NCBI RefSeq assembly: GCF_000019525.1
Contig: NC_010506.1
Location: forward strand, 5,704,001-5,768,000
DNA from: Shewanella woodyi ATCC 51908
Lineage (GTDB): Bacteria > Pseudomonadota > Gammaproteobacteria > Enterobacterales > Shewanellaceae
Direction: 5' to 3'
Length of the DNA stretch: 64,000 bases
How positions within the stretch are numbered: position 1 is the first letter of the stretch; every line of letters starts with the position of its first letter. Of this stretch, positions 1 to 64,000 are shown piece after piece. The translations under genes and the position numbers were made by a program. The notes beneath the pieces were generated by a model. That model did no database searches. It was not told the DNA's origin and saw nothing but the letters and a program-made list of their open reading frames with translations.

Positions 1-24
1 CAGCTCTTTATTGTTAAAGCTGGC

Positions 25-501
25 TTACTGTGAAAGCTGGATTCGGCGAACCTTCACTAAACCAGGTAGATCCGACTCAGCAAGGTCAATACTATCAAGC
101 GATAAACCTTTTCCCTGCACCAGATCATTGAGATAGGCTAACAAGGCATCAAATGGTACATCATCCATCCAGATCTGTATCTTATTTCCTTGAGGCTGCA
201 TACGTGTGATCTCAAGACCATAGGTACCTGCACTCTGATTCACGGCTGCACTCAAACTTCCTCTGAAACTGGTTTTATTGCCACTCTCTTTCAAACCAGC
301 AATCTTATTCGCTGTCTGCTTGACATAATTTAAGGTGTTCTGCTGCGCCTGTAGGCCACGTTCAGCATCGAGCTCTGCATTGGCGATCGGCGTCCAGATC
401 CCCCAATAGAGAATCCCTACCACGAGAAACACACCACATGTACCAACGAGTTGTTGTTCACGTAGCTCTAAACCACTCCACCAAGCTTTTAGATTATCCA
501 T
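25..501 (-). CDS. gspM: Type II secretion system protein GspM
   Basis: Inner-membrane assembly-platform protein of the type II secretion system; it partners GspL and helps couple the GspE ATPase to the pseudopilus. The 158-residue protein has a short cytoplasmic start, one membrane helix at about residues 18-36 and a periplasmic C-terminal domain, which is the GspM plan and length. The ATG follows the gspL stop after one base, and its ribosome site (GAGGAG) lies inside the end of gspL, so translation is probably coupled. Last gene of the operon visible here; gspN, if present, would begin beyond the window edge. Identification rests on operon position plus topology, because GspM sequences are poorly conserved. 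Confidence 0.93.
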   Translation of the reverse strand: MDNLKAWWSGLELREQQLVGTCGVFLVVGILYWGIWTPIANAELDAERGLQAQQNTLNYVKQTANKIAGLKESGNKTSFRGSLSAAVNQSAGTYGLEITRMQPQGNKIQIWMDDVPFDALLAYLNDLVQGKGLSLDSIDLAESDLPGLVKVRRIQLSQ

Positions 502-502
502 C

Positions 503-1702
503 TTATTTGCTCCTCAGCGTTAAGGTGCTGGTCACTGAGTCTTCACCACTGTTCATCGCTCCTGAATCAAGCTGATAGGAGGCTGACACTATCGTCTTAA
601 ACTGCTCAACCTGGGCATAACTCTTAGCGATGACCTGCATTCTCAGTTCATTGCGGACGCTGTCAAAACGCAAGGTCGTAGGCTTTAGCTCTGGCACTTG
701 AGTAAAGGCGGGTTCTAAGCCTTGAAGCATAGTGAAAAACTCACTGCCACCACTGCCTCCCTGCATGCTTCGCAGCTGTTTCTCCATCTGAGATCTCAGG
801 TTTACAATTCTCGAACTGCCGGGCACCGCTCGCTTGTAGATAGCTTCACTTTCCGCTTTCAGTCTCGCCTGCTCTGTATTCATCTGATGAATATTGAGCC
901 CTTTATTAACTAAACCAAGTACTAAGGCAACACCAATCACAATGGCGACATTACGCCAAAGCAGTAAATTTTTACCGTATTCACGCTTAGGGGTATAAAC
1001 ACCAGATAACAGATTCAGGGGAGCTGAAAGTATCCCTTTAGCCAGTACTAACATAGGCAGCTCAAGGGCTTGAGGCTTGATATCTGCACCAGCAAAGGCC
1101 AGTTCACTGTGTCCGGCAACGGTCACAGGTGTCTCTTGCCCTTCTGGTAACAATCTAGGCAGTAGCGTATCTAACCAGTCTTGAGTCAAACTCACACCAG
1201 AACCTTCACCGGTTCTAACCAGATACTCTTGGTTAAACTTAATCGCTGCCCACTGGCACTCATCAAGAGGAAGAGCTAAGCAGTCAGGCACAACATTCTT
1301 AACTTTAAGCCCAGCCTCATGTAACCAGCTTAACCAATCCTGCATCTGCTGATGTGCAACAACGGCAACACTCAGCTCGCCATCGGTACGTGGACCGGGG
1401 ACAAAATGAAGCTCATCGACGTTTTCAGCTAGCGACTCCTCTAACATAAAAGGAAGCGCTTGAATGGCTTGGCGTTGCCCTTTTTCTGGCAACTCCACAG
1501 AGGTCAATGTGATCGCAGATGATGGCACCAACACATCCACAGGACGGTTACCGGCACGCTCAGTTAAGCTACTTAATGCACTGGCATCTTTTAGCTCACC
1601 TGAAGCGATGATCTCCTGCTCCTGCTCGGACCAAACCAACCAAGAGCATGCTTGATCTGAACTTGTTCCTAAGCGAATAAATAATCTTTCACTCACATTC
1701 AT
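503..1702 (-). CDS. gspL: Type II secretion system protein GspL
   Basis: Bitopic inner-membrane protein that recruits the GspE ATPase through a large cytoplasmic actin-like domain (about residues 1-240). One membrane helix follows at about 247-267, then a periplasmic ferredoxin-like domain that contacts GspM. At 399 residues it has the usual family length. A 76-base gap separates it from gspK, the first real gap inside the K-L-M end. The gap contains an imperfect hairpin (about 1712-1736) without a T-run, which could modulate read-through but is not a convincing terminator. The start is preceded by GGTGGAGA. Assignment is secure from context and architecture. Confidence 0.95.
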   Translation of the reverse strand: MNVSERLFIRLGTSSDQACSWLVWSEQEQEIIASGELKDASALSSLTERAGNRPVDVLVPSSAITLTSVELPEKGQRQAIQALPFMLEESLAENVDELHFVPGPRTDGELSVAVVAHQQMQDWLSWLHEAGLKVKNVVPDCLALPLDECQWAAIKFNQEYLVRTGEGSGVSLTQDWLDTLLPRLLPEGQETPVTVAGHSELAFAGADIKPQALELPMLVLAKGILSAPLNLLSGVYTPKREYGKNLLLWRNVAIVIGVALVLGLVNKGLNIHQMNTEQARLKAESEAIYKRAVPGSSRIVNLRSQMEKQLRSMQGGSGGSEFFTMLQGLEPAFTQVPELKPTTLRFDSVRNELRMQVIAKSYAQVEQFKTIVSASYQLDSGAMNSGEDSVTSTLTLRSK

Positions 1703-1778
1703 TCTCCACCTATCTTATGGCGCTACGGCGATAAGATCTCATTATTTTTATTCTGTTACTCAACAAATATAAAGTGGG

Positions 1779-2780
1779 CTATTTCTGCCCACCAAACTGT
1801 CGGGTTAATATCTCGAAACTCGAGCCGTCAGTCTTGATGATGCTCTCTAAACGGAACATAGCCGTATCGACCTTTGCCCCCGCTTCAAGACGGAAATATT
1901 TGCTATCAACCACAAAGCTCGATGATAACGCTGCGTCAGCAGCTAATAATCCTGCAACCGATGAGTTCTCTTTAAAATCTTCAATTTTTTCAAAACCATC
2001 GCCTGGGCGCTGGTTAATAATACTTTCTGCTTCACTGACCGACATCTTGTCATCAAACATACCTGCTAACAGTGCAGCTTGCTCTACCTCAATCGTATTC
2101 ACGTTCAACAGCTGCTGTGTATTACCCGGTATCACACAGATATAGGGCAATAATTTAAGATAGATATCCTGAGAATACCCCATAACCGCTCTTAACTCAC
2201 TGCGGTGACTCATCAAGGTATTTGCAGCACGATAGGGGACATTGCGCGACTCATATTCGGCATCTTCAGCGCCGAAAGGACTCGCAGTGGTATCCTCATC
2301 GAGATAATCTTTCAGGGTATGGGTCAACCGCTCGGCTGAAAACTCATCCATACCTAATGCCATTAATAAGCCCTGATACTGAATCGCCGCCAGTGGCAAT
2401 TTAGGCTGACCGTTGCCATCTAGCTGGCCTTTAGTGTCGATAGACAGCGAGTTTAGGTTAAAACAAGCGCGCATATCGCTGATCTTACCGCCTATCTCAC
2501 CGTGCTCAGCTGGAAAAACAACATCTGCTTGTGCCCAGTATTGTTGGCGGTGCACTCTGCCCTCAGCGTCTTCGAGATCTTGCTTTAATACCTTTTTGGT
2601 CAACTCTTCAGCTGAGAGTGCATACCAGTAAGCTTGATCGTATTGAGCCAAGTTTAATGTGCGGCGCATTGAGAGATGGTTACGGCTATTAATATTGGTT
2701 GCGATAACGGCCACCAGAGCCACAATCAGCAGCACCACAATCAGCGCAACGCCCCGCTGCTTACGGGGTAGCTTACCCAT
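1779..2780 (-). CDS. gspK: Type II secretion minor pseudopilin GspK
   Basis: Large minor pseudopilin that caps the GspI-J-K tip complex of the pseudopilus. The 333-residue protein opens with a prepilin leader (KQRG|VALIVVLL) whose mature position 5 is not Glu, as is normal for GspK, followed by an N-terminal hydrophobic helix (about residues 9-30). The rest is the big soluble alpha-helical domain typical of this family. Its ATG overlaps the gspJ stop codon by one base (TAATG), so the two are translationally coupled. Processing by the prepilin peptidase PilD is expected; that gene is not in the window. Confidence 0.95.
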   Translation of the reverse strand: MGKLPRKQRGVALIVVLLIVALVAVIATNINSRNHLSMRRTLNLAQYDQAYWYALSAEELTKKVLKQDLEDAEGRVHRQQYWAQADVVFPAEHGEIGGKISDMRACFNLNSLSIDTKGQLDGNGQPKLPLAAIQYQGLLMALGMDEFSAERLTHTLKDYLDEDTTASPFGAEDAEYESRNVPYRAANTLMSHRSELRAVMGYSQDIYLKLLPYICVIPGNTQQLLNVNTIEVEQAALLAGMFDDKMSVSEAESIINQRPGDGFEKIEDFKENSSVAGLLAADAALSSSFVVDSKYFRLEAGAKVDTAMFRLESIIKTDGSSFEILTRQFGGQK

Positions 2781-3574
2781 TAACCACCACCCTTTTCACG
2801 GCCATTCTCATCTTCACCGTTGTTAGTTCCACCGCCGTTATTACTACCGCCGCCGCTGCTACCACCGCTACTACTGCCACCGCCGGTGTTATTACTGCCG
2901 TCTTTATTATCGCCGTTGTTATTGCCGCCATTACTACCATTGTCATCGCCAGAACCCGCTTTGGCGCCAACTGGCAGTAAAAACTTACGCTGGATCTTGC
3001 CTACTCCCTCAAGTTCAATCTCCATGGCGATAGCCTTAGGTAGATTGGCTGCATCGACCTTTCGCTCCCATTTGTCTTCGACAAAGAAGGAGTATTCCAC
3101 CGAGATCACATCGCGCATCACTATGGTTTTTATCGGATCGCTACCAAACTCAGGTTCTGGATAGGGGTAGTACCAACGCTCAAGATTATTTTCACTAACC
3201 ACATAGACAACCGACTGAATGCTTCCTCTTGGTAAGATCCCATCGGGATTGAGCCAACCTATCCGAAAAAACACTAGGGCTTCTGATTCAGAATCTAAAA
3301 TATCTGAACCCGTTTGAAAAACCGTTGTTCCGCGGCCACCCTCAAGTAAACGAGGAGAGCGTGCCACCATCTGACCAAAATCTCGCTCTAAAGCGCCAAA
3401 TCCTTGCTGCATCGCCTTAAGCCTATTAGAGAAGTCCTTGGTTACTTCATCATTGCGCATCACATTTTGCAGCACGGCATTAGAAGCAAGGCCCAACATA
3501 GAGAAGATGGCGATGGCGATGATCATCTCAAGCAGGGTAAAACCTGCAGTTTTATTTATCTTGGTTGAGCACAT
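2780..3574 (-). CDS. gspJ: Type II secretion minor pseudopilin GspJ with Gly/Asn/Ser-rich tail
   Basis: Minor pseudopilin of the tip complex. The leader KTAG|FTLLEMIIAI shows the prepilin peptidase site, with Glu5 of the mature helix present. The conserved pseudopilin domain occupies about residues 9-200. The last ~60 residues are a low-complexity run of Gly, Ser, Asn and acidic residues that starts after KAGSGDD and reaches the stop; typical GspJ proteins end near 200 residues, so this tail is an extension. The encoding DNA is a series of imperfect short repeats, suggesting growth by slippage. The start overlaps the end of gspI by 23 bases. The tail would sit at the pseudopilus tip if it is not trimmed. 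Confidence 0.93.
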   Translation of the reverse strand: MCSTKINKTAGFTLLEMIIAIAIFSMLGLASNAVLQNVMRNDEVTKDFSNRLKAMQQGFGALERDFGQMVARSPRLLEGGRGTTVFQTGSDILDSESEALVFFRIGWLNPDGILPRGSIQSVVYVVSENNLERWYYPYPEPEFGSDPIKTIVMRDVISVEYSFFVEDKWERKVDAANLPKAIAMEIELEGVGKIQRKFLLPVGAKAGSGDDNGSNGGNNNGDNKDGSNNTGGGSSSGGSSGGGSNNGGGTNNGEDENGREKGGG

Positions 3575-3971
3575 AACTACTTACCTGAGCGACAATACGT
3601 TCATAACGTTCATCGTCACTGACACTGACTCGGATCATGCGAAACTTATCGTCTGTGGTCTTCACCACCTCTTTGCGCCAGTACCACTCTTTACCGGCTA
3701 ACTCTGCTTGCCCATCTTTCTTACCAAGATCGGGAAATTTGGCCTCCAATCTGGCATCAACCATCACATTGTCGGCAACCCATTGAGCGTAAGTACGCTG
3801 CTCTAAAATGGGCATATTCGCCATCTGCTCACCTAAGCTTTTAGTGATAGAGACGGCAGCGATTGAAAACACGGCAAGCGCCACAATCACCTCAAGCAGT
3901 GTCATCCCTTTCGCTTTGCGGGAGCGAGAAGAACCAATAGAGGAACGAATATTAGTGCTCATCGAAACCAT
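3552..3971 (-). CDS. gspI: Type II secretion minor pseudopilin GspI
   Basis: Minor pseudopilin that nucleates the GspI-J-K tip. The leader contains KAKG|MTLLEVIVALAVFS, a standard PilD cleavage site with Met1 and Glu5 of the mature protein, followed by the conserved hydrophobic helix. Length 139 residues is normal, although the basic leader is long. The first ATG (3971) has GGGGAGAG at good spacing; a second ATG three codons later is possible. The reading frame overlaps gspH upstream by 20 bases and gspJ downstream by 23 bases, so H, I and J are tightly packed and probably coupled. Confidence 0.94.
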   Translation of the reverse strand: MVSMSTNIRSSIGSSRSRKAKGMTLLEVIVALAVFSIAAVSITKSLGEQMANMPILEQRTYAQWVADNVMVDARLEAKFPDLGKKDGQAELAGKEWYWRKEVVKTTDDKFRMIRVSVSDDERYERIVAQVSSYVLNQDK

Positions 3972-4536
3972 GGTCTCTCCCCTGAGTCATACGTCCCAAT
4001 GCATCACCAACCACTAACGCCTCAACCTCTTTGCCAGTTTCATCTTCACTGACAAACATCAGCTCAAAAGCACTCATTTCTCCACTTGGAAACAGCAAGA
4101 TCTGTGGCTCAGGAAACTTCTTCTTATCTTCCTCGGATTTTTCAATCAAAGGCTCCTCAAACCAGCTATCTTGCTCTTCATCATCTTGCACCAAAGGTAA
4201 ACCATCGAGTACCAGATCGATCCTTACCCCGGGCTCCATCTCCCGCTCACCTAAGATCCTGTCTTGAGTCAGCGGTTTCCACTTGGCTTCGTCATAGACG
4301 ACATACTTATAGCTATCATCTTCGATCACTATGCCAATAAAGTGTCCACTGAGTACCGTCTCATCCAGTACCATCTCAGTCGCTGCCATAAACTGCTGAG
4401 CCGTTTTCTCCAGCTCACGTTTTTTATCGGCGCCACTCATACTCATGGTCACAGCAGAAGCGGCCAGTCCCATTAAGAGAATGACCAATAACACTTCCAT
4501 TAAGGTGAAGCCTTTTTGATGAAGAGTTCTCATCAA
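3952..4536 (-). CDS. gspH: Type II secretion minor pseudopilin GspH
   Basis: Minor pseudopilin thought to link the tip complex to the GspG shaft. It begins MMRTLHQKG|FTLMEVLLVI, a short leader with a canonical prepilin cleavage site and Glu5. At 194 residues it has the usual GspH length with an acidic middle segment (about residues 128-150). Only 51 bases separate it from gspG, so co-transcription is clear. The stop codon lies inside the start of gspI. Confidence 0.94.
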   Translation of the reverse strand: MMRTLHQKGFTLMEVLLVILLMGLAASAVTMSMSGADKKRELEKTAQQFMAATEMVLDETVLSGHFIGIVIEDDSYKYVVYDEAKWKPLTQDRILGEREMEPGVRIDLVLDGLPLVQDDEEQDSWFEEPLIEKSEEDKKKFPEPQILLFPSGEMSAFELMFVSEDETGKEVEALVVGDALGRMTQGRDHGFDEH

Positions 4537-4587
4537 GTAGTGGCTCTCGGCGACGTCATAGGATCGGGATAAACAGAGATTCAGTGA

Positions 4588-5022
4588 TTACTGAAAGTTC
4601 TGTAGATTCCAGTTTCCGATATCATCTTCCGTACCAGCCTGACCATCAGGACCTGCACTGAAGATATCAATTTTACCGTTCTCACCTGGGCTCAATAGCA
4701 GGTAGTCATTTCTCCACGGATCTTGTGGCAGACGCTTCACATAGCCATCTTCGCGGTAGTTACGTGGCTCAGGTGAACCAGTAGGCTTTTGAGTCAAGGC
4801 TTCAAGCCCCTGCTCAGTCGTTGGATAGATGCTGTTGTCCAACTTATACATATCCAAAGAGTTCTCTAACGCCACAATGTCTGAGATAGCTTTTTGAATA
4901 TCGGCTTTATCCTTGTTGCCCATAAGGTTAGGTACAACCATAGAGGCCAGAATACCCAAAATAACGATCACAACCATCACTTCGAGTAGGGTAAAACCTT
5001 GCTGTTTTTTTCTTGCTTGCAT
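4588..5022 (-). CDS. gspG: Type II secretion major pseudopilin GspG
   Basis: Major subunit of the pseudopilus shaft. Leader KKQQG|FTLLEVMVVIVIL carries the PilD site and Glu5. The C-terminal loop GPDGQAGTEDDIGNW matches the calcium-binding loop that stabilises GspG. Length 144 residues is typical. It lies between gspF (64-base gap) and gspH (51-base gap); no terminator is obvious in either gap, although an extra internal signal raising GspG output cannot be excluded. Confidence 0.97.
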   Translation of the reverse strand: MQARKKQQGFTLLEVMVVIVILGILASMVVPNLMGNKDKADIQKAISDIVALENSLDMYKLDNSIYPTTEQGLEALTQKPTGSPEPRNYREDGYVKRLPQDPWRNDYLLLSPGENGKIDIFSAGPDGQAGTEDDIGNWNLQNFQ

Positions 5023-5086
5023 GAACTACGTCCTCTTAATAAAACTGGGCTACACCATAAAGATGATGCAGAAAATATAGGGGCGA

Positions 5087-6310
5087 CTAGCCACTAATCA
5101 TGTTATTCAACTCTAAGATTGGCTGCAGAATTGCCAGCACGATAAACAGTACCACAGCGGCCATACTCACCACTAATAGAGGCTCAAAAACACCCAAAGC
5201 GATATTCACATTGGACTCAAACTCTCTATCTTGGTTATCGGCAGCGCGCTCAAGCATCTGCTCTAGCTGTCCACTCTTTTCACCCGAGGTGATCATATAG
5301 AGCATCATAGGCGGAAAAAGTTTCGTATTCGTCAGTGCAGCGCCTAAGCTGGTTCCTTCACGAACTCGCGCTGTTGCTTCCTCTACTGCCGCTCGAACTT
5401 TCACATTGACTAAGACCTCACTGGCGATACGCATCGCATCGAGCAGAGGCACAGAGCTGGCAGTTAAGATACTTAAAGTACGAGCAAAACGCGCCGTGTT
5501 TAATCCCTTACTCACCCTGCCTATAACAGGAAGTGTCAGTAGTAGAGAATCGTATTTCATCCTAAATTCAGGCTTAGTGAGCATACGCTTAAAGAGTACA
5601 AACAGCGCAAAAGCAGCGCCTAAAATGATAATGCCGTAGTCTCTGATAAAGTCTGAAGAGGCGATAAGCAGCAAGGTTGTCCAGGGGAGCTCCTGGCCCA
5701 TATGCTCAAATTGACCAACAACTTGAGGCACTACCGCCGCAAGCAAGATAGCGATAACACTGATAGCGACAACGGTAAGAACCACTGGGTAGATCATCGC
5801 CTGAGTCATCTTGCTCTTTAACTGTTGGCGACGCTCGGTGTAATCGGCAAGTCGATTAAGTACAACTTCTAGGTGGCCAGATTTTTCACCGGAAGCCACC
5901 ATAGCGCGGTAGAGATCGTCAAAGATATGGGGGAACTCGGCCATAGAGTCGGCTAAGTTATAACCCTCAACGACACGGGAGCGAACCGCCATGATCATGC
6001 TGGCGAGCCTATCTTTCTCACACTGCTGACCAACGGCTTTTAGCGCCTCTTCAACAGGTAAACCAGCCGCCACTAAGGTAGCAATCTGACGGGTAATAAG
6101 GGCGAGTTCAGCGACAGAGATCCCACGTTGAAACAGGCTTTTACCACCGGTTTTCGCCTTGGTCTCCTTCTCTACAACTGGCACAATCTCCAGCGGCATC
6201 AGGCGCAGTTCTCTTAACTGACCACGGGCATGACGCGCCGTATCAGCTTCCATCACACCTTTCTGCTGCTTTCCCTTATTATCTAATGCCTTATATTCAA
6301 ACGCTGGCAT
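5087..6310 (-). CDS. gspF: Type II secretion inner-membrane platform protein GspF
   Basis: Polytopic core of the assembly platform. The 407-residue protein has two repeated cytoplasmic T2SSF domains (about 70-190 and 272-395), each followed or interrupted by membrane helices near residues 170-195, 220-240 and 375-400. The motif SGEKSG occurs in both halves (near residues 136 and 340), a hallmark of the PilC/GspF duplication. An 80-base gap separates it from gspE upstream. Full length with no oddities. Confidence 0.97.
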   Translation of the reverse strand: MPAFEYKALDNKGKQQKGVMEADTARHARGQLRELRLMPLEIVPVVEKETKAKTGGKSLFQRGISVAELALITRQIATLVAAGLPVEEALKAVGQQCEKDRLASMIMAVRSRVVEGYNLADSMAEFPHIFDDLYRAMVASGEKSGHLEVVLNRLADYTERRQQLKSKMTQAMIYPVVLTVVAISVIAILLAAVVPQVVGQFEHMGQELPWTTLLLIASSDFIRDYGIIILGAAFALFVLFKRMLTKPEFRMKYDSLLLTLPVIGRVSKGLNTARFARTLSILTASSVPLLDAMRIASEVLVNVKVRAAVEEATARVREGTSLGAALTNTKLFPPMMLYMITSGEKSGQLEQMLERAADNQDREFESNVNIALGVFEPLLVVSMAAVVLFIVLAILQPILELNNMISG

Positions 6311-6390
6311 AGCCTATCTCCAAATCTGAACAAAGCAGCAAAAGAGTGCAAATTTGTTTATCTGAAAAATCCATATTCACAGCCAACATG

Positions 6391-7962
6391 CTACTCCTCA
6401 CGAGTAACACGTAACACCTCTTCCAAGGTCGTTCGACCTGCAAGAACTTTACTCATACCATCGTGTCGAATACTCGGCGTGCTCTTACGTATGTGTTTCT
6501 CGATGGCAAGCTCGCCTCGTCCAGTATGGATGAGTTCACGCACATCATCATCGACCACTAACAGCTCATGGATACCAGTACGACCACGATAACCGTTATG
6601 GCCACAGTTCTTACACCCTTCGGCGCGATAGATAACCCGAGTATCGTCAGCTGACATACCGAGTAGGTCGCGCTCACTTTGATCCGGTATATGCTCAGAC
6701 TTACAATCTGGACACAAGGTTCGGATCAGACGTTGGGCTAGTACACCAAGTAGACTCGAGGAGACAAGGAAAGGCTCAACTCCCATATCTTGTAGTCGAG
6801 TGATCGAACCTGCTGCTGTGTTGGTATGCAGTGTCGATAACACCATATGACCAGTTAATGATGCTTGAACCGCAATTTGCGCCGTTTCTAAATCTCGAAT
6901 CTCACCTATCATCACCACATCAGGATCTTGACGCAGAATCGCTCTCAATCCACGGGCGAAGGTCATATCAACCTTAGTGTTCACCTGAGTCTGGCCTATC
7001 CCCTCAAGTTCATACTCGATAGGATCTTCTACAGTCAGAATATTGGTATCTTTAGAGTTAAGCTCAGTTAAGCCCGCATACAGGGTGGTACTCTTACCTG
7101 AACCTGTTGGACCGGTCACCAAAATAATGCCGTGAGGCTTACGGATAAGCTCTTCAAACTGAACCTGCACATTGTGAGTCATGCCCAACTGCACAAGATC
7201 TAGGTTACCAGCATTCTTATCCAGTAGACGCAGTACCACACGCTCACCATGGCTAGAAGGCATAGTAGATACACGCACATCCACTGCTCGGCCAGCAATT
7301 CGCAATGAGATACGGCCATCTTGTGGAACGCGCTTCTCAGCAATATCCAAACGCGCCATCACCTTGATACGAGAAACCAGTAGCGATGAGAGTTTACGAT
7401 TAGGTTTAAGCACCTCTTTCAAGACACCATCGACACGGAAGCGAACCACTAACTGCTTCTCGTAGGTCTCGATATGGATATCCGATGCTTCCTCTTTGAT
7501 CGCTTCAGAGAGCAGAGCGTTGATCAACTTAATGATCGGTGCATCGTCATCACCCTCTAACAGATCTTCCGTTTGAGGTAGCTCTTCGGCCAGAGTAAAC
7601 AGATCCATCTCGTTACCAATATCTTCCATCAGCTGCTGAGCTTCAGAAGAGTTAGCTTGATAAGCCATGGTTAGTTTAGTTTCAAACTCTGGTGCAGCCA
7701 GTTCAACAAGAGGCAAGTTACGACCTGTGTAGCGTCTCGCTTCGAGTAAAGCTGTAACAGGAGACTCGCTGGTGTGAAACAGGGTTAGCTCATCATCACG
7801 CTTATCGAGCACCACCTTGAAGCGGTGGGCATAAGCAAATGGCAGGCGCTCCTTACTGTTAGAGTGAAACACCTCATCGGTTTCACTCTCAGCGGTTAAG
7901 CCAAGCTCATCACTGACTTGAGCGAGTTCATCAATTTGTGTTGCTTGTGTCTCACTCATCAT
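6391..7962 (-). CDS. gspE: Type II secretion ATPase GspE
   Basis: Cytoplasmic hexameric ATPase that powers pseudopilus assembly. The 523-residue chain shows N1E/N2E domains that bind GspL, then the RecA-like core with Walker [13 protein letters not shown] near residues 280-290, an Asp-box/Walker B region with [10 protein letters not shown], and the His-box [12 protein letters not shown] four-cysteine zinc module (CPDC … CKNC, about 414-455) is present, as in classical GspE. The start overlaps the gspD stop by about 10 bases; ATG at 7962 or the adjacent ATG at 7959 are both possible. Confidence 0.97.
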
Positions 7963-10096
7963 GACTATCTTCGCTGGCAGTATCGGTATCAGTCTCTTTA
8001 TTATCTGAGATAGATTTCAGGGTAGAGTCTGTTTGACGCATCTTAGTCTCTAAACCTTTGCCCTCTTTGTAACGCTCAAGAATATCGTTCACTTCAGGAG
8101 GTAGGTAATCTGCTTGATTCCACTCTTCAAGAACAGGTACTTCGCTGTTTGGCATTAGGTTAATACCACGCTCCTGCTGCTCCATCTGTAGTGCTCTGAA
8201 ATAGTTATATTTACGACCTGCGATGCCTTCCATGGTGATGCCATCACGAATAATCGTTGGCTTAATAAACACCATCAGATTTTTCTTTTTCTTACCGCTT
8301 GATGAGGACTTAAACAGGTGACCAATGATCGGGATATCACCAAGGAAAGGTACCTTCTGCACACTCTCCTGCACCTCTTCATTAATCAAGCCACCTAGCA
8401 CAACGATCTGCCCCGAATCAGCCATCACAGTAGTGGTCAAACGGCGCGTAGCAAAGGTCACATCGACACCTGTTTTACCGTTAATGCCTGACACCTCTTG
8501 CTCAATGGTCAGCTTAACCGAGCTACCTTCGTTAATTTGCGGCACAACCTTGAGCTTAACTCCCACCTCTTTACGCTCAACGGTTTGGAATGGGTTACTG
8601 TTGCCGTTACTTGAGTTTTGCGCGCCCGTTAAAATAGGCACTTCATCACCAACAATAAATGACGCTTCTTGGTTATCTAGTGTCGTGATTGAAGGTGTCG
8701 CTAAAACATTTGATTTGGTATCGCTAGAAACAGCTTGGATCAGTGCACCGAAGTCACCCATGGCCACGCCCCACGCCATACCATTAACCTTGCCTAACGC
8801 TTGAGCTAGCAAGGTAATATCACCGGGAGTATCTGGATTATCGGTACAGGTTTGATTGTCGCCTGAACCACTACAGGTTTGAGAGGCTTTTTGATCTCTA
8901 GCATTCCAAACACCAGCACCAATCTCGCCGATAGTCGGGCCTAAATTATTAAACTGAGTACCACCACCTGCTGCGGTTGCCCACTGAACACCGAAACCGA
9001 CATCATCGCCCTCTGAGACCTCAACGATAATCGCTTCAACCAAAACCTGTGCACGGCGAATATCTAACTGGTTAATAACACTTTCAATGGTACGCATCTG
9101 ATCTGGCTCAGCACTGATCACCAAAGCGTTGGTGTCATCATGGGCCATAATGTTGATCTCATTACGGCGCTTCTTACCACCGGCTTGTCCACCGCCGCCA
9201 TCTTTGTCGTTGACTAGCTTCTCAGCAAAACCTGTTAACACCTCAACCAGATCTTCGGCTTTAGCGTATCTGAGATAACGTACCTTAGTATTACCTGTGC
9301 TGGCTTGCTCGGCATCGAGTTTTTTCACTAACGAAACCACACGTAGGCGGCTCTTCTCGTCACCGCTAACGATGACGGCATTCATACGCTCATCAGCCAC
9401 CACTTTTGGTGCCTGGCCAGGCATCTGAGATTTATTTCCGGTAGAGCGATATAAGGTATCGATAATGCGCACTATCTCGCCTGCAGAGGCGTATTCGAGT
9501 GGCACAACCTGAACTTCAGTATCACCTTGCTTATCGACGCGGCGAACAATCTCAACCAACTTATTCACTACGGCAGCACGGCCAGAGATCATCAAGACAT
9601 TGGATGGGTCATAGTTAACCACGTTACCGCCACCGGCATTATCATTAAGCTGACGAAGTAGCGGAGCAAGCTGCTTAGCTTCTGTGTTGTAGAGGGCAAC
9701 AATTCGCGTCACCATCTCATCGCCTAAGCCGGGAGTTTTATCATCGGCCACACGAATAGCGGCTGTTTTTGCATCTTTATCTTTGATGACCTTGATGATG
9801 TTGTTATCCATCTCGACGACGGCATAACCATAAACCTGAAGTACATTGAGGAAGAATTGATAATATTGCTCATCGTTGAGCAGATCGTAACTGCGGACAT
9901 TGATTTTACCGCGCACAGTAGGATCGACAATGATAGTCCTATTAAGGTTCTTACCAACAATGTTGATAAACTCTTGAATATCAGTCCCTTTGAAATTAGC
10001 CGCATACTGCTCAGACCAAGCAAGTTGAGGAGCAAGTAAAGATGCCCCCATCACTAAACTTGCGATTAACTTCCTGCGAATATTCTTCTTATTCAT
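7952..10096 (-). CDS. gspD: Type II secretion outer-membrane secretin GspD
   Basis: Forms the outer-membrane channel. The 714-residue precursor has a signal peptide (about residues 1-28, ending LAWS), N0 to N3 ring domains and a C-terminal secretin barrel region (about 440-640) with the [14 protein letters not shown] signature. The tail of about 65 charged residues after the secretin domain could be the S domain contacting a pilotin. The N3 domain carries a Gly-rich loop ([13 protein letters not shown]). Separated from gspC by 156 bases, more than elsewhere in the operon, with no clear terminator seen. Confidence 0.97.
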
Positions 10097-10252
10097 TTTA
10101 ACTTCCCATAAAGCTTAAGCTGTTTGCCACATGCGTCCCCGACGATAAACTAGGGTAAGCAAGTTTGCTCCTATTCACGAGCACTTGGCCAGGTTGGCGT
10201 GCGGCGAATTCTATTATTTCTTATATTAACTTTTTCAGATCTTATACAGGTA

Positions 10253-11158
10253 CTAAGGGAGACTGAACATTATCTCGACCAGCTGCCCGTCACGCTCCAC
10301 CATCAAAGATATCTCGGTAAGCTCTGGCAACTGTGCCATCACCTCTAATGCCTGAGTCATCTCAGTAAGATCATAACCATTGATCGACTTTGCCAGATCA
10401 TTAGCTCTAAAACCCGCTTGTTTAAACAGATCTCTGTCTTTTCCTGCATTTAAGCGGTAACCCTGAAGCTGACCTTCCCTCTGTACCGGGGAGATAGCTA
10501 AGTAATCTGTCAGCTTACTCGGATCGGCAAGGAGTTCATCTCTGGACTCCAAGATATCTTGGGCAACTTGTCTATTTTGGCGCTGATCAACTTTGCGCAC
10601 AGACTTGGCTTGCTGAAGTTGTTTGTTAGCTTGACCGTTAGTCTCATATTTAAGACCGTCTAACATCAAGGTTTCATACCGACCACTGTTGGTTATTATG
10701 ATGCGATCTGCGTACACCTCTTTGAGTGATGCGGAGGTACCCTTAATCTTATCGCCTAAGCTATAGGTATTTTGACTACCACTCGATGCGATAACTGCTA
10801 AGCCTTTTTGCTGTGCAGTCGACGCCACAACACCCGTCAATTGAATCGACAGTGAGGTCTTAGGCGCATCGGTGATCTGCTCCTCTACAGGTGCAACTTT
10901 AGGTTGACTAGAGGCTTCATCGGCCTTGCCAAACAGAGACAGTGCCTGCAGTTGAGCAACACTGACACTCTTACCCGCACTGACACTTGCAGGGGTAGGA
11001 CGCCAGTTTGTGGTTGGCTCGGAGGTAGGAACTAACTTCCATGTAATTTGAGCAAACAGGTAGAGTACAATAATTAAACCGACCCAAAAAACGCTTGTGC
11101 TCAGAGGCTTATGCGGGATGTCCGCCGCCTTGCTTATAACTTTATCTAATAAATCCAT
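10253..11158 (-). CDS. gspC: Type II secretion protein GspC (PDZ type)
   Basis: Bitopic inner-membrane protein that links the platform to the secretin and helps select substrates. It has a short cytoplasmic start, one membrane helix (about residues 21-40), a periplasmic HR domain (about 100-175) that meets the N0 domain of GspD, and a C-terminal PDZ-like domain (about 215-300). Length 301 is standard. First gene of the operon; the 257-base region to the divergent hslR must hold its promoter. Confidence 0.96.
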   Translation of the reverse strand: MDLLDKVISKAADIPHKPLSTSVFWVGLIIVLYLFAQITWKLVPTSEPTTNWRPTPASVSAGKSVSVAQLQALSLFGKADEASSQPKVAPVEEQITDAPKTSLSIQLTGVVASTAQQKGLAVIASSGSQNTYSLGDKIKGTSASLKEVYADRIIITNSGRYETLMLDGLKYETNGQANKQLQQAKSVRKVDQRQNRQVAQDILESRDELLADPSKLTDYLAISPVQREGQLQGYRLNAGKDRDLFKQAGFRANDLAKSINGYDLTEMTQALEVMAQLPELTEISLMVERDGQLVEIMFSLP

Positions 11159-11415
11159 ATAATGTGGACCCTATATACAGGCCTCTGTTCTGATTACGAT
11201 AATTTAGCGAATACTGACTCATGCTAACCTACACTGTTAACGGCAACAAGCCCACAACATTAGCTTTATTGGCGAAAAGAGCCCAAATATGCTAACTTTA
11301 CGCGCCATAAAAGGGTGTGAGGCCGATCGCTATAATAGGTTATTGCCAGCATGATTAGCGATTTTAATCTCCAGCTTGTGAGCTCACCCATCTTTAATAT
11401 CCCTATGGAGACTCA
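11159..11415. promoter_or_regulatory. Divergent promoter region gspC / hslR
   Basis: This 257-base non-coding stretch separates two divergently read genes, gspC to the left and hslR to the right, so it should contain both promoters. I could not assign convincing -35/-10 pairs or a heat-shock promoter by eye. Confidence 0.5.
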
Positions 11416-11814
11416 ATGAGTAAGTCTGCCGATGAAATTACCTCTATTCGCCTAGACAAATGGCTTTGGGCCGCACGTTTCTATAAAACTCGTGCTATCG
11501 CGAAGGAGATGATTAATGGTGGTAAAGTTCATTACAATGGCCAACGTGCTAAATCCAGCAAGCTTGCTGAAGTGGATGCTGTCATCAGGTTAAGACAGGG
11601 ATATGACGAAAAAGAGATTGTCATAAAAAAGCTGTCAGAACAGAGACAAAAAGCGGCAATTGCACAAACTTTGTACCAAGAAACACCAGAAAGCGTAGCG
11701 AAACGTGAAACCTATGCTGAAGCCAGACGATTAAATGTGCTAAATAACCCCGCGCCTGACCATAAGCCGGATAAAAAGCAGCGCCGGCAACTAATCCGCT
11801 TCAAAGAGAGCTAA
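11416..11814 (+). CDS. hslR: Ribosome-associated heat shock protein Hsp15
   Basis: S4-domain RNA-binding protein that in E. coli binds free 50S subunits carrying a nascent peptidyl-tRNA and helps recycle them after heat shock. The S4 fold lies at about residues 9-60 (RLDKWLWAARFYKTR … GKVHYNGQR), followed by a basic tail ending DKKQRRQLIRFKES. Length 132 residues matches the family. ATG preceded by GGAG. It is followed after 144 bases by hslO, the usual partner in gammaproteobacteria. Confidence 0.95.
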   Translation: MSKSADEITSIRLDKWLWAARFYKTRAIAKEMINGGKVHYNGQRAKSSKLAEVDAVIRLRQGYDEKEIVIKKLSEQRQKAAIAQTLYQETPESVAKRETYAEARRLNVLNNPAPDHKPDKKQRRQLIRFKES

Positions 11815-11958
11815 TATCGAGCTCACCATTGAAGTCACGATTAAAGGCCATATATTAAGCAATATCTGGTAACAATATAAGTTAACCGACTCGCGCTATA
11901 CGAATAGTGCTATAGCAAATAGTTTTATACCGAATCACATTGTGAGATTGAGATCTAA

Positions 11959-12819
11959 ATGAGTAAAGACAATTTACACCGCTACCTGTTTGAAAATGCC
12001 GACGTCCGTGGTGAGTTGGTGCAGCTTGAGCAGAGTTACCAAGAGGTACTCTCGGCTCATAATTACCCTGCGCCAATCCAGAATCTGCTAGGTCAGCTGC
12101 TTGCAGCGACTTCACTATTGACCGCCACACTTAAGTTTAACGGTGATATCAGCGTTCAACTACAAGGTGACGGCCCAGTCTCTCTGGCTGTGATCAATGG
12201 CAATAACCTACAACAGCTTCGTGGTGTCGCACGCTTCAAAGGCGAGCTAAGTAGCGATGGCGATCTGCAGCAACTGTTTGGTAAAGGCCATATGGTGATC
12301 ACCTTAACTCCTACCGAAGGTGAGCGTTACCAAGGTGTCGTAGCACTAGACAAGCCCACATTAGCGGGCTGTCTTGAGGAGTATTTCGCTCAATCAGAGC
12401 AGCTTCCGACCTCAATTACTCTGTTTGCCAACGGCAAACAAGCGGCAGGTATGCTACTACAGGTACTGCCAACAGAGGGCGATCATAACGCTGAGTTTGA
12501 ACACTTAGAGCAGCTTACTGCAACCGTCAAAGCTGAGGAGCTGTTTGAGCTAGAAGCAGAAGAGGTACTACACCGCTTGTATCATCAAGAGGAGGTTCGT
12601 CTATTTGAACCTGTAGCAGTCACCTTCTCATGCACCTGCTCTAGAGAGCGCAGTGCATCGGCAATACGCACAGTATCAAGAGAAGAGATTGAGTCTATTC
12701 TGGCCGAACAGGGAAAGATTGAGATGGGTTGTGAGTACTGCAACACCAACTACAGTTTCGACTCTATTGATGTGGCAGCTATCTTCAGCAACACACAAGC
12801 GCCAGAGACTAAGCAGTAA
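11959..12819 (+). CDS. hslO: Redox-regulated chaperone Hsp33
   Basis: Holdase activated by oxidation and unfolding. The 286-residue protein has the N-terminal substrate-binding domain and, at the C-terminus, the redox zinc centre CxC … CxxC (CTC near residue 224 and CEYC near residue 258). All four zinc cysteines are intact, so redox switching should work. Its end is followed by the long repeat at 12842 and then a bidirectional terminator shared with the convergent antiporter gene. Confidence 0.97.
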
Positions 12820-12841
12820 GCTACTCAGTAACATTCAATAG

Positions 12842-13112
12842 TTATACCAATCAGTATAAGAAGTTGATCTACTCAGAGTGTTTTTTGGCAACCTAGTTCA
12901 AGGCGAATGGATGATAGAATGGTTGTTCCCTTGTGAGTTCATTTAACGCAGAAATAGGCAGCCAAAAACACTCCTTACAGGCGAGTTTTAGCGGTTCTGA
13001 TTCTGCGTTAACGAGCTTAACCGTAGAATCACTATGCTCTTCACTCGTTGTCTTGCCTCAGGACCGCTAAACTCTCGCTGAGCGATCAAATCTTTATACT
13101 GATTGGTATTAA
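12842..13112 (-). repeat. 271-bp MITE-like repeat, copy 1
   Basis: Non-coding element bounded by terminal inverted repeats (TTATACCAATCAGTATAA at the left, its near-complement at the right). A second copy in the opposite orientation lies at 55250-55518 and matches over its whole length with scattered differences. Internally TTAACGCAGAA (12943-12953) pairs with TTCTGCGTTAA (13001-13011), and GCGAGTTTTAGCGGT (12981-12995) with a near-complement at 13063-13077, so the transcript could fold into long stems. No open frame of note. It behaves like a small non-autonomous mobile repeat. Confidence 0.8.
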
Positions 13113-13113
13113 T

Positions 13114-13144
13114 AAAAATGCAGCTCAATGAGCTGCATTTTTTT
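13114..13144. terminator. Bidirectional terminator hslO / antiporter
   Basis: Inverted repeat AAAAATGCAGCTCA / TGAGCTGCATTTTT with A and T runs at both sides; it can stop transcription from hslO on the plus strand and from the antiporter gene on the minus strand. Confidence 0.85.
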
Positions 13145-13174
13145 ATCTGTCTTTAGCTAAATCGGTTTAAAAGA

Positions 13175-14920
13175 TTAATAAAGCACCATAGTCAGGTAAC
13201 CCAGAACCAGTACGATCATTGAGGTTAAGGCATAAGGCACCGGATAACCAACCGCAGGCATATCACTTTGACATGCGTCCTGAGCCCCCTTCATCGCAGG
13301 AGTACTGTTACGTCCGCCAGCACAGGCTCCCGCCAATATTGCAGGATTCATTTTGCGGAAGTAGAGACCATATATCCAAGCAAGCAGAGGAGGCACCAAT
13401 GCCGCCGTTAAGCCCAGTGCGGCTATCTTAATCACCACAATACCTTGGAATGATGCCAATATCTTTGGTCCAACCGTTGCCGCTAATACCGCGACAAACA
13501 AGCTCAGGCCGATATCTTGCAAGAAACTACGAGCTCCCTCACTCATCGGGCCGCCAAATGCAGGGTTACGTGTACGCAGGAAGGAGAACACGATACCAGT
13601 AAGCATACAGCCAGCCGAAGTACCGAGCGCAAATGGAATTCCCCCCAAAGTCACACTCATGTGGCCGCAGACATAACCAATCAGTAAAGAGAGCGCGAGA
13701 TAGAAGGTCTCTGTGAGTGTGCTTTCAACAATGGGATTGCTATTTAACCTCTTCGCCGCTTGTTGAACACACCAGTCAGACCCCGCCACTCGGATCACAT
13801 CTCCCATCTCAACCACAGATTGCGGTAAAACAGGGAGCTGATGCCCTTGCCTGAACAGCGCCTTGAGATAGATACCAAATCCGACCTCTTTACTAATCTC
13901 TTCGATGGTTTTTCCAATAAATGCCGACTTACCTAAGTGAATATCTGCCACTTCAATATCGACATTGCGCGCACGCGGCTCATCGACCTCGACACCCACT
14001 CTCGACTCGCCACCTTGAATCAGCTCATGGTAATCACCTCGAATCCCGATAATATCGCCTAGCTCAAGCTTAGGATTATCGGCTGCATCAATCACCTCAT
14101 CACCACGAACCAGTTTAAGGATTGCCGCATGAGGGTATTGATGAAACAGGCTTTCAACACTTTGCCCCACAAGCTCTTGGTGCTCAACTCGATAGGCACG
14201 AATATCTAAAGGCAACACACCCAGGTTAGAAAAACCGTTAGTGCTAGGCAGCGCCTCTGTGTCTCCGCCAGCCCCAAACTCAGCTTCAGCATCCTTACCA
14301 GCTTTAACGGGATCGATTCCGAACATGGCAGGCAGATACTTGATAAGTAAAATAATAAATACGCTTGAAAGGATATAACTAATGGCATAACCCGCAGCGA
14401 TATTGGCACTGACCTGATCGAGTGTCATGCCTGCAGGTGCTTTAAATGCCCCGGACGTAATAGCAGACTGAGCCACTCCCATCACAGCAGTTACGGTATA
14501 ACTACCTGATATGATCCCCGCTGCATAGCCAGGCGCTAATCCCAATAATTTGGCTCCGAAGAAGACAATAAGAAAATTACTGAACACCACGATAAGACCG
14601 ATAACCACAAAATCTAAGCCTCCCCGCGCTAATCCAGAGAAAAACTGCGGCCCAACCTTCATTCCGATGGCGTACATAAACATCATCAAGAAGATATCGG
14701 AAACTAGTCCCGGCGCATCGATCCTCAAACCATAAACTGAGAATGCCGTGAGCGCGATACCAACTCCCACTACGAGTGTGCCCGCGGTCGAGCCTAGGTT
14801 GATCCCCTTAATGGAGATCTTCCCTAGGGGATAACCGATAGCGATACTCAGGAAGAGAAATACGAAGGGGTTGTGAGCAATATAACCAAAGATAAAACTA
14901 AACAATTCTGAAATATTCAT
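13175..14920 (-). CDS. AspT-family (YidE/YbjL-type) amino-acid antiporter
   Basis: Integral membrane exchanger of the aspartate:alanine exchanger family. Two hydrophobic halves, each with about five membrane helices (about 10-210 and 410-580 of the protein), flank two cytoplasmic RCK_C/TrkA-C-like regulatory domains (about 235-395). The motif GSYTVTAVMGVAQSA in the first half and GGRNSTPAMKGAQDAC in the second are the family's repeated signature. I chose ATG at 14920 (MNISELFSF) because it has GGGAAA upstream; an ATG 10 codons earlier lacks a ribosome site. It follows the glutamate decarboxylase gene by 118 bases, so glutamate/GABA exchange is the likely job, by inference. The precise substrate cannot be read from the sequence. 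Confidence 0.85.
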   Translation of the reverse strand: MNISELFSFIFGYIAHNPFVFLFLSIAIGYPLGKISIKGINLGSTAGTLVVGVGIALTAFSVYGLRIDAPGLVSDIFLMMFMYAIGMKVGPQFFSGLARGGLDFVVIGLIVVFSNFLIVFFGAKLLGLAPGYAAGIISGSYTVTAVMGVAQSAITSGAFKAPAGMTLDQVSANIAAGYAISYILSSVFIILLIKYLPAMFGIDPVKAGKDAEAEFGAGGDTEALPSTNGFSNLGVLPLDIRAYRVEHQELVGQSVESLFHQYPHAAILKLVRGDEVIDAADNPKLELGDIIGIRGDYHELIQGGESRVGVEVDEPRARNVDIEVADIHLGKSAFIGKTIEEISKEVGFGIYLKALFRQGHQLPVLPQSVVEMGDVIRVAGSDWCVQQAAKRLNSNPIVESTLTETFYLALSLLIGYVCGHMSVTLGGIPFALGTSAGCMLTGIVFSFLRTRNPAFGGPMSEGARSFLQDIGLSLFVAVLAATVGPKILASFQGIVVIKIAALGLTAALVPPLLAWIYGLYFRKMNPAILAGACAGGRNSTPAMKGAQDACQSDMPAVGYPVPYALTSMIVLVLGYLTMVLY

Positions 14921-15038
14921 AATCGTTTCCCGTAGGCCTATATTATCCATATAGGCTAAAACCAGAGCGATTTATGCCACTGCACTCCTCGCCCTGTCCA
15001 CCATATCTAAAAGCAGTTCACCAACAGATGATCTCAGC

Positions 15039-16433
15039 CTAACCGTGATTGAAACCTGCAGATTCCGCTTCATCACTGCTATGTGAAATAGGATGTTTTG
15101 CAAAAAAGTCGACACAATGCTGCAGATCGGCCACCAAGAGATCGGCTTGATCCCGACTAAAGCCATGACGAACTAAGATACGCATAATCACTAAATCTTC
15201 CCGCTTTGGCGGCATCGCATAGGCGGCAATTTGCCAACCACGGGAGCGGATCCGATCGGAAAGGTCAAATAGGTTAAAGCCTGGTTCAACCCCCTCTTTC
15301 AACGACCAACTCATGGCAGGAATACCACCTTGGCCATCATAGATAATGTCAAACATCCCCATCTTCTCGATCTCTCCTGAGAGGTAGATCGCAGTGTCAT
15401 AGCAAGCTTGATGTATCTTGCGATATCCCTCTCGGCCTAAACGCAAAAAGTTGTAATATTGCGCCACGATCTGACCGCCAGGACGGGAGAAGTTCAATGC
15501 AAAGGTCGGCATATTGCCACCTAGATAGTTCACATTGAAGATAAGATCTTTATCCAGTGCTGACGCATCACGCCAGATCACCCAGCCCACCCCTAACGGG
15601 CTCAAACCAAACTTATGTCCGGAAGCATTAATAGACTTAACTCGAGGCAAGCGGAAGTCCCACTCAAGGTCTGGATCGCAAAATGGTGCTAAGAAACCAC
15701 CACTGGCAGCATCAATATGCATGGGGATATCTAAGCCAGTGTCTTTTTGTAGCTGATCTAAGGCTTCATGTACCGCCTTAACTGGCTCATATTGGCAGGT
15801 AAAGGTAACACCAAGTGTGGGCACTACACCTATGGTGTTTTCATCACAGCGTTTAATCACCTCTTCAGGCGTCATGATGAGGCGATCACCCTCCATCGGG
15901 ATCTCACGTAGCTCAATATCCCAGTAGCGAGCAAACTTATGCCAACACACCTGCACTGGACCACAGATTAAATTTGGCTTATCCGTTGGCTTACCTAGCT
16001 TTCTCATCTTTTCACGCCAAGCCCATTTCAGCGCCATTCCACCTAACATGGCGGCTTCACTCGAACCCGTTGTGGAGCAACCTAAGGTGTTCTCCGCATC
16101 CGGTGAGTGCCACAGATCTGCCAACATATGCACACAGCGAGCCTCAAGCTCAGCCGTCTGAGGATATTCATCTTTATCGATCATATTCTTATCGATACAT
16201 TCATCCATCAGCTTGTGCACTTCATCTTCGACCCAAGTCTGACAAAATGTCGCCAGATTCTGTCGCGAGTTACCGTCCATCATGAGTTCATCGTGAATAA
16301 CCTGATAAACATGGCGAGAGTCATGTTCCTGTTCAGGCATTTTGTACTTTGGCATAGATAGGGCCAGGTCAGCTGACGAGTAGATGTCATCGAGAAGGTC
16401 ATCTCTAACCGTATCCTTGGAATGAAGAGGCAT
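15039..16433 (-). CDS. gadB: Glutamate decarboxylase (PLP-dependent)
   Basis: Converts L-glutamate to GABA and CO2, consuming a cytoplasmic proton. The 464-residue protein has the group II decarboxylase fold. The PLP lysine lies in NASGHKFG near residue 272, with HIDAASGGF upstream, and the C-terminus ends near a His-containing tail (AGFNHG), as in GadB proteins that close their active site at neutral pH. Length matches E. coli GadA/B (466). Next gene downstream is an AspT-type antiporter, giving a decarboxylation/antiport pair. No GadC-type carrier is seen in the window. Confidence 0.94.
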
Positions 16434-16872
16434 AAGGTTAACTCCGTTGAATTAAAACAAATTTAAAATTCTAGGTTGACGCTGCAGACGCCAAAGAAGG
16501 TATATAGAAAAGTCTTCGTACGAGCTAAAACGATACTATTCCTGCTAGCAGAGCTCGTCAATCTAGTGAAGTGTAAAGTTTGATTAATTAAAAATAACCA
16601 TATACAACAGAGCTATAGACCAGTTCTAGGCATGCAATATGCACTCTTGTTAGAGTCCAAAACAAAATTTCAACCTTACGACTGACACTGCCTACCTTAA
16701 TGACACTTTACTGACTAATCTTTTTTACCATTTTCACAAACTTCCTCACACATTCTTTTGCGCTTACGTTACAATCGTGACATAGCGCAAAGACGCACAT
16801 TGATAAGAATTAATAAATCAAGCTGGCAAAGACTGGCACTCAATTCCGACCTCAATCATGGAGACCTTACTA
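16434..16872. promoter_or_regulatory. Divergent promoter region gadB / pckA
   Basis: About 440 bases of AT-rich non-coding DNA between divergent gadB and pckA. Both promoters must be here. I see partial matches to FNR- and CRP-type half sites (TTGATTAATT near 16580, CGTGACATAG near 16776) but none is complete enough to name. Confidence 0.4.
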
Positions 16873-18414
16873 ATGGCGGATGGAACACCTCGTACTCACC
16901 GTAATCCTCAGGCAGCACAACTCATCGAAATCGCGCTATCACGCGGAGAAGGTGAACTCACAGCCAACGGAGCACTCGTCGCTAAAACCGGAGAACGCAC
17001 CGGACGCTCGCCTAACGATCGATTTATTGTTAAAGAGCCGAGCTCTGAAAATGATATCGACTGGGGCTCAGTTAATAAGCCTTTCGAGCAGGAGGCATTT
17101 ACTGCACTGTGGAACCGAGTTGAGGCCTATTTAGGTGACAAAGAGCTGTTTGTCTCTGAACTGGAAGTAGGTGCAGATGATGCACATTACCAGCCTATTC
17201 AGGTCACCACAGAAACCGCATGGCATCAGCTTTTTGCCCGTAACCTCTTTATTGTTCCAGAGGAGTTTAACTCAGCAGATAAGCCCGTTTGGCAGATCAT
17301 CAATGCCCCTGGTTTTGAGTGTGTTCCCGAGCGTGATGGTACCCACTCAGATGCAACAGTGATCCTTAACTTTGCTGAGCGTAAGGTACTACTTGCCGGA
17401 CTTAAATATGCCGGTGAGATGAAAAAGTCCATGTTCTCTGTACAGAACTTCCTCCTACCAGCAAAAGGCGTGCTCCCAATGCACTGCTCGGCTAACGTAG
17501 GCAAAGAGGGCGACACCACGCTATTTTTCGGCCTTTCAGGCACAGGTAAAACCACACTGTCAGCCGATCCTAAGCGCTTCTTAATCGGTGACGATGAGCA
17601 CGGTTGGGCACCTGGCGGCGTCTTTAACATCGAAGGCGGCTGTTACGCTAAATGTATCGACCTTAGCCAGAAAAACGAGCCAGTGATCTGGAATGCAATC
17701 CGTTTCGGTACTGTACTTGAAAACGTGGTGATGGATGAGAACCGCATCCCGGATTACACCAACTCGACATTGACCGAAAACAGCCGTGCAGCTTACCCGC
17801 TTGAGCATATCGAGTTACGTAAAGCGGAAAACCGCGGTGCAGAGCCTCACGCAGTTGTGTTCCTAACCTGTGATGTCTCCGGTGTGTTACCTCCCGTTTC
17901 TATCCTAACTAAAGAGCAAGCTGCTTATCACTTCCTCTCTGGCTACACTGCAAAGGTAGGCTCTACTGAGATGGGCTCTAGCTCTGCAATTCAGTCAACC
18001 TTCTCTACCTGTTTCGGTGCCCCCTTCTTCCCACGTCCGGCAGGAGTTTATGCCGAGCTACTGATGAAGCGCATCGAGTCTTTCGGCAGCCAAGTGTACT
18101 TAGTTAACACTGGCTGGACAGGCGGTCCACACGGCGTAGGTAAACGTTTCGATATTCCCACAACTCGAGCGATTGTCGATGCCATCGTTAGCGGTGAGCT
18201 AAAAGGGGTTGAAACTGAGCACCTTGAGAAGCTTAACCTGCACGTTCCTGTTGCTGTGCCAGGTGTTGAGACTCAGCTGCTTAACCCTGTCAACACATGG
18301 GCAGATAAGGCGCAATATGCCGAGTACGCTCAGCAGTTGGCCGATAGCTTTACGGCTAACTTTGAGAAGTATCAAGTACCAGATTCGATCAAGCATGCCG
18401 GACCTAATGCTTAA
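16873..18414 (+). CDS. pckA: Phosphoenolpyruvate carboxykinase (ATP)
   Basis: Makes phosphoenolpyruvate from oxaloacetate and ATP, the entry step of gluconeogenesis. The P-loop [11 protein letters not shown] lies near residue 220, followed by the metal-binding LIGDDEHGW and the family-typical [11 protein letters not shown] chose ATG at 16873 ([12 protein letters not shown]), which has GGAG nine bases upstream; an ATG five codons earlier overlaps that ribosome site. Length 513 residues is the usual size in Shewanella-like bacteria. Single-gene unit with its own terminator. Confidence 0.97.
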
Positions 18415-18471
18415 TAAGGTCTTTTTATTAGGTTACTTGTGATCTGATAGTTTGTTGATTTTTGTAAGATG

Positions 18472-18507
18472 AATCCCAGTTTAGCTTAGGTTGTGCTGGG
18501 ATTTTTT
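18472..18507 (+). terminator. Rho-independent terminator of pckA
   Basis: AATCCCAG (18472-18479) pairs with CTGGGATT (18496-18503) and is followed by a run of T. Confidence 0.85.
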
Positions 18508-18599
18508 ATGCCTATGGTTTGATATTATTCATACGTGATGTTTAAGAGTGATACTTGGCTAAGAGTTTTGAACACGTTACTTCATTGTAATTTATCGCT

Positions 18600-18712
18600 T
18601 CCCAGCGGGGTATGTGCAGGCACTTCTGTGAGACGCTGTAAAGCTCTACGGTTTCAAATAACGTCCATGTTAAACAGCCAGTTCGGCGTCCCATCCTCTC
18701 GTTCGGGTCGTT
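18600..18712. repeat. Degenerate dispersed repeat, copy A
   Basis: The stretch around GCAGGCACTTCTGTGAGACG resembles the one at 23290-23330 (AATACTTCCGTGGGACACTA), sharing the spacing of the words ACTTC-GTG-GAC. I recall similar non-coding repeats in Shewanella and Vibrio genomes. The match is partial and boundaries are uncertain. Confidence 0.35.
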
Positions 18713-19340
18713 AAGGGGTTACTCTCCAACTTGGCTCTGTTTGAATATGGTGACCAGATATGGTGTGGATGATATCAGTAGCGGCTTGCTGTTTTAGTCG
18801 CGGAAAATATTCAGCCATATAGTGTCGATGGGCAGCTTCACTTTCCCAGTAGGTTGTTACAAGATAGCGATCGGACTCATCATTAAACTGCCAGAGTTGC
18901 CCTCCTAACATGCCTTCAACCTGTTGCATGCCTGGATTCCAAAGCGTTTTCTGCTCTTGAATAAACTCATCAAGCTTGTCGGGATCTATGTAGCAGTCTG
19001 CGATGCGAATAAACCCACAGCTAGCTTGATTTTTACCTCCTTGATTAAAAGCTGGAATGCAGATCACAGCTGACAGATAGGAGACTGAGATATGGCTATA
19101 ACTGCCAACTTGATTGGCTCTCTCAGCAATGGGGTCATGGGCAGCACTCATAAAATCTTTCACGCTCTCCATGTCTGTCCAACGAGCTAGAATGACAGCT
19201 ATATTGGTTTCTTGCTCCCAGCCACCAAGTTGGGAGATAAACCCCTCACAATGTGCAGTCTCCAACCAAAGGCGCTGACCTTTCGAGAAGATATTCCTCT
19301 TGGCTTCGACAACCTCACACCGTATATATTTAGCTATCAT
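18711..19340 (-). CDS. Two-domain ABM-fold protein (DUF4937-like plus antibiotic-biosynthesis-monooxygenase domain)
   Basis: The 209-residue protein has two ferredoxin-like dimeric alpha/beta-barrel (ABM superfamily) halves. The first (about 1-95) resembles DUF4937/YdbC proteins (IRCEVVEAKRNIFSKGQ, GFISQLGGW); the second (about 105-200) resembles ABM monooxygenase domains (FIRIADCYIDPDKLDEFIQ, TTYWESEAAHRHYM). Such proteins are usually small cofactor-free oxygenases or stress proteins; no substrate can be inferred. Clear ribosome site (GGGAGG). Its promoter must lie in the 44 bases before the next minus-strand gene unless co-transcribed with that lipoprotein gene, which is likely. Confidence 0.7.
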   Translation of the reverse strand: MIAKYIRCEVVEAKRNIFSKGQRLWLETAHCEGFISQLGGWEQETNIAVILARWTDMESVKDFMSAAHDPIAERANQVGSYSHISVSYLSAVICIPAFNQGGKNQASCGFIRIADCYIDPDKLDEFIQEQKTLWNPGMQQVEGMLGGQLWQFNDESDRYLVTTYWESEAAHRHYMAEYFPRLKQQAATDIIHTISGHHIQTEPSWRVTP

Positions 19341-19384
19341 ATTTGCCTCCCAAATGGGGCTCCCTATGGTAAGGAGCCAATCAG

Positions 19385-21301
19385 CTAATTTGTCGGTTGG
19401 TCACAGGGAAGATCAGACATAAGATCACAAGCCTCACCACTAATAACAATAGGAACCTCTAGCTTATCATACTGATTTTCATAAGTTACTTTAATACTTA
19501 AACCCTCTATTGGTAAACCTTCAAGCGCTAATTGAGCATGTTTAGCAAAAGGGTCAATCTCCTCAACAATTAGAGCAGGGCCAGCTTGATCATTTAAAGG
19601 CCAAACTTCAATATGACCAGAATCAGCCCCTTCCACACTCCATCTAACATCCAAGGTTTGGTACTTATCATGAGAGTAACTTCTGATCCCTTTTAATTTG
19701 GGGGCAGCGCCTCTTGGGTTTGGTACCTCAATCACTCGGCTAGCACTCCCAAAAGTATTGCTAGCAAGCAGGTTTAATGAGATAAACTCAGGATCGGCGG
19801 GCAGAGTCTCCCCCTGCGTCACTACATCAAAAGGAGATACCGCGAGATCTATTTGACCAGCCTCATTGCCCAACTCAACATCTTCATACAACCTCGCATC
19901 AGACATCAAATGGATATCTAATTTAGGATCACCATCAGGCATCCTATCTTCACTGCATCCATCTTGTCTCGGATGGCCTGTCTTAGCATCCCAGTAATAA
20001 TGAATAATATTAGCCGTATGCCTATGTGTTTTTGTGATTAAGTCGTATTCAAACTCAGGGGTAGTTTTCGCAAAGATCTTTGCAATATAGGGAGCTGGGT
20101 CTTCAGGGTTAACTCCTCCTTCAGCCACCACCTCTATGGTAAAATCATCATCGGTATTATTGGCGGCCACTTGAAGCTCACCAAGATAAACCTGACCATT
20201 GGCATTGAGTACAGCACTAAAGTTAACCTGTCTCCCACTCGGAATTAACAGCCGCCTGCTTGAATTACTCGGAATTGATACCTGAGTGGAAGCTCTCAAC
20301 CCCGGCCTTGAATTTGAAGCCATATCTGCATTAAGTCCAACTTTACATTCGCCACTCACCTCACCTGTGACAGTAAGATTAATAACTCTGGTCTCCGGAG
20401 CGACATCGACATTCCACCAGCTAAAGTGAGGGACACTCGCCCGTAAAGCGAAACCAGTTGGTGATCTTTTCGAATCCACCACCTCACCATACCCGTAGTT
20501 CTGCCAGAGACCGCTATCTTCCTCTAAATGCCATAACTCGATCCTGTCTCCAGTTACAACTGCGCTGCCATCGACATGCTGAGCGACATAGATGGGCAGC
20601 TCAATAACCGCCTCAACTCCGGGAGCTAGATTCAACTTATCTCCCCCCTGCTCAAAGTGAAACTCAGTCGTCCCATAAGTGGCAATTGGACTCGTTTCAT
20701 CAAGCCCTGGATATAGCCCCTCAAAGTTACCGGGAAACAGCTTTAATCCATCGGGGTTGGCAGTATTCAATGGGGTAATGGTGACATAAACTTCCCCACT
20801 CACTCTATTTCCATCCCCATCAACAAGCCCGTTTGCAGGCAACATAAGATAAGCCCCATCGGTCGTAAAAAGCTCAGCTTCCCCCTCAGCTTCAATTACT
20901 ATAGGTAATTGACGCTGCAAAACTGGTAGCTGAAATTGATTCTCTCCTTTCTCTGCAAGGTCTTGAATCACCTTAACCTGATTGCTATACCCCAGCTTTT
21001 TACTGGATAAGATAAGCGGAAAGTTTAGCTTGCCATAATCGACCTCAAAATGAGCTCTCCCTTCGCTATCAGTCTCCACCTCCAAAACAAAATCTTGGCT
21101 ACTTAAGGTCAACTTCACCGCCTCTAAGGCTCGATAGTTCTGATCTATGATGAGCACAGATAGTGAGGTCACTTCACTAGCTGGGTTTGCAGGAGGCTGC
21201 GTGGGGGTAGATGGTGCTGGTTCAAGCTGCTTTGAATCATGACAGCCCCCTAAAAGGGCCATGAAAATGAGTAAAACAGTTAAAGACAATAATCCTTTCA
21301 T
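19385..21301 (-). CDS. Large secreted lipoprotein, function unknown
   Basis: Exported lipoprotein of 638 residues. The lipobox LLGGC places the lipidated Cys at residue 20, followed by a Pro/Thr-rich linker to about residue 40. A carboxypeptidase-regulatory-like (Ig-type) domain spans about 45-130 (VLIIDQNYRALEAVKLTL). Next comes a segment about 130-310 with IEAEGEAELFTTDGAYLMLP and GEVYVTITPLN, which resembles ZU5/FAM171-like beta domains. The C-terminal half is beta-rich without a motif I recognise. AGGAG precedes the ATG. It is divergent from the ToxR-like regulator at 21465, a likely controller. No enzyme motif seen. Confidence 0.7.
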   Translation of the reverse strand: MKGLLSLTVLLIFMALLGGCHDSKQLEPAPSTPTQPPANPASEVTSLSVLIIDQNYRALEAVKLTLSSQDFVLEVETDSEGRAHFEVDYGKLNFPLILSSKKLGYSNQVKVIQDLAEKGENQFQLPVLQRQLPIVIEAEGEAELFTTDGAYLMLPANGLVDGDGNRVSGEVYVTITPLNTANPDGLKLFPGNFEGLYPGLDETSPIATYGTTEFHFEQGGDKLNLAPGVEAVIELPIYVAQHVDGSAVVTGDRIELWHLEEDSGLWQNYGYGEVVDSKRSPTGFALRASVPHFSWWNVDVAPETRVINLTVTGEVSGECKVGLNADMASNSRPGLRASTQVSIPSNSSRRLLIPSGRQVNFSAVLNANGQVYLGELQVAANNTDDDFTIEVVAEGGVNPEDPAPYIAKIFAKTTPEFEYDLITKTHRHTANIIHYYWDAKTGHPRQDGCSEDRMPDGDPKLDIHLMSDARLYEDVELGNEAGQIDLAVSPFDVVTQGETLPADPEFISLNLLASNTFGSASRVIEVPNPRGAAPKLKGIRSYSHDKYQTLDVRWSVEGADSGHIEVWPLNDQAGPALIVEEIDPFAKHAQLALEGLPIEGLSIKVTYENQYDKLEVPIVISGEACDLMSDLPCDQPTN

Positions 21302-21464
21302 CTTGTACTCCTATCTATTATCCGAGGAGTAACCATGCTGCAGTGAACGTATTAAAGCTTGAAACTAACTTGAAACAAGTTGATTTAAGGTGAATCTGTT
21401 TATTTTTAGAGCGTTATTCTTTATCTTGATCTTTAAGAAGAGTTTTCGGTCATAACCTTTATCT

Positions 21465-22349
21465 ATGATTTACACCTTTGGGCACTGCCATCTAAATACT
21501 AAAACACATCAGTTATATGTAAACGATGGACTCATTTCACTCGAAAACAGACAGTTTTTACTTCTGCAACTTCTAGCTAAATCTGGTAATCAGGTGGTGT
21601 CCCGTGATCACCTGCTTGAAAATTTATGGCCAAAGCAGATAGTCAGTGATACCTCCCTATCTAGGCTTATCTCAGACACCCGAAAATTGATTGGTGATGA
21701 TGGCAAGTCACAACATATCATCAAGACCTGTCGTGGTGGTGGCTTTATGCTAGTCCCTCCCATCACCATGAGCGATACAGAGCAGCCAACTCTAACATCT
21801 AGAAGAGGTATCGCTGTTTCAGTCTCGCTCCTAGGCTTATTGCTGTTAGCACTCACCTACTTAGGCTATAACGCGATTCCTCAAAAGTCAGACAACTACC
21901 AGCTTATTATCACCATACAACAGCAGTTAGATATCACTAAAACCGCTTTTATCGCCCAAACAAAAAGGCGTAATGAGCTCGGAAAAACGCTAGGAATTGA
22001 AGCTGGAGGAGATATTTTATGGGAGCAAGTGTTTAGCGCCGCATATCCAGATCTGACCAAACGACAAAAGTTTATCTTCGATCAGATCCGCGGGATCACC
22101 CAAGGAGCCATGTACAACGGCAATCAAGCTATCGCAGATATTTTACAGCAAAACCCAGATCTGAAAAATCAGATTGCGAGCCTTGGTCCACTACTAAGTC
22201 ACCTAAACTACTGGCTAGCAAAATACCAACAAGTATTTCTGCAAAGGGAGGATATGTGCCTCCTCTATGTTGGTAGAGAAGATGGCGTTCCCTTCCCCAG
22301 TAGAGTCGATAAAGATGTCGCCGATTGGTTAGCGGCAAATAAATCTTAG
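21465..22349 (+). CDS. ToxR/CadC-like membrane-anchored transcriptional regulator
   Basis: N-terminal OmpR/PhoB-type winged helix (about residues 1-100: SRDHLLENLWPKQIVSDTSL, SRLISDTRKLIGDD, IKTCRGGGFML), then one membrane helix (about 112-134) and a periplasmic C-terminal domain of about 155 residues. This is the one-component membrane regulator layout of CadC and ToxR. The periplasmic part resembles no domain I know. The 163-base gap to the divergent lipoprotein gene is the obvious operator region. Confidence 0.85.
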   Translation: MIYTFGHCHLNTKTHQLYVNDGLISLENRQFLLLQLLAKSGNQVVSRDHLLENLWPKQIVSDTSLSRLISDTRKLIGDDGKSQHIIKTCRGGGFMLVPPITMSDTEQPTLTSRRGIAVSVSLLGLLLLALTYLGYNAIPQKSDNYQLIITIQQQLDITKTAFIAQTKRRNELGKTLGIEAGGDILWEQVFSAAYPDLTKRQKFIFDQIRGITQGAMYNGNQAIADILQQNPDLKNQIASLGPLLSHLNYWLAKYQQVFLQREDMCLLYVGREDGVPFPSRVDKDVADWLAANKS

Positions 22350-22512
22350 CCCCTAGGTTTCCCATCTCTAAAAAGTTAAACAAGCCTATCATAAGGTAAA
22401 GCAGACTTGACTTTATGTTTTGGTTAAATTATCTTCACAGGTAAAGGGTGCTTTACATCATATGTATCCACCTAATTTGAAGAACATCGCTAGAGACTTA
22501 TGGAGAGAGACA

Positions 22513-22935
22513 ATGAAAACGATTTTAAATGCGATCTGCTCTAAGGGCCTACCTTCACGGGATATTAGAAATGCCAATAAGGTAAACATACTCGCGCTAC
22601 TATGGGCGTTCAGCCTAATGCTCACCTCGTACCTGTCCACACAAGCATGGTTTACTGAAATCCCGATCGCTATCGCCTTCCTGCTCCACACAGGGATAGG
22701 CATAACCATGGTATTTTCCTACCGACACTTTCTTATCGAACTCGATGAGATGGAGCGCAAGATCCAGCTAGATGCTTTAGCACTTTCTGTCGGCGTGACC
22801 ATTATCAGCTTCTCAAGCTATTCAATCTTAGATAAAAATGGCATCCTTCCGGAGTTAGATTCGGCCTACCTTATTGCACTTATGGCATTAACCTATATGG
22901 TCGGCATTATCAGTGGCAGACTTAGATACCGCTAG
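22513..22935 (+). CDS. Four-helix membrane protein paired with XRE regulator
   Basis: Small integral membrane protein (140 residues) with four predicted helices (about 29-47, 51-71, 89-108 and 117-135) and a conserved-looking acidic loop ELDEMERKIQLDALALS between helices 2 and 3. I chose ATG at 22513, which has GGAGAGAGA upstream; the open frame extends 31 codons further 5' without a ribosome site. The next gene, 18 bases on, is a small XRE regulator, and this membrane protein/HTH pairing is common in bacteria. Function unknown. Confidence 0.75.
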   Translation: MKTILNAICSKGLPSRDIRNANKVNILALLWAFSLMLTSYLSTQAWFTEIPIAIAFLLHTGIGITMVFSYRHFLIELDEMERKIQLDALALSVGVTIISFSSYSILDKNGILPELDSAYLIALMALTYMVGIISGRLRYR

Positions 22936-22953
22936 CCTTAGGATTTTAGAAAG

Positions 22954-23187
22954 ATGAAAAACCGCTTAAAAGTGCTCCGCGCTGAACAAGACTGGACCCA
23001 AGCTGATTTAGCCGAGAAACTCGATGTTTCCCGACAAACCGTCAACGCTATTGAGAAGGGAAAGTATGATCCCAGTTTGCCGTTGGCGTTTAAATTAGCC
23101 AGGCTTTTTGATACTCCGATTGAGGCCATTTTCGATGATGAAGTTAGGATAGATTCAGATAAATCTATGCTATCTCTCACAAGTTAG
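22954..23187 (+). CDS. Small XRE-family (YgzD/Cro-like) regulator
   Basis: 77-residue helix-turn-helix protein. The HTH_3 motif covers about residues 4-58 (TQADLAEKLDVSRQTVNAIE, PSLPLAFKLARLF, followed by IEAIF). This is the short form typical of regulators co-transcribed with a membrane partner, here the gene at 22513. AGAAAG ribosome site. Target unknown, probably its own operon. Confidence 0.9.
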   Translation: MKNRLKVLRAEQDWTQADLAEKLDVSRQTVNAIEKGKYDPSLPLAFKLARLFDTPIEAIFDDEVRIDSDKSMLSLTS

Positions 23188-23275
23188 GGCTCTTGTCAGA
23201 TAACAAGTTTCAAATATCTTTTTGGTTGAGTTAGTTTTGTATTTAATTACTTTTAGGTAAGCATGGCTTCATTGA

Positions 23276-23594
<319 letters not shown>

Positions 23595-23597
<3 letters not shown>

Positions 23598-23625
23598 CTA
23601 TTGACGCCATAGTCTCTTGTTAAAT
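23595..23625 (-). other. Possible truncated attC site behind the GIY-YIG cassette gene
   Basis: On the minus strand the stop codon of the GIY-YIG gene lies inside ATTTAAC (23625-23619), a match to the attC R'' core RYYYAAC, followed by AAGAG. The rest of an attC stem is absent; transposase remnant sequence follows instead. Suggestive only. Confidence 0.35.
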
Positions 23626-24525
23626 GCTGGTAGCCTCTGACTCTTCAACTGCTTTTAGTGTTTTTCCACTCTCAGTCTGCCAATGATGACGCCCATTAAT
23701 CGCATAGCCAGCTATTATTGCAGCAGCCTGTGATGGGCTAGTGAAAAGACGATCTCTGGTAAACCGAAGAATACCGTCACTACCTTTTACCACTGCACCT
23801 GAATCAATTAATTCTGCACGAAGTTTTTGATAGCCTGTTGAAAGACTATCCCTAATTTTATCAGCTACCATTGAACCGGATAACACTACGATACCCTCAT
23901 CAGTTAACACTGCCTTTGCGGATATTCCCTTAACCTTTAAGCTAAAATTGCTGTTATTTGAAGCAAGAGCACTTTCTTCATGCGCTTGATTTTCAAGCGA
24001 CTTAGGTACCTCATGTTGAGCTAATGACTCTAGTGCTTTGTGACCAATAACACCTAAAAGTACCCTGATATTTGATAGGAACTCTTCCATGGCATCACGA
24101 TCACCTCGTGGTAATACAGGCTGTTGAGGTTCATTACCATTTAGAACAACGTATCTCTCTGCTGATTTAGCAAATTGCACTAGTCTAGATTCAAGGTATT
24201 TGACATGAGATTTAGTTAGATTTTCATCTTTATTTGTGAACAAAACTACTTCATTCCAGAAGTCTTTGGTAGCAACATGGCTTTGTAAACGATCCAGAAC
24301 ATTCTCTGCTTCCCCAATATAAACAGCTGAGTTTCCAGAAGTTTCATCCACTCCAAAAAGAAAATATACACCCGGCTTTTTTGACTCTTCCCAGTCAGAC
24401 AAAGACTTCACCTGAGTTCGAGGTGCAGATATTGCTTGTCCAGTCCAGTTAACAATTTCAGCATGCCTGATCCCGGAAATCGAACCATCATCTAGATATA
24501 TTCTAATTGTTCTACCAATACTCAT
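23620..24525 (-). CDS. GIY-YIG nuclease-domain protein with C-terminal DUF4357
   Basis: 301-residue protein. A GIY-YIG catalytic domain spans about residues 50-140 (KPGVYFLFGV, then AVYIGEAENVLDRLQSH, with the Glu of LESRLVQFA as the candidate metal ligand). The C-terminal DUF4357 domain covers about 225-295 (STGYQKLRAELIDSG … SPSQAAAIIAGYAINGRHHW). This pairing is a known one in phage and mobile-element neighbourhoods, where it is thought to act on DNA. It starts 26 bases after a well-formed attC site and its stop touches a truncated attC core, so I read it as an integron-type gene cassette. Confidence 0.85.
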   Translation of the reverse strand: MSIGRTIRIYLDDGSISGIRHAEIVNWTGQAISAPRTQVKSLSDWEESKKPGVYFLFGVDETSGNSAVYIGEAENVLDRLQSHVATKDFWNEVVLFTNKDENLTKSHVKYLESRLVQFAKSAERYVVLNGNEPQQPVLPRGDRDAMEEFLSNIRVLLGVIGHKALESLAQHEVPKSLENQAHEESALASNNSNFSLKVKGISAKAVLTDEGIVVLSGSMVADKIRDSLSTGYQKLRAELIDSGAVVKGSDGILRFTRDRLFTSPSQAAAIIAGYAINGRHHWQTESGKTLKAVEESEATSI

Positions 24526-24550
24526 ATAGTTCTCAATTTTTCAATAAGGC

Positions 24551-24607
24551 ATTTAACGCCCACAGCAGCGGCGCGTTCACGCGTCCGACTGGCTGTGCTT
24601 GTTAGCT
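24551..24607 (-). other. Integron attC recombination site
   Basis: Read on the minus strand the site runs R'' AGCTAAC (24607-24601) to R' GTTAAAT (24557-24551), 57 bases. The arms TAACAAGCACAGC-C-AG and CTGCTGTGGGCGTTA pair with one extra unpaired C, the extrahelical base expected of attC, and the centre folds as CGGaCGCG-TGAA-CGCGCCG. It lies 5 bases after the stop of the 173-residue gene and 26 before the next start, exactly where a cassette attC should be. No integrase gene is in the window. Confidence 0.8.
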
Positions 24608-24612
24608 GCTGT

Positions 24613-25134
24613 TTACTGAATTGGTATTATATTAAATAGCTCATTTAACCTGGACTCTACCCTAGCTCTAAGCTCTTTATCTTTTTCACACTCTGCCATA
24701 AAGCTTTCCATCGCGCATATAACATCATTTGTGAAAGATCGCACACCAATAACAACGAGGGCTGAGTTAATCTCAGGTTTGTAAGCATGCCGACCGCCAT
24801 CGTGATATACAAATTTTATTGTAGTCGTATCTTTTTCATGCAGTTCTGAGGTGGCGCCATATGTATGTAGGAACGAACACCTAGCCGCATAAACATCTTT
24901 GCCATTATATTTGTACGTTTGTTCTGGATGGCAACGTAGGTAACGATCAACCCAAGTAATAAAATCAATTCTCGTAACTCTAGCTTTATCGATTGGGCGA
25001 GAAAGGCTAGCTAATGAGTCTATTGATATAAAACACATAGCGAGACTTGGTGTAATTAGCCCTGATTCATCGCAAACTCTAATCTGGGAAGCAAGATTAG
25101 GAATTGCACTCCAATTTAGATCGTCCTTATTCAA
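24613..25134 (-). CDS. Cassette-borne protein with HEPN-like Rx4H motif
   Basis: 173-residue protein of unknown function. It carries YAARCSFLHTYG near residues 83-94, an Rx4H arrangement like the catalytic motif of HEPN ribonucleases, and its predicted content is mainly helical at both ends. I infer a possible HEPN relationship; the match is short. The start is TTG at 25134 with GGAG seven bases upstream, overlapping the stop of a 61-codon frame (TTGA). The gene is followed at once by the attC site, marking it as an integron cassette gene. Possible role in defence or toxin-antitoxin function, unproven. Confidence 0.6.
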   Translation of the reverse strand: MNKDDLNWSAIPNLASQIRVCDESGLITPSLAMCFISIDSLASLSRPIDKARVTRIDFITWVDRYLRCHPEQTYKYNGKDVYAARCSFLHTYGATSELHEKDTTTIKFVYHDGGRHAYKPEINSALVVIGVRSFTNDVICAMESFMAECEKDKELRARVESRLNELFNIIPIQ

Positions 25135-25316
25135 TAATTTCTCCGATACTCTTCTACTGGGAAGCTAACATTTGTATACACGACTTGCGCGTTTTGCCAA
25201 GTTCTCTCGGGAAAGCGTGCACGGGCATCAACACTATATACCTCATTAATACAACGTATTGAGACATGCATAGCTAAATTGTATCCCATACACTCTCGGA
25301 CAAAACTTAGTCGCAC
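25131..25316 (-). CDS. Short possible ORF upstream of the cassette gene
   Basis: 61 codons from a GTG at 25316 (an internal ATG at codon 10 has GAGAG upstream), ending in TGA that overlaps the TTG start of the 173-residue gene. The overlap suggests translational coupling, which favours a real peptide or a broken 5' part of a longer cassette gene. No homology recognised. It begins about 25 bases inside a 16-base inverted repeat that marks the edge of the neighbouring RAYT region, so it may be a truncated gene. Confidence 0.3.
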   Translation of the reverse strand: MRLSFVRECMGYNLAMHVSIRCINEVYSVDARARFPERTWQNAQVVYTNVSFPVEEYRRNY

Positions 25317-25578
25317 ACTTTCATCTTACGAGAATTCGAAAGCCACCCACAACAAATCAATAACATAGCGCTAACTAAACAAGCTTTCAACTTAGCCTGC
25401 CATTAAAGTTGTCAACTCGTCGATCTCACTGCCACTTAATCTGCTTTCGGCCAGTTAATGTGGTTATTTATCGACAAAATAATGGATTTCAGGCAGGGCT
25501 AGTAAGCTCAACCTATTGAAGAAAATTGAATTAAATGAAGAGTGATGTATGTGGGGGAAGTTAAGTTACACCTGACGA
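25317..25578. other. Non-coding stretch with left inverted repeat of the RAYT region
   Basis: GCCACCCACAACAAAT at 25342-25357 is repeated in inverted form at 26614-26629 (15 of 16 matching), so the two copies bracket the transposase gene. A bottom-strand GTTAGCGC near 25372 could be the remains of an attC R' core. No gene otherwise seen. Confidence 0.35.
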
Positions 25579-26556
25579 TTAACCATCTTCAAGATACTTG
25601 CAACACTGGGCAAAGTGTCGTCGACGCTTTTGAAGGTGCTCACAAAAAGATGTTAATTCTTGCGTGTTGCCAACAGGGCCGTGAAACAGTTCGCCAAACT
25701 CTGAGGTGAGCTTTATCCAGTTGTCCGATGAAATATGTAACCTCGTCAGTATCTTTGTGCTGTTAGCAGAGATAGAACCTCGCTTATCATTACGGATAAT
25801 TCTACCTGTTTCATCAACCAATTCTAAGTAATCTTTTAGGGCAAAATTGATGCCTTTAGGTTGATTAAGCCGCTCATCTCCAATAAAGGGCAGTAATTGA
25901 GTAGGTTGCTCACCTTTCAACGCAGCATTTACTCTAAGTTGTATACTCGTGTGGTCTGAACTCTCAAGCGTATCAGCCATTTGGGCTCGAATAGGGTTGA
26001 GCTCAACATAAGCCATACAGGCCAGCACCGCAGCTTCATCAAGCAGAGCCTGACTCTTAAACCTTCCCTCCCAGAAACGGCCTGTACACTTGTCCTCCTT
26101 ATTAGCCATACGAGCAATTGGCTCATTAAGACACCTCATAAACCAAGATATATCACATAAGCGTGAGCGGTAAATGCCAACAAGGTGTTTTAACTTAGCA
26201 ACTTGATACTCTTCTATCACTTCACCCTTAGCAAACCTTTGAGTCAACTCGGTACCGTTAAACAGTTGATGCCACTGCTCTACTACCGTTCTATCTGACC
26301 ATCTATTCACTGTTTCAATGTCAATATACAGCACGACATGTAGATGATTCGACATCACCGCATAAGCCGCTACATCAATAGCAAAAATATCACCTAACTT
26401 GAGTAGCAGAGACTCAACCCAATCACGCCTATAATCATAATTCTTTCCCGTAAGCTCATCATTTCCAAATAGACAGGCACGGCGTGTCACTCTTGAGCAA
26501 CAATGGTACCAAGACGTGTCTTCAATGCTCATTTGTGTTCTTCTGGGGCGGGGCAT
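25579..26556 (-). CDS. HUH single-strand transposase of the RAYT/IS200-like class
   Basis: 325-residue Y1-transposase-family protein. The HUH motif is HLH in YAVMSNHLHVVLY near residue 73. The N-terminal YHCCSRVTRRACLF and the later GRFWEGRFKSQALLD and AYVELNPIRAQ are signatures of the REP-associated tyrosine transposases; the catalytic Tyr is probably in the GIYRSRL helix, but I cannot fix it without alignment. It is longer than E. coli RayT, belonging to the larger class with a C-terminal extension. AGGAA ribosome site. Two REP-like repeats lie just upstream (26643 and 27345), as expected for a RAYT. Confidence 0.85.
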   Translation of the reverse strand: MPRPRRTQMSIEDTSWYHCCSRVTRRACLFGNDELTGKNYDYRRDWVESLLLKLGDIFAIDVAAYAVMSNHLHVVLYIDIETVNRWSDRTVVEQWHQLFNGTELTQRFAKGEVIEEYQVAKLKHLVGIYRSRLCDISWFMRCLNEPIARMANKEDKCTGRFWEGRFKSQALLDEAAVLACMAYVELNPIRAQMADTLESSDHTSIQLRVNAALKGEQPTQLLPFIGDERLNQPKGINFALKDYLELVDETGRIIRNDKRGSISANSTKILTRLHISSDNWIKLTSEFGELFHGPVGNTQELTSFCEHLQKRRRHFAQCCKYLEDG

Positions 26557-26642
26557 ATTAACTTCCTACTTCTACCAATAACCAAAGTTTAGTAGGCGGA
26601 TGAAAAACGCACAATTTATTGTGGGTGGCCCTATTTATTCTC

Positions 26643-26724
26643 GCAGCAAAGCGCCCTAGTAGTGAGCTTGTGAACGACCTCGTAGGCACGCAGGCCGCCC
26701 TAGCTGGGCGAAGCCCGCCCTGCT
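26643..26724 (+). repeat. REP-like repeat, copy 1
   Basis: About 80 bases matching the copy at 27345-27424 at roughly nine in ten positions. It contains GTAG followed by GGCACGCAGGCC and a second hairpin GGGCGAAGCCC. GTAG next to an imperfect palindrome is the signature of REP sequences moved by RAYT proteins. Confidence 0.65.
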
Positions 26725-26730
26725 ACGTAA

Positions 26731-27171
26731 TCACTCTGACCAAACTGCAAATTCATTTCCACTTGGATCGCTAAAGTGGAATCTTCTTCCACCTGGAAAT
26801 GAAAAAATAGGCTTAATTGTTTTACCACCTGATTTTTCAATCTTTGCTTGAGTTTCCTCTAGCGAATTACTATAAAGCACAATTAGCGGGCTTCCATTCT
26901 GAGTAGAAACAACTAATTCTGATTTAAAAAAGCCTCCATCAACGCCCTGCCCCCCAAAGCTACAATAATCTGGGCCATAATCCACAAATGACCAATCAAA
27001 CACCTCACTAAAGAAGGCTTTTGTTGCTTCAATATTTTTTGCGGGGATTTCAATATAGTTAATTTTATTGTGTTGAGTCATTTCGGTAGTTTCATCCTTT
27101 ATCTCACCTAAATTATTTGCGCTTGTGCTAGCAATAAATAAAGACAGCACCAATGCTAGAATATGTTTCAT
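26731..27171 (-). CDS. Exported VOC (glyoxalase-fold) family protein
   Basis: The core (about residues 37-146: INYIEIPAKNIEATKAFFSE … FHFSDPSGNEFAVWSE) is a typical single-domain VOC protein. It is preceded by an N-terminal signal peptide (MKHILALVLSLFIASTSAN), which is unusual because these proteins are normally cytoplasmic. The long start has an AGGAT ribosome site; the internal Met at codon 32 (MTQHNKIN), where related proteins start, has only a distant one. So export looks real. Metal-binding His and Glu positions are partly kept. Substrate unknown. It lies between two REP-like repeats. Confidence 0.8.
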   Translation of the reverse strand: MKHILALVLSLFIASTSANNLGEIKDETTEMTQHNKINYIEIPAKNIEATKAFFSEVFDWSFVDYGPDYCSFGGQGVDGGFFKSELVVSTQNGSPLIVLYSNSLEETQAKIEKSGGKTIKPIFSFPGGRRFHFSDPSGNEFAVWSE

Positions 27172-27344
27172 AAACCATCCTGATCACATGAAAAATATGA
27201 GGCTGAATTCCAAATAGAACTCTCAATAAGCGCTATCAGAACATCCATAGAAAACATTACAAAGTAAGTCATTACTAATTAATAAACTAACGACTCAGCA
27301 GTAGATAATCAACACTCTCCAAAACCGTTTTTTGCTTTTCACTG

Positions 27345-27424
27345 GCAGCGAAGCGCCCTAGCAGTGAGCTTGCGAACGATCTCGTAGGCACGCTGTGCCG
27401 TCCTAGCAGGGCGAAGCCCGCTCT
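27345..27424 (+). repeat. REP-like repeat, copy 2
   Basis: Contains GTAG followed by the perfect hairpin GGCAC-GCT-GTGCC and then GGGC-GAA-GCCC. It matches copy 1 at 26643-26724 in the same orientation. Confidence 0.65.
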
Positions 27425-27509
27425 TCTTCCAAGATAAAAGCATATTTATGTGAACAACAGCTCAAAAAAACAGGTTGAAGCTAGCTCAAGTCGTTATTAC
27501 ACATCAATA

Positions 27510-27527
27510 TAAGTGAATAATCACTTA
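27510..27527. promoter_or_regulatory. Palindrome upstream of the Tat aminotransferase gene
   Basis: TAAGTGA-ATAA-TCACTTA is a perfect 7+7 inverted repeat ending 16 bases before the start codon. This looks like an operator for an unidentified dimeric regulator, or a 5' hairpin. Confidence 0.35.
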
Positions 27528-27543
27528 AAAATAATAACTAAAA

Positions 27544-28695
27544 ATGCAAATGAATCGTCGTAAATTTCTCTGTGGCAGCTTAGGTGCCAGCCTATTAACC
27601 CTTGGTTGTAGCAGTTCAAACACAGCTACAGAGCTACTATCTAGCAGTTCAACCAACAGTAATGGCATTGCCGAAGACCAGCCTATCCCGCTTAACTTCA
27701 ATGAGAACCCGCTAGGTATAGCGCCTAGAGCTCAACAAGCGATCAACAAGGCACTGCCTCAAGTTTGGCGCTATCCAGATAAAGCTCGCAGTGACTTAAT
27801 GGCAGGCTTAAGCCAGTCGCTATCATTGAGCAACTCACACCTTATTTATGGTAATGGATCTTCAGAGGTCCTAAAGATGGCACTCGATGCATTAGCACAA
27901 ACCAATTGCCAGTTGGTTATGCCAGATCCTAGCTATGGAGTGATCATCGACTATGCACAGGCACGTGGGATCCCTGTGGTCAAAGTCAAACTCGATAGCC
28001 AATGGCAGACAGACTTAGCAGAGGTGCAAGCTAAAGTTGAAGCACATAAGGGACCATCCATTGTTTATCTATGTAACCCTAATAATCCAACTGGAGTTTT
28101 GCTCCCCCAAAGCCCTTTGAACCAGTGGTTAGATAAAGCCTCATCTCAACTGAGTTTTATTATCGATGAAGCCTATGTCGAATATGTTAACCAGCCTGAA
28201 TTTGTCTCTGCCGTTGCGCGGATACAGCAGGGGCAATCCAATATTGTCGTGTGTCGTACCTTCTCAAAAATCTATGCCCTAGCAGGTTTGCGTGTCGGTT
28301 ATGGCATAGCACATCCAACTCTCATTAACGCCATGCAAGCTCAGGCAAGTATTGATAACGCTAACCTACTGGGTTGTGTTGCCGCAACGGCTTCACTAAT
28401 AAGCCCCGAGTGGCTCGAATTAAGTCTTAAATCGAATCATCAGGCTAAAGAGTTGGTTTATCAGCAACTGGAGAGGCTGGGCTTAGATTATCTGCCAAGC
28501 GAGACCAATTTTATTTTCCATAAAGTAACAGGAGATAGTCAGCAATATATGGAGCGCATGGAGCAGGCTGGTATTTTAGTCGGACGCCCTTTCAATCATG
28601 GTGAGGGCTGGAATCGTTTGTCCATTGGTACTCCAGCTCAAATGCAATACTTCTGTAAAACCTTGGCAAAATTCCGCCAGCAGGGCTGGATCTAA
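27544..28695 (+). CDS. Tat-exported lipoprotein aminotransferase (HisC-like fold)
   Basis: Class I/II PLP aminotransferase related to histidinol-phosphate aminotransferases. The core has NENPLG, a GNGSSEVLKMALDA cofactor segment, YLCNPNNPTG near residue 180, DEAYVEY, and the PLP lysine in RTFSKIYALAGLRVGYG near residue 242. The N-terminus is unusual: a twin-arginine motif NRRKFLCG followed by a lipobox LTLGC (Cys about residue 22), so it should be folded with PLP in the cytoplasm and exported as a lipoprotein. True HisC is cytoplasmic, so this is unlikely to be the histidine enzyme. It stands alone; substrate unknown. Confidence 0.85.
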   Translation: MQMNRRKFLCGSLGASLLTLGCSSSNTATELLSSSSTNSNGIAEDQPIPLNFNENPLGIAPRAQQAINKALPQVWRYPDKARSDLMAGLSQSLSLSNSHLIYGNGSSEVLKMALDALAQTNCQLVMPDPSYGVIIDYAQARGIPVVKVKLDSQWQTDLAEVQAKVEAHKGPSIVYLCNPNNPTGVLLPQSPLNQWLDKASSQLSFIIDEAYVEYVNQPEFVSAVARIQQGQSNIVVCRTFSKIYALAGLRVGYGIAHPTLINAMQAQASIDNANLLGCVAATASLISPEWLELSLKSNHQAKELVYQQLERLGLDYLPSETNFIFHKVTGDSQQYMERMEQAGILVGRPFNHGEGWNRLSIGTPAQMQYFCKTLAKFRQQGWI

Positions 28696-28730
28696 TCACT
28701 GTCCAAGTGATGTTTGCTTACTCTCTTAAT

Positions 28731-28762
28731 GAAACACCAGCCACATAATGGCTTGGTGTTTC
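28731..28762 (+). terminator. Hairpin after the Tat aminotransferase gene
   Basis: GAAACACCAGCC pairs with GGCTTGGTGTTTC around a 7-base loop (one bulge). It lies 35 bases after the stop but has only a weak T-run. Confidence 0.5.
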
Positions 28763-29000
28763 ACATCATCTTAAATATACATCTCCAACTCGAGAATAGC
28801 TTAGCCTCCTGCTAGAGTCCGAATGCCAGAAACTTCAAAGAAATGTCTATTTATGTAAAGCCCCTTTATTTTTTATCACATTTATATTACTTATTTATCT
28901 AGTTATCGGAATTAACACTATAGAGTTAAGCCCGCTGTCACTAACTGTATGAGTTTGTCCGAGGATGAACAGTAAATGATCAAGACTCAAGGGATATAAG
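28763..29000. promoter_or_regulatory. Upstream region of secreted protein gene at 29001
   Basis: AT-rich non-coding DNA. The stretch near 28905 (ATCGGAATTA) resembles one near 30485 (ATCGACGGAATTA) upstream of the paralog, suggesting the upstream region was duplicated together with the gene. Confidence 0.35.
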
Positions 29001-30215
29001 ATGAACCTCAATACCAGAAGCTTGCTTTCACTCCTGCTATTTGTAAGTTTAGCCATGCCGCTCCAAGCCGCTGTTAAGCCCTACTCTAAAGTGGGCAGCT
29101 CGCCAATCCAAGCAAGTATAAAACCCTACACAGCAGGGTTAATCATGCGCGGAAAATATGATGGTACCAAGTGTGAAACGCCTAGAGGTAATATGGCGGC
29201 GGGTTATTGTCAGGTTTACTGGAAAGATATAGAACCTGTAAAGGGACAATTTAACTGGAGCGTAATCGATAGGGCTGTCACCGCAGCCAAAAGTTACAAT
29301 GCTGCACAGGGCCTCACTGACAAAGATGGCTACAAGGTGATGATACGTATTCGTACTGGCGTGTACGCCCCAGACTGGGTAAAGAGTGATCCCAACGTAG
29401 GCAAGATCTCATGGCAGTTCAAGAACTCAAGCCCTAAACAGACCTTCCAACTCCCCCTATTTTGGAATACACCCTATCAAAATCACTATGAAAACCTGAT
29501 GCAAGCAGCTGCTAACCGTTATGACAATGAGCTAAGTATAGGCGGAGTTGCGGCATCCATGTGTATGACTGTTCACACTGAAATTATGTGGAACCGTACA
29601 GGAAGAAAGGAGGTTCGGGCCGCTAATATGTCAACCATGCGCGCCCTTGGCGATAAGAGCTATACCAATGAGAAAGACTATGCCTGCCTGCAACGCCAAA
29701 TACAGATCCATTCGAACACCTGGCAAAAAACACCAACCCTGTTTGGAAGCCACCTGTACCAAGTTTACAACTACAGTAACGGTGGTAAAAGCAGCGATTA
29801 CAACAAAACTAAACAGCTTTTTAATGAGTGCCGCTCAAGTAGTAAGTTAGGTAAACGCTGCGTATTGGGTAATAACAGCCTGCGCCACGATGAGGTTAAC
29901 AACGACGGCTCAGTCAATCAGCTGCTTTTTGAAATTGCTCAAGCAGGCGATCCTGTCTATTTCCAAACCAATGTATTTAAGAGTGATCGTAAAAAGCGCT
30001 TTGGTGTCGATGAGCTAAAAGGTGCCATGGATAATGCCGCTAACTGGGGAGCGGTTGCAGTAGAGATACCTATGGCTTGGGATTGCAGTGATTACTTCAA
30101 TAAAAGTGGTTGTAGCTCAGCCACGGTTAAGCAACGTCAGGGTGAGTTCCACAGCTATCAAAACAGATTGAAAGACAATGTTGTCAGAATAAGCCCCGTA
30201 AAAGAAACCAAGTAA
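29001..30215 (+). CDS. Secreted glycoside-hydrolase-like barrel protein (paralog 1)
   Basis: 404-residue exported protein with a signal peptide (about 1-24, ending LQAA). The motif YWKDIEPVKGQFNWSVID near residue 74 is the W..IEP..G.F.W pattern seen in beta/alpha-barrel glycoside hydrolases such as GH42 and GH10-like enzymes. Candidate catalytic acids are the Glu in CMTVHTEIMWN (near 195) and the Glu in AVEIPMAWD (near 355), by position only. I cannot place it in a named GH family. The downstream paralog at 30580 shares the whole domain. AAGGG ribosome site. Gene duplication is likely recent. Confidence 0.6.
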   Translation: MNLNTRSLLSLLLFVSLAMPLQAAVKPYSKVGSSPIQASIKPYTAGLIMRGKYDGTKCETPRGNMAAGYCQVYWKDIEPVKGQFNWSVIDRAVTAAKSYNAAQGLTDKDGYKVMIRIRTGVYAPDWVKSDPNVGKISWQFKNSSPKQTFQLPLFWNTPYQNHYENLMQAAANRYDNELSIGGVAASMCMTVHTEIMWNRTGRKEVRAANMSTMRALGDKSYTNEKDYACLQRQIQIHSNTWQKTPTLFGSHLYQVYNYSNGGKSSDYNKTKQLFNECRSSSKLGKRCVLGNNSLRHDEVNNDGSVNQLLFEIAQAGDPVYFQTNVFKSDRKKRFGVDELKGAMDNAANWGAVAVEIPMAWDCSDYFNKSGCSSATVKQRQGEFHSYQNRLKDNVVRISPVKETK

Positions 30216-30252
30216 AAACGGACAAGCTGTTACCTTACTTAACAGCGCTCAA

Positions 30253-30288
30253 TAGAGCGACCATGAATGATAAACATGGACGCTCTAG
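30253..30288 (+). terminator. Hairpin after paralog 1
   Basis: TAGAGCGACCATG pairs with CATGGACGCTCTA (one mismatch) around a 9-base loop. There is only a short T stretch, so it is a probable but weak terminator. Confidence 0.5.
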
Positions 30289-30579
30289 TTCCAGATACAA
30301 CTCCAAATTAGCTCTTTGACTTCATTACTATTTTACCAGAACAATCTGGCTATAAATTTATCTCTCAGCCCCTAACCTCAACATTACATATCGCATCCTC
30401 CCTTATTGATGAAGGTTTCAAAGTAAGCAACCACTCACATTATTCTCTTTTATTTTTGTCGTATTTATAATATATATAGATAATCGACGGAATTAGAAGT
30501 CTGCAGTTGAGTCCGTTGTTACTAAAAATAAGCTTGCCTAAAGGGCAACACTAAATAACAAGACTCATGGGGATACACT
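30289..30579. other. AT-rich upstream region of paralog 2
   Basis: Non-coding; contains the TATATATAGATAATCGACGGAATTA stretch that resembles the region before paralog 1. No other signal seen. Confidence 0.3.
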
Positions 30580-32385
30580 ATGAACCTCAGCACTAAATCA
30601 TTGCTTTCACTGCTGCTATTGGCAGGTTTAAGCACTTCAATCCAAGCTGCAATTAAGCCCTACCCTTCAGGGTTAATCATGCGTGGAAAATATGACGGCA
30701 CTAAATGCGAGGCACCACGAGGCAATATGGCTGCCGGATATTGTCAGGTCTACTGGAAAGATATTGAGCCAGTGAAAGGCCAATTTAACTGGAGCGTGAT
30801 TGATAACGCTATAACCTCAGCTCAGACCCACAACTCAGGAAAAGGCGTTTCCAATAAGGATGGCTATAAGGTAATGATCCGGATTCGTACTGGCGTCTAT
30901 TCACCAGACTGGGTTAAGAATGATCCAAACGTGAATAAGATTACTTGGTACTTTAAAGATACCAGTGCTAACCAAACTCACCAATTACCCCTATTTTGGA
31001 ACTCCCCCTACCAAAACCATTATGAAGATCTAATGCAGGCAGCTGCCACTCGTTACGACGATAATGACTCTGTAGGTGGTGTAGCGGCCTCCATGTGTAT
31101 GACTGTACATACAGAGATAATGTGGAATCGAACGGGTCGTAAGGAGGTACGCTCAACGAATATGTCAGCCATGCGCGCACTTGGTGGAAATCGCTACACC
31201 AATGAAAAAGACTATGCCTGCCTGCAGCGCCAAATACAGATACATGCTGACAACTGGCACAACACGCCAACCCTATTTGGTAGTCACCTTTATCAGGAGT
31301 ATAACTACAGCAATGGAGAGAAGAACAGTAACTACAATAAGACTAAACAACTCTTTGATGAATGCCGAAACAGTAGCAAGCTAGGGAAGCGCTGTATATT
31401 AGGTAATAACAGTCTGCGCCATGATGAAGTCAACAATGATGGCTCAATCAACCAGCTCCTGTTTGAGGTTGCACAAGCAGGGGATCCGGTTTATTTCCAA
31501 ACCAATGTATTTAAAGACGACGCAAATAAGCCTTTCGGCGTCAATGAACTCAAGGGAGCAATGAACAATGCTGCCAATTGGGGAGCAATATCGGTAGAGA
31601 TGCCCATGGCTTGGGACTGTAGTAATGTTCATAACAAAACAGGCTGCACCCAAGCAGTAATAGATCAACGCCAAAATGAGTTTCACACCTATCAGGCCAG
31701 ATTGAAGAATAACTTCCGCCCTGCCGATGCCACAGACACCAACCGCTATGTTCGAACCCGCCATAATCTCTCTGGTGCTGGTTGGGTACATAACTCAGGT
31801 GCGCTGAATCAACTGTCCTCCACCAGCAGTGGTGAAGTATGGGGACTTTCAGGCCAAAGTATTTGGTTTCGCCCTAGTCAACATGCTAGCTGGCAAAGGG
31901 TTTCGGGGGCTCTCACCCATATTCAAGTTGCAGGGAAAGGACGCGTGGTTGGCGTTAATACCCATGGCAATCTATACCAAAGAGATCGCACCAACAATCG
32001 TTGGACAGGTCTTAGCCGCCCATCACTTAATAGCGGTGAGAAGCTGGTAACTGTAGATACCACCGATAATGGCATATTGTGGGCAACCACCTCAAACAAC
32101 CGTATCTTCAAACGCACTGCCGCCGGCAGCTGGTCCCGTATCAACGGCGGCCTAAAGCAGATATCGGTTAATGATAATGGCAGCGAAGTTTGGGGCATTG
32201 CGCCTAACAACTCTATCTGGCGTTGGAATGGATCAGGCTGGAGTAAGATAGGCGGCAGCCTGAAGCAAATTTCGGCAGGCACCCATGGTAATGTCTGGGG
32301 AGTAAACAGTAACAATACTGTTTATTATCGTGATGGAAGCCGTTGGCAATCACTCGGGCAAATGAAAACCGTATCTGCCAGATAA
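30580..32385 (+). CDS. Secreted barrel protein fused to tectonin (TECPR-like) repeats (paralog 2)
   Basis: 601-residue exported protein. Signal peptide (about 1-23), then the same barrel-like domain as paralog 1 (about 25-385) with YWKDIEPVKGQFNWSVID and CMTVHTEIMWN. The extra C-terminal part (about 400-598) is a run of five short beta-propeller blades of about 37 residues, each carrying words like VWGLSGQSIWFR, LWATTSNNRIFKR, VWGIAPNNSIWRW and VWGVNSNNTVYYR with spaced GGLKQIS. These are tectonin-type repeats, which in other proteins form carbohydrate-binding propellers, so a role as carbohydrate-targeting module is inferred. Strong terminator follows. Confidence 0.65.
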   Translation: MNLSTKSLLSLLLLAGLSTSIQAAIKPYPSGLIMRGKYDGTKCEAPRGNMAAGYCQVYWKDIEPVKGQFNWSVIDNAITSAQTHNSGKGVSNKDGYKVMIRIRTGVYSPDWVKNDPNVNKITWYFKDTSANQTHQLPLFWNSPYQNHYEDLMQAAATRYDDNDSVGGVAASMCMTVHTEIMWNRTGRKEVRSTNMSAMRALGGNRYTNEKDYACLQRQIQIHADNWHNTPTLFGSHLYQEYNYSNGEKNSNYNKTKQLFDECRNSSKLGKRCILGNNSLRHDEVNNDGSINQLLFEVAQAGDPVYFQTNVFKDDANKPFGVNELKGAMNNAANWGAISVEMPMAWDCSNVHNKTGCTQAVIDQRQNEFHTYQARLKNNFRPADATDTNRYVRTRHNLSGAGWVHNSGALNQLSSTSSGEVWGLSGQSIWFRPSQHASWQRVSGALTHIQVAGKGRVVGVNTHGNLYQRDRTNNRWTGLSRPSLNSGEKLVTVDTTDNGILWATTSNNRIFKRTAAGSWSRINGGLKQISVNDNGSEVWGIAPNNSIWRWNGSGWSKIGGSLKQISAGTHGNVWGVNSNNTVYYRDGSRWQSLGQMKTVSAR

Positions 32386-32414
32386 CGACCCCCTATTAAC
32401 AGTTCAAAAAATTT

Positions 32415-32442
32415 AAGGCCGGTTTCAACAACCGGCCTTTTT
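32415..32442 (+). terminator. Terminator of paralog 2
   Basis: AAGGCCGGTT pairs with AACCGGCCTT around a short loop and is followed by T residues. Confidence 0.9.
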
Positions 32443-32713
32443 AATGGCTGCGGCAATACCATGCCCTATGTGCTCACTTTGTAATAGCTATACCTCTAAA
32501 CAAGTCAATTAAAGCTTAGAAAATATAATCAGCCTTCATTTCAAGGCGGTTCAAATATGTGGCCAGACTTTAGCTCCCCCCCCTTGTGTTAACTCGCATT
32601 TTAATGAAATATGTCTGACGAGTTTGATACCGAAACGAATACCTACACAGATAACAATAGCGGTACTAACAAGAATAACAGTGACAATAACAAGACTAAT
32701 AAAGGCCATGGAT

Positions 32714-34591
32714 ATGCGTTTAGCCCCTCTATCAATCATTACTCTACTAACGATCAGCGCAAGCAGTACCACCAGCACATTTGCCACTGCAAATGATACC
32801 CAAACAGCCACAGATAACACTCCCAAAACTGCCACACCACAAATTGCCAACAGTTACATCAACGATAAAATATTGCCACCTGCTATCGAGTGGCATGGCA
32901 AGAGTGAAGAGCTGCTACTCGGCGCCGACGCTGAATGGGCGACTCCCTTCGAACAACATGGTCTAAAAACCAGCCCGAGCTATGATGAAACCTTTATCTG
33001 GTTAGATAAGCTGATCGCCCAGAGCGATAAGCTGAAGAAAGTGAGTATAGGTAAGAGCCCACAAGGACGAGATATCTGGATGATTATCGCCTCACAAGAG
33101 GGTGCAGCCACACCAGAGACATTAGCTAAAAATGACAAACCCAGCGTACTGGTACAAGCAGGGATCCACTCAGGTGAGATCGATGGGAAAGACGCAGGCA
33201 TGATGCTACTGCGTGATATTATCATTGGTGATAAAGGCGAGTTGCTGAATAAGACTAATCTACTCTTTGTGCCCATTTTCAGTGTTGATGGCCATGAACG
33301 TTCGACACAATACAATCGTGTTAACCAACGTGGGCCACTGGATATGGGCTGGCGAACTACAGCCAACAACCTCAACCTGAATCGAGATTACGCTAAAGCT
33401 GACTCACTAGAGATGCAGCACATGCTAAGAACTATCAACACTTGGCAGCCAGATCTTTATATCGATGTACACGTAACCGACGGCATCGATTATCAATACG
33501 ATGTCACCTTCGGTTATAACCTACCCCAAGGTTTGAGCCCCGCCAGTTATAATTGGCTCGAAAAGATCTATCGACCAGCAATAGAAGCCGATTTAACATC
33601 TCAAGGCCATATTCCAGGCCCCCTAGTCTTTGCTATCGATAACACAGATATCACTAAAGGAATGTCGCTATGGAATGCCAGTCCGCGCTACTCTAACGGT
33701 TATGGTGATGCCCGCCACCTGCCCACTATTTTAGTCGAGAACCACAGCTTAAAACCCTTTAAACAGAGAGTACTTGGCACCTATGTGATGCTAGAGTCCA
33801 CCCTCAAGACTGTTGGACAACAAGCCACTAAACTCAAAGCGGCCATCCGCAAAGATAAGTTTAGTTACTCTCCTATGGTGACCTTAAGCTGGAAAGAGAA
33901 ACAGCAAGACAAAGGTTGGGACTTTAAGGGGATCGATTACCACTTAGAGAAAAGTGAAATAAGCGGCAATGAGGTCGTTCGCTGGACAGGTGAACCTAAA
34001 CTTTACCCAGATCTCCCTGTTATCGGTAACACAGTCGCCGATGTCCGAGTAAAAAGAGCGAGCGCCTATTATATCCCCGCTCAATGGACTGAGGTCATAG
34101 CCCGCTTAGAGAACCATGGTATTCGTCTAACTCGCACCGAACAAGAAACAGAGATGGCACTGGAGCAGTATCAATTTACTCAGCCTGAGTTTGCCACTAA
34201 GGATTATGAAGGGCGTCAACGTGTCGATGCGCAAGTCACTAAGCACTCAATAAAGACAACTCTTCCCGCCGGTACAGTGAAGATAGATACTAAACAGCCA
34301 TTGGGGGATCTGGCCATCCTGCTACTGGAGCCACAATCACCAGACTCACTGTTTCAATGGGGGCTGTTTAACCCTATTTTCACCCGCACTGAGTATATTG
34401 AAAACTACGCAGTAGAGCCTTTAGCGAGGCAGATGCTTGAAGAGAGCCCCGCACTGCAGGCAGAGTTTGAGCTGGCATTAGCCGATCCTCTATTCGCCAC
34501 CAATCCAAAAGCTAGGTTACGCTGGTTTTACGAGCGCAGCCCTTATTACGATGACCAATATATGAAGTATCCAGTGTTAAGACAAAAATAG
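32714..34591 (+). CDS. Secreted M14-family zinc carboxypeptidase
   Basis: 625-residue exported metallopeptidase. The zinc ligands are in HSGEIDGKD (H and E, near residue 153) and LYIDVHVTDG (His, near residue 260); the acid is probably in the later VENHSLKPF region. I chose ATG at 32714, which begins a signal peptide (MRLAPLSIITLLTISASS) and has AAAGG at 8 bases; the open frame runs 30 codons further 5' without a good start. It is longer than a simple M14 domain, with a C-terminal extension (about 370-625) of unknown fold. Likely a periplasmic or secreted peptidase. Confidence 0.85.
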   Translation: MRLAPLSIITLLTISASSTTSTFATANDTQTATDNTPKTATPQIANSYINDKILPPAIEWHGKSEELLLGADAEWATPFEQHGLKTSPSYDETFIWLDKLIAQSDKLKKVSIGKSPQGRDIWMIIASQEGAATPETLAKNDKPSVLVQAGIHSGEIDGKDAGMMLLRDIIIGDKGELLNKTNLLFVPIFSVDGHERSTQYNRVNQRGPLDMGWRTTANNLNLNRDYAKADSLEMQHMLRTINTWQPDLYIDVHVTDGIDYQYDVTFGYNLPQGLSPASYNWLEKIYRPAIEADLTSQGHIPGPLVFAIDNTDITKGMSLWNASPRYSNGYGDARHLPTILVENHSLKPFKQRVLGTYVMLESTLKTVGQQATKLKAAIRKDKFSYSPMVTLSWKEKQQDKGWDFKGIDYHLEKSEISGNEVVRWTGEPKLYPDLPVIGNTVADVRVKRASAYYIPAQWTEVIARLENHGIRLTRTEQETEMALEQYQFTQPEFATKDYEGRQRVDAQVTKHSIKTTLPAGTVKIDTKQPLGDLAILLLEPQSPDSLFQWGLFNPIFTRTEYIENYAVEPLARQMLEESPALQAEFELALADPLFATNPKARLRWFYERSPYYDDQYMKYPVLRQK

Positions 34592-35072
34592 GACAAAAGT
34601 AACAGCAACCGATATCTTTCTTAATTGCAGTCATACAATGGGAGCGGTGAAAGCCTCTCCCATCTCCTATACCAATCACCTACCAACAGTTATCTGCAGA
34701 CAATCATAATTACTCGTTTATAACCAGCAAGTTATACTCCACCCAGCAGACCCACGTCACAAATTCAGCACAAATCGATAAATTAAACAGCAGATCTCAT
34801 TGAGCGGCATCACGCAAAACGCCCACCAAGCATCACCACTCACAGCTTTTTAATAAACCTGACAAATATCATGGTTATTTTTCAAAGTGTGATCTCGATC
34901 TCGCGTTCATTTATTAACCATTGATTTAGATCAACATGCGAAAAATATACAGGTTTAACTTGAAGGGACATTGTTATTAACAACTGATTAGCAATGAAAT
35001 AAGAAAAATAATCAAAGTAAATGATGATTTAAAAACTGTGAGTTAATTTAAGTGCAATTAGAGGTATATAAA
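34592..35072. promoter_or_regulatory. Long AT-rich control region before haoA
   Basis: 480 bases without a gene. It contains the perfect FNR-type site listed separately and a long AT-rich leader between that site and the haoA start, long enough for a promoter and 5' untranslated region. Nothing else recognised. Confidence 0.5.
34921..34934. promoter_or_regulatory. FNR/EtrA binding site
   Basis: TTGATTTAGATCAA matches the FNR consensus TTGAT-N4-ATCAA at all ten defined positions. It stands about 140 bases before the haoA start codon. In Shewanella the FNR homologue EtrA uses this consensus, so the operon is probably induced without oxygen. Confidence 0.8.
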
Positions 35073-36539
35073 ATGGAATATGCTCGAAATGTGCGGCGAT
35101 GCTTATCGATACTGCTCCCACTCATCGCGGTGGTCAGCCTATCATGGACATCTACGGCAAATGCAGAAGCAAAAGCGCTGGTGTTAAAACCTTTCAAACA
35201 ACTAAGTGATGAGAGCTCTGAGTGTGCCGCTTGTCATAAAGAGAAAAATCCCTCCATCTATGCACAATGGGGACGCTCTAAGCACTATGGGGCCAATGTG
35301 GGTTGTTATGAATGTCATGCAGCCGATAAAGGTGACAAAGATGCGATAAAGCATGAAGGTAGACTTATCTCGGTTATCGTCTCACCTAAAGACTGTGCTC
35401 AGTGCCATAACCAAGAGGTTGAGGAGTTCACCAAGAGCCACCATGCTAAGGCTGGTAAGATCATGGGCTCCCTAGATAACTTCCTTGCTGAAGTCGTCGA
35501 AGGCGCAATGACCTTTAATGGCAAGTCACCCGCAGCAGTTAATGGTTGCTGGCAGTGTCACGGCTCAGAGGTAAAAGTGCTGCCTAATGGCGATCTTGAC
35601 CCAACCACTTGGCCAAACACAGGTATTGGTCGTATCAATCCAGACGGATCTATCGGTGCCTGTACCGCTTGTCACCAACGCCATGAGTTCTCTATGACTC
35701 AAGCTCGTCGTCCCGAGGCCTGTGGTAAGTGTCACTTAGGTCCAGATCACCCTCAAAAAGAGGTTTATGATGAGTCTAAGCATGGTATTAACTTCTACGC
35801 CAATGTCGATCGCATGAACTTAGACTCCTCTAAGTGGATTGTCGGTGAAGACTATGATGCCGCACCAACTTGTGCCACCTGCCATATGTCTGCCACACGC
35901 GAACAAGCCGTGACCCATGATGTTGGCGACCGGATCAGTTGGACCTTACGTCCAGCGGTTTCAGAGAAGATCGATGCTAAAGCGATAGCTCAGGGACACA
36001 AAGTGAAGAGCTGGCAAGATAGACGCGCCGATATGCAGGATGTATGTCAGTCCTGTCACACCAAATCGATGACAGATAGCTTCTATCAGCAGTTTGACTC
36101 TTTAGTTAATCTCTATAATGACAAGTTTGCCAGCCCTGGCAAACGACTAATGGGTATGTTGAAAGAGCAGAAGATGCTTACGGAGACCGCCTTTGATGAG
36201 GAGATAGAATGGACCTGGTTCTTCCTCTGGCACCATGAGGGACGACGTGCCCGTCACGGCGCCGCCATGCAAGCACCGGACTATGTACAATGGCACGGCA
36301 TGTTTGAAGTTGCAGAACGCTTCTACATAGAGATGGTTCCTCAATATCTTGAGGTAGTAGAGAAAGCGGAGCATGAGGGTAATACCCAAGGTGCAGAAAA
36401 GGCGCGCAAACTTCTCGATGAGATCTTAGCTCGCCCAGAGCATGCCTGGTTTACTGGTAATGAGCCAGATGAGGTTAAGGCAGCCCGTAAAGCAGCCCAG
36501 AAAGAGTTTAAAGCTCGCTACCTAAGTGAAAGTAAATAG
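35073..36539 (+). CDS. haoA: Octahaem HAO-family cytochrome c (hydroxylamine/nitrite enzyme)
   Basis: 488-residue periplasmic multihaem protein with a signal peptide (ending about residue 34, STANAEA) and eight CXXCH haem sites (near residues 51, 80, 108, 159, 197, 217, 267, 325), the octahaem HAO plan. The C-terminal helical region has HHEGRRARHG and PDYVQWHG, as in HAO-related proteins. In epsilonproteobacteria and Shewanella, HAO-type enzymes next to a NapC/NirT partner act as reductases of nitrite or hydroxylamine; I infer the same here. Whether the P460 cross-linking tyrosine is present needs an alignment. I chose ATG at 35073 (GAGG at 8 bases) over the GTG seven codons upstream. Confidence 0.88.
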   Translation: MEYARNVRRCLSILLPLIAVVSLSWTSTANAEAKALVLKPFKQLSDESSECAACHKEKNPSIYAQWGRSKHYGANVGCYECHAADKGDKDAIKHEGRLISVIVSPKDCAQCHNQEVEEFTKSHHAKAGKIMGSLDNFLAEVVEGAMTFNGKSPAAVNGCWQCHGSEVKVLPNGDLDPTTWPNTGIGRINPDGSIGACTACHQRHEFSMTQARRPEACGKCHLGPDHPQKEVYDESKHGINFYANVDRMNLDSSKWIVGEDYDAAPTCATCHMSATREQAVTHDVGDRISWTLRPAVSEKIDAKAIAQGHKVKSWQDRRADMQDVCQSCHTKSMTDSFYQQFDSLVNLYNDKFASPGKRLMGMLKEQKMLTETAFDEEIEWTWFFLWHHEGRRARHGAAMQAPDYVQWHGMFEVAERFYIEMVPQYLEVVEKAEHEGNTQGAEKARKLLDEILARPEHAWFTGNEPDEVKAARKAAQKEFKARYLSESK

Positions 36540-36595
36540 CAACCGAGTTAGGGGGTAATGATCGCCCCCTTTCTCCCCCAACTGAGGAGACTCTA

Positions 36596-37162
36596 GTGAA
36601 TAACAAAGGGGAAAAAACTCGGTGGCAACGACTGTGGAGCTGGTTAAAGAGGCCATTAGCTTTGGGCATTCCCATCGGGGTGTTTCTATTGGTGCTAGGC
36701 GCAACATCGTTTCAAGGCATGATGGTGGTATCTAACCAAAACGCTTTCTGTTTTAGTTGTCACCTTAAGATGGACACGATAGTGCAGGAGTATAAGGCTT
36801 CATCCCATTTTGGTGATGGAGAGACTATCCCAGCTACCTGCTCTGACTGTCATGTTCCTCATCCTTTTATCGATAAGATGATCGTCAAGACCATAGCGTT
36901 GAAGGATGTTTACCATATGATGGTTGGCACCATTACCAAAGAAAACTTTGAAGAGCATAGACCGGCCATGGCCGAGAGTGTTTGGGAAGATTTCAAGAAG
37001 AATGACTCAGCTAACTGTCGTTACTGTCACCAAGGTGAAAACTTTGATTTAGCCAAGCAGCCACAACGTGCACGACTAAATCATGAGAAGATAGCCGCGA
37101 GGGGGGAGACCTGTATTGATTGCCATCAAGGGTTAACTCATAAGCGGATTGTTAAGCGTTAG
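36596..37162 (+). CDS. haoC: NapC/NirT-family tetrahaem quinol dehydrogenase (HaoC-like)
   Basis: 188-residue membrane-anchored cytochrome: one N-terminal helix (about 23-44) and four CXXCH sites (CFSCH, CSDCH, CRYCH, CIDCH near 50, 81, 140, 171). This is the NapC/NirT/NrfH group that takes electrons from quinol to a periplasmic partner. It starts with GTG after GAGGAG, 56 bases behind haoA, so the two form a quinol-to-HaoA electron route. The gene name follows the haoCA usage; the order here is A then C. Confidence 0.88.
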   Translation: MNNKGEKTRWQRLWSWLKRPLALGIPIGVFLLVLGATSFQGMMVVSNQNAFCFSCHLKMDTIVQEYKASSHFGDGETIPATCSDCHVPHPFIDKMIVKTIALKDVYHMMVGTITKENFEEHRPAMAESVWEDFKKNDSANCRYCHQGENFDLAKQPQRARLNHEKIAARGETCIDCHQGLTHKRIVKR

Positions 37163-37211
37163 GTATCACAAGATAAACTTAAGCTGTGATAACAGCCCTT
37201 ATCTCCAACAA

Positions 37212-37237
37212 AGGCCGCATTCTCCATGCGGCTTTTT
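37212..37237. terminator. Terminator between haoC and the convergent gene
   Basis: GCCGCAT (37214-37220) pairs with ATGCGGC (37226-37232), followed by five T. It ends haoC and, with the A-rich left side, may also stop the convergent gene. Confidence 0.85.
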
Positions 37238-37253
37238 ATCTTGATTGGTATTA

Positions 37254-38141
37254 TCATTCACTTTCAAGCACTCCCCCCTCAGAAGTAGGGGAAAGTTGAA
37301 GCCAAAATAGCGGGTTATCAAGCTCTGTGGAATTCGATAGCAGAGGGTTGGTCAGTCTGGCTAATTTAGCCTGATGGTATTTGCCCAATGGAAATACTCC
37401 GCGGGTCGCAGGGTGCTGTCGAACAAACTCAAAAATATCTCCCCGCTCGACCATGGCATTAAGTCCCTGCTCCAACCGCTTAGCTAACTGCATATTTCTC
37501 TTGTTAAGAAAAACATACATGGGCATAGGATAGGTGAGCAGTAGATTATCTACCGCTACCATATCTTGATTCATACTATGCTCTAGCTCGGCGTGAACCT
37601 CTCCGATCCCTCGAGGAAAGTAGTCACAACGTCCTTGCCTCAACATAGAGTACATGGACTCAAATTTTGTCACCCTTTCCACTCGGTAACCATTTTGTTC
37701 GAGCACATAACTATCTGGCCAGTGAGTTCCCTGACAAGCAGTGAGTTGTTTTAGCTGCTCAGCACTCTCTAGTGCGAGAAATTTTTGATATTGTGAGCGG
37801 TGAACAACAGGAACACGCATCCCCAATAGACCAGCCATCAAGGGGATACGAATAACATGGTATCGCTTTTCTCTTTTAGGATCTGTCCCTGCCCAAAATA
37901 TCGTTAACTGATCTGACTCCAGTGCATTTAAGCCACGATTTTGGGTATATGAAGAGCCAGTTTCAACTAACTTGGCAACCCCATATTCACCTTGAGTCTC
38001 CTTGAGCACCTCAAAGATAAGATCAACATAGTAATGATAGCTGGCATCATCTTCAGACTGAGGGGATTGGATCAGCAGAGCTTCTGCTGACCACGTCAGG
38101 TGGGCGTACAACAACACAGCTAGACCTAATACAATTCGCAT
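37254..38141 (-). CDS. Periplasmic solute-binding-like protein
   Basis: About 295 residues with a signal peptide (MRIVLGLAVLLYAHLTWSAEA) and a bilobed type 2 periplasmic binding fold (SBP_bac_3-like): SYHYYVDLIFEVLKE at the start, an inter-domain YSMLRQGRCDYFPRG, and a C-terminal lobe LAKRLEQGLNAMVERGDIFE. No permease or sensor gene is adjacent, so it could be an orphan ligand-binding protein. I chose ATG at 38141 for the signal peptide; a GTG 15 codons upstream is less likely. Confidence 0.65.
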   Translation of the reverse strand: MRIVLGLAVLLYAHLTWSAEALLIQSPQSEDDASYHYYVDLIFEVLKETQGEYGVAKLVETGSSYTQNRGLNALESDQLTIFWAGTDPKREKRYHVIRIPLMAGLLGMRVPVVHRSQYQKFLALESAEQLKQLTACQGTHWPDSYVLEQNGYRVERVTKFESMYSMLRQGRCDYFPRGIGEVHAELEHSMNQDMVAVDNLLLTYPMPMYVFLNKRNMQLAKRLEQGLNAMVERGDIFEFVRQHPATRGVFPLGKYHQAKLARLTNPLLSNSTELDNPLFWLQLSPTSEGGVLESE

Positions 38142-38240
38142 AAACAACAGGTGCTGATAAATAAGTATCTTTAGCTTATAACACACACCTGAATAATGAT
38201 CATTGAAAAAGCAGTTTCAGTGCAATTTACAACTTATAGC

Positions 38241-39035
38241 CTAGGGATTATTTATCGCAGAGATTGAATAAACCAGAGGTACTCGTTGATCATTATGCTT
38301 CATCGCGTAACGGGTATGTTGTTTACCGTTTTTATCTGTCACTAACTCTTTCTCAAGGTTTGCAAACGCATCATAGGGACTAAAATCAAACTCGTTATAG
38401 CGTTTAATCTCAAGACCAGCAGCAATAAGTGCATTGAAGACCTCTGAGATTGGATGAGGCCAGCTCACTAAAGTCTCTTTCTCACCGCTACAGTTCTCTG
38501 TGTATGTCCCCTCTTCATCGACATCGGGCTCATCTTGTGCAAAGTAGCTATAACCGTCAAACAGAGCCTCAAGAGGATGAAACTCAGCCATATAAAACTC
38601 ACCACCAGGCTTTAAACTCTGCTTGATCATTTGGGCCCATCTGTTCAAATCAGGCAACCAACAGATAGCACCATATGAGGTAAACACAATATCAAACTGA
38701 CGCTCAAGCTTGTCCGCCGCACTATAGAGATCGCTACAGATAAAGTTGGCTTCTAACTGGCTCTTTACTGCCAACTCTCTTGCCTGCTCGATAGCAACTG
38801 AAGAGAGATCGATTCCAGTCACCTCTGCCCCCTCCCGAGCCCATGAGAGAGTATCTAAGCCAAAATGGCACTGTAGATGTAATAAACTCTTGCCCTTTAC
38901 ATCTAGCTCTTCAAACTCAATTTCCTGTAAGGCACTATTTCCAGAGAGAAAACCGTCAACATCATAGAATTTTGAACCAACATGAACCTTGGTACGTTTA
39001 TCCCATGCGCTTTTATTTACTGCTAAATAGTCCAT
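38241..39035 (-). CDS. Class I SAM-dependent methyltransferase
   Basis: 264-residue cytoplasmic enzyme. Motif I is seen in LLHLQCHFGLDTLSWAREGA with the acidic ligand in VTGIDLSS near residue 76; motif II follows in FDIVFTSYGAICWLPD. Substrate cannot be inferred. Ribosome site GGAA. Stands alone among unrelated genes. Confidence 0.85.
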   Translation of the reverse strand: MDYLAVNKSAWDKRTKVHVGSKFYDVDGFLSGNSALQEIEFEELDVKGKSLLHLQCHFGLDTLSWAREGAEVTGIDLSSVAIEQARELAVKSQLEANFICSDLYSAADKLERQFDIVFTSYGAICWLPDLNRWAQMIKQSLKPGGEFYMAEFHPLEALFDGYSYFAQDEPDVDEEGTYTENCSGEKETLVSWPHPISEVFNALIAAGLEIKRYNEFDFSPYDAFANLEKELVTDKNGKQHTRYAMKHNDQRVPLVYSISAINNP

Positions 39036-39288
39036 CTTAAAATTCCCAAGTTACCAATTTCTCAATATAGGGAAATTCACTAAACAGTTAGTCCATTTTC
39101 CCAGCAATTAAGCACATAAGCTAACATACTATTCAGAAAAAACTAAATAACACAATAAAAACATATGGATACATTTTTGGCACAAACCCTGCTAATGAAT
39201 ACGCATACAAAAACTCAAATATAAAATGAAATCCGTCTTAAAGGTAACTCACCACAAGGCTTAGGATCATTTAAAAAGGAATTGAACA

Positions 39289-40047
39289 ATGACATTACGA
39301 CCTATTGCAGCAGTCAGCCTTACGGCATTACTTCTATCAGCTTGTATTATTAATGTGAACGGAGCAGGCAGAGCACCTACCGAACATACTCACCAATCAC
39401 TTCAATTAGATAGTAATGGCCTAAATGAGTTGGTGGCCGAAACTGGTGCTGGTGCCTTAGAGATTCAAGGCGTTGTTGGCCTATCTCACATCAAACTTGA
39501 AGCAGATATCTACACCTATGAAGGAATAGATCCCATACTCACTCTTGAAAAACGTGGCGATACCGCACGTCTAGTAGCCGATTTTGACAGTTACAAGGTT
39601 TCAGGAAACTCTCCCTATATTGATCTGGTTGTTAAAGTGCCAGCAGAGATGAAAATGGATATCGACGATGGCTCTGGCAGTATCAAAATTCAGGGCTCAA
39701 GTGCGGATATAGATGTAAAAGATGGCTCTGGCAGTATGGAGATTGAAGGAGGAAAGAACCTGAATATCGAAGATGGCTCAGGCTCTATCACGCTGTCCGA
39801 TGTCAACGGTAACATCACACTGGATGACGGTTCAGGTTCAATAGAGATTATGCAAGTTAACGGTGATGTTAACGTTAACGATGGCTCTGGAAGTCTCTCT
39901 ATCAAAAAGGTTCAGGGCTTTGTCACCATAGATGATGGCTCAGGCAGCATCGATGTAATGGATACTAAAGGTTTGAAAATTATCGAAGCTGGCTCAGGCA
40001 GTCTCAGCTTCGATAACATCGATGGCAAGGTTAGCCTAGAGCAATAA
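39289..40047 (+). CDS. Lipoprotein with DGSGS beta-solenoid repeats (DUF4097-like)
   Basis: 252-residue probable lipoprotein: the signal ends in a lipobox-like LLSAC at residue 19. Residues from about 124 to the end hold seven tandem units of 17-18 residues, each with a D/E-D/A-GSGS core (DIDDGSGSIKIQGSS, VKDGSGSMEIEGG, IEDGSGSITLSDV, LDDGSGSIEIMQV, VNDGSGSLSIKKV, IDDGSGSIDVMDT, EAGSGSLSFDNI). This is the pattern of a right-handed beta-solenoid with a turn at each GSGS, as in DUF4097-like proteins; the DGSG turns could bind cations. AAGGA ribosome site. Function unknown. Confidence 0.8.
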   Translation: MTLRPIAAVSLTALLLSACIINVNGAGRAPTEHTHQSLQLDSNGLNELVAETGAGALEIQGVVGLSHIKLEADIYTYEGIDPILTLEKRGDTARLVADFDSYKVSGNSPYIDLVVKVPAEMKMDIDDGSGSIKIQGSSADIDVKDGSGSMEIEGGKNLNIEDGSGSITLSDVNGNITLDDGSGSIEIMQVNGDVNVNDGSGSLSIKKVQGFVTIDDGSGSIDVMDTKGLKIIEAGSGSLSFDNIDGKVSLEQ

Positions 40048-40116
40048 TACCAACTTCCCGGCGCAGCGACTTATGCCAATCAATATAAGGGATTGAATGA
40101 GTTGCTGCCCACCCCA

Positions 40117-40956
40117 TCACTTTTTTGTGCTACTTGGAACTGTAGGAATTGATGCAAACAGAAGTTCACTATTGGCCAGCGCGTACCGAACAATCAGTGC
40201 CCCACAGAAAATAAACACACTCCATCGCAACACTAAGGTTTGCCAGAGCAGATCAGGATCCATCACTTTACCTATCTCACTTCCCACCAAAAGTAAAAAC
40301 AGTATAAGGTAACTCAAGCCCCTTACTTTAGGCTCTAAGGAATACAGAGGAATAAATTTTGTAGCAGTATAAGCACAAATAAGCCCAAGTATCGCTCCCA
40401 TCACCACATCTATTGGCCAATGGGCTCCCACCATAACTCTTGAGATACCGACTAAACTGGCAAGCATAATTAACATGAACTTCAACTTGTTACAGTTAAC
40501 AGCTAGAAAAATAGTACCTGCAAACAGAAATGCGGTGGCGGTATGGCCTGAAGGAAAGCTCAAATGATGACGAACCTCTCCAATGATATTTAAGGAATCC
40601 AATACATCTGCAGGTCTTGGGGCTTCAAAATACTGCTTTAATAGTGGAACAAGTATTAAAGAGAGAATGGAAGCACCAATCACGCGAATGGTCATCTCTG
40701 GTCTTAGAGTTAGGTAACACAAGACTAAGGTTCCCAATGTAGAACCATGGCCCAGATCGGTAACAATGGCTAATAGCCACAGGGGGAAAAAATCAGATAA
40801 TCCATTGATAAGATTGAATAGATAAAGGTTTGTTTCTGAGTTTAGGGTAACTATATGTAAAACAAACAACGAAAAAACTAATAGCTGAAATCCATTTCTT
40901 TGTGTATTAAAGTCAAAAGAACTTTCCTTTCTTTTGACCTCAACCAAAGAGGTCAT
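40117..40956 (-). CDS. PAP2-family membrane phosphatase, paralog 1
   Basis: 279-residue integral membrane phosphatase. The three catalytic PAP2 motifs are present: KQYFEAPRP (K-x6-RP), SFPSGHTATA (PSGH) and SRVMVGAHWPIDV (SR-x5-H). Helices surround them. GGAG ribosome site. A closely related second copy follows at 41266 on the same strand. These phosphatases can act on lipids such as undecaprenyl-PP or phosphatidate; the substrate is not evident. Confidence 0.88.
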   Translation of the reverse strand: MTSLVEVKRKESSFDFNTQRNGFQLLVFSLFVLHIVTLNSETNLYLFNLINGLSDFFPLWLLAIVTDLGHGSTLGTLVLCYLTLRPEMTIRVIGASILSLILVPLLKQYFEAPRPADVLDSLNIIGEVRHHLSFPSGHTATAFLFAGTIFLAVNCNKLKFMLIMLASLVGISRVMVGAHWPIDVVMGAILGLICAYTATKFIPLYSLEPKVRGLSYLILFLLLVGSEIGKVMDPDLLWQTLVLRWSVFIFCGALIVRYALANSELLFASIPTVPSSTKK

Positions 40957-41265
40957 TACGTATCTCCAGCAGCTTAAGCAAAATAGGCTTAGTAAAAAAA
41001 GACGACACCAACTAGTACGCCCAAAATGAATAATCTGCTGCTAGTTAAAACGACTTATGTAAAAACTTTTTAATCTCGTATTATTTTTTTGTAAGTCTTA
41101 AGCACTGATTAGCGTCGAAACTATAGCAATTTGTGACAGTGATCAACCTTTTAATAGCATAGCATACTGAATGATATGAAAGGTCATATTGAAGGGAGTG
41201 TCACACCTATATGGAGGGCTCTATGATCATTGCTTAATTAACATGATCATAGAGTAAAACAGGAG
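40957..41265. other. Intergenic region between the two PAP2 genes
   Basis: 309 bases, AT-rich; presumably holds the promoter of the 40117 gene and the end of the upstream paralog's transcript. I see no clear terminator or operator. Confidence 0.4.
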
Positions 41266-42108
41266 CTAGTTAACTTGGTTTTTTAACAGGTTTGGTGGAA
41301 AACTTCTCAGCCAGAAACGTAAAATAAGTAAGCCTGATAAAAGAATAAATGACCAACGAATAACCTGAACTTGCCAATATTGAGGAAAGTCATCGCCGTT
41401 TTTAAACTCACTGATCACAATAGTCGCAAACAACACTAGGTAAAGTTTCACTCTGACAGAGCTTGATAGAACAATTAAAGGCACAAACTTTACCGCACCA
41501 TAGGCACATAAAAGTCCAACAAACGCGCCCATAACAACATCTTCAGGCCAATGCGCACCAACCATAATACGAGAACCGGCAACGAATGCAGCCGCAACGA
41601 CCACTACCCCCTTTAACCAATGTTTACTCGTTGATAGAAAGATAATCCCTGCCAGAAGAAAAGCGGTAGCTGCATGACCAGAGGGAAAGCTATGCTCATG
41701 TCTAACCTCTCCGATAATATTCAGGTAATCCAATATGACAGCAGGCCTAGGAGCATCGAAGTATTGCTTAAGTAGCGGAACCATAACCAAACTAAGCACT
41801 GCAGCCACAACGACTCTGCAACATAGCTCGGGGCGAGAAACCAGATAACATAAGATCACAGCACCTAAAGTTACCCCATTACCCATGTCTGTCACACTTG
41901 CTTGCAACCAAGCAGGTATGCTTGGACTAAGTCCATTGATAAAATTAAAGACACTCAGGTTCGACGCTTCATTAATCGTCAATAGATGCAGCACAAAAAC
42001 AGCAAAAAGGAGCAGATGAAAGCCCGACCCTTCAAAGTTATCTTGTAGAGAGGAAGTGAACCTTTTGCCTTGTGGCTCTCCCTTGAGTTTTTGTAACAAA
42101 GAAGCCAT
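41266..42108 (-). CDS. PAP2-family membrane phosphatase, paralog 2
   Basis: 280 residues from ATG at 42108 (MASLLQKLKGE), which has GGGAGGAG upstream; the frame extends four codons further. Motifs KQYFDAPRP, SFPSGHAATAF and SRIMVGAHWPEDV match those of paralog 1 closely, showing an old tandem duplication. Catalytic residues are intact. Confidence 0.88.
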   Translation of the reverse strand: MASLLQKLKGEPQGKRFTSSLQDNFEGSGFHLLLFAVFVLHLLTINEASNLSVFNFINGLSPSIPAWLQASVTDMGNGVTLGAVILCYLVSRPELCCRVVVAAVLSLVMVPLLKQYFDAPRPAVILDYLNIIGEVRHEHSFPSGHAATAFLLAGIIFLSTSKHWLKGVVVVAAAFVAGSRIMVGAHWPEDVVMGAFVGLLCAYGAVKFVPLIVLSSSVRVKLYLVLFATIVISEFKNGDDFPQYWQVQVIRWSFILLSGLLILRFWLRSFPPNLLKNQVN

Positions 42109-42439
42109 CGCTCCTCCCAAATTGCACGTCTATACATATCGATTTGGAGATATGTTCAGCCCTGCATAATCAATAAGCTATCCCTAAAGTGAATTGTCCT
42201 TTTGCCCTAAATGAGGGCGATAATGATACTTAAAGCACAAAGCTTACCGACTCTATGTGACAACTTAGAGATCAAAGGCCATCGCATCAGGCCAGCAGAC
42301 TAACTCAACAAGAGTGAAAAAAGTGTGAAAGGAGTGCACTACATAGAGATAAATCAGTTTAAACAGGCAGGTATTTATCTAATATGCGCACTGGCGCGGA
42401 TTTCAGAGTTTTAGCACTTTGACCATAAGTTAAACATTA
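42109..42439. other. Non-coding region upstream of PAP2 paralog 2
   Basis: About 330 bases, AT-rich, probably with the paralog 2 promoter. No further pattern beyond the palindrome listed next. Confidence 0.35.
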
Positions 42440-42485
42440 CTAACCAATCTATAGAAATATATATATATTTCTATAGATTGGTTAG
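42440..42485. repeat. 46-bp perfect palindrome
   Basis: CTAACCAATCTATAGAAATATAT (42440-42462) is followed directly by its exact complement (42463-42485), a perfect 23+23 inverted repeat with an AT core. No T-run follows, so it is not a standard terminator. It could extrude as a cruciform or bind a large dimeric protein. It lies between the GIY-YIG gene end and the PAP2 promoter region. Confidence 0.9.
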
Positions 42486-42524
42486 CTGTTAATAGGGACA
42501 GCTTGATAGAAGTTGTGATCTACA

Positions 42525-42782
42525 TTAGTGAGTGATTAACGCCAATTTTCTCTTTCTACTCCAAGATTTTATCTCGAGTTCACGCTTTAATGCCCCAGAG
42601 CGGTCACCGACTAGCTCTCGATATACTAGCTTAAGCGGTCCTTTGCCTCTTAGGTATTTAGCCGCCTTAGGCCCACCGCTCTCATGTTCACTAAAGCGGC
42701 GTTCAATATCGACAGTCACCCCAGTGTAGAGATGACCATTGGCACACTCGATCATGTACAGGTACCACTTAGACTCGCTCAC
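42525..42782 (-). CDS. Small GIY-YIG endonuclease-fold protein (YhbQ-like)
   Basis: 85 residues starting from GTG at 42782 (SESKWYLYMIECANGHLYTG). The GIY-YIG signature is YLYMIECANGHLYTGV near the start, with the conserved Arg in VDIERRFSEHESG and Glu in LKRELEIKSWS near residue 71. The frame extends 16 codons further but these belong to a decayed duplicate, and the GTG has AGAGGTGG upstream. Role unknown; family members have DNA-repair-linked or uncharacterised functions. Confidence 0.85.
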   Translation of the reverse strand: MSESKWYLYMIECANGHLYTGVTVDIERRFSEHESGGPKAAKYLRGKGPLKLVYRELVGDRSGALKRELEIKSWSRKRKLALITH

Positions 42783-42861
42783 TAATACCACCTCTTTGAC
42801 AAAGATAACCATTAGCACACTCGATCTCATTCATACGCTAATACCACTTAAACTCGCTCAC
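42783..42861 (-). pseudogene. Decayed tandem copy of the GIY-YIG 5' end
   Basis: On the minus strand GTGAGCGAGTTTAAGTGGTA … GAGTGTGCTAATGGTTATCT repeats the start of the adjacent gene (GTGAGCGAGTCTAAGTGG … GAGTGTGCCAATGGTCATCT) but has a TAG stop after a few codons and small length changes. The unit of about 79 bases ends where the real gene starts. It abuts the oligopeptidase stop codon. Confidence 0.75.
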
Positions 42862-45030
42862 CTATTTATCCAAGCCTTTATCTAAGCCTAATAGCCCAAG
42901 AAAGAAGGCGTACTCCTGTGCCGTGTCTTGATAGCGACGGTAGCGCCCACTTTTACCGCCATGGCCCGCTTCCATATCCACATGAAACAGCAGCAAGTTA
43001 TCATCGGTTTTATAATCACGTAATTTGGCCACCCACTTAGCAGGCTCAAAATATTGCACCTGTGAATCATGTAAACCTGTAGTCACTAAAAGATGCGGAT
43101 AATCCTGACGTTCGATCTGATCATAGGGTGAATAGCTGAGCATATAGTCAAAATAGGCCTTCTCATTCGGGTTGCCCCACTCATCATACTCATTAGTTGT
43201 AAGCGGGATAGACTCATCGAGCATAGTCGTCACAATATCCACAAATGGCACATGGGCAGCCACGGCAAAATACCGCTCAGGCGCTTGATTAATAACAGAG
43301 CCCATGAGAAGACCACCAGCACTACCACCTGCAGCAACAACCCGTTTACTATCCCCATAACCTTGTTCAACGAGTCCTTTAGTCACATCGACAAAGTCAT
43401 TAAAGCTATTTTGCTTATTCAACATACGACCATTATCATACCAAGGGCGCCCCAACATCTCTCCACCTCTCACATGGGCGATGGCGTAGACCATACCCCG
43501 GTCAAGCAGACTTAGTATCGAACTATCAAAATCTGGTTCGATTGTATGGCCATAGGCACCATAACCATATTGGTATAACGGGTTTGAGCCATCTTTGTTG
43601 AACTTATCTTTACGGTAAACCAAAGTAACAGGCACCTTGGCCCCATCTCTGGCATCAATAAACAGACGCTCCGCCTGGTAAAGTTCACTATCAAAGTCCC
43701 CTAACACTCGCTCCTGCTTAAGTAGCACTCGCCCTTCTCCTTGAGTCAGATCATATTCATAAATTGACTCAGGCGTTGTGGGGCTGGAGTAGTAGATGCG
43801 CAGTTTGTCGCTCTCTTGGCTAGCATTGACATCCAAACCAACCACGTAGGCAGGATCGTTAAACGCCAAGTGATAGGCACCTTGCTCACCAAACGGGCGG
43901 ATCTGAATATGGCTTAATCCCTGATCACGACTCTGCACTATCAGATAACCTTTCAGGAGCAAAATATCTTCGATACGCACATCAGGATCCGCGGCTATCA
44001 CCTGCTGCCACTTGCTTTTATCGGCAAAATGACTCTCACTAGCTTTCATTAACCTGAAGTTTTCAGCCTGCCAGTTAGTCAAAATAAAGTACTCATTGCC
44101 CAGCTTAGCGACTGAGTATTCATGGCCCTCTTCACGAGCTAGCAGTGGTGTGAACTGACTAAGTGGCTTATCGGCATCGAGCACAGAGATCTCACTAGTC
44201 ACTGTGCTCTCATGGTGAAGTACAATGCGGCTCTCATCTAAGCTCTTACCAAGTGCAATATAATAGGTGTCATCTAGCTCCTCATACACCAAAGTATCTT
44301 GGGCTTGAGGTGTACCGAGTCGATGACGGAATACTTGGTTGCCCAGTAATGTTTGTGGATCTTTTCTGATATAGAAAACGTGTTGGTTATCATTAGCCCA
44401 CACCAGTCGTCCATCGGTTCCCTCCAGAATATCCTCAAGGAGCTCACCACTTTCGATGGTTTTAAAGTAGATCTTGTAGATGCGGCGACTTAACAGATCT
44501 TCGCCAAAGGCCAACATAGACTCATCAGGACTGACATGAACTCCACCAAGACCATAAAAATCTTGCTTATCAGCTCTAAGATTCACATCTAGTAAGATAG
44601 ATTCATCACCACCTAACACCTTACTTCTAGTAATAATTGGGTACTCAAAGCCTTGCTGATAACGACGAGAATACCAATGAGAATGCCACTTGTAAGGCAC
44701 GCTTGACTCATCTTTATCTAAACGGCCAACCAGCTCATCAAACAGTGTTTTTTGCAGTGATTCGTAGGGTGCAAACTGTGCTTTTTTATAGCTGTTTTCC
44801 GACTCCAAATGAGCGATAATTTTAGGATCTTTACGATCGTCATCACGCATCCAGTAGTAATCATCACTGCGTTGTACGCCGTGCAAATTAAGTTCATGGG
44901 GAATTTTGTCAGCAACAGGTGGCTGAGATGAAATCACATCTGTCATAGAGGTACATCCAACAAATAGGGTTAATAGCACTAATATAGGCAAGTATATGGC
45001 CGCAGAACTAACAGCAAATTTGTTAATCAT
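42862..45030 (-). CDS. Oligopeptidase B-like S9A peptidase with lipoprotein signal
   Basis: 722-residue S9A serine peptidase. The N-terminus is a lipoprotein signal (lipobox LFVGC, Cys about residue 26), unusual for this mostly cytoplasmic family. The beta-propeller spans about 75-430, then the catalytic domain with Ser in AAGGSAGGLLMG (near 555), Asp in GLHDSQV and His in EAGHGGKSGR. All triad residues are present. Cleavage after Arg/Lys is the family habit. A homologue in the periplasm would process secreted or periplasmic peptides. AAGGAT ribosome site. Confidence 0.88.
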   Translation of the reverse strand: MINKFAVSSAAIYLPILVLLTLFVGCTSMTDVISSQPPVADKIPHELNLHGVQRSDDYYWMRDDDRKDPKIIAHLESENSYKKAQFAPYESLQKTLFDELVGRLDKDESSVPYKWHSHWYSRRYQQGFEYPIITRSKVLGGDESILLDVNLRADKQDFYGLGGVHVSPDESMLAFGEDLLSRRIYKIYFKTIESGELLEDILEGTDGRLVWANDNQHVFYIRKDPQTLLGNQVFRHRLGTPQAQDTLVYEELDDTYYIALGKSLDESRIVLHHESTVTSEISVLDADKPLSQFTPLLAREEGHEYSVAKLGNEYFILTNWQAENFRLMKASESHFADKSKWQQVIAADPDVRIEDILLLKGYLIVQSRDQGLSHIQIRPFGEQGAYHLAFNDPAYVVGLDVNASQESDKLRIYYSSPTTPESIYEYDLTQGEGRVLLKQERVLGDFDSELYQAERLFIDARDGAKVPVTLVYRKDKFNKDGSNPLYQYGYGAYGHTIEPDFDSSILSLLDRGMVYAIAHVRGGEMLGRPWYDNGRMLNKQNSFNDFVDVTKGLVEQGYGDSKRVVAAGGSAGGLLMGSVINQAPERYFAVAAHVPFVDIVTTMLDESIPLTTNEYDEWGNPNEKAYFDYMLSYSPYDQIERQDYPHLLVTTGLHDSQVQYFEPAKWVAKLRDYKTDDNLLLFHVDMEAGHGGKSGRYRRYQDTAQEYAFFLGLLGLDKGLDK

Positions 45031-45189
45031 TACTCATCCTTGGGAAACAACTTATCGTTAGCCTGCTCGAGTCTAAGTTCGATAACTTGATAGGTAAAGT
45101 AAAAGCGTACACTTGTCATTATTATAAAATTAGCGCACCATGTTCGCGCTCACTATCCGCTCAACAAAAACGAAGATAGATGAGTAAAT

Positions 45190-45426
45190 TCTCAGGGCGG
45201 GGTGAAACTCCCCACCGGCGGTGATAGCGCTTAAATTAACCTAAGCCTTAAGCCCGCGAGCGCCCAAATCAACTTAACATTGAAGATGTAAGCTGATTTG
45301 GGGTCAAGCAGATCTGGTGAACTCTATCTGATACATATATAGAACACTCCAGAGCCGACGGTAATGAACCGTATTACTCAGATAACACACTAGTAGTACA
45401 GTACTAAGTCCGGATGAAAGAGAATA
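45190..45426 (+). promoter_or_regulatory. FMN riboswitch (RFN element)
   Basis: Canonical RFN core: CTCAGGGCGGGGTGAAACTCCCCACCGGCGGT at the 5' side, GAACTC and GCCGACGGT in the middle, and CCGGATGAAAGAGAAT at the 3' side, with a long variable P2 arm between. It is 160 bases upstream of ribB, the standard location. Confidence 0.95.
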
Positions 45427-45433
45427 TAAGACA

Positions 45434-45508
45434 AAAGCTAACGTTACCCTCTCGGTGACGCTTGCTCACTTGCCTCTTATTGTACGTTTGCAATGGCCAG
45501 CTTTTTTT
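45434..45508 (+). promoter_or_regulatory. Possible expression platform of the FMN riboswitch
   Basis: AAAAGCT at 45434 can pair with AGCTTTTTTT at about 45500-45508, enclosing a smaller hairpin GTTACC/GGTGAC, and ends in a T-run. This is a likely terminator arm, but alternative pairing with the aptamer was not resolved by eye. Confidence 0.45.
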
Positions 45509-45585
45509 AAGTTTAGCTATGCAGCGTCATTTTCTGCACGCCCTGATTCTGGAAAACCCAATGTTGTTTATTAAGGATTTTAACC

Positions 45586-46239
45586 ATGAATCAGTCATTA
45601 CTTACCCCTTTCGGCACAGCCATTGAACGTGTTGAAGCAGCGCTTACCTCCCTTAGACAGGGACAAGGTGTTCTCGTTGTCGATGATGAAGATAGAGAAA
45701 ATGAAGGCGATCTTATCTATTCGGCACAATCTCTAACTAACGAACAGATGGCACTGCTAATACGAGAGTGTAGCGGTATCGTTTGCCTCTGTTTAACCGA
45801 TGAACGTATCAAACAGTTAGATCTCCCCCCTATGGTCGAAGATAACTCCAGTCAATACGGCACAGCGTTTACCGTGAGCATAGAAGCAAAAGTGGGCGTA
45901 ACCACAGGTGTTTCGGCAGCGGACCGCGTGACCACAATTAAAGCAGCTATCGCAGACAACGCAGTACCAGAAGATCTGGCTCGCCCAGGCCATGTCTACC
46001 CACTTCGTGCTCAATCTGGGGGTGTATTCTCCCGCCGAGGACATACGGAAGGCACCATAGATCTCATGTTACTGGCCGGTTTAAAACCTGCAGGTGTACT
46101 GTGCGAAATCACTAACCCAGATGGCACCATGGCTAGACTGCCCGAAATCATCCAATTTGGTCAGCAGCATAATCTACCAGTGCTAACCATAGAGGACATT
46201 GTTGAATATCGTAAAGTAACCATGGAGAAGGCGAGTTAA
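45586..46239 (+). CDS. ribB: 3,4-dihydroxy-2-butanone 4-phosphate synthase
   Basis: Makes the four-carbon unit of riboflavin from ribulose 5-phosphate. The 217-residue protein has [14 protein letters not shown] near residue 27 (metal and substrate acids) and the [10 protein letters not shown] and [12 protein letters not shown] signatures. No fused GTP cyclohydrolase II. The FMN riboswitch upstream shuts it off at high FMN. AAGGA ribosome site; a stem terminator follows at 46270. Confidence 0.97.
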
Positions 46240-46269
46240 CTTTAGGCTGAATCAAAGTTAGTAAATACT

Positions 46270-46301
46270 GTGGCTAAACACACAAATGATTAGCCACTTT
46301 A
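46270..46301 (+). terminator. Probable terminator of ribB
   Basis: GTGGCTAA (46270-46277) pairs with TTAGCCAC (46290-46297), followed by a short T stretch. Confidence 0.6.
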
Positions 46302-46703
46302 ACTTAACAATAAATTAAATTACCGCAATTTGTTTACCCAAGATAACCATATGAAATATATGGTTATATCGCTACTTTCCCCCTAACATCTAAAAAAAAA
46401 TAATACGACAGAAATTAAATCCAATAAAAATAGTATGTTACAATTAAAGTTCGGTATATGAAAAATCGTGACTTAGATTAGACTTTGGTGAAATAGGGAT
46501 GACAGATACATTTTGCTATGATATTTATCCTAACCCAAATATCGCCTTAAACTGGCTGACACTTGAGTCAAATTCACTTATATCCAGAACTCGACTCCGT
46601 TGTAATAGGTCTCACCCCCATGGCATCAAGACATATTTTGTAATGGGCAGCTTGTCACCAAAACAGAGTAAAACTTCAACATAACACGCAGGGAGCAGGT
46701 TGA
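46302..46703. other. Non-coding stretch before the c-di-GMP gene
   Basis: About 400 bases. Contains a perfect 10+10 inverted repeat ATAACCATAT-GAAAT-ATATGGTTAT (46343-46367), without a T-run, and the presumed promoter of the gene at 46704. A 61-codon frame at 46499 is not supported as a gene. Confidence 0.4.
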
Positions 46704-49700
46704 ATGGCATCAGTGATAAACCGGATAAGTTTTAAAAATAAACTGCTCCTGTTTGCAGCAATACCTATGTTGCTTCTCTCTCTATTTGTTTCTATAACCA
46801 TGTCCGGACTATTGGACAGCTTCCAGACAGCTCAAAAAAACACACTAACGATAGAGGTCACTCTCGAAATAGAGAACCTACTCTTTGAGTTACAAAAAGA
46901 GCGTGGACTTACAGCAGGCTTTATTGGTAGCCAAGGTGAAAAATATCAACGGCGCCTCCTCGAACAACAGCAACAAACAGATCTGCAGCTTAATCAGCTT
47001 CTGACTAACAGTGCCTTAGGAGAGATGCTCAGCCAAAATACAGAACGTTCACGGGTATTGTTCGAGAACTTCCAACGAATCCAAGCGATTGCCCTTCAAT
47101 TACCCGATATACGACAAAACGTCCCTCAACTAGGAGGGTCACCTTTTCAATATTTCTCAGAGTTTAATTACCGTCTGCTGATCTTTATCTCTCAATTACA
47201 GGTACATACCCAAGATCCCCTGCAGTCTAGCGCCTATAATGATCTACTTAATGTGTTGAACATACAGGAGTTAGCAGGGCAGGAACGAGGATTAGTCAAT
47301 CAGTTACTCTCAGCCAAGCTGATGACATCTAACACCATTATCACCATCCACGCCATTGAAAATGAGCTAGATGACTCAATAAACCAGCTGCTGTCCACCG
47401 CAGACGCTGAACATAAGCAGTCCATTCGAAAGATACTGTCCAACGACACTCATACTCAATACTTGGTGATGAGACAAAAAATAAAGTCACAGATCCACTT
47501 GGTAGGATTAGCACAGGAGCTAAACCTTCTACTGGGTTACGGTGGCTTAATCCATAACTTTAAAAACTATCTACTCAGGGGCGACCTTAATTATTTCGAG
47601 CAGTTTCAAAGTGACGTTCAGCAACTTAAAAATAAGCTATCCACTATAGAGCAACAACACCTTTTAACTCCTTTACAAAGAGCATCCATAACTCAGATCA
47701 GAGAGACAATTGAGGAGTATCAAGAAAACATTTTCCTTTTGAAACAGCTCAAACTGCAGGGGATCACAATACAGGAGCAGGACAAATTGGTTCGAGTCGA
47801 TGATGGGCCGATGCTAGCTTCACTCTCCAAACTTCAACTACAAACCCCTAAGGTCGATAGTGAAAACTGGTGGCAAGTAACCAGCAAGCGCATCGATGAT
47901 CTACACCAACTCAGCTCCACTATCTCAAACAGAATCGAGAAGTTAAGTGCGCAACAGAAAAATGACTCACTGCTTTTCCTCGCCGTAGGAATAACTGTCA
48001 CCCTCATCAATATTTTACTTCTGTTTATTCTAGGTCGCACTATGGTGAGGAACTTAGTTGGTAGTGTCTCAGCCATAGCTAGAGATATGCAGAAAATGGC
48101 CCAAGACCCCCATCTGGATCTGACGGTTACCGTAGAGGGAGATGATGAGATAGCCCAGATGTCCCAATCACTCAACTTGATGTTAAAGGAGCGACTAAAA
48201 GCCAATAATCAGCTGAACTTAGCTGCTGCCGTATTTAACTATTCAGCCGAAGGGATAATGGTCACAGATAAAGATAACTGTATCGAATTGGTTAACCCCG
48301 CCTTCACCCAGATAACGGGATACACATTAGAGGAGGTCAAAGGTAAGAAACCTTCGATGCTTAAATCGGATATGCAGCCCACTGGTTACTACCAATCCAT
48401 GTGGTCATCTCTGGAGCAGAGTGATAAATGGGAAGGAGAGGTGTGGAATAAACGCAAGAATGGACAGGTATATCCCGAATACCTTGCTATCACGGTCGTG
48501 CGCGATGAAGCAGGCAATATTGTCCAACATATAGGTTTATTTCTTGATATCAGTAATCGTAAGAAGTATGAGCAAGATATCTGGTATAAAACCAATTACG
48601 ACGCACTAACAAACCTCCCCAATCACCACCTCTACACTACAAGGTTGCAGCAGGAGATACTTCAGAGTAAACAGAGATCATCACAGCTAGCCATCTTATT
48701 TATCGACCTAGATAGGTTCAAATATATTAATGATATTTATGGCCATAACTTAGGGAATGAGTTGCTTCGTCTGGTTGCTGCAAGATTAGAATACCTGCTA
48801 GATAAGCATGATTTTGTTGCCCGCTACAGCGGTGATGAGTTTGTGATCATTAAAACTCAGGTCGAAACTGAGGAGCAGTTAAAGAAGTTCACTAAATCAG
48901 TGCTTAAACATATCTCTTCACCTTTTGATCTTAGCCATAACGAGTTGATGATCTCAGCGAGTATCGGTATCTGCCTCTATCCTGATAACGGTGACGACCC
49001 AGAGCTTTTAACTCGAAATGCCGAAACAGCCATGTATAAAGCCAAAGGGGATGGCCGTAGTAACTATCGGTATTTCTCCCCTGAGATGAATGCCAATATG
49101 TTGGAGCGGATTGAGCTGGAGCAACGCCTCAGACGAGCTGTGCTACAAAAAGAGTTTTGCCTTAATTACCAACCCATAGTTACCCTTAACGATCGCAGTA
49201 TTATCGGCGTTGAGGCCTTAATTCGTTGGCAAGATCCTAAGTTTGGATTGATCCCGCCGGATCAATTTATCCCACTTGCCGAAGAAACAGGCCTAATAGA
49301 GCCAATAGGAGAGTGGGTGCTCGAGCAGGCACTCATCGATCTTCACAGTTGGCATAGTCAGGGTTATATGATCAATATGGCGGTCAATGTCTCAGGCAGG
49401 CAACTTATCAATGGTAATCAGATCTCCTTTAATCGTCTGATATCTAAGTTACTGAAAAAATACGGTATAGATGCAAAATACCTGCATATAGAGATCACCG
49501 AATCTATGTTAATGGAGGACAGAGAGCAGTGCCTACATGCATTAGAGGCGATTCGTGATCACGGCATGGATATCTATATCGATGACTTTGGTACTGGCTA
49601 CTCCTCCCTCAGTTACCTGAAAAGCTTTCCTATCTCTGTGATAAAAATAGATAAGAGCTTTGTCGACAATATGCTGGAGTGCCCATCTGATGCCAATCTG

Positions 49701-49928
49701 ATTAAAGCCATTATTATGATGGGGAAAAGTTTAGAGCTTAAACTTGTGGCTGAAGGAATAGAAACCGAGAAACAGCTGGCATTTTTACGCAGTTTAGGTT
49801 GTGACTTTGGTCAGGGATATCTCATCTCACGCCCATTGCCAAATCACGAGCTAAGCAATTTACTGACACTGAGGCTAACGCCAACATTAAAGCATGAACA
49901 AAATCTAGAAGAGTATCTAAACATCTAA
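46704..49928 (+). CDS. NIT-HAMP-PAS-GGDEF-EAL c-di-GMP signalling protein
   Basis: 1074-residue membrane sensor. Two helices (about 12-33 and 422-443) bracket a large periplasmic domain with LQKERGLTAGFIGSQGEKY, the nitrate/nitrite-sensing (NIT) motif. Inside are HAMP (about 445-500), a PAS domain (about 505-620), GGDEF (DALTNLPNH near 631; signature RYSGDEF near 706, acceptable SGDEF form) and EAL (GVEALIRW near 834; DDFGTGYSSL near 959). Both enzymatic motifs look intact. It probably tunes c-di-GMP in response to nitrate/nitrite; the ligand is inferred only. Confidence 0.93.
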   Translation: MASVINRISFKNKLLLFAAIPMLLLSLFVSITMSGLLDSFQTAQKNTLTIEVTLEIENLLFELQKERGLTAGFIGSQGEKYQRRLLEQQQQTDLQLNQLLTNSALGEMLSQNTERSRVLFENFQRIQAIALQLPDIRQNVPQLGGSPFQYFSEFNYRLLIFISQLQVHTQDPLQSSAYNDLLNVLNIQELAGQERGLVNQLLSAKLMTSNTIITIHAIENELDDSINQLLSTADAEHKQSIRKILSNDTHTQYLVMRQKIKSQIHLVGLAQELNLLLGYGGLIHNFKNYLLRGDLNYFEQFQSDVQQLKNKLSTIEQQHLLTPLQRASITQIRETIEEYQENIFLLKQLKLQGITIQEQDKLVRVDDGPMLASLSKLQLQTPKVDSENWWQVTSKRIDDLHQLSSTISNRIEKLSAQQKNDSLLFLAVGITVTLINILLLFILGRTMVRNLVGSVSAIARDMQKMAQDPHLDLTVTVEGDDEIAQMSQSLNLMLKERLKANNQLNLAAAVFNYSAEGIMVTDKDNCIELVNPAFTQITGYTLEEVKGKKPSMLKSDMQPTGYYQSMWSSLEQSDKWEGEVWNKRKNGQVYPEYLAITVVRDEAGNIVQHIGLFLDISNRKKYEQDIWYKTNYDALTNLPNHHLYTTRLQQEILQSKQRSSQLAILFIDLDRFKYINDIYGHNLGNELLRLVAARLEYLLDKHDFVARYSGDEFVIIKTQVETEEQLKKFTKSVLKHISSPFDLSHNELMISASIGICLYPDNGDDPELLTRNAETAMYKAKGDGRSNYRYFSPEMNANMLERIELEQRLRRAVLQKEFCLNYQPIVTLNDRSIIGVEALIRWQDPKFGLIPPDQFIPLAEETGLIEPIGEWVLEQALIDLHSWHSQGYMINMAVNVSGRQLINGNQISFNRLISKLLKKYGIDAKYLHIEITESMLMEDREQCLHALEAIRDHGMDIYIDDFGTGYSSLSYLKSFPISVIKIDKSFVDNMLECPSDANLIKAIIMMGKSLELKLVAEGIETEKQLAFLRSLGCDFGQGYLISRPLPNHELSNLLTLRLTPTLKHEQNLEEYLNI

Positions 49929-49995
49929 TGAAATAGAGCTAAGAAACAAGCCTAATGCTTCTTAGCTCAACCATTTCTTAACTTAGCCTATTAGC

Positions 49996-50523
49996 TTAAG
50001 CGCCTTCGCCAGTCATCACACTTTCTGATTCACTCACCGCCATCTGCGCCAAATCTTTATCAACGAAGAACAGGGCCTTACCATCTTCACCCACTAAACG
50101 GATCTTATCGACAACTGATTTGAACAACTTCTCCTCTTCATGCTGCTCAGATACATACCACTGCAAGAAGTTGAAGGTAGAATAGTCTTGATTTGTAAAC
50201 GCGGCATGGGCTAGATCATTAATTTTTCTAGTGATCATCTGCTCATGTTCATAAGTGTACTCAAACAGAGCCAGCAGAGAGTTAAACTCAGCTTGCGGTG
50301 CTTCAATAGCACCTAACAGTGGCATACCACCTGTTTCACTCACGTAAGTAAATAGACGATGCATATGCTGCATCTCTTCATCAGCGTGAGCGCGCATAAA
50401 TTTGGCAGCACCTTCGAAGCCTTTATCTTCGCACCAAGCGCTCATCTGTAGGTAGAGGTTAGAAGAGAAAAACTCCACATTAATCTGAGCATTTAATTGA
50501 TCTATCATAGTTTGTGCAAGCAT
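49996..50523 (-). CDS. ftnA: Non-haem ferritin
   Basis: 175-residue iron-storage protein. The ferroxidase ligands are seen as E in [16 protein letters not shown], and E-x-x-H in [13 protein letters not shown] (near residues 46-55), with a later E in EQHEEEKLF. The usual bacterial FtnA length; the C-terminal tail is longer than average. AGGA ribosome site. Divergent from the efflux operon at 50877. Confidence 0.96.
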
Positions 50524-50876
50524 TGTTCTTCCTATCTACATATATTTAAACGATTAACCCTATGCTGGAGCGGTAAAATTCACCTTACCAACATTTCAAT
50601 ATCATCTGGTCAGTAAGAGTCCATTGTCATAAAGAGGGGCTCAAAAATCAATAAAATTTACTTAAGTTGCTGTTTTACAAATACAAATAATTCTCATTAA
50701 TCTCACTTTGATTGAAATTACACCTCAACCGCAACATTTACTAACCATTTCATACAGACCTATTAACACTTGGTTCCTAGAATTAATTCCTAGTATTTAG
50801 TTCCTAGTAATGAATACCTCAAAACAGACTAAGAAAGAGAGCTAGAAAACAGACTCTCTAAGTGACTGGAAAAATT
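50524..50876. promoter_or_regulatory. Divergent region ftnA / RND operon
   Basis: About 350 bases with the promoters of both neighbours. It contains a possible Fur site (next entry). Several short direct repeats of TAGTTCCTAG occur at about 50775-50810, of unknown meaning. Confidence 0.45.
50683..50701. promoter_or_regulatory. Possible Fur site
   Basis: ACAAATAATTCTCATTAAT resembles the Fur consensus in its right half (ATTCTCATTA); the left half is weaker. Confidence 0.3.
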
Positions 50877-53800
50877 ATGAACCTGACCCGAATAAGTACC
50901 CATAACCCAGCAGGCACTTTAGTCACTCTTCTGTTGATCGCCATCTTTAGTCTACTGGCTATCGCCAAGCTCCCGATCCAACTGTTACCAGATATTCAGC
51001 AGCCTCAGATATCTGTTTTTAACAACTGGCGCTCTGCCGCTCCCCAGGAGATGGAATCAAATATCATCGAACCTCAGGAAAATGTCTTAAGGCAAGTTCC
51101 AGGTGTAATAGAGATGAGCTCAAACATCTCTCAGGGTTTCGGGGCCGTCACCCTCACTTTTGAAGTTGGTAGCAATATGCAGGAGGGGATGATTAACGTC
51201 ATTAATGCATTAAATCAAACACCTCCCCGCCCACTCGATGCCAACGAGCCTTTTATCAATGTTGGCGGCGGTCGCGGAACACCCAACCTAGCTTCTTTGC
51301 TTATCCGTATGGCGCCAGATAACCCAGCCACTGAGTTTGGCCAATATCAAAAACTCATCGATGATGTGGTCGAGCCTAGACTCAGACAGATCTCTGGCGT
51401 TGGCTCAGTACAACTACAAAGTCGTCAGCCCAAAGAGTTACACATTGAGTTTGACCCCTACCGCGCAGCTGCACTGGGGATCACATTAGATCAGCTCAGA
51501 AATACCCTCTCCCGGGCCGCGGATATCTCCGGAGGCACTGCCAATGTAGGTCGCCGCCAGTATACGGTTCGGTTTATCGGTCAATACACTCCAGAGAATT
51601 TAGGCGAATTGATCGTCACCTACAATGAGGGTCGACCTGTCTACCTCAATGAGTTAGCCGATGTCAGTATCTCCACAGCTGAAGTGCAGGGGTTCACGAA
51701 GCGAAACGGCTATACAGCCTACTACATGACACTACAGGGAACCTTCGACGCCAATACAGTAACAGTACTTGAGGGGGTCAATAAAGCCATTGCAGAACTA
51801 AATGAGGGTGCCCTAAAGGATGCAGGCTTAGTGATGGATCTCTCCTTTGATGCCTCGATTCATATTAAGCGAGCTATTCAGTTGGTGAAAGGAAACCTAG
51901 CCATAGGAGTGCTACTAGCACTGGTTATTCTCTTCGCGTTTCTAAGAAACTTCCGCGCCACCTTAATGATTGCATCCACCATACCTGTCGCCCTTTTAAT
52001 CGCTTTCTTCTCACTAGAAGCAATGGGACGCACGCTTAATGTTATCTCCCTTGCAGGGCTCGCATTTGCCGTTGGCTTGGTACTCGATGCCGCCATCATA
52101 GTGCAGGAGAATATCGTGCGGCTCATACAGCAAGGCCGCACGACACGAGAAGCTATCGAGCAAGGTACAGCTCAAGTAAAAGGTGCGCTGATGGCTTCAA
52201 CAGCCACAACCGTTGCCATCTTCCTGCCCATTCTATTTATGCCTGGGGTCGAAGGTCAGCTATTTTCAGATCTGGCACTAACTCTCTCAGTCGCAGTCGT
52301 CTCCTCCTTTATTAGCGCCATCACTTTAATTCCAGTGTTTAGCTTGCTGTGGCTCAAATTCCCTAAACCAGCGGATAAGAAGCAGCTCAAACAAGATCTC
52401 TGGTCTAAGTTAACTCAGCTCATAAAGCTGCTTACTGGCAACAAAAAGCGAGCGGCAGCTTGGTGTGGACTGCTTATCATTGGCAGTGGCGCACTAACTT
52501 TCACCTTGATGCCACGCCCCGACTTTCTCCCTCAGGCTAGATCGGACGGCATATTTGCCTTCTTCTCTCTGCCACCGGGATCGAACGTAAAAACCTTAGA
52601 GAAAGAGGTTGGCGATACCATCATAGAAAGACTCAAACCTTACTATGACAAGGTAAAAGCTCCTTATATCAAAGGTTACAACTTCTCCATGTATTCAGCG
52701 TTTAATATCTTGTTTATCTACCCAGAGGATCCATCTCAAGCAGATGAGATGATCAAGCTGCTCAATGATGAGATCTTAATTGGTTTGCCAGATACTCAAG
52801 CATTCACTAACCGTGGTTCACTGCTGCAGTTTGGCTTTAATGGTGGACGGGCAATCAACATAGATCTTCAGGGACCAGATATGGAGGCGCTGATGGCCTC
52901 TGCAGGAACAGGAATGAAGCTCATCACTGATGCGCTTCCCGGCGCGGTCGTGCGCCCACAACCAGGCCTTTCTATGGCACAGCCTGAGCTACAGCTTATC
53001 CCCAATGAACGTAGATTAGCTCAAGCTGGTGTCGACAGAAATCAAATCGCCAACGCTATTCGAGCTTATACCTCTGGGCTCTTTGTCGGAGAGTATTTTG
53101 ACGGTAATGAGCGTATGGATATCTTACTGAAAGGGCCTAAATGGCAGGTTCCTGAACAGTTGGCTGCAACACCGGTATTCACCCAGGCAGCTGGGATACA
53201 AACCATAGGAGAGCTTGCCACCATTAAGCGCACCGTCGGCCCGACTCAACTGCAAAGGGTAAATGGAAAACGTAGCGTCAGTTTACTTATCTTCCCACCA
53301 GCTGATATGTCACTGGATGAAGCATTGGAGATTATCAATGACAAAGCTGTGCCAGAACTCAAAGCCAGCCTACCAGATGATAGCTCCCTTAAATTCCGTG
53401 GCAGTGCAGATAAGCTAGATCAAACCATTAAAGATATGGGGGCAAACTTCCTACTGGCAGTAGTTATCCTATTTCTCTTAATGTCAGCGATGTTCAAATC
53501 TACAAAAGACAGCTTACTAGTACTCCTCTCTATGCCGCTGGCTATCTGTGGTGGAGTAGTAAGCTTAAGAGTGCTTAACCTGTTTAGCTTTCAAAGCTTA
53601 GATCTACTGACCATGATAGGTTTTATCATTCTACTTGGCCTAGTGGTCAACAATGCCATCTTGTTAGTCGACCAAACCCGTCAAGGAACCCGAGATGGCT
53701 TAGATATCGATAGTGCTATCTATCAAGCAGTCTCTACTCGTGCTCGCCCTGTTTACATGAGCACCTTAACCTCCATTTTTGGCATGCTTCCCCTAATGCT

Positions 53801-53990
53801 GGTACCGGGTGTCGGTAGTGAGATCTACCGAGGTCTAGCGGCGGTTATTGTCGGCGGCATGACATTCAGTGCGCTCTTTACGCTTATCCTGATCCCTAGC
53901 CTACTGCGCTTAACTCATCGGGAAAAAGCAATACCAGTTTCAGACACGTTTAATGTCTCTGTTGCAACAACTCATACCGGAGTCAAGTGA
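50877..53990 (+). CDS. RND-family efflux permease
   Basis: 1037-residue inner-membrane proton antiporter of the HAE/AcrB-type RND family with the 12-helix plan and two large periplasmic loops. Helix IV carries the proton-relay Asp in GLAFAVGLVLDAAII (near 395). Close in layout to MexF/CeoB-like pumps; the substrate is not clear. I chose ATG at 50877 (MNLTRISTHNPAG); a GTG five codons earlier is the alternative. The stop overlaps the adaptor gene start by one base (TGATG). Unusually, the permease precedes the adaptor and no outer-membrane channel gene follows. Confidence 0.92.
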   Translation: MNLTRISTHNPAGTLVTLLLIAIFSLLAIAKLPIQLLPDIQQPQISVFNNWRSAAPQEMESNIIEPQENVLRQVPGVIEMSSNISQGFGAVTLTFEVGSNMQEGMINVINALNQTPPRPLDANEPFINVGGGRGTPNLASLLIRMAPDNPATEFGQYQKLIDDVVEPRLRQISGVGSVQLQSRQPKELHIEFDPYRAAALGITLDQLRNTLSRAADISGGTANVGRRQYTVRFIGQYTPENLGELIVTYNEGRPVYLNELADVSISTAEVQGFTKRNGYTAYYMTLQGTFDANTVTVLEGVNKAIAELNEGALKDAGLVMDLSFDASIHIKRAIQLVKGNLAIGVLLALVILFAFLRNFRATLMIASTIPVALLIAFFSLEAMGRTLNVISLAGLAFAVGLVLDAAIIVQENIVRLIQQGRTTREAIEQGTAQVKGALMASTATTVAIFLPILFMPGVEGQLFSDLALTLSVAVVSSFISAITLIPVFSLLWLKFPKPADKKQLKQDLWSKLTQLIKLLTGNKKRAAAWCGLLIIGSGALTFTLMPRPDFLPQARSDGIFAFFSLPPGSNVKTLEKEVGDTIIERLKPYYDKVKAPYIKGYNFSMYSAFNILFIYPEDPSQADEMIKLLNDEILIGLPDTQAFTNRGSLLQFGFNGGRAINIDLQGPDMEALMASAGTGMKLITDALPGAVVRPQPGLSMAQPELQLIPNERRLAQAGVDRNQIANAIRAYTSGLFVGEYFDGNERMDILLKGPKWQVPEQLAATPVFTQAAGIQTIGELATIKRTVGPTQLQRVNGKRSVSLLIFPPADMSLDEALEIINDKAVPELKASLPDDSSLKFRGSADKLDQTIKDMGANFLLAVVILFLLMSAMFKSTKDSLLVLLSMPLAICGGVVSLRVLNLFSFQSLDLLTMIGFIILLGLVVNNAILLVDQTRQGTRDGLDIDSAIYQAVSTRARPVYMSTLTSIFGMLPLMLVPGVGSEIYRGLAAVIVGGMTFSALFTLILIPSLLRLTHREKAIPVSDTFNVSVATTHTGVK

Positions 53991-55078
53991 TGAAAACCCT
54001 TATCCCAACCCTACTGTGCTTTACACTTCTCTCTCCATACACTGTGATGGCAGAAGAAGAAAAACAGGAGACGCCACCTCGTCTGGTTAGCGTCGTTCAA
54101 GTGGAAAATCGAGCACTATCACCAAAAATCATGGTAATAGGTTCAGTCCACTCAAGAAACAGCGCCGAGCTGACCTCTGGCATAGACGGTAAACTCGACT
54201 GGGTACAAGAGGCTGGCACCTTAGTCAAAGCCGGCGAGGTCGTAGCTAGACTAGAACAGACCAGATTGATACTGCAAAAAGAGCAACAACAAGCTCAAAT
54301 TGAGTATGAACAGGTGAGCTTAAAGCGTCTGGAACGTGAATACAGCAGACTTAAAAAGCTAATAAAAAGCAAAAATGCCTCAGAAACAGAGTTAGATAAG
54401 GCGCAATCCGATCGCGATCTTGCCGCAGCAAATCTGAAACTCGAACAGATAAAGCTAAAGATGATCTTAGACAACCTCGATAGAACTGAAGTCAAAGCCA
54501 CTTTTGATGGCATTATCACCGAGCGTCAACATCAAGCTGGAGAGGATATTAGTCGCTCTGAATCAATCATCGCCATGACAGATCCCGACAATTTAGAGAT
54601 CCGTCTACATGCACCACTAAAACACAGTAAGCGAGTCAAGAAGGGCGATGAACTCAATATCTATCATAGCCAAGGCGAGTTCCACGGTAATATTCGCAGT
54701 CTTATTCCCGTATCTGACGTACGCTCACAGACTTTCGAAGCACGTATCGATCTCCCAATCGAGATGCATGATGCCTTCAGTGTCGGCGAGCTTGTTTCAC
54801 TCGCCCTGCCTATCGCACCTAAACAGCTCACCACTTTAGTGCCAAGAGATGCCATCATTTTAAGATCCACTGGCGCCTTTGTATTTAAAATCGATCTCGA
54901 GAATAAAGCGGTGAAGATCCCCGTAGAGCTTGGTGATGGCGAAGGAGAGTGGATTGCAGTAAACGGTCAACTCACCGACAGTGACTCTGTGGTTATCCGC
55001 GGCGCTGAAACACTACAAGATGGCCAAGTCGTCCAGTTTCAAGCAATCCCAGGAAGTAAGGTCGCAACGGCAGGCTAA
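53990..55078 (+). CDS. RND efflux periplasmic adaptor (membrane fusion protein)
   Basis: 362-residue periplasmic adaptor starting at ATG 53990. Signal peptide (about 1-21, ending VMA), a barrel-sandwich (lipoyl) domain (about 45-85 and 170-200), a coiled hairpin (about 86-165: ARLEQTRLILQKEQQQAQIE …) and a beta-barrel region. Pairs with the permease just upstream; it probably uses an unlinked TolC. Confidence 0.9.
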   Translation: MKTLIPTLLCFTLLSPYTVMAEEEKQETPPRLVSVVQVENRALSPKIMVIGSVHSRNSAELTSGIDGKLDWVQEAGTLVKAGEVVARLEQTRLILQKEQQQAQIEYEQVSLKRLEREYSRLKKLIKSKNASETELDKAQSDRDLAAANLKLEQIKLKMILDNLDRTEVKATFDGIITERQHQAGEDISRSESIIAMTDPDNLEIRLHAPLKHSKRVKKGDELNIYHSQGEFHGNIRSLIPVSDVRSQTFEARIDLPIEMHDAFSVGELVSLALPIAPKQLTTLVPRDAIILRSTGAFVFKIDLENKAVKIPVELGDGEGEWIAVNGQLTDSDSVVIRGAETLQDGQVVQFQAIPGSKVATAG

Positions 55079-55121
55079 TTGATTCCAATTAATATCCAGA
55101 TTGCTCGCTCAGCGAGACTTT

Positions 55122-55147
55122 AGCCCACAGGATTGTGGGCTTTTTTG
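55122..55147 (+). terminator. Terminator of the RND operon
   Basis: AGCCCACA pairs with TGTGGGCT, followed by TTTTTT. The left flank GCTCGCTCAGCGAGACTTTAG also resembles part of the repeat at 55250, so this may be a decayed repeat fragment reused as terminator. Confidence 0.9.
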
Positions 55148-55249
55148 TCTCAGTACAAATAACTATCGTTAAAGAATCGGTATAAGATCATAGTCTTCTC
55201 CCTTGAGCATGGCATAATGTCAGGCAACTTTAGCTTTTCGAACCCAGTC

Positions 55250-55518
55250 TTATACCAATCGGTATAAAGATGTGATCGCTCAGCGAGAGTTTAGCGCTTC
55301 TGAGACAAGGCAACGAGTGAGGAACATAGTTGTTCTACGTTTAAGCTCGTTAACGCAGAATCAGAACCGCTAAAACTCGCCTGTAAGGAGTGTTTTTGGC
55401 TGCCTACTTCTGCGTTGAATGAACTTACAAGGGAATAACCATTATGTCATTCATTCGCCTTGAATTAGCTTGCCAAAAAAACTCTGAGTAGATCACTTTC
55501 TTATACCGATTGGTATTA
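55250..55518 (+). repeat. 269-bp MITE-like repeat, copy 2
   Basis: Bounded by TTATACCAATCGGTATAA (55250-55267) and TTATACCGATTGGTATTA (55501-55518), which are near-complements. Its reverse complement matches copy 1 at 12842-13112 throughout with scattered changes. It ends 25 bases before moeA and may supply a 5' leader or promoter to it. Confidence 0.8.
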
Positions 55519-55543
55519 TTTACACTCTTTTGAAGGTAACCAG

Positions 55544-56788
55544 ATGCCCACTAAAGCCGACCCCTGTTCTCAACCTAGTCTAATGCACCCTGATGAAGCG
55601 ATAATCCGACTTCTTGAGCAGGTCGCACCTCTCGACGACTCTGAAGTGGTGCAACTCCCTCATGCCTTAGGACGTGTTTTAGCGGAAGATCTGGCTTCAA
55701 GTATCGATCTACCACCATTTAATAACTCAGCAATGGACGGTTATGCATTTCGCTTTGATGATCTAGCCCACAATGAAAGCTTGACCTTAATTGGTCAATC
55801 CTTTGCTGGACACCCTTTCGAAGGGGAGGTTAAACCCAACACCTGCGTTCGCATAATGACTGGCGCGCCAGTTCCTAATGGCTATGACACAGTGCAGATG
55901 CAGGAGAAGGTTGAAGCTAAAGAGGCGGATATTTTCATTGAAGCCCCTAAAGCCAAAGGCGCCAATATAAGATACCAAGGTGAAGAAGTTAAAATTGGTG
56001 GCAAGGTACTATTCTCTGGTACACAGATCGGCGCAGCCGAAATGGGCGTATTAGCAACCATAGGTGTCAGCCAGTTACGGGTGACCCGTCAGGTAAAAGT
56101 TGCCTTTTTCTCAACCGGTGACGAACTGCGACCAGTGGGCAGCGAACTTGCACCGGGTCAGATATATGACTCAAATCGTTATACGATTCAGGGCCTTTTA
56201 AGCCGCGCAAATATTGAATGGATAGATCTTGGTGTAATTGAAGATGATCCTGAAGCGATCAGACAAGCTTTCCGTCACGCCGCATCCTGCGCCGATATGG
56301 TATTAACCTCAGGTGGGGTCTCAGTGGGTGATGCCGACTACACTAAGCAGATTTTGGATGAAGAGGGTGAGATCACCTTCTGGAAACTGGCCATCAAACC
56401 CGGTAAGCCTTTCGCCTTCGGCCACTTAGGCAAGGCGATATTCTGCGGTCTACCAGGAAACCCCGTCTCCTCTATGGTCACCTTCTATAAATTAGTGTGG
56501 CCACTACTGCAGAAGATGCAGGGGTTACCACAAACTAAACCATTAACCCTTAAGGCTAAGCTAAATGGTGAGCTGCGTAAGTTTCCGGGACGTGTTGAGT
56601 ATCAAAGAGGAGTATTAAGCCATAACGACCAAGGCGAAGCCGAAGTCACCATCACAGGGGGACAGGGCTCAGGTATGCTGACCTCAATGAGTTTAGCTAA
56701 CTGTTTCGTTATCTTAGCCCAGGAACAGGGCAACACAGCAGACGGTACCTTAGTGACCGTAGAGCCTTTTAATTCAGTACTTTGCTAA
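55544..56788 (+). CDS. moeA: Molybdopterin molybdenumtransferase MoeA
   Basis: Inserts molybdate into adenylated molybdopterin in molybdenum cofactor synthesis. The 414-residue protein has the MoeA N-terminal domain (INNSAMDGYAF near residue 57), the MPT-binding domain with FSTGDELRPVG and the SGGVSVGDADY and PGKPFAFG motifs, and the C-terminal domain. Length is normal. moeB follows after 21 bases. AAGG ribosome site. Confidence 0.97.
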   Translation: MPTKADPCSQPSLMHPDEAIIRLLEQVAPLDDSEVVQLPHALGRVLAEDLASSIDLPPFNNSAMDGYAFRFDDLAHNESLTLIGQSFAGHPFEGEVKPNTCVRIMTGAPVPNGYDTVQMQEKVEAKEADIFIEAPKAKGANIRYQGEEVKIGGKVLFSGTQIGAAEMGVLATIGVSQLRVTRQVKVAFFSTGDELRPVGSELAPGQIYDSNRYTIQGLLSRANIEWIDLGVIEDDPEAIRQAFRHAASCADMVLTSGGVSVGDADYTKQILDEEGEITFWKLAIKPGKPFAFGHLGKAIFCGLPGNPVSSMVTFYKLVWPLLQKMQGLPQTKPLTLKAKLNGELRKFPGRVEYQRGVLSHNDQGEAEVTITGGQGSGMLTSMSLANCFVILAQEQGNTADGTLVTVEPFNSVLC

Positions 56789-56809
56789 TCTATCCCCCAG
56801 GAAACAGTG

Positions 56810-57580
56810 ATGAGTTCAACCACAGATATCGATGAGATTTTATCCGACAGTGAAATTCTCAGATACAGCCGCCATATCTCCATCAAGGCGATGGACTTTG
56901 AGGGGCAGGAAAAGTTAAAACTCGCCAAAGTCTTAGTGATCGGCGCCGGCGGACTAGGGTGTGCGTCGACACAATACCTCGCCGTTGCAGGTATTGGCTC
57001 CATGACCTTAGTTGACTTCGATACTGTTGAATTATCAAACCTGCAACGTCAGGTGTTACATCAAGATAAAAATATCGGCCAGCCTAAAGTCGAATCAGCT
57101 AAAGAAACACTTAGCGAGCTTAACCCACACCTTCAGATAGAGACCATCAACGCTGTACTTGATGATCATGAGTTCGATGCCTTAATTACTCAACATACTT
57201 TGGTGATGGACTGTACCGATAATGTTGCGGTGCGAGAGCAACTCAATAAAAGCTGCTTTGCTCACAAGGTACCACTGATCTCTGCCGCAGCGATCCGCAT
57301 GGAGGGCACAGTGACAGTATTTGATTATCAAGGTGAAACGCCTTGTTACCACTGTTTCAGCAAGCTATTTGGTGAGCAACACCTCACCTGCGTCGAATCT
57401 GGAATACTAGCCCCAGTCGTCGGTATGATTGGCTGTCTGCAGGCAGTGGAAGCGATAAAGGTGATAAGTGGTATAGGTAAACCGCTTATTGGCAGAATAT
57501 TGATGATCGATGCCATGACCATGGAGTTTCGTGAGATGAAATTAAGCAAACAGGCTAGCTGCAAGGTGTGCGGCTCATAG
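56810..57580 (+). CDS. moeB: Molybdopterin-synthase adenylyltransferase MoeB
   Basis: Adenylates the MoaD C-terminus for sulfur transfer. The 256-residue chain has the nucleotide-binding VIGAGGLGCASTQYL near residue 44 and the zinc cysteines CYHC near residue 180 and CKVC at the end. Start at ATG 56810 with AGGA seven bases upstream rather than the adjacent GTG. Coupled with moeA in one operon. Confidence 0.96.
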   Translation: MSSTTDIDEILSDSEILRYSRHISIKAMDFEGQEKLKLAKVLVIGAGGLGCASTQYLAVAGIGSMTLVDFDTVELSNLQRQVLHQDKNIGQPKVESAKETLSELNPHLQIETINAVLDDHEFDALITQHTLVMDCTDNVAVREQLNKSCFAHKVPLISAAAIRMEGTVTVFDYQGETPCYHCFSKLFGEQHLTCVESGILAPVVGMIGCLQAVEAIKVISGIGKPLIGRILMIDAMTMEFREMKLSKQASCKVCGS

Positions 57581-57791
57581 CTACAAGCTAAGTAGTTAAT
57601 CTTTTAAGTGACTAATCTTTTAAGTGACTAGTCTTTAATGATGATATAGCAGTGAAACTCCCCATCACTGCATCTCTTAGTCTCAACATCTGATAAAGTA
57701 TTTTATCTAACAGGAACCCTTTTATCTGATTCAGCCGTTATTAATCTCAAACCTCATTAATAACGCTACTCTTTCTGGAGAATCGACGGAT
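57581..57791. other. Intergenic region before the DUF333 gene
   Basis: About 210 bases. It includes the direct repeat CTTTTAAGTGACTAATCTTTTAAGTGACTAGTC at 57600-57633. The promoter of the downstream gene is likely here. Confidence 0.4.
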
Positions 57792-58541
57792 ATGATTAAA
57801 ATCACCTCTCTGGCTTTAGTGATCACGGCAACCGTGGCACTTACAGCATGTAACCCAAACGAACAAACCTCCACCAAGGCTGATATAGAGCAAGCACCTT
57901 CAGCCGTTTCAATGGCAAATCCAGCTTCTGAGTACTGTGTTTCACTGGGTGGGAAACTAGAGATTAACAATGAAGCTGAAGGACAAGTTGGGATCTGCCA
58001 CCTTCCTAGCGGTGAGAAGATAGAGGAGTGGACCCTCTACCGAAAAGCCAATAAACAAGAGGTTACAACCGCCATTGATATGGCCAATCCAGCCTCTACA
58101 TATTGTGAGTCTCTACAGGGTAAACTTGCACTAGATACCGGTGTCTGTACCCTACCAAGCGGTGAAGCGTTAGATCAGTGGGATCTGTTCAGGCGCGATC
58201 ATAAGCAGACAAAACCTGCTATGGGCATGGCCAATCCAGCCTCTACATATTGTGAGTCTCTGCAGGGTAAGCTTGCACTAGATACTGGTGTCTGTACTTT
58301 GCCGAGCGGTGAAGCGTTAGATCAGTGGGATCTGTTCAGGCGCGATCATAAGCAGACTAAGCCCGCTATCGGTATGGCTAACCCAGCTGCTAAGTATTGT
58401 GGGTCTCTGCAGGGTAAGCTGGCACTGGAAACCGGTGTCTGTACTTTACCAAGCGGTGAAGCGTTAGATCAGTGGGATCTGTTCAGACGCGATCATAAAC
58501 AAACTGATCCCGTTAAAGAGCTGCTACCGATAACTCAATGA
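57792..58541 (+). CDS. Lipoprotein with four DUF333 repeats
   Basis: 249-residue putative lipoprotein (lipobox ALTAC, Cys about residue 20). Four tandem DUF333 units follow, each MANPAS-YC-…-LPSGE-…-W-L-R: the first (about 42-84) is divergent, while the last three are near-identical and 49 residues (147 bases) apart, at 58080, 58227 and 58374. This is a recent tandem expansion. DUF333 proteins are small periplasmic proteins of unknown function, some linked to protease inhibition or cell-surface structure. The GGAG ribosome site is somewhat distant. Confidence 0.85.
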   Translation: MIKITSLALVITATVALTACNPNEQTSTKADIEQAPSAVSMANPASEYCVSLGGKLEINNEAEGQVGICHLPSGEKIEEWTLYRKANKQEVTTAIDMANPASTYCESLQGKLALDTGVCTLPSGEALDQWDLFRRDHKQTKPAMGMANPASTYCESLQGKLALDTGVCTLPSGEALDQWDLFRRDHKQTKPAIGMANPAAKYCGSLQGKLALETGVCTLPSGEALDQWDLFRRDHKQTDPVKELLPITQ

Positions 58542-58724
58542 TACCCACCAATATCATACTTATCAGCGAGCCAAGCACTTAAGGAGTATTAAACCTCCGC
58601 CACGGTTTACGTTTGAGAAAATATCACAGAATCTAGAGGGCTCGAACCCAGTGTTTGAGCTCACTTTAGACAGTCAGCACCATCAAGAGCAAAGCTATAT
58701 GGTTAAAGCAAAGTTCTCGCCTCT
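58542..58724. other. Intergenic tail after the DUF333 gene
   Basis: Short non-coding region between two convergent genes. A weak stem is possible but no clear terminator. Confidence 0.3.
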
Positions 58725-59375
58725 CTAGCTGCCTATATCTCTGGCTTCGGCCATCAACAGTCCTTTCTCAACCCAAAGGTTAACGCTTATTCCCTTAACT
58801 TCGATATACAAGGGCTTCTCCCCTTTATCCACGTCCGGTAACACGCCATAGATCTGGGGATCATAGCCCACCTCATACAGAGTAACCTTCTTACCTGCAG
58901 CGGTTTGATATCTGATCTGAGCAGCCGTCACCCCTTGGATCGAACAGTAACGCCCACCTAACATGCTATTATTCTGCTGACTAAAAATTGATGAATTAAC
59001 AATAGAAAAATCCAGTTGGGTAAAATAGTCCCGTAGCGGAGGAAGCTGCTCTGTTTTTAACTCTAAAGGCTTCATCTTAATATGATTCATCGCCACTTCA
59101 TTGGCTATCAGGCCAATCTTTGATGGCTGCTGAAGGTAGAGATTCAAACTCATCATCAATAGCATCACCACACTTGCAGTAATCGCCATATAAACACTAG
59201 TGCGACGAGAAACCCCTAAAGCAGTATTACTCTCTTTAGGCCTTGCCTCCTCGGTATAACCACCAAGCAGGTTTTCGAATCTATCTAACTGCTCACTATC
59301 CAGCTCTTTCTGTTCGATATACTCTTTCGCAGAGGTTTTAAATAGGGAGTCTCTTGTCACATATTTTTTATTCAT
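58725..59375 (-). CDS. Probable anti-sigma factor of the bufferin operon
   Basis: 216-residue protein with a short cytoplasmic N-terminus (about 1-58), one membrane helix (about 60-78) and a periplasmic domain of about 140 residues. This is the anti-sigma layout. I see no zinc-binding HxxxCxxC motif in the N-terminus. Its start overlaps the sigma gene's stop by four bases (ATGA), so the pair is coupled. The periplasmic part should be the sensor and would be the place where copper or stress is detected, by inference. Confidence 0.7.
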   Translation of the reverse strand: MNKKYVTRDSLFKTSAKEYIEQKELDSEQLDRFENLLGGYTEEARPKESNTALGVSRRTSVYMAITASVVMLLMMSLNLYLQQPSKIGLIANEVAMNHIKMKPLELKTEQLPPLRDYFTQLDFSIVNSSIFSQQNNSMLGGRYCSIQGVTAAQIRYQTAAGKKVTLYEVGYDPQIYGVLPDVDKGEKPLYIEVKGISVNLWVEKGLLMAEARDIGS

Positions 59376-59857
59376 ACTCTGACTCCGGAACGCTTACTGG
59401 GTCTGCTCTGGGAAATATCAGCCACTTTCTGCTTAATACGGTGTAGTCTAGACAGAATCGTTCCTCTGGGCTGCATCAACTCTTGTGATATCTGTGATGC
59501 AGTATAGCCATCGACAGCCCAAAGATAGAGCACTTCACGCTCGGCAGTATTCAGTCGTTCGAACACATGCTCGATCAGATTATGCTGTATCTCTAGCTCC
59601 TCAATGCAGGTCTCATCAAGCAAAATAGGCGCACTCTCTTCGATAGACTCGAATGCGATGGCATTATTTCGGCGGCAGTCATCGACAAATTGATTACGGA
59701 TAATTTTGCGTATATAAGCATGGGAATACTCTACCGATTGACCACGGCGGATCCATTTTTCCAGTGAGGTTTGTAGCAGGTCTTCAGCACTTCGTTGCTC
59801 AGCAGTCAGACAAAAACAGTAACGAAATAGCCCCTGTAACTGCTCGCGGCTCAACAT
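59372..59857 (-). CDS. ECF-type sigma factor of the bufferin operon
   Basis: 161 residues from ATG at 59857 (MLSREQLQGLFRYCF), which has GGAGGGGG upstream. Region 2 is EDLLQTSLEKWIRRG … YIRKIIRNQFVDDCRR; region 4 is AEREVLYLWAVDGYTASQIS … GTILSRLHRIKQKV. A small ECF sigma factor. It starts one base after the stop of the DUF2063 gene, so it belongs to the same operon, and it probably drives its own operon under stress. Bufferin operons in other bacteria are ECF-controlled, in line with this. Confidence 0.85.
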   Translation of the reverse strand: MLSREQLQGLFRYCFCLTAEQRSAEDLLQTSLEKWIRRGQSVEYSHAYIRKIIRNQFVDDCRRNNAIAFESIEESAPILLDETCIEELEIQHNLIEHVFERLNTAEREVLYLWAVDGYTASQISQELMQPRGTILSRLHRIKQKVADISQSRPSKRSGVRV

Positions 59858-59858
59858 A

Positions 59859-60620
59859 TCAAGCCCCCTCCAGATGAAAACCGCATACCCAACCTTGGGT
59901 GATCCCACTATTGAGTGCACTCATATCAACGCCGGATTCATTAATCTGGCCTAAGGTTCGTGACTGTTGAATATCTCCAAGCACACGATATAACTCAGAG
60001 GAGATACGCTGAACTTTAGGCTTAAATGGTTCGCGGTAAATAGCGAAAAAATAGTGTTTCTGAGGGGAGCGGATCTTTATCTCATCTTGTTCTTGCTGAT
60101 ATTTAAGCCAGATTTCATAAAGAGGGAATGGGGAGCTAAGTAGATGAACATCTGGACGCAGCAACATAATCAACGAAGCCTGCTGCAACTCAGTGAGTGA
60201 GGAGATATCAGACAAAGGCTGACAAGCTAACTTATCGGCGGCGTAATAACTTAACTGTATCAACCACTCAAGTTTTGCTAGATCAGCAAGGTACTCTAAA
60301 CCTTCAAACTCCAAGCGTCTGGCTATAGTATCGGTGAGCAGCTCAGGAAAATGTTCACCATAAAGATTCAAGTTACTCAACTTCAACGGTTGTAGAACTT
60401 GATAACGCTGGGCCAGTTGCTCAAAACACACTTCACCCAATACCTGCTTACAGATAGGAAAGCTAATGCCTAAAGCGGCCGCTAACGCCTGCTTACTGTT
60501 ATTTCGATATACAGATAAACGCTCAGCCTCTCTGCTGTTAACCAAGGAGAGTAACGCCTCATCGGCTCTTGATTTACTAAGAGCACAGACAAATGCTTCC
60601 TGCCACTCAGCTAAACGCAT
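59859..60620 (-). CDS. bufC: DUF2063-family protein, BufC/HvfC-like
   Basis: 253-residue partner of MNIO enzymes. The N-terminal DUF2063 region (about 1-95: LAEWQEAFVCALSK … LSVYRNNSKQALAAALGISFP) is the family's putative DNA-binding-like domain, known as the peptide-recognition partner in characterised systems. The start overlaps the end of bufB by 14 bases. It presumably presents the precursor to BufB. Confidence 0.82.
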   Translation of the reverse strand: MRLAEWQEAFVCALSKSRADEALLSLVNSREAERLSVYRNNSKQALAAALGISFPICKQVLGEVCFEQLAQRYQVLQPLKLSNLNLYGEHFPELLTDTIARRLEFEGLEYLADLAKLEWLIQLSYYAADKLACQPLSDISSLTELQQASLIMLLRPDVHLLSSPFPLYEIWLKYQQEQDEIKIRSPQKHYFFAIYREPFKPKVQRISSELYRVLGDIQQSRTLGQINESGVDMSALNSGITQGWVCGFHLEGA

Positions 60621-61479
60621 AACTTCCCCTAAAAGCTGCAGCGGCTTGAGTCACAGGTTTAGCTGATGCGAGAATGCTAGCGGCAATCTCCCTCTCTTGT
60701 AGTAGACGGGCCAAAGGAGGAAGATCGTTATCCCACTCAATCATACTAGGGATGGCACCATTTTTTTCGATAAACTGCTCAAATGCCTGCCACACCTTTT
60801 GATCCACAGCATGGTTATGAGCATCAAGCAGGAAGTCTTCTTTCTCATGGAATCCGGCTAAATGTATCTGCTTAACCCGCTCCACTGGGATCACATCCAT
60901 AAATGTCTGCATCTCCTGATCCAGATTCTTAGCTGTCACATAGGCATTGTTAATATCCAGCAACAGGTAACAGTCTGCTTTGTCGGCAACGGCGGCGATA
61001 AACTCCCCCTCTGTCATCTCATTAAATTGGCAACTTAGATAGGTAGACACGTTTTCCAACAGAATTCTTTCACCCATAAACTCCTGCACCTGCATAATAC
61101 GTTGACTTAGATGATCAACGGCCTCTTCGGTATAGGGCAATGGCAACAGATCCGGCACTTTAAAATCGTTATTGCCAGAGAAACTGGCGTGTTCGGAATA
61201 CCAGATGGCTCCGGTCTCCCGCTTCAGTGCCTTAACCTGCTTTAGATAATCTAAATCTAGAGGAGATAGCCCTCCCAAGGAGAGCCCCACACTATGGAGC
61301 ACTATGGGGTAACGCTCACAGACCTCCTGTAGCATTCGTTTATTCAATCCCCCCTCGACAAGCCAGTTATCCACCAAGACCTCAAACCAGGGAATACCTG
61401 TCTGCCCTGCTGCTAAAATCTCCTGCACATGAGGGAGTCGCAGGCCAATGCCTGCGCCCACTAAGTGATTATCTGACAT
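60607..61479 (-). CDS. bufB: MNIO (DUF692) peptide-modifying enzyme, BufB/HvfB-like
   Basis: 290-residue multinuclear non-haem iron oxidase, TIM-barrel fold. Putative metal-binding motifs in order: HSVGLSLG (near 57), SEHASF (near 95), LLENVSTY (near 139), LLLDINNAYV (near 172), IHLAGF (near 208), DAHNHAV (near 222) and MIEWDNDLP (near 251). In characterised members the enzyme converts Cys residues of the partner peptide to copper-binding groups (oxazolone-thioamide or thio-oxazole). The start overlaps the bufA stop by one base (TAATG), so precursor and enzyme are made together. Confidence 0.9.
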   Translation of the reverse strand: MSDNHLVGAGIGLRLPHVQEILAAGQTGIPWFEVLVDNWLVEGGLNKRMLQEVCERYPIVLHSVGLSLGGLSPLDLDYLKQVKALKRETGAIWYSEHASFSGNNDFKVPDLLPLPYTEEAVDHLSQRIMQVQEFMGERILLENVSTYLSCQFNEMTEGEFIAAVADKADCYLLLDINNAYVTAKNLDQEMQTFMDVIPVERVKQIHLAGFHEKEDFLLDAHNHAVDQKVWQAFEQFIEKNGAIPSMIEWDNDLPPLARLLQEREIAASILASAKPVTQAAAAFRGSYAFS

Positions 61480-61763
61480 TAAGACTTTGCCGGTTTAACA
61501 GCTTTAACCTCACCACCAGTTATCTTGTCGCAGGTTCCAGCAGGAACATAAACCCACTCATGGGCAAGATTGTCCTCTTTGGCTTGTCCTGCACAGCCAT
61601 GACTGCCATCGAGCGCACCACAATCATTAGCTCCCGCCTTAGCAATACCTGCACATTTTTCCCATTCAGTCGGTTGATCTGGTACCGCATTAGCACTCAC
61701 AGAAAGACCTGCCGCTAATATTCCCGCAACTGTTAACCCAAGCGCTTTATTTGAAGTTTTCAT
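61479..61763 (-). CDS. bufA: Bufferin-type RiPP precursor (DUF2282)
   Basis: 94-residue precursor starting at ATG 61763 (AGGAT ribosome site). It has a signal peptide (MKTSNKALGLTVAGILAAGL, cleaved after SANA) and a short mature part with four Cys at residues 37, 48, 57 and 78 in the DUF2282 arrangement EKCAGIAKAGANDCG … GCAGQ … AGTCDKI. In the bufferin family the two central Cys are modified by BufB and the peptide binds copper in the periplasm. Everything expected for the family is here except a DoxX-type gene. The tail has KAVKPAKS, lysine-rich. Confidence 0.88.
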   Translation of the reverse strand: MKTSNKALGLTVAGILAAGLSVSANAVPDQPTEWEKCAGIAKAGANDCGALDGSHGCAGQAKEDNLAHEWVYVPAGTCDKITGGEVKAVKPAKS

Positions 61764-61976
61764 CAAGTTCTATCCTTTATAAAAAAGTGAAGTGTCATCT
61801 CTATAACGAATAGCAGGTATGTTTGATTGCATTATCTGAATATATTTTTTGCTAATACTAAATTAGTGAGCAAAGGAGAAGCTTAAGAGAGGAGGAAAAC
61901 GAAGAGGATGCAAAAGGTAGCTTGGGTATATAAGCTCTTGGCTCCTCCTGCTGATAAGGAGGAGCCACGAGATGAC
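61764..61976. promoter_or_regulatory. Promoter region of the bufferin operon and gltS end
   Basis: About 210 bases. The minus-strand leader of bufA must hold an ECF-type promoter; a CGTTATA stretch 55 bases before the start could be a -10, but no -35 can be assigned. A perfect 9+9 hairpin GGCTCCTCC/GGAGGAGCC (61940-61966) behind gltS lacks a T-run. Confidence 0.45.
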
Positions 61977-63200
61977 TTAGCCGATAAAGCTGAGGTAGCC
62001 TTTCAAAATAATGGCATTGACGATATCGATAAAGAAAGCCCCCACAATAGGCACCACCATAAAGGCTTGAGGCGAAGGGCCAGTTCTGGAGACGAGCGCG
62101 CCCATGTTCATCACCGCTGTAGGCGTTGCTCCCATACCGAAGCCACAGTGGCCTCCGACCATCACAGCAGCATCATAGTTACTTCCCATAAATCTAAAGG
62201 TAATGAAGTAAGCAAACAGCGCTAGCGTCAGTGTTTGCACCAACAAGATAGCGAGCAGAGGCAGGGCAAGATCGAATATCTCCCACAGCTTAAGATTCAT
62301 CAAGGCCATGGACAAAAACAGTGACAAAGAGACTGTACCCAATACATCAACACTCTCACTCTTGATCTTATAGCCATGGGAAAGCTCTGTAATATTCGCA
62401 ATCACCACACCGAGAAAAAGTGCATAGACAAATTCAGGCATCTTCAGCCAACTGATATCCAGATAGGAGATAAGCGTTCCTATCCATTTGGCTCCTGCGA
62501 CACATAACAGAAGAATAAACAGCACCTCAAGAATACTCTTAGCCGTAACCCTATCCTCCTCCAGTTGATCATAGGTTACCAATTCAGGATGATCTTTATG
62601 GTGGTTGCCCCCCACCCCATATGAGGAGACTAAGTTATTCTTATTGATTAACCTCTGGGCTACTGGCCCACCGATGATTCCCCCCATAACCAAACCAAAT
62701 GTTGCAGCGGCCATGGCAAACTCAAGCGTATTGACGCCATAGTCTTCATAGAAGGTTTGCGCCCAAGCCGCCCCTGTTCCATGACCTCCGGAGAGTGTGA
62801 TGGAGCCGGCAATCAGCCCCATAAAAGGCTCTAGACCTAACGCCGTTGCCATGCTGACCCCCACGGCATTTTGAACAAGAATAAACAGAGAGGTGACCCC
62901 CAAAAACATAAACACCTTAGTGCCGCCTTTGAGAAGCAACTTATAGCTGGCAGCAAGACCCACAGTGCTGAAAAACATCAACATCAAGGTGTTCTGCATC
63001 GAGAGGGTAAAGCGAATAGAGATCTGATTGAAGTGCAGTATAGTGATCACTGCGGCGACGATAAGACCGCCGACAATAGGCTCTGGGATATTATATTTTT
63101 TAAATAACGGCACGTGACGATTAATCGTATGCCCGATAAACAGAACCAAAATCGCCACTAAAAACGACTCAAGTTCACCAATTGAATAAACAGTACTCAT
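61977..63200 (-). CDS. gltS: Sodium/glutamate symporter GltS, copy 1
   Basis: 407-residue Na+-coupled glutamate carrier with the 10-helix GltS plan. The two re-entrant loops are seen as SGGHGTGAAWAQ (near residue 138) and GGHCGFGMGATPTAVMNM (near residue 347). AGGAG ribosome site. A second near-identical gene lies just upstream (63534 onward), partly outside the window; 333 bases separate them. Together with gadB and the antiporter it suggests active glutamate handling, though linkage is distant. Confidence 0.95.
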   Translation of the reverse strand: MSTVYSIGELESFLVAILVLFIGHTINRHVPLFKKYNIPEPIVGGLIVAAVITILHFNQISIRFTLSMQNTLMLMFFSTVGLAASYKLLLKGGTKVFMFLGVTSLFILVQNAVGVSMATALGLEPFMGLIAGSITLSGGHGTGAAWAQTFYEDYGVNTLEFAMAAATFGLVMGGIIGGPVAQRLINKNNLVSSYGVGGNHHKDHPELVTYDQLEEDRVTAKSILEVLFILLLCVAGAKWIGTLISYLDISWLKMPEFVYALFLGVVIANITELSHGYKIKSESVDVLGTVSLSLFLSMALMNLKLWEIFDLALPLLAILLVQTLTLALFAYFITFRFMGSNYDAAVMVGGHCGFGMGATPTAVMNMGALVSRTGPSPQAFMVVPIVGAFFIDIVNAIILKGYLSFIG

Positions 63201-63533
63201 AAAACTCCTAATACCAACAAAATCGACGATCGATACTAAAGCCTTTCACCTGGTCATTCAGAGGTAGGGTCATTGTGATGCCCTTTTCACCTGTGACGAA
63301 ACAGTCGAACATTCTGCCACAAGAGTTGAGATTTACGACTAATCTAATTTCGTATAAACGACTGATTTACGATGATTAAGATAGAGGTCACACTCTTGAG
63401 GGCTCACAGTTTGATCAAACAGAGGTTTTATCACTACAAATACACTCAATTGGCTAAATTTCACGCTCAACAAGCATAACAAAACCAGCTCTAAAGTAGA
63501 GCTGGCTTAATTAAATAAGCAAAATAGGCAGGT
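63201..63533. other. Spacer between the gltS genes
   Basis: 333 bases with no gene. The right end holds the terminator of the upstream copy; the rest must hold the promoter of copy 1. A partial palindrome TCGTATAAACGACTGATTTACGA occurs near 63350. Confidence 0.4.
63481..63508 (-). terminator. Terminator of gltS copy 2
   Basis: CCAGCTCTA (63485-63493) pairs with TAGAGCTGG (63497-63505); on the minus strand it is followed by TTTTGTT. Confidence 0.85.
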
Positions 63534-64000
63534 TTAGCCAATAAAACTGAGGTAACCCTGCAAGATAATGGCGTTAACGATATCGATAAAGAAGGCGCCC
63601 ACAATTGGCACAACCATAAAGGCCTGAGGCGATGGGCCCGTCCTCGAAACAAGTGCTCCCATGTTCATCACAGCCGTAGGTGTAGCCCCCATACCAAAAC
63701 CACAGTGGCCACCCGCCATCACAGCGGCATCATAGTTTCTACCCATTAACCTAAAGGTGATGAAGTAAGCGAACAACGCTAAGGTTACTGTTTGCACCAA
63801 CAAAATAGCCAATAGAGGCAGTGCAAGGTCAAATATCTCCCACAGCTTTAAATTCATCAAAGCCATGGCTAAAAACAGCGACAAAGAGACAGTACCGAGT
63901 ACATCGACACTCTCACTCTTTATTTTATAACCATGGGACAGCTCAGTAATATTGGTGATCACCACCCCGATAAACAGGGCATAGACAAATTCAGGCATCT
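63534..64000 (-). CDS. gltS: Sodium/glutamate symporter GltS, copy 2 (partial)
   Basis: The 154 codons visible are the C-terminal part of a second GltS; the frame continues beyond the window edge, so the internal Met is not the true start. It differs from the matching part of copy 1 at eight residues, all conservative or in variable loops, with both loop motifs kept. This is a recent tandem duplication. Confidence 0.93.
   Translation of the reverse strand, partial: MPEFVYALFIGVVITNITELSHGYKIKSESVDVLGTVSLSLFLAMALMNLKLWEIFDLALPLLAILLVQTVTLALFAYFITFRLMGRNYDAAVMAGGHCGFGMGATPTAVMNMGALVSRTGPSPQAFMVVPIVGAFFIDIVNAIILQGYLSFIG

Follow-up and report, generated by a model that had tools for sequence, protein, structure and literature searches.

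A Shewanella Buf1 (bufferin) operon that carries an ECF sigma factor and a probable single-pass membrane anti-sigma

Introduction

ECF sigma factors are known to control bufferin-type operons. In Caulobacter, the SigF regulon, with DUF2282, DUF692 and DoxX genes, is induced by copper, and a sigF mutant is copper-sensitive (PMC8224329); the SigF system is also induced by chromium and cadmium (PMC3511200). For the Cupriavidus counterpart, PMC8224329 states that copper resistance was unchanged. A Haemophilus DUF692/DUF2063/DoxX operon has been tied to hypochlorite (PMC7907618), and Microbulbifer mmr, a different MNIO cluster, is reported as not copper-responsive (PMC12538549). In the parts of the literature available to us, the worked-out switches of bufferin-type operons are just two, Caulobacter SigF/NrsF and Haemophilus RpoE2/HrsE, and the type of switch discussed below was not found described. 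Because ECF control is known from these two systems, a sigma/anti-sigma pair at such a locus is not novel as such.

Here we analyse a locus of Shewanella woodyi ATCC 51908, within a window of 64,000 nucleotides (contig NC_010506.1, positions 5,704,001 to 5,768,000) to which all coordinates refer. We put the probability that an autoregulated Buf1 operon with a dedicated sigma/anti-sigma switch explains the locus as a whole at roughly 75%.

Results

Five tightly packed genes occupy the minus strand from 61763 to 58725, in the order bufA, bufB, bufC, ECF sigma and a single-pass protein. The original prediction had placed a five-gene operon here, and re-reading the sequence bore out its coordinates, its joints (in gene order, TAATG, a 14-base overlap, a one-base gap and ATGA) and the lack of a DoxX gene among the five. 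bufA (61479..61763, minus strand) encodes an exported DUF2282 (Buf1) precursor (PF10048, 81.9 bits; cut-off 22.4) of 94 residues from its ATG, one codon after the TTG at which a program-made ORF list begins. Its Sec-type signal peptide was called by inspection only. The predicted cysteines 37, 48, 57 and 78 are all present, and are invariant in 19 aligned sequences drawn from 35 of the genus. The alignments A2 (18 sequences) and A3 (19) are subsets of those 35, and A4 holds 28 of the 74 family members introduced below. bufB (60607..61479, minus strand) encodes a 290-residue MNIO (DUF692) maturase (PF05114, 317.6 bits, cut-off 25; NCBIfam MNIO_BufB, 314.3 bits, above the cut-off of 310) that aligns to 3BWW, 8HCI and MbnB. 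The metal-ligand motifs claimed for it are present and align with those of 3BWW and MbnB. bufC (59859..60620, minus strand) encodes a 253-residue DUF2063 partner protein (PF09836, 57.8 bits; cut-off 27.2), which scores 27 of the 142 bits needed for the NCBIfam HvfC model.

The locus combines a four-cysteine DUF2282 precursor, an MNIO of the BufB kind and a DUF2063 partner, the gene-cluster criteria for Buf1, and by gene content it is a Buf1 (bufferin) operon. We infer that the BufA cysteines are modified and, by analogy with described bufferins, that the product binds copper. The same gene order is kept in 34/34 same-genus relatives and dN/dS is 0.03-0.22 for the five genes against a 95%-identical relative (in two comparisons at greater distance, several genes had saturated dS), so the operon is not a chance arrangement. 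The genome also holds two MNIO operons that belong to other types, and a plasmid search gave no match.

The fourth gene (59372..59857, minus strand) encodes a 161-residue ECF sigma factor. Sigma70_r2 (25.5 bits; cut-off 24), r4_2 (29.4; 25.7) and r4 all score over their cut-offs, as does NCBIfam sigma70-ECF TIGR02937 (54.7; 42.9), and PDB ECF sigmas match a profile of the window sigma. An alternative GTG start at 59920 would give 182 residues, and the ATG is preferred because relatives align from it. Copper ECF sigmas of the CorE type carry a cysteine-rich C-terminal extension, as described in PMC10141476. Reading of the sequence showed both region 4 and the C-terminal tail to be free of cysteine, and a CorE-type identity is ruled out.

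The last gene (58725..59375, minus strand) directly follows the ECF gene, also in 34/34 relatives, and encodes a predicted single-pass membrane anti-sigma of 216 residues. It has a short cytoplasmic part, one transmembrane helix at about 57-80 and a periplasmic domain at 86-216. AlphaFold2 gave one confident model of five, with one transmembrane helix and low confidence in the two N-terminal helices. The sole cysteine is C144; one cysteine alone makes an internal disulfide impossible. Zinc anti-sigmas carry an HxxxCxxC motif. The absence of a zinc motif, claimed previously, holds: with a single cysteine and no zf-HC2 match, a zinc anti-sigma (ZAS/zf-HC2, HrsE or RsrA) can be discarded. The protein is also not NrsF (DUF1109), having one transmembrane helix, one cysteine and no match at E up to 1, with none among 35 family members at E up to 0.01.

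A profile search of this protein, which had been proposed as a check, found relatives. The family aligns with transmembrane anti-sigmas over 144 columns covering the transmembrane helix and periplasmic domain (hhalign probability 97.4, E 1.1e-11). The match to DUF3379 is weaker (hhalign 92.5%, E 4.8e-7): the window protein scores 25.3 bits against a Pfam gathering cut-off of 33.2 for PF11859, and at an E limit of 0.01 a match is seen for 14/35 family members. Searches of the PDB gave chance-level matches only, both with the sequence (best E 0.26) and with a 28-member family profile (best E 0.53). The periplasmic domain had been described as of unknown fold; in the profile comparison it is related to the periplasmic portion of transmembrane anti-sigmas encoded beside ECF genes. 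Like four of these (L293, L294, L297 and L298), the window protein has a transmembrane helix and a periplasmic domain with a GGR...AAQ...Y...G...TLY pattern. The four have a larger and different N-terminal part and no cysteine at the GGR site; in the window protein the N-terminus is short and the site reads GGRYCS. By this homology the protein is remotely related to transmembrane anti-sigma factors and is likely an anti-sigma, predicted to bind and inhibit the sigma. Of the earlier overall reading, the Buf1 operon, the ECF sigma that belongs to it and the likely membrane anti-sigma free of a zinc motif all stand, and the periplasmic domain is not an isolated one.

Since binding of the sigma by its putative brake is a prediction and the model is least confident at the two N-terminal helices, we considered that the protein may be an activator or assembly partner, or that the sigma acts mainly on unlinked genes. 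Both seem highly improbable given the homology to four proteins that span the membrane and are encoded next to ECF genes (the N-termini of three match NCBIfam anti-sigma models, weakly and below cut-offs), the constant position right after the sigma gene, and the lack of a second exact match in the window's genome to the promoter described next.

A predicted ECF promoter, TGCAATCAAACATACCTGCTATTCGTTATA (61802..61831, minus strand), lies about 39 bases before the bufA ATG, with TGCAATCAA as -35 and CGTTATA as -10. The general pattern is TGCAATCAA-N14/15-CGTT/C, and in the whole genome only the site before bufA fits it exactly. A wider regulon there was rejected, since allowing one mismatch gives hardly more sites than the control (18 vs 12); a candidate in L086 lies inside genes. 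GCAATCAA is kept in 35/35 genus upstream regions, with a -10 of CGTT in 33 and CGTC in 2. Across 129 genus genomes, 97 contain the exact pattern; many of the matches are identical words shared by several genomes, some of which gave no match in the genus search, and we take these for conserved coding sequence.

For a wider comparison we used 80 loci, the best of 111 found with two peptide patterns; these contain the NH and GGRYCSI motifs, which inflates the invariance of those residues in this set. A strict form of the promoter, [TC]GCAATCA-N14..17-CGT[TC], occurs in 67/80 loci and in none of the reversed control. The 71 strict sites called include three strays (L131, L135, L163), and L167 has a divergent pair. 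Among 69 plus-strand sites, two of them stray, the spacing from TGCAATCA to CGT is 15 bases in 61 and 16 in 8. Thirteen loci are without a strict site: five (L149, L157, L161, L162, L180) have a one-mismatch site where expected, and three (L156, L159, L183) begin at or near a contig end. All five genes stand in order at 55 of the 80 loci. The strict site is near bufA in 51 of these 55, and 32 of the 55 come from outside Shewanella. As controls we took the 30 best-scoring other DUF2282 loci of the class, from the 97/369 genomes with a match; with flanks up to 1.5 kb, none has the site, even with one mismatch allowed. One control locus (L261) comes from a genome, G688, where a distant relative of the pair sits on a different contig.

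The pair itself is found in 35/38 genus genomes with DUF2282. In the class, anti-sigma relatives occur in 17/369 genomes at E <= 1e-30 and 32/369 at E <= 0.001; in the order, they occur in 20/394 genomes, canonical DUF3379 included. Among the 17 class loci, the site is present in six, a buf operon extends beyond the retrieved stretch in five, and six, on short stretches, show neither buf genes nor site. Ten order loci, searched on both strands with flanks up to 1.5 kb, divide into five with buf genes and five with neither buf genes nor site, and the only near-match (L197) is inside the sigma gene. Pair and promoter occur together as far afield as Balneolota and a Bdellovibrionota bin; in a Myxococcota bin the pair is present, and no site was seen beside it.

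In three genomes (G858, G860, G867) the site precedes an unlinked bufABC operon and the pair stands apart. A fourth (G861) has a one-mismatch promoter before bufA, G859 has a good site at a contig end, and G866 has a second site inside a coding gene. Of 15 DUF2282 places in 11 searched genomes, 12 have no strict site and 11 not even a one-mismatch site. Because the promoter tracks loci with the sigma pair and also marks these unlinked operons, we judge from sequence that the sigma most likely transcribes the operon that encodes it, and it would be the reader of the predicted promoter. The self-regulation originally inferred thereby gains strong support.

That the conserved upstream sequence is instead an operator of another regulator seems very unlikely to us. 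Promoters seldom show a -35 region as constant as the one resembling it here, and the sequence persists in G096 and G121, where the orthologous sigma was not found. In G121 bufB is broken and bufA is missing a stretch; bufABC is intact in G096, so other transcription is possible there. Against an operator stand the two boxes at near-fixed spacing and the company that the sequence keeps, which is this sigma family and not DUF2282 as such. In addition, a CGT -10 is typical of ECF sigmas.

The same pair and promoter also precede other genes. These encode a periplasmic thioredoxin and a DsbD-like protein in Balneolales (L172, L173, L176) and Glaciecola (L179), named by Pfam in L172 and L179 and by likeness in L173 and L176, and DoxX in L185 and L189. 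A site also precedes an exported thioredoxin-like protein, named by eye, in G864. The thioredoxin-DsbD and DoxX outputs point to envelope metal/thiol stress, so stress on thiols or from oxidants may be the signal in place of copper. On this view the switch would respond to disulfide stress or to the oxidation of thiols in the envelope (HOCl, diamide, aerobic shift), bufferin would be one of several interchangeable outputs, and copper would matter only as one thiol oxidant. C144, as the only cysteine of the window protein, fits such a signal, as does the control of the Haemophilus DUF692/DUF2063/DoxX operon by RpoE2 under HOCl (PMC7907618). However, 59 of the 74 family members on the tree (74 of the 80 wider loci entered the tree and the conservation count) lie with buf genes. 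Furthermore, bufferins are reported as copper chelators that raise growth under copper stress (PMC12452194), and the Caulobacter SigF regulon responds to copper in every condition tested in PMC8224329. We regard a thiol signal as possible but doubtful.

Discussion

In the mechanism that we favour, an autoregulated Buf1 operon under its own switch, BufB with BufC would oxidise cysteines of exported BufA, most likely the central C48 and C57, and oxidised BufA would serve as a periplasmic soft-metal chelator, probably for copper. At rest, the short cytoplasmic part of the single-pass protein would tether the ECF sigma to the membrane. The periplasmic domain, in which N97-H98 and C144 are invariant, would sense copper or thiol stress in the envelope, and the sigma would then be released to transcribe from TGCAATCAA-N14/15-CGTT/C before bufA, giving more bufferin and more of the switch. 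Here we infer copper induction, the signal, the sensing residues and their chemistry, and the release mechanism; copper as ligand and signal is proposed by analogy with the described systems.

A broader proposal, which we advance tentatively and at somewhat less than even odds, is that these ECF pairs form an undescribed family with a promoter code to itself, which serves Pseudomonadota as a general alarm for copper and thiol stress in the envelope and reaches Balneolota and a Bdellovibrionota bin. The periplasmic domain would sense Cu(I) or thiol attack directly via C144, with N97-H98 a likely second site, and the outputs behind it would be bufferin, thioredoxin-DsbD, DoxX and a small exported protein. 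The promoter is precise enough for targets to be predicted by text search, which led to the unlinked bufferin operons in three genomes. Single-cysteine periplasmic sensing becomes testable in one small protein, and the switch provides a small building block for metal or thiol biosensors.

The closest described systems differ in the brake. In Caulobacter crescentus (CC3252-CC3257), as here, an ECF sigma and a membrane negative regulator drive DUF2282-DUF692-DUF2063 genes. However, NrsF is a DUF1109 protein described with six transmembrane helices and two conserved cysteines, and the Shewanella protein is single-pass with one. Caulobacter also has DoxX, sigF-nrsF form their own unit and SigF controls further loci, while in Shewanella, without DoxX, sigma and brake end the buf operon. 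In Haemophilus influenzae, RpoE2/HrsE likewise places an ECF sigma over a periplasmic DUF protein, COG3220 (MNIO) and DUF2063, plus DoxX; HrsE is a 67-residue cytoplasmic anti-sigma with a zinc (ZAS) motif, and the regulon includes msrAB and answers HOCl (PMC7907618). The Buf1 clusters surveyed in PMC12452194 share the four-cysteine DUF2282 precursor, MNIO and DUF2063, with sigma factors noted. That survey, whose main text contains neither the word DUF3379 nor Shewanella, names NrsF as the Buf1-cluster anti-sigma, and the Shewanella brake is not NrsF. The peptide system is therefore a known one, and the Shewanella pair, as predicted from sequence, is a third switch with a structurally different brake.

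The bufferin operon and its predicted anti-sigma factor

Re-reading the sequence bore out the original prediction of a five-gene operon (minus strand, 61763-58725), including the gene overlaps and the four cysteines of BufA. The host genome is a single contig of 5.94 Mb. Pfam and NCBIfam place the first four genes in DUF2282 (bufA), MNIO/BufB (bufB), DUF2063 (bufC) and the ECF sigma factors. All five are under purifying selection relative to the nearest relative in the set (G062), with dN/dS values of 0.03 to 0.22. The same genome carries two further MNIO operons (L006 and L007); by eye, one is Buf2-like with a duplicated Cys-rich precursor and the other encodes EGKCG repeats. A single Shewanella thus encodes three different MNIO peptides. 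No relative of the window regulator was found beside either additional operon.

The 216-residue product of the last gene had been described as a putative anti-sigma factor with a periplasmic domain of unknown fold. That description now needs qualifying: Pfam gave a weak match to DUF3379, and profile comparison joined the protein to transmembrane proteins encoded beside other ECF genes. Its transmembrane and periplasmic parts align with the latter (probability 97.4, E 1.1e-11), a stronger link than that to DUF3379, and three of the four transmembrane proteins weakly match anti-sigma models. Elsewhere in the window genome (L008, 3572-4844), a canonical DUF3379 gene directly follows an ECF-like gene (judged a sigma factor by eye), which suggests an anti-sigma role for the entire DUF3379 family. 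The predicted structure has two short N-terminal helices and one transmembrane helix (57-80), followed by two longer helices and six strands that make up the periplasmic domain. Only the best model is confident for this domain; the remaining four average 44-55 pLDDT. Across 74 members, N97 (74), H98 (73), C144 (74), W201 (74) and E203 (73) are invariant or almost so, although members were found with peptide patterns containing the NH and GGRYCSI motifs, which inflates the invariance of those residues. It should also be noted that locus L291 (713-3324) encodes an ECF-like protein, a zf-HC2 anti-sigma factor and an overlapping AcrB-type RND pump; this anti-sigma factor has GGRVC in its periplasmic part, with a cysteine at the same GGR site.

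Two features adjoin the operon. A convergent lipoprotein-like gene (plus strand, 57792-58541) contains four copies of the DUF333 repeat, of which three are almost identical. On the other side, two gltS-like (sodium/glutamate symporter) genes (minus strand, 61977-63200 and 63534-63998) have nearly identical C-terminal parts and are probably a tandem duplication.

The regulator and its predicted promoter are conserved together

Among 129 Shewanella genomes, 35, the window genome included, encode a protein strongly related to the 216-residue one (E <= 1e-38), and 27 more have weaker matches only, mostly at the level of DUF3379. The other 34 strong genomes all share the five-gene order with the anti-sigma gene last; as an exception in detail, bufC of L072 is short and lies 222 bases ahead of the sigma gene. 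DUF2282 is present in 38 genomes, including all 35 of these, and the three that lack the pair are informative. G096 keeps bufABC and the promoter, and a search for an orthologous sigma factor found none (best match 27% identical); a gltS-like gene lies upstream of bufA here too (L082). In G121, which likewise yielded no orthologous sigma factor, the promoter is kept, but bufA is missing a stretch and bufB is broken. The Buf1 system of G088 is a different one, preceded by an ECF-like gene and followed by one resembling DoxX (judged by eye).

In all 35 genus sequences, GCAATCAA lies 66-85 bases upstream of the bufA ATG, with CGTT (33/35) or CGTC (2/35) a constant distance beyond it. The exact pattern occurs once in the window genome, ahead of bufA. 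We searched for the strict form, [TC]GCAATCA-N14..17-CGT[TC], in 80 loci kept from 111 anti-sigma relatives (named-genome search), spanning Cellvibrionales, Pseudomonadales, Thiotrichales, Chromatiales, Hyphomicrobiales, Balneolales, Oligoflexales, and betaproteobacterial and Myxococcota bins. The complete five-gene order is found in 55 loci, 32 of them outside Shewanella, and 51 of the 55 have the strict site near bufA. Overall, 67 loci contain the form (71 matches in 892,820 bases, three stray), compared to none in the reversed sequences. None of the 30 top-scoring DUF2282 loci in the class had the site, even at one mismatch, indicating that it goes with the regulator and not with the bufferin as such.

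Probable regulation in trans and other outputs

Scanning 16 genomes for the site returned mostly chance words, as seen from counts for the site and the backwards pattern (10 vs 8 in G858, 7 vs 2 in G860, 3 vs 0 in G867). In G858 and G860, where the pair stands apart from buf genes, an unlinked bufA-MNIO-DUF2063 operon nevertheless has one site 75-80 bases upstream of its bufA ATG; in G858 the operon is accompanied by DoxX. We then sought DUF2282 in the 11 of these 16 genomes where no buf genes accompany the pair on its own strand. The strict site is present at three of the 15 places found; besides those in G858 and G860, these include a bufABC operon in G867, whose pair is near a contig end. 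A fourth place, in G861, has a site with one mismatch, and here bufA and the pair are probably separated by a few kb and on opposite strands. The reversed control gave no site at these places. However, the other 11 places lack such a site, G858 has two further DUF2282 genes without one, and no DUF2282 was found in G859 or G865, all of which speaks against a link in trans.

The pair and promoter also precede genes for a periplasmic thioredoxin and a DsbD-like protein (Balneolales L172, L173 and L176; Glaciecola L179), DoxX genes (L185, L189) and an exported 137-residue protein (DDPSIKGDLR...; L181, L182, L190). Families were assigned by Pfam for L172, L179, L185, L189 and L181 and by likeness for the remainder; the L181 protein matched no Pfam family over the cut-off. 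In the tree, three thioredoxin-DsbD rows form one group and the two DoxX rows another. In L173 (a Balneolales bin), sigma and anti-sigma matches share one unbroken reading frame (4783-5800), which may reflect a gene fusion or a frameshift.

Proposed mechanism and signal

Most likely, BufB and BufC modify BufA, while the short cytoplasmic part of the anti-sigma factor holds the sigma factor. The two central cysteines of BufA would be the targets and the outer two would form a disulfide, by analogy with Buf1 (PMC12452194). A periplasmic signal at C144, with N97-H98, would free the sigma factor to read the bufA promoter, raising its own operon too. Copper is the likeliest signal, since copper chelation has been reported for bufferins (PMC12452194) and the SigF regulon of Caulobacter responds to copper (PMC8224329). 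Thiol stress is a serious rival, because thioredoxin-DsbD genes lie behind the same switch, Haemophilus RpoE2 responds to HOCl (PMC7907618), the Cupriavidus counterpart has no copper phenotype (told in PMC8224329) and a Microbulbifer MNIO cluster of another type is non-responsive (PMC12538549).

Comparison with known systems

The open-access literature searched yielded no mention of DUF3379, and none of the matches listed described this pair or promoter, although such absence is not proof. DUF2282 appears there together with an anti-sigma factor in Caulobacter work and a survey naming NrsF. ECF control of bufferin-type operons is already known twice, with brakes of other kinds. NrsF has six transmembrane segments (PMC3511200) and HrsE has 67 residues (PMC7907618), whereas the window protein has one transmembrane helix and 216 residues.
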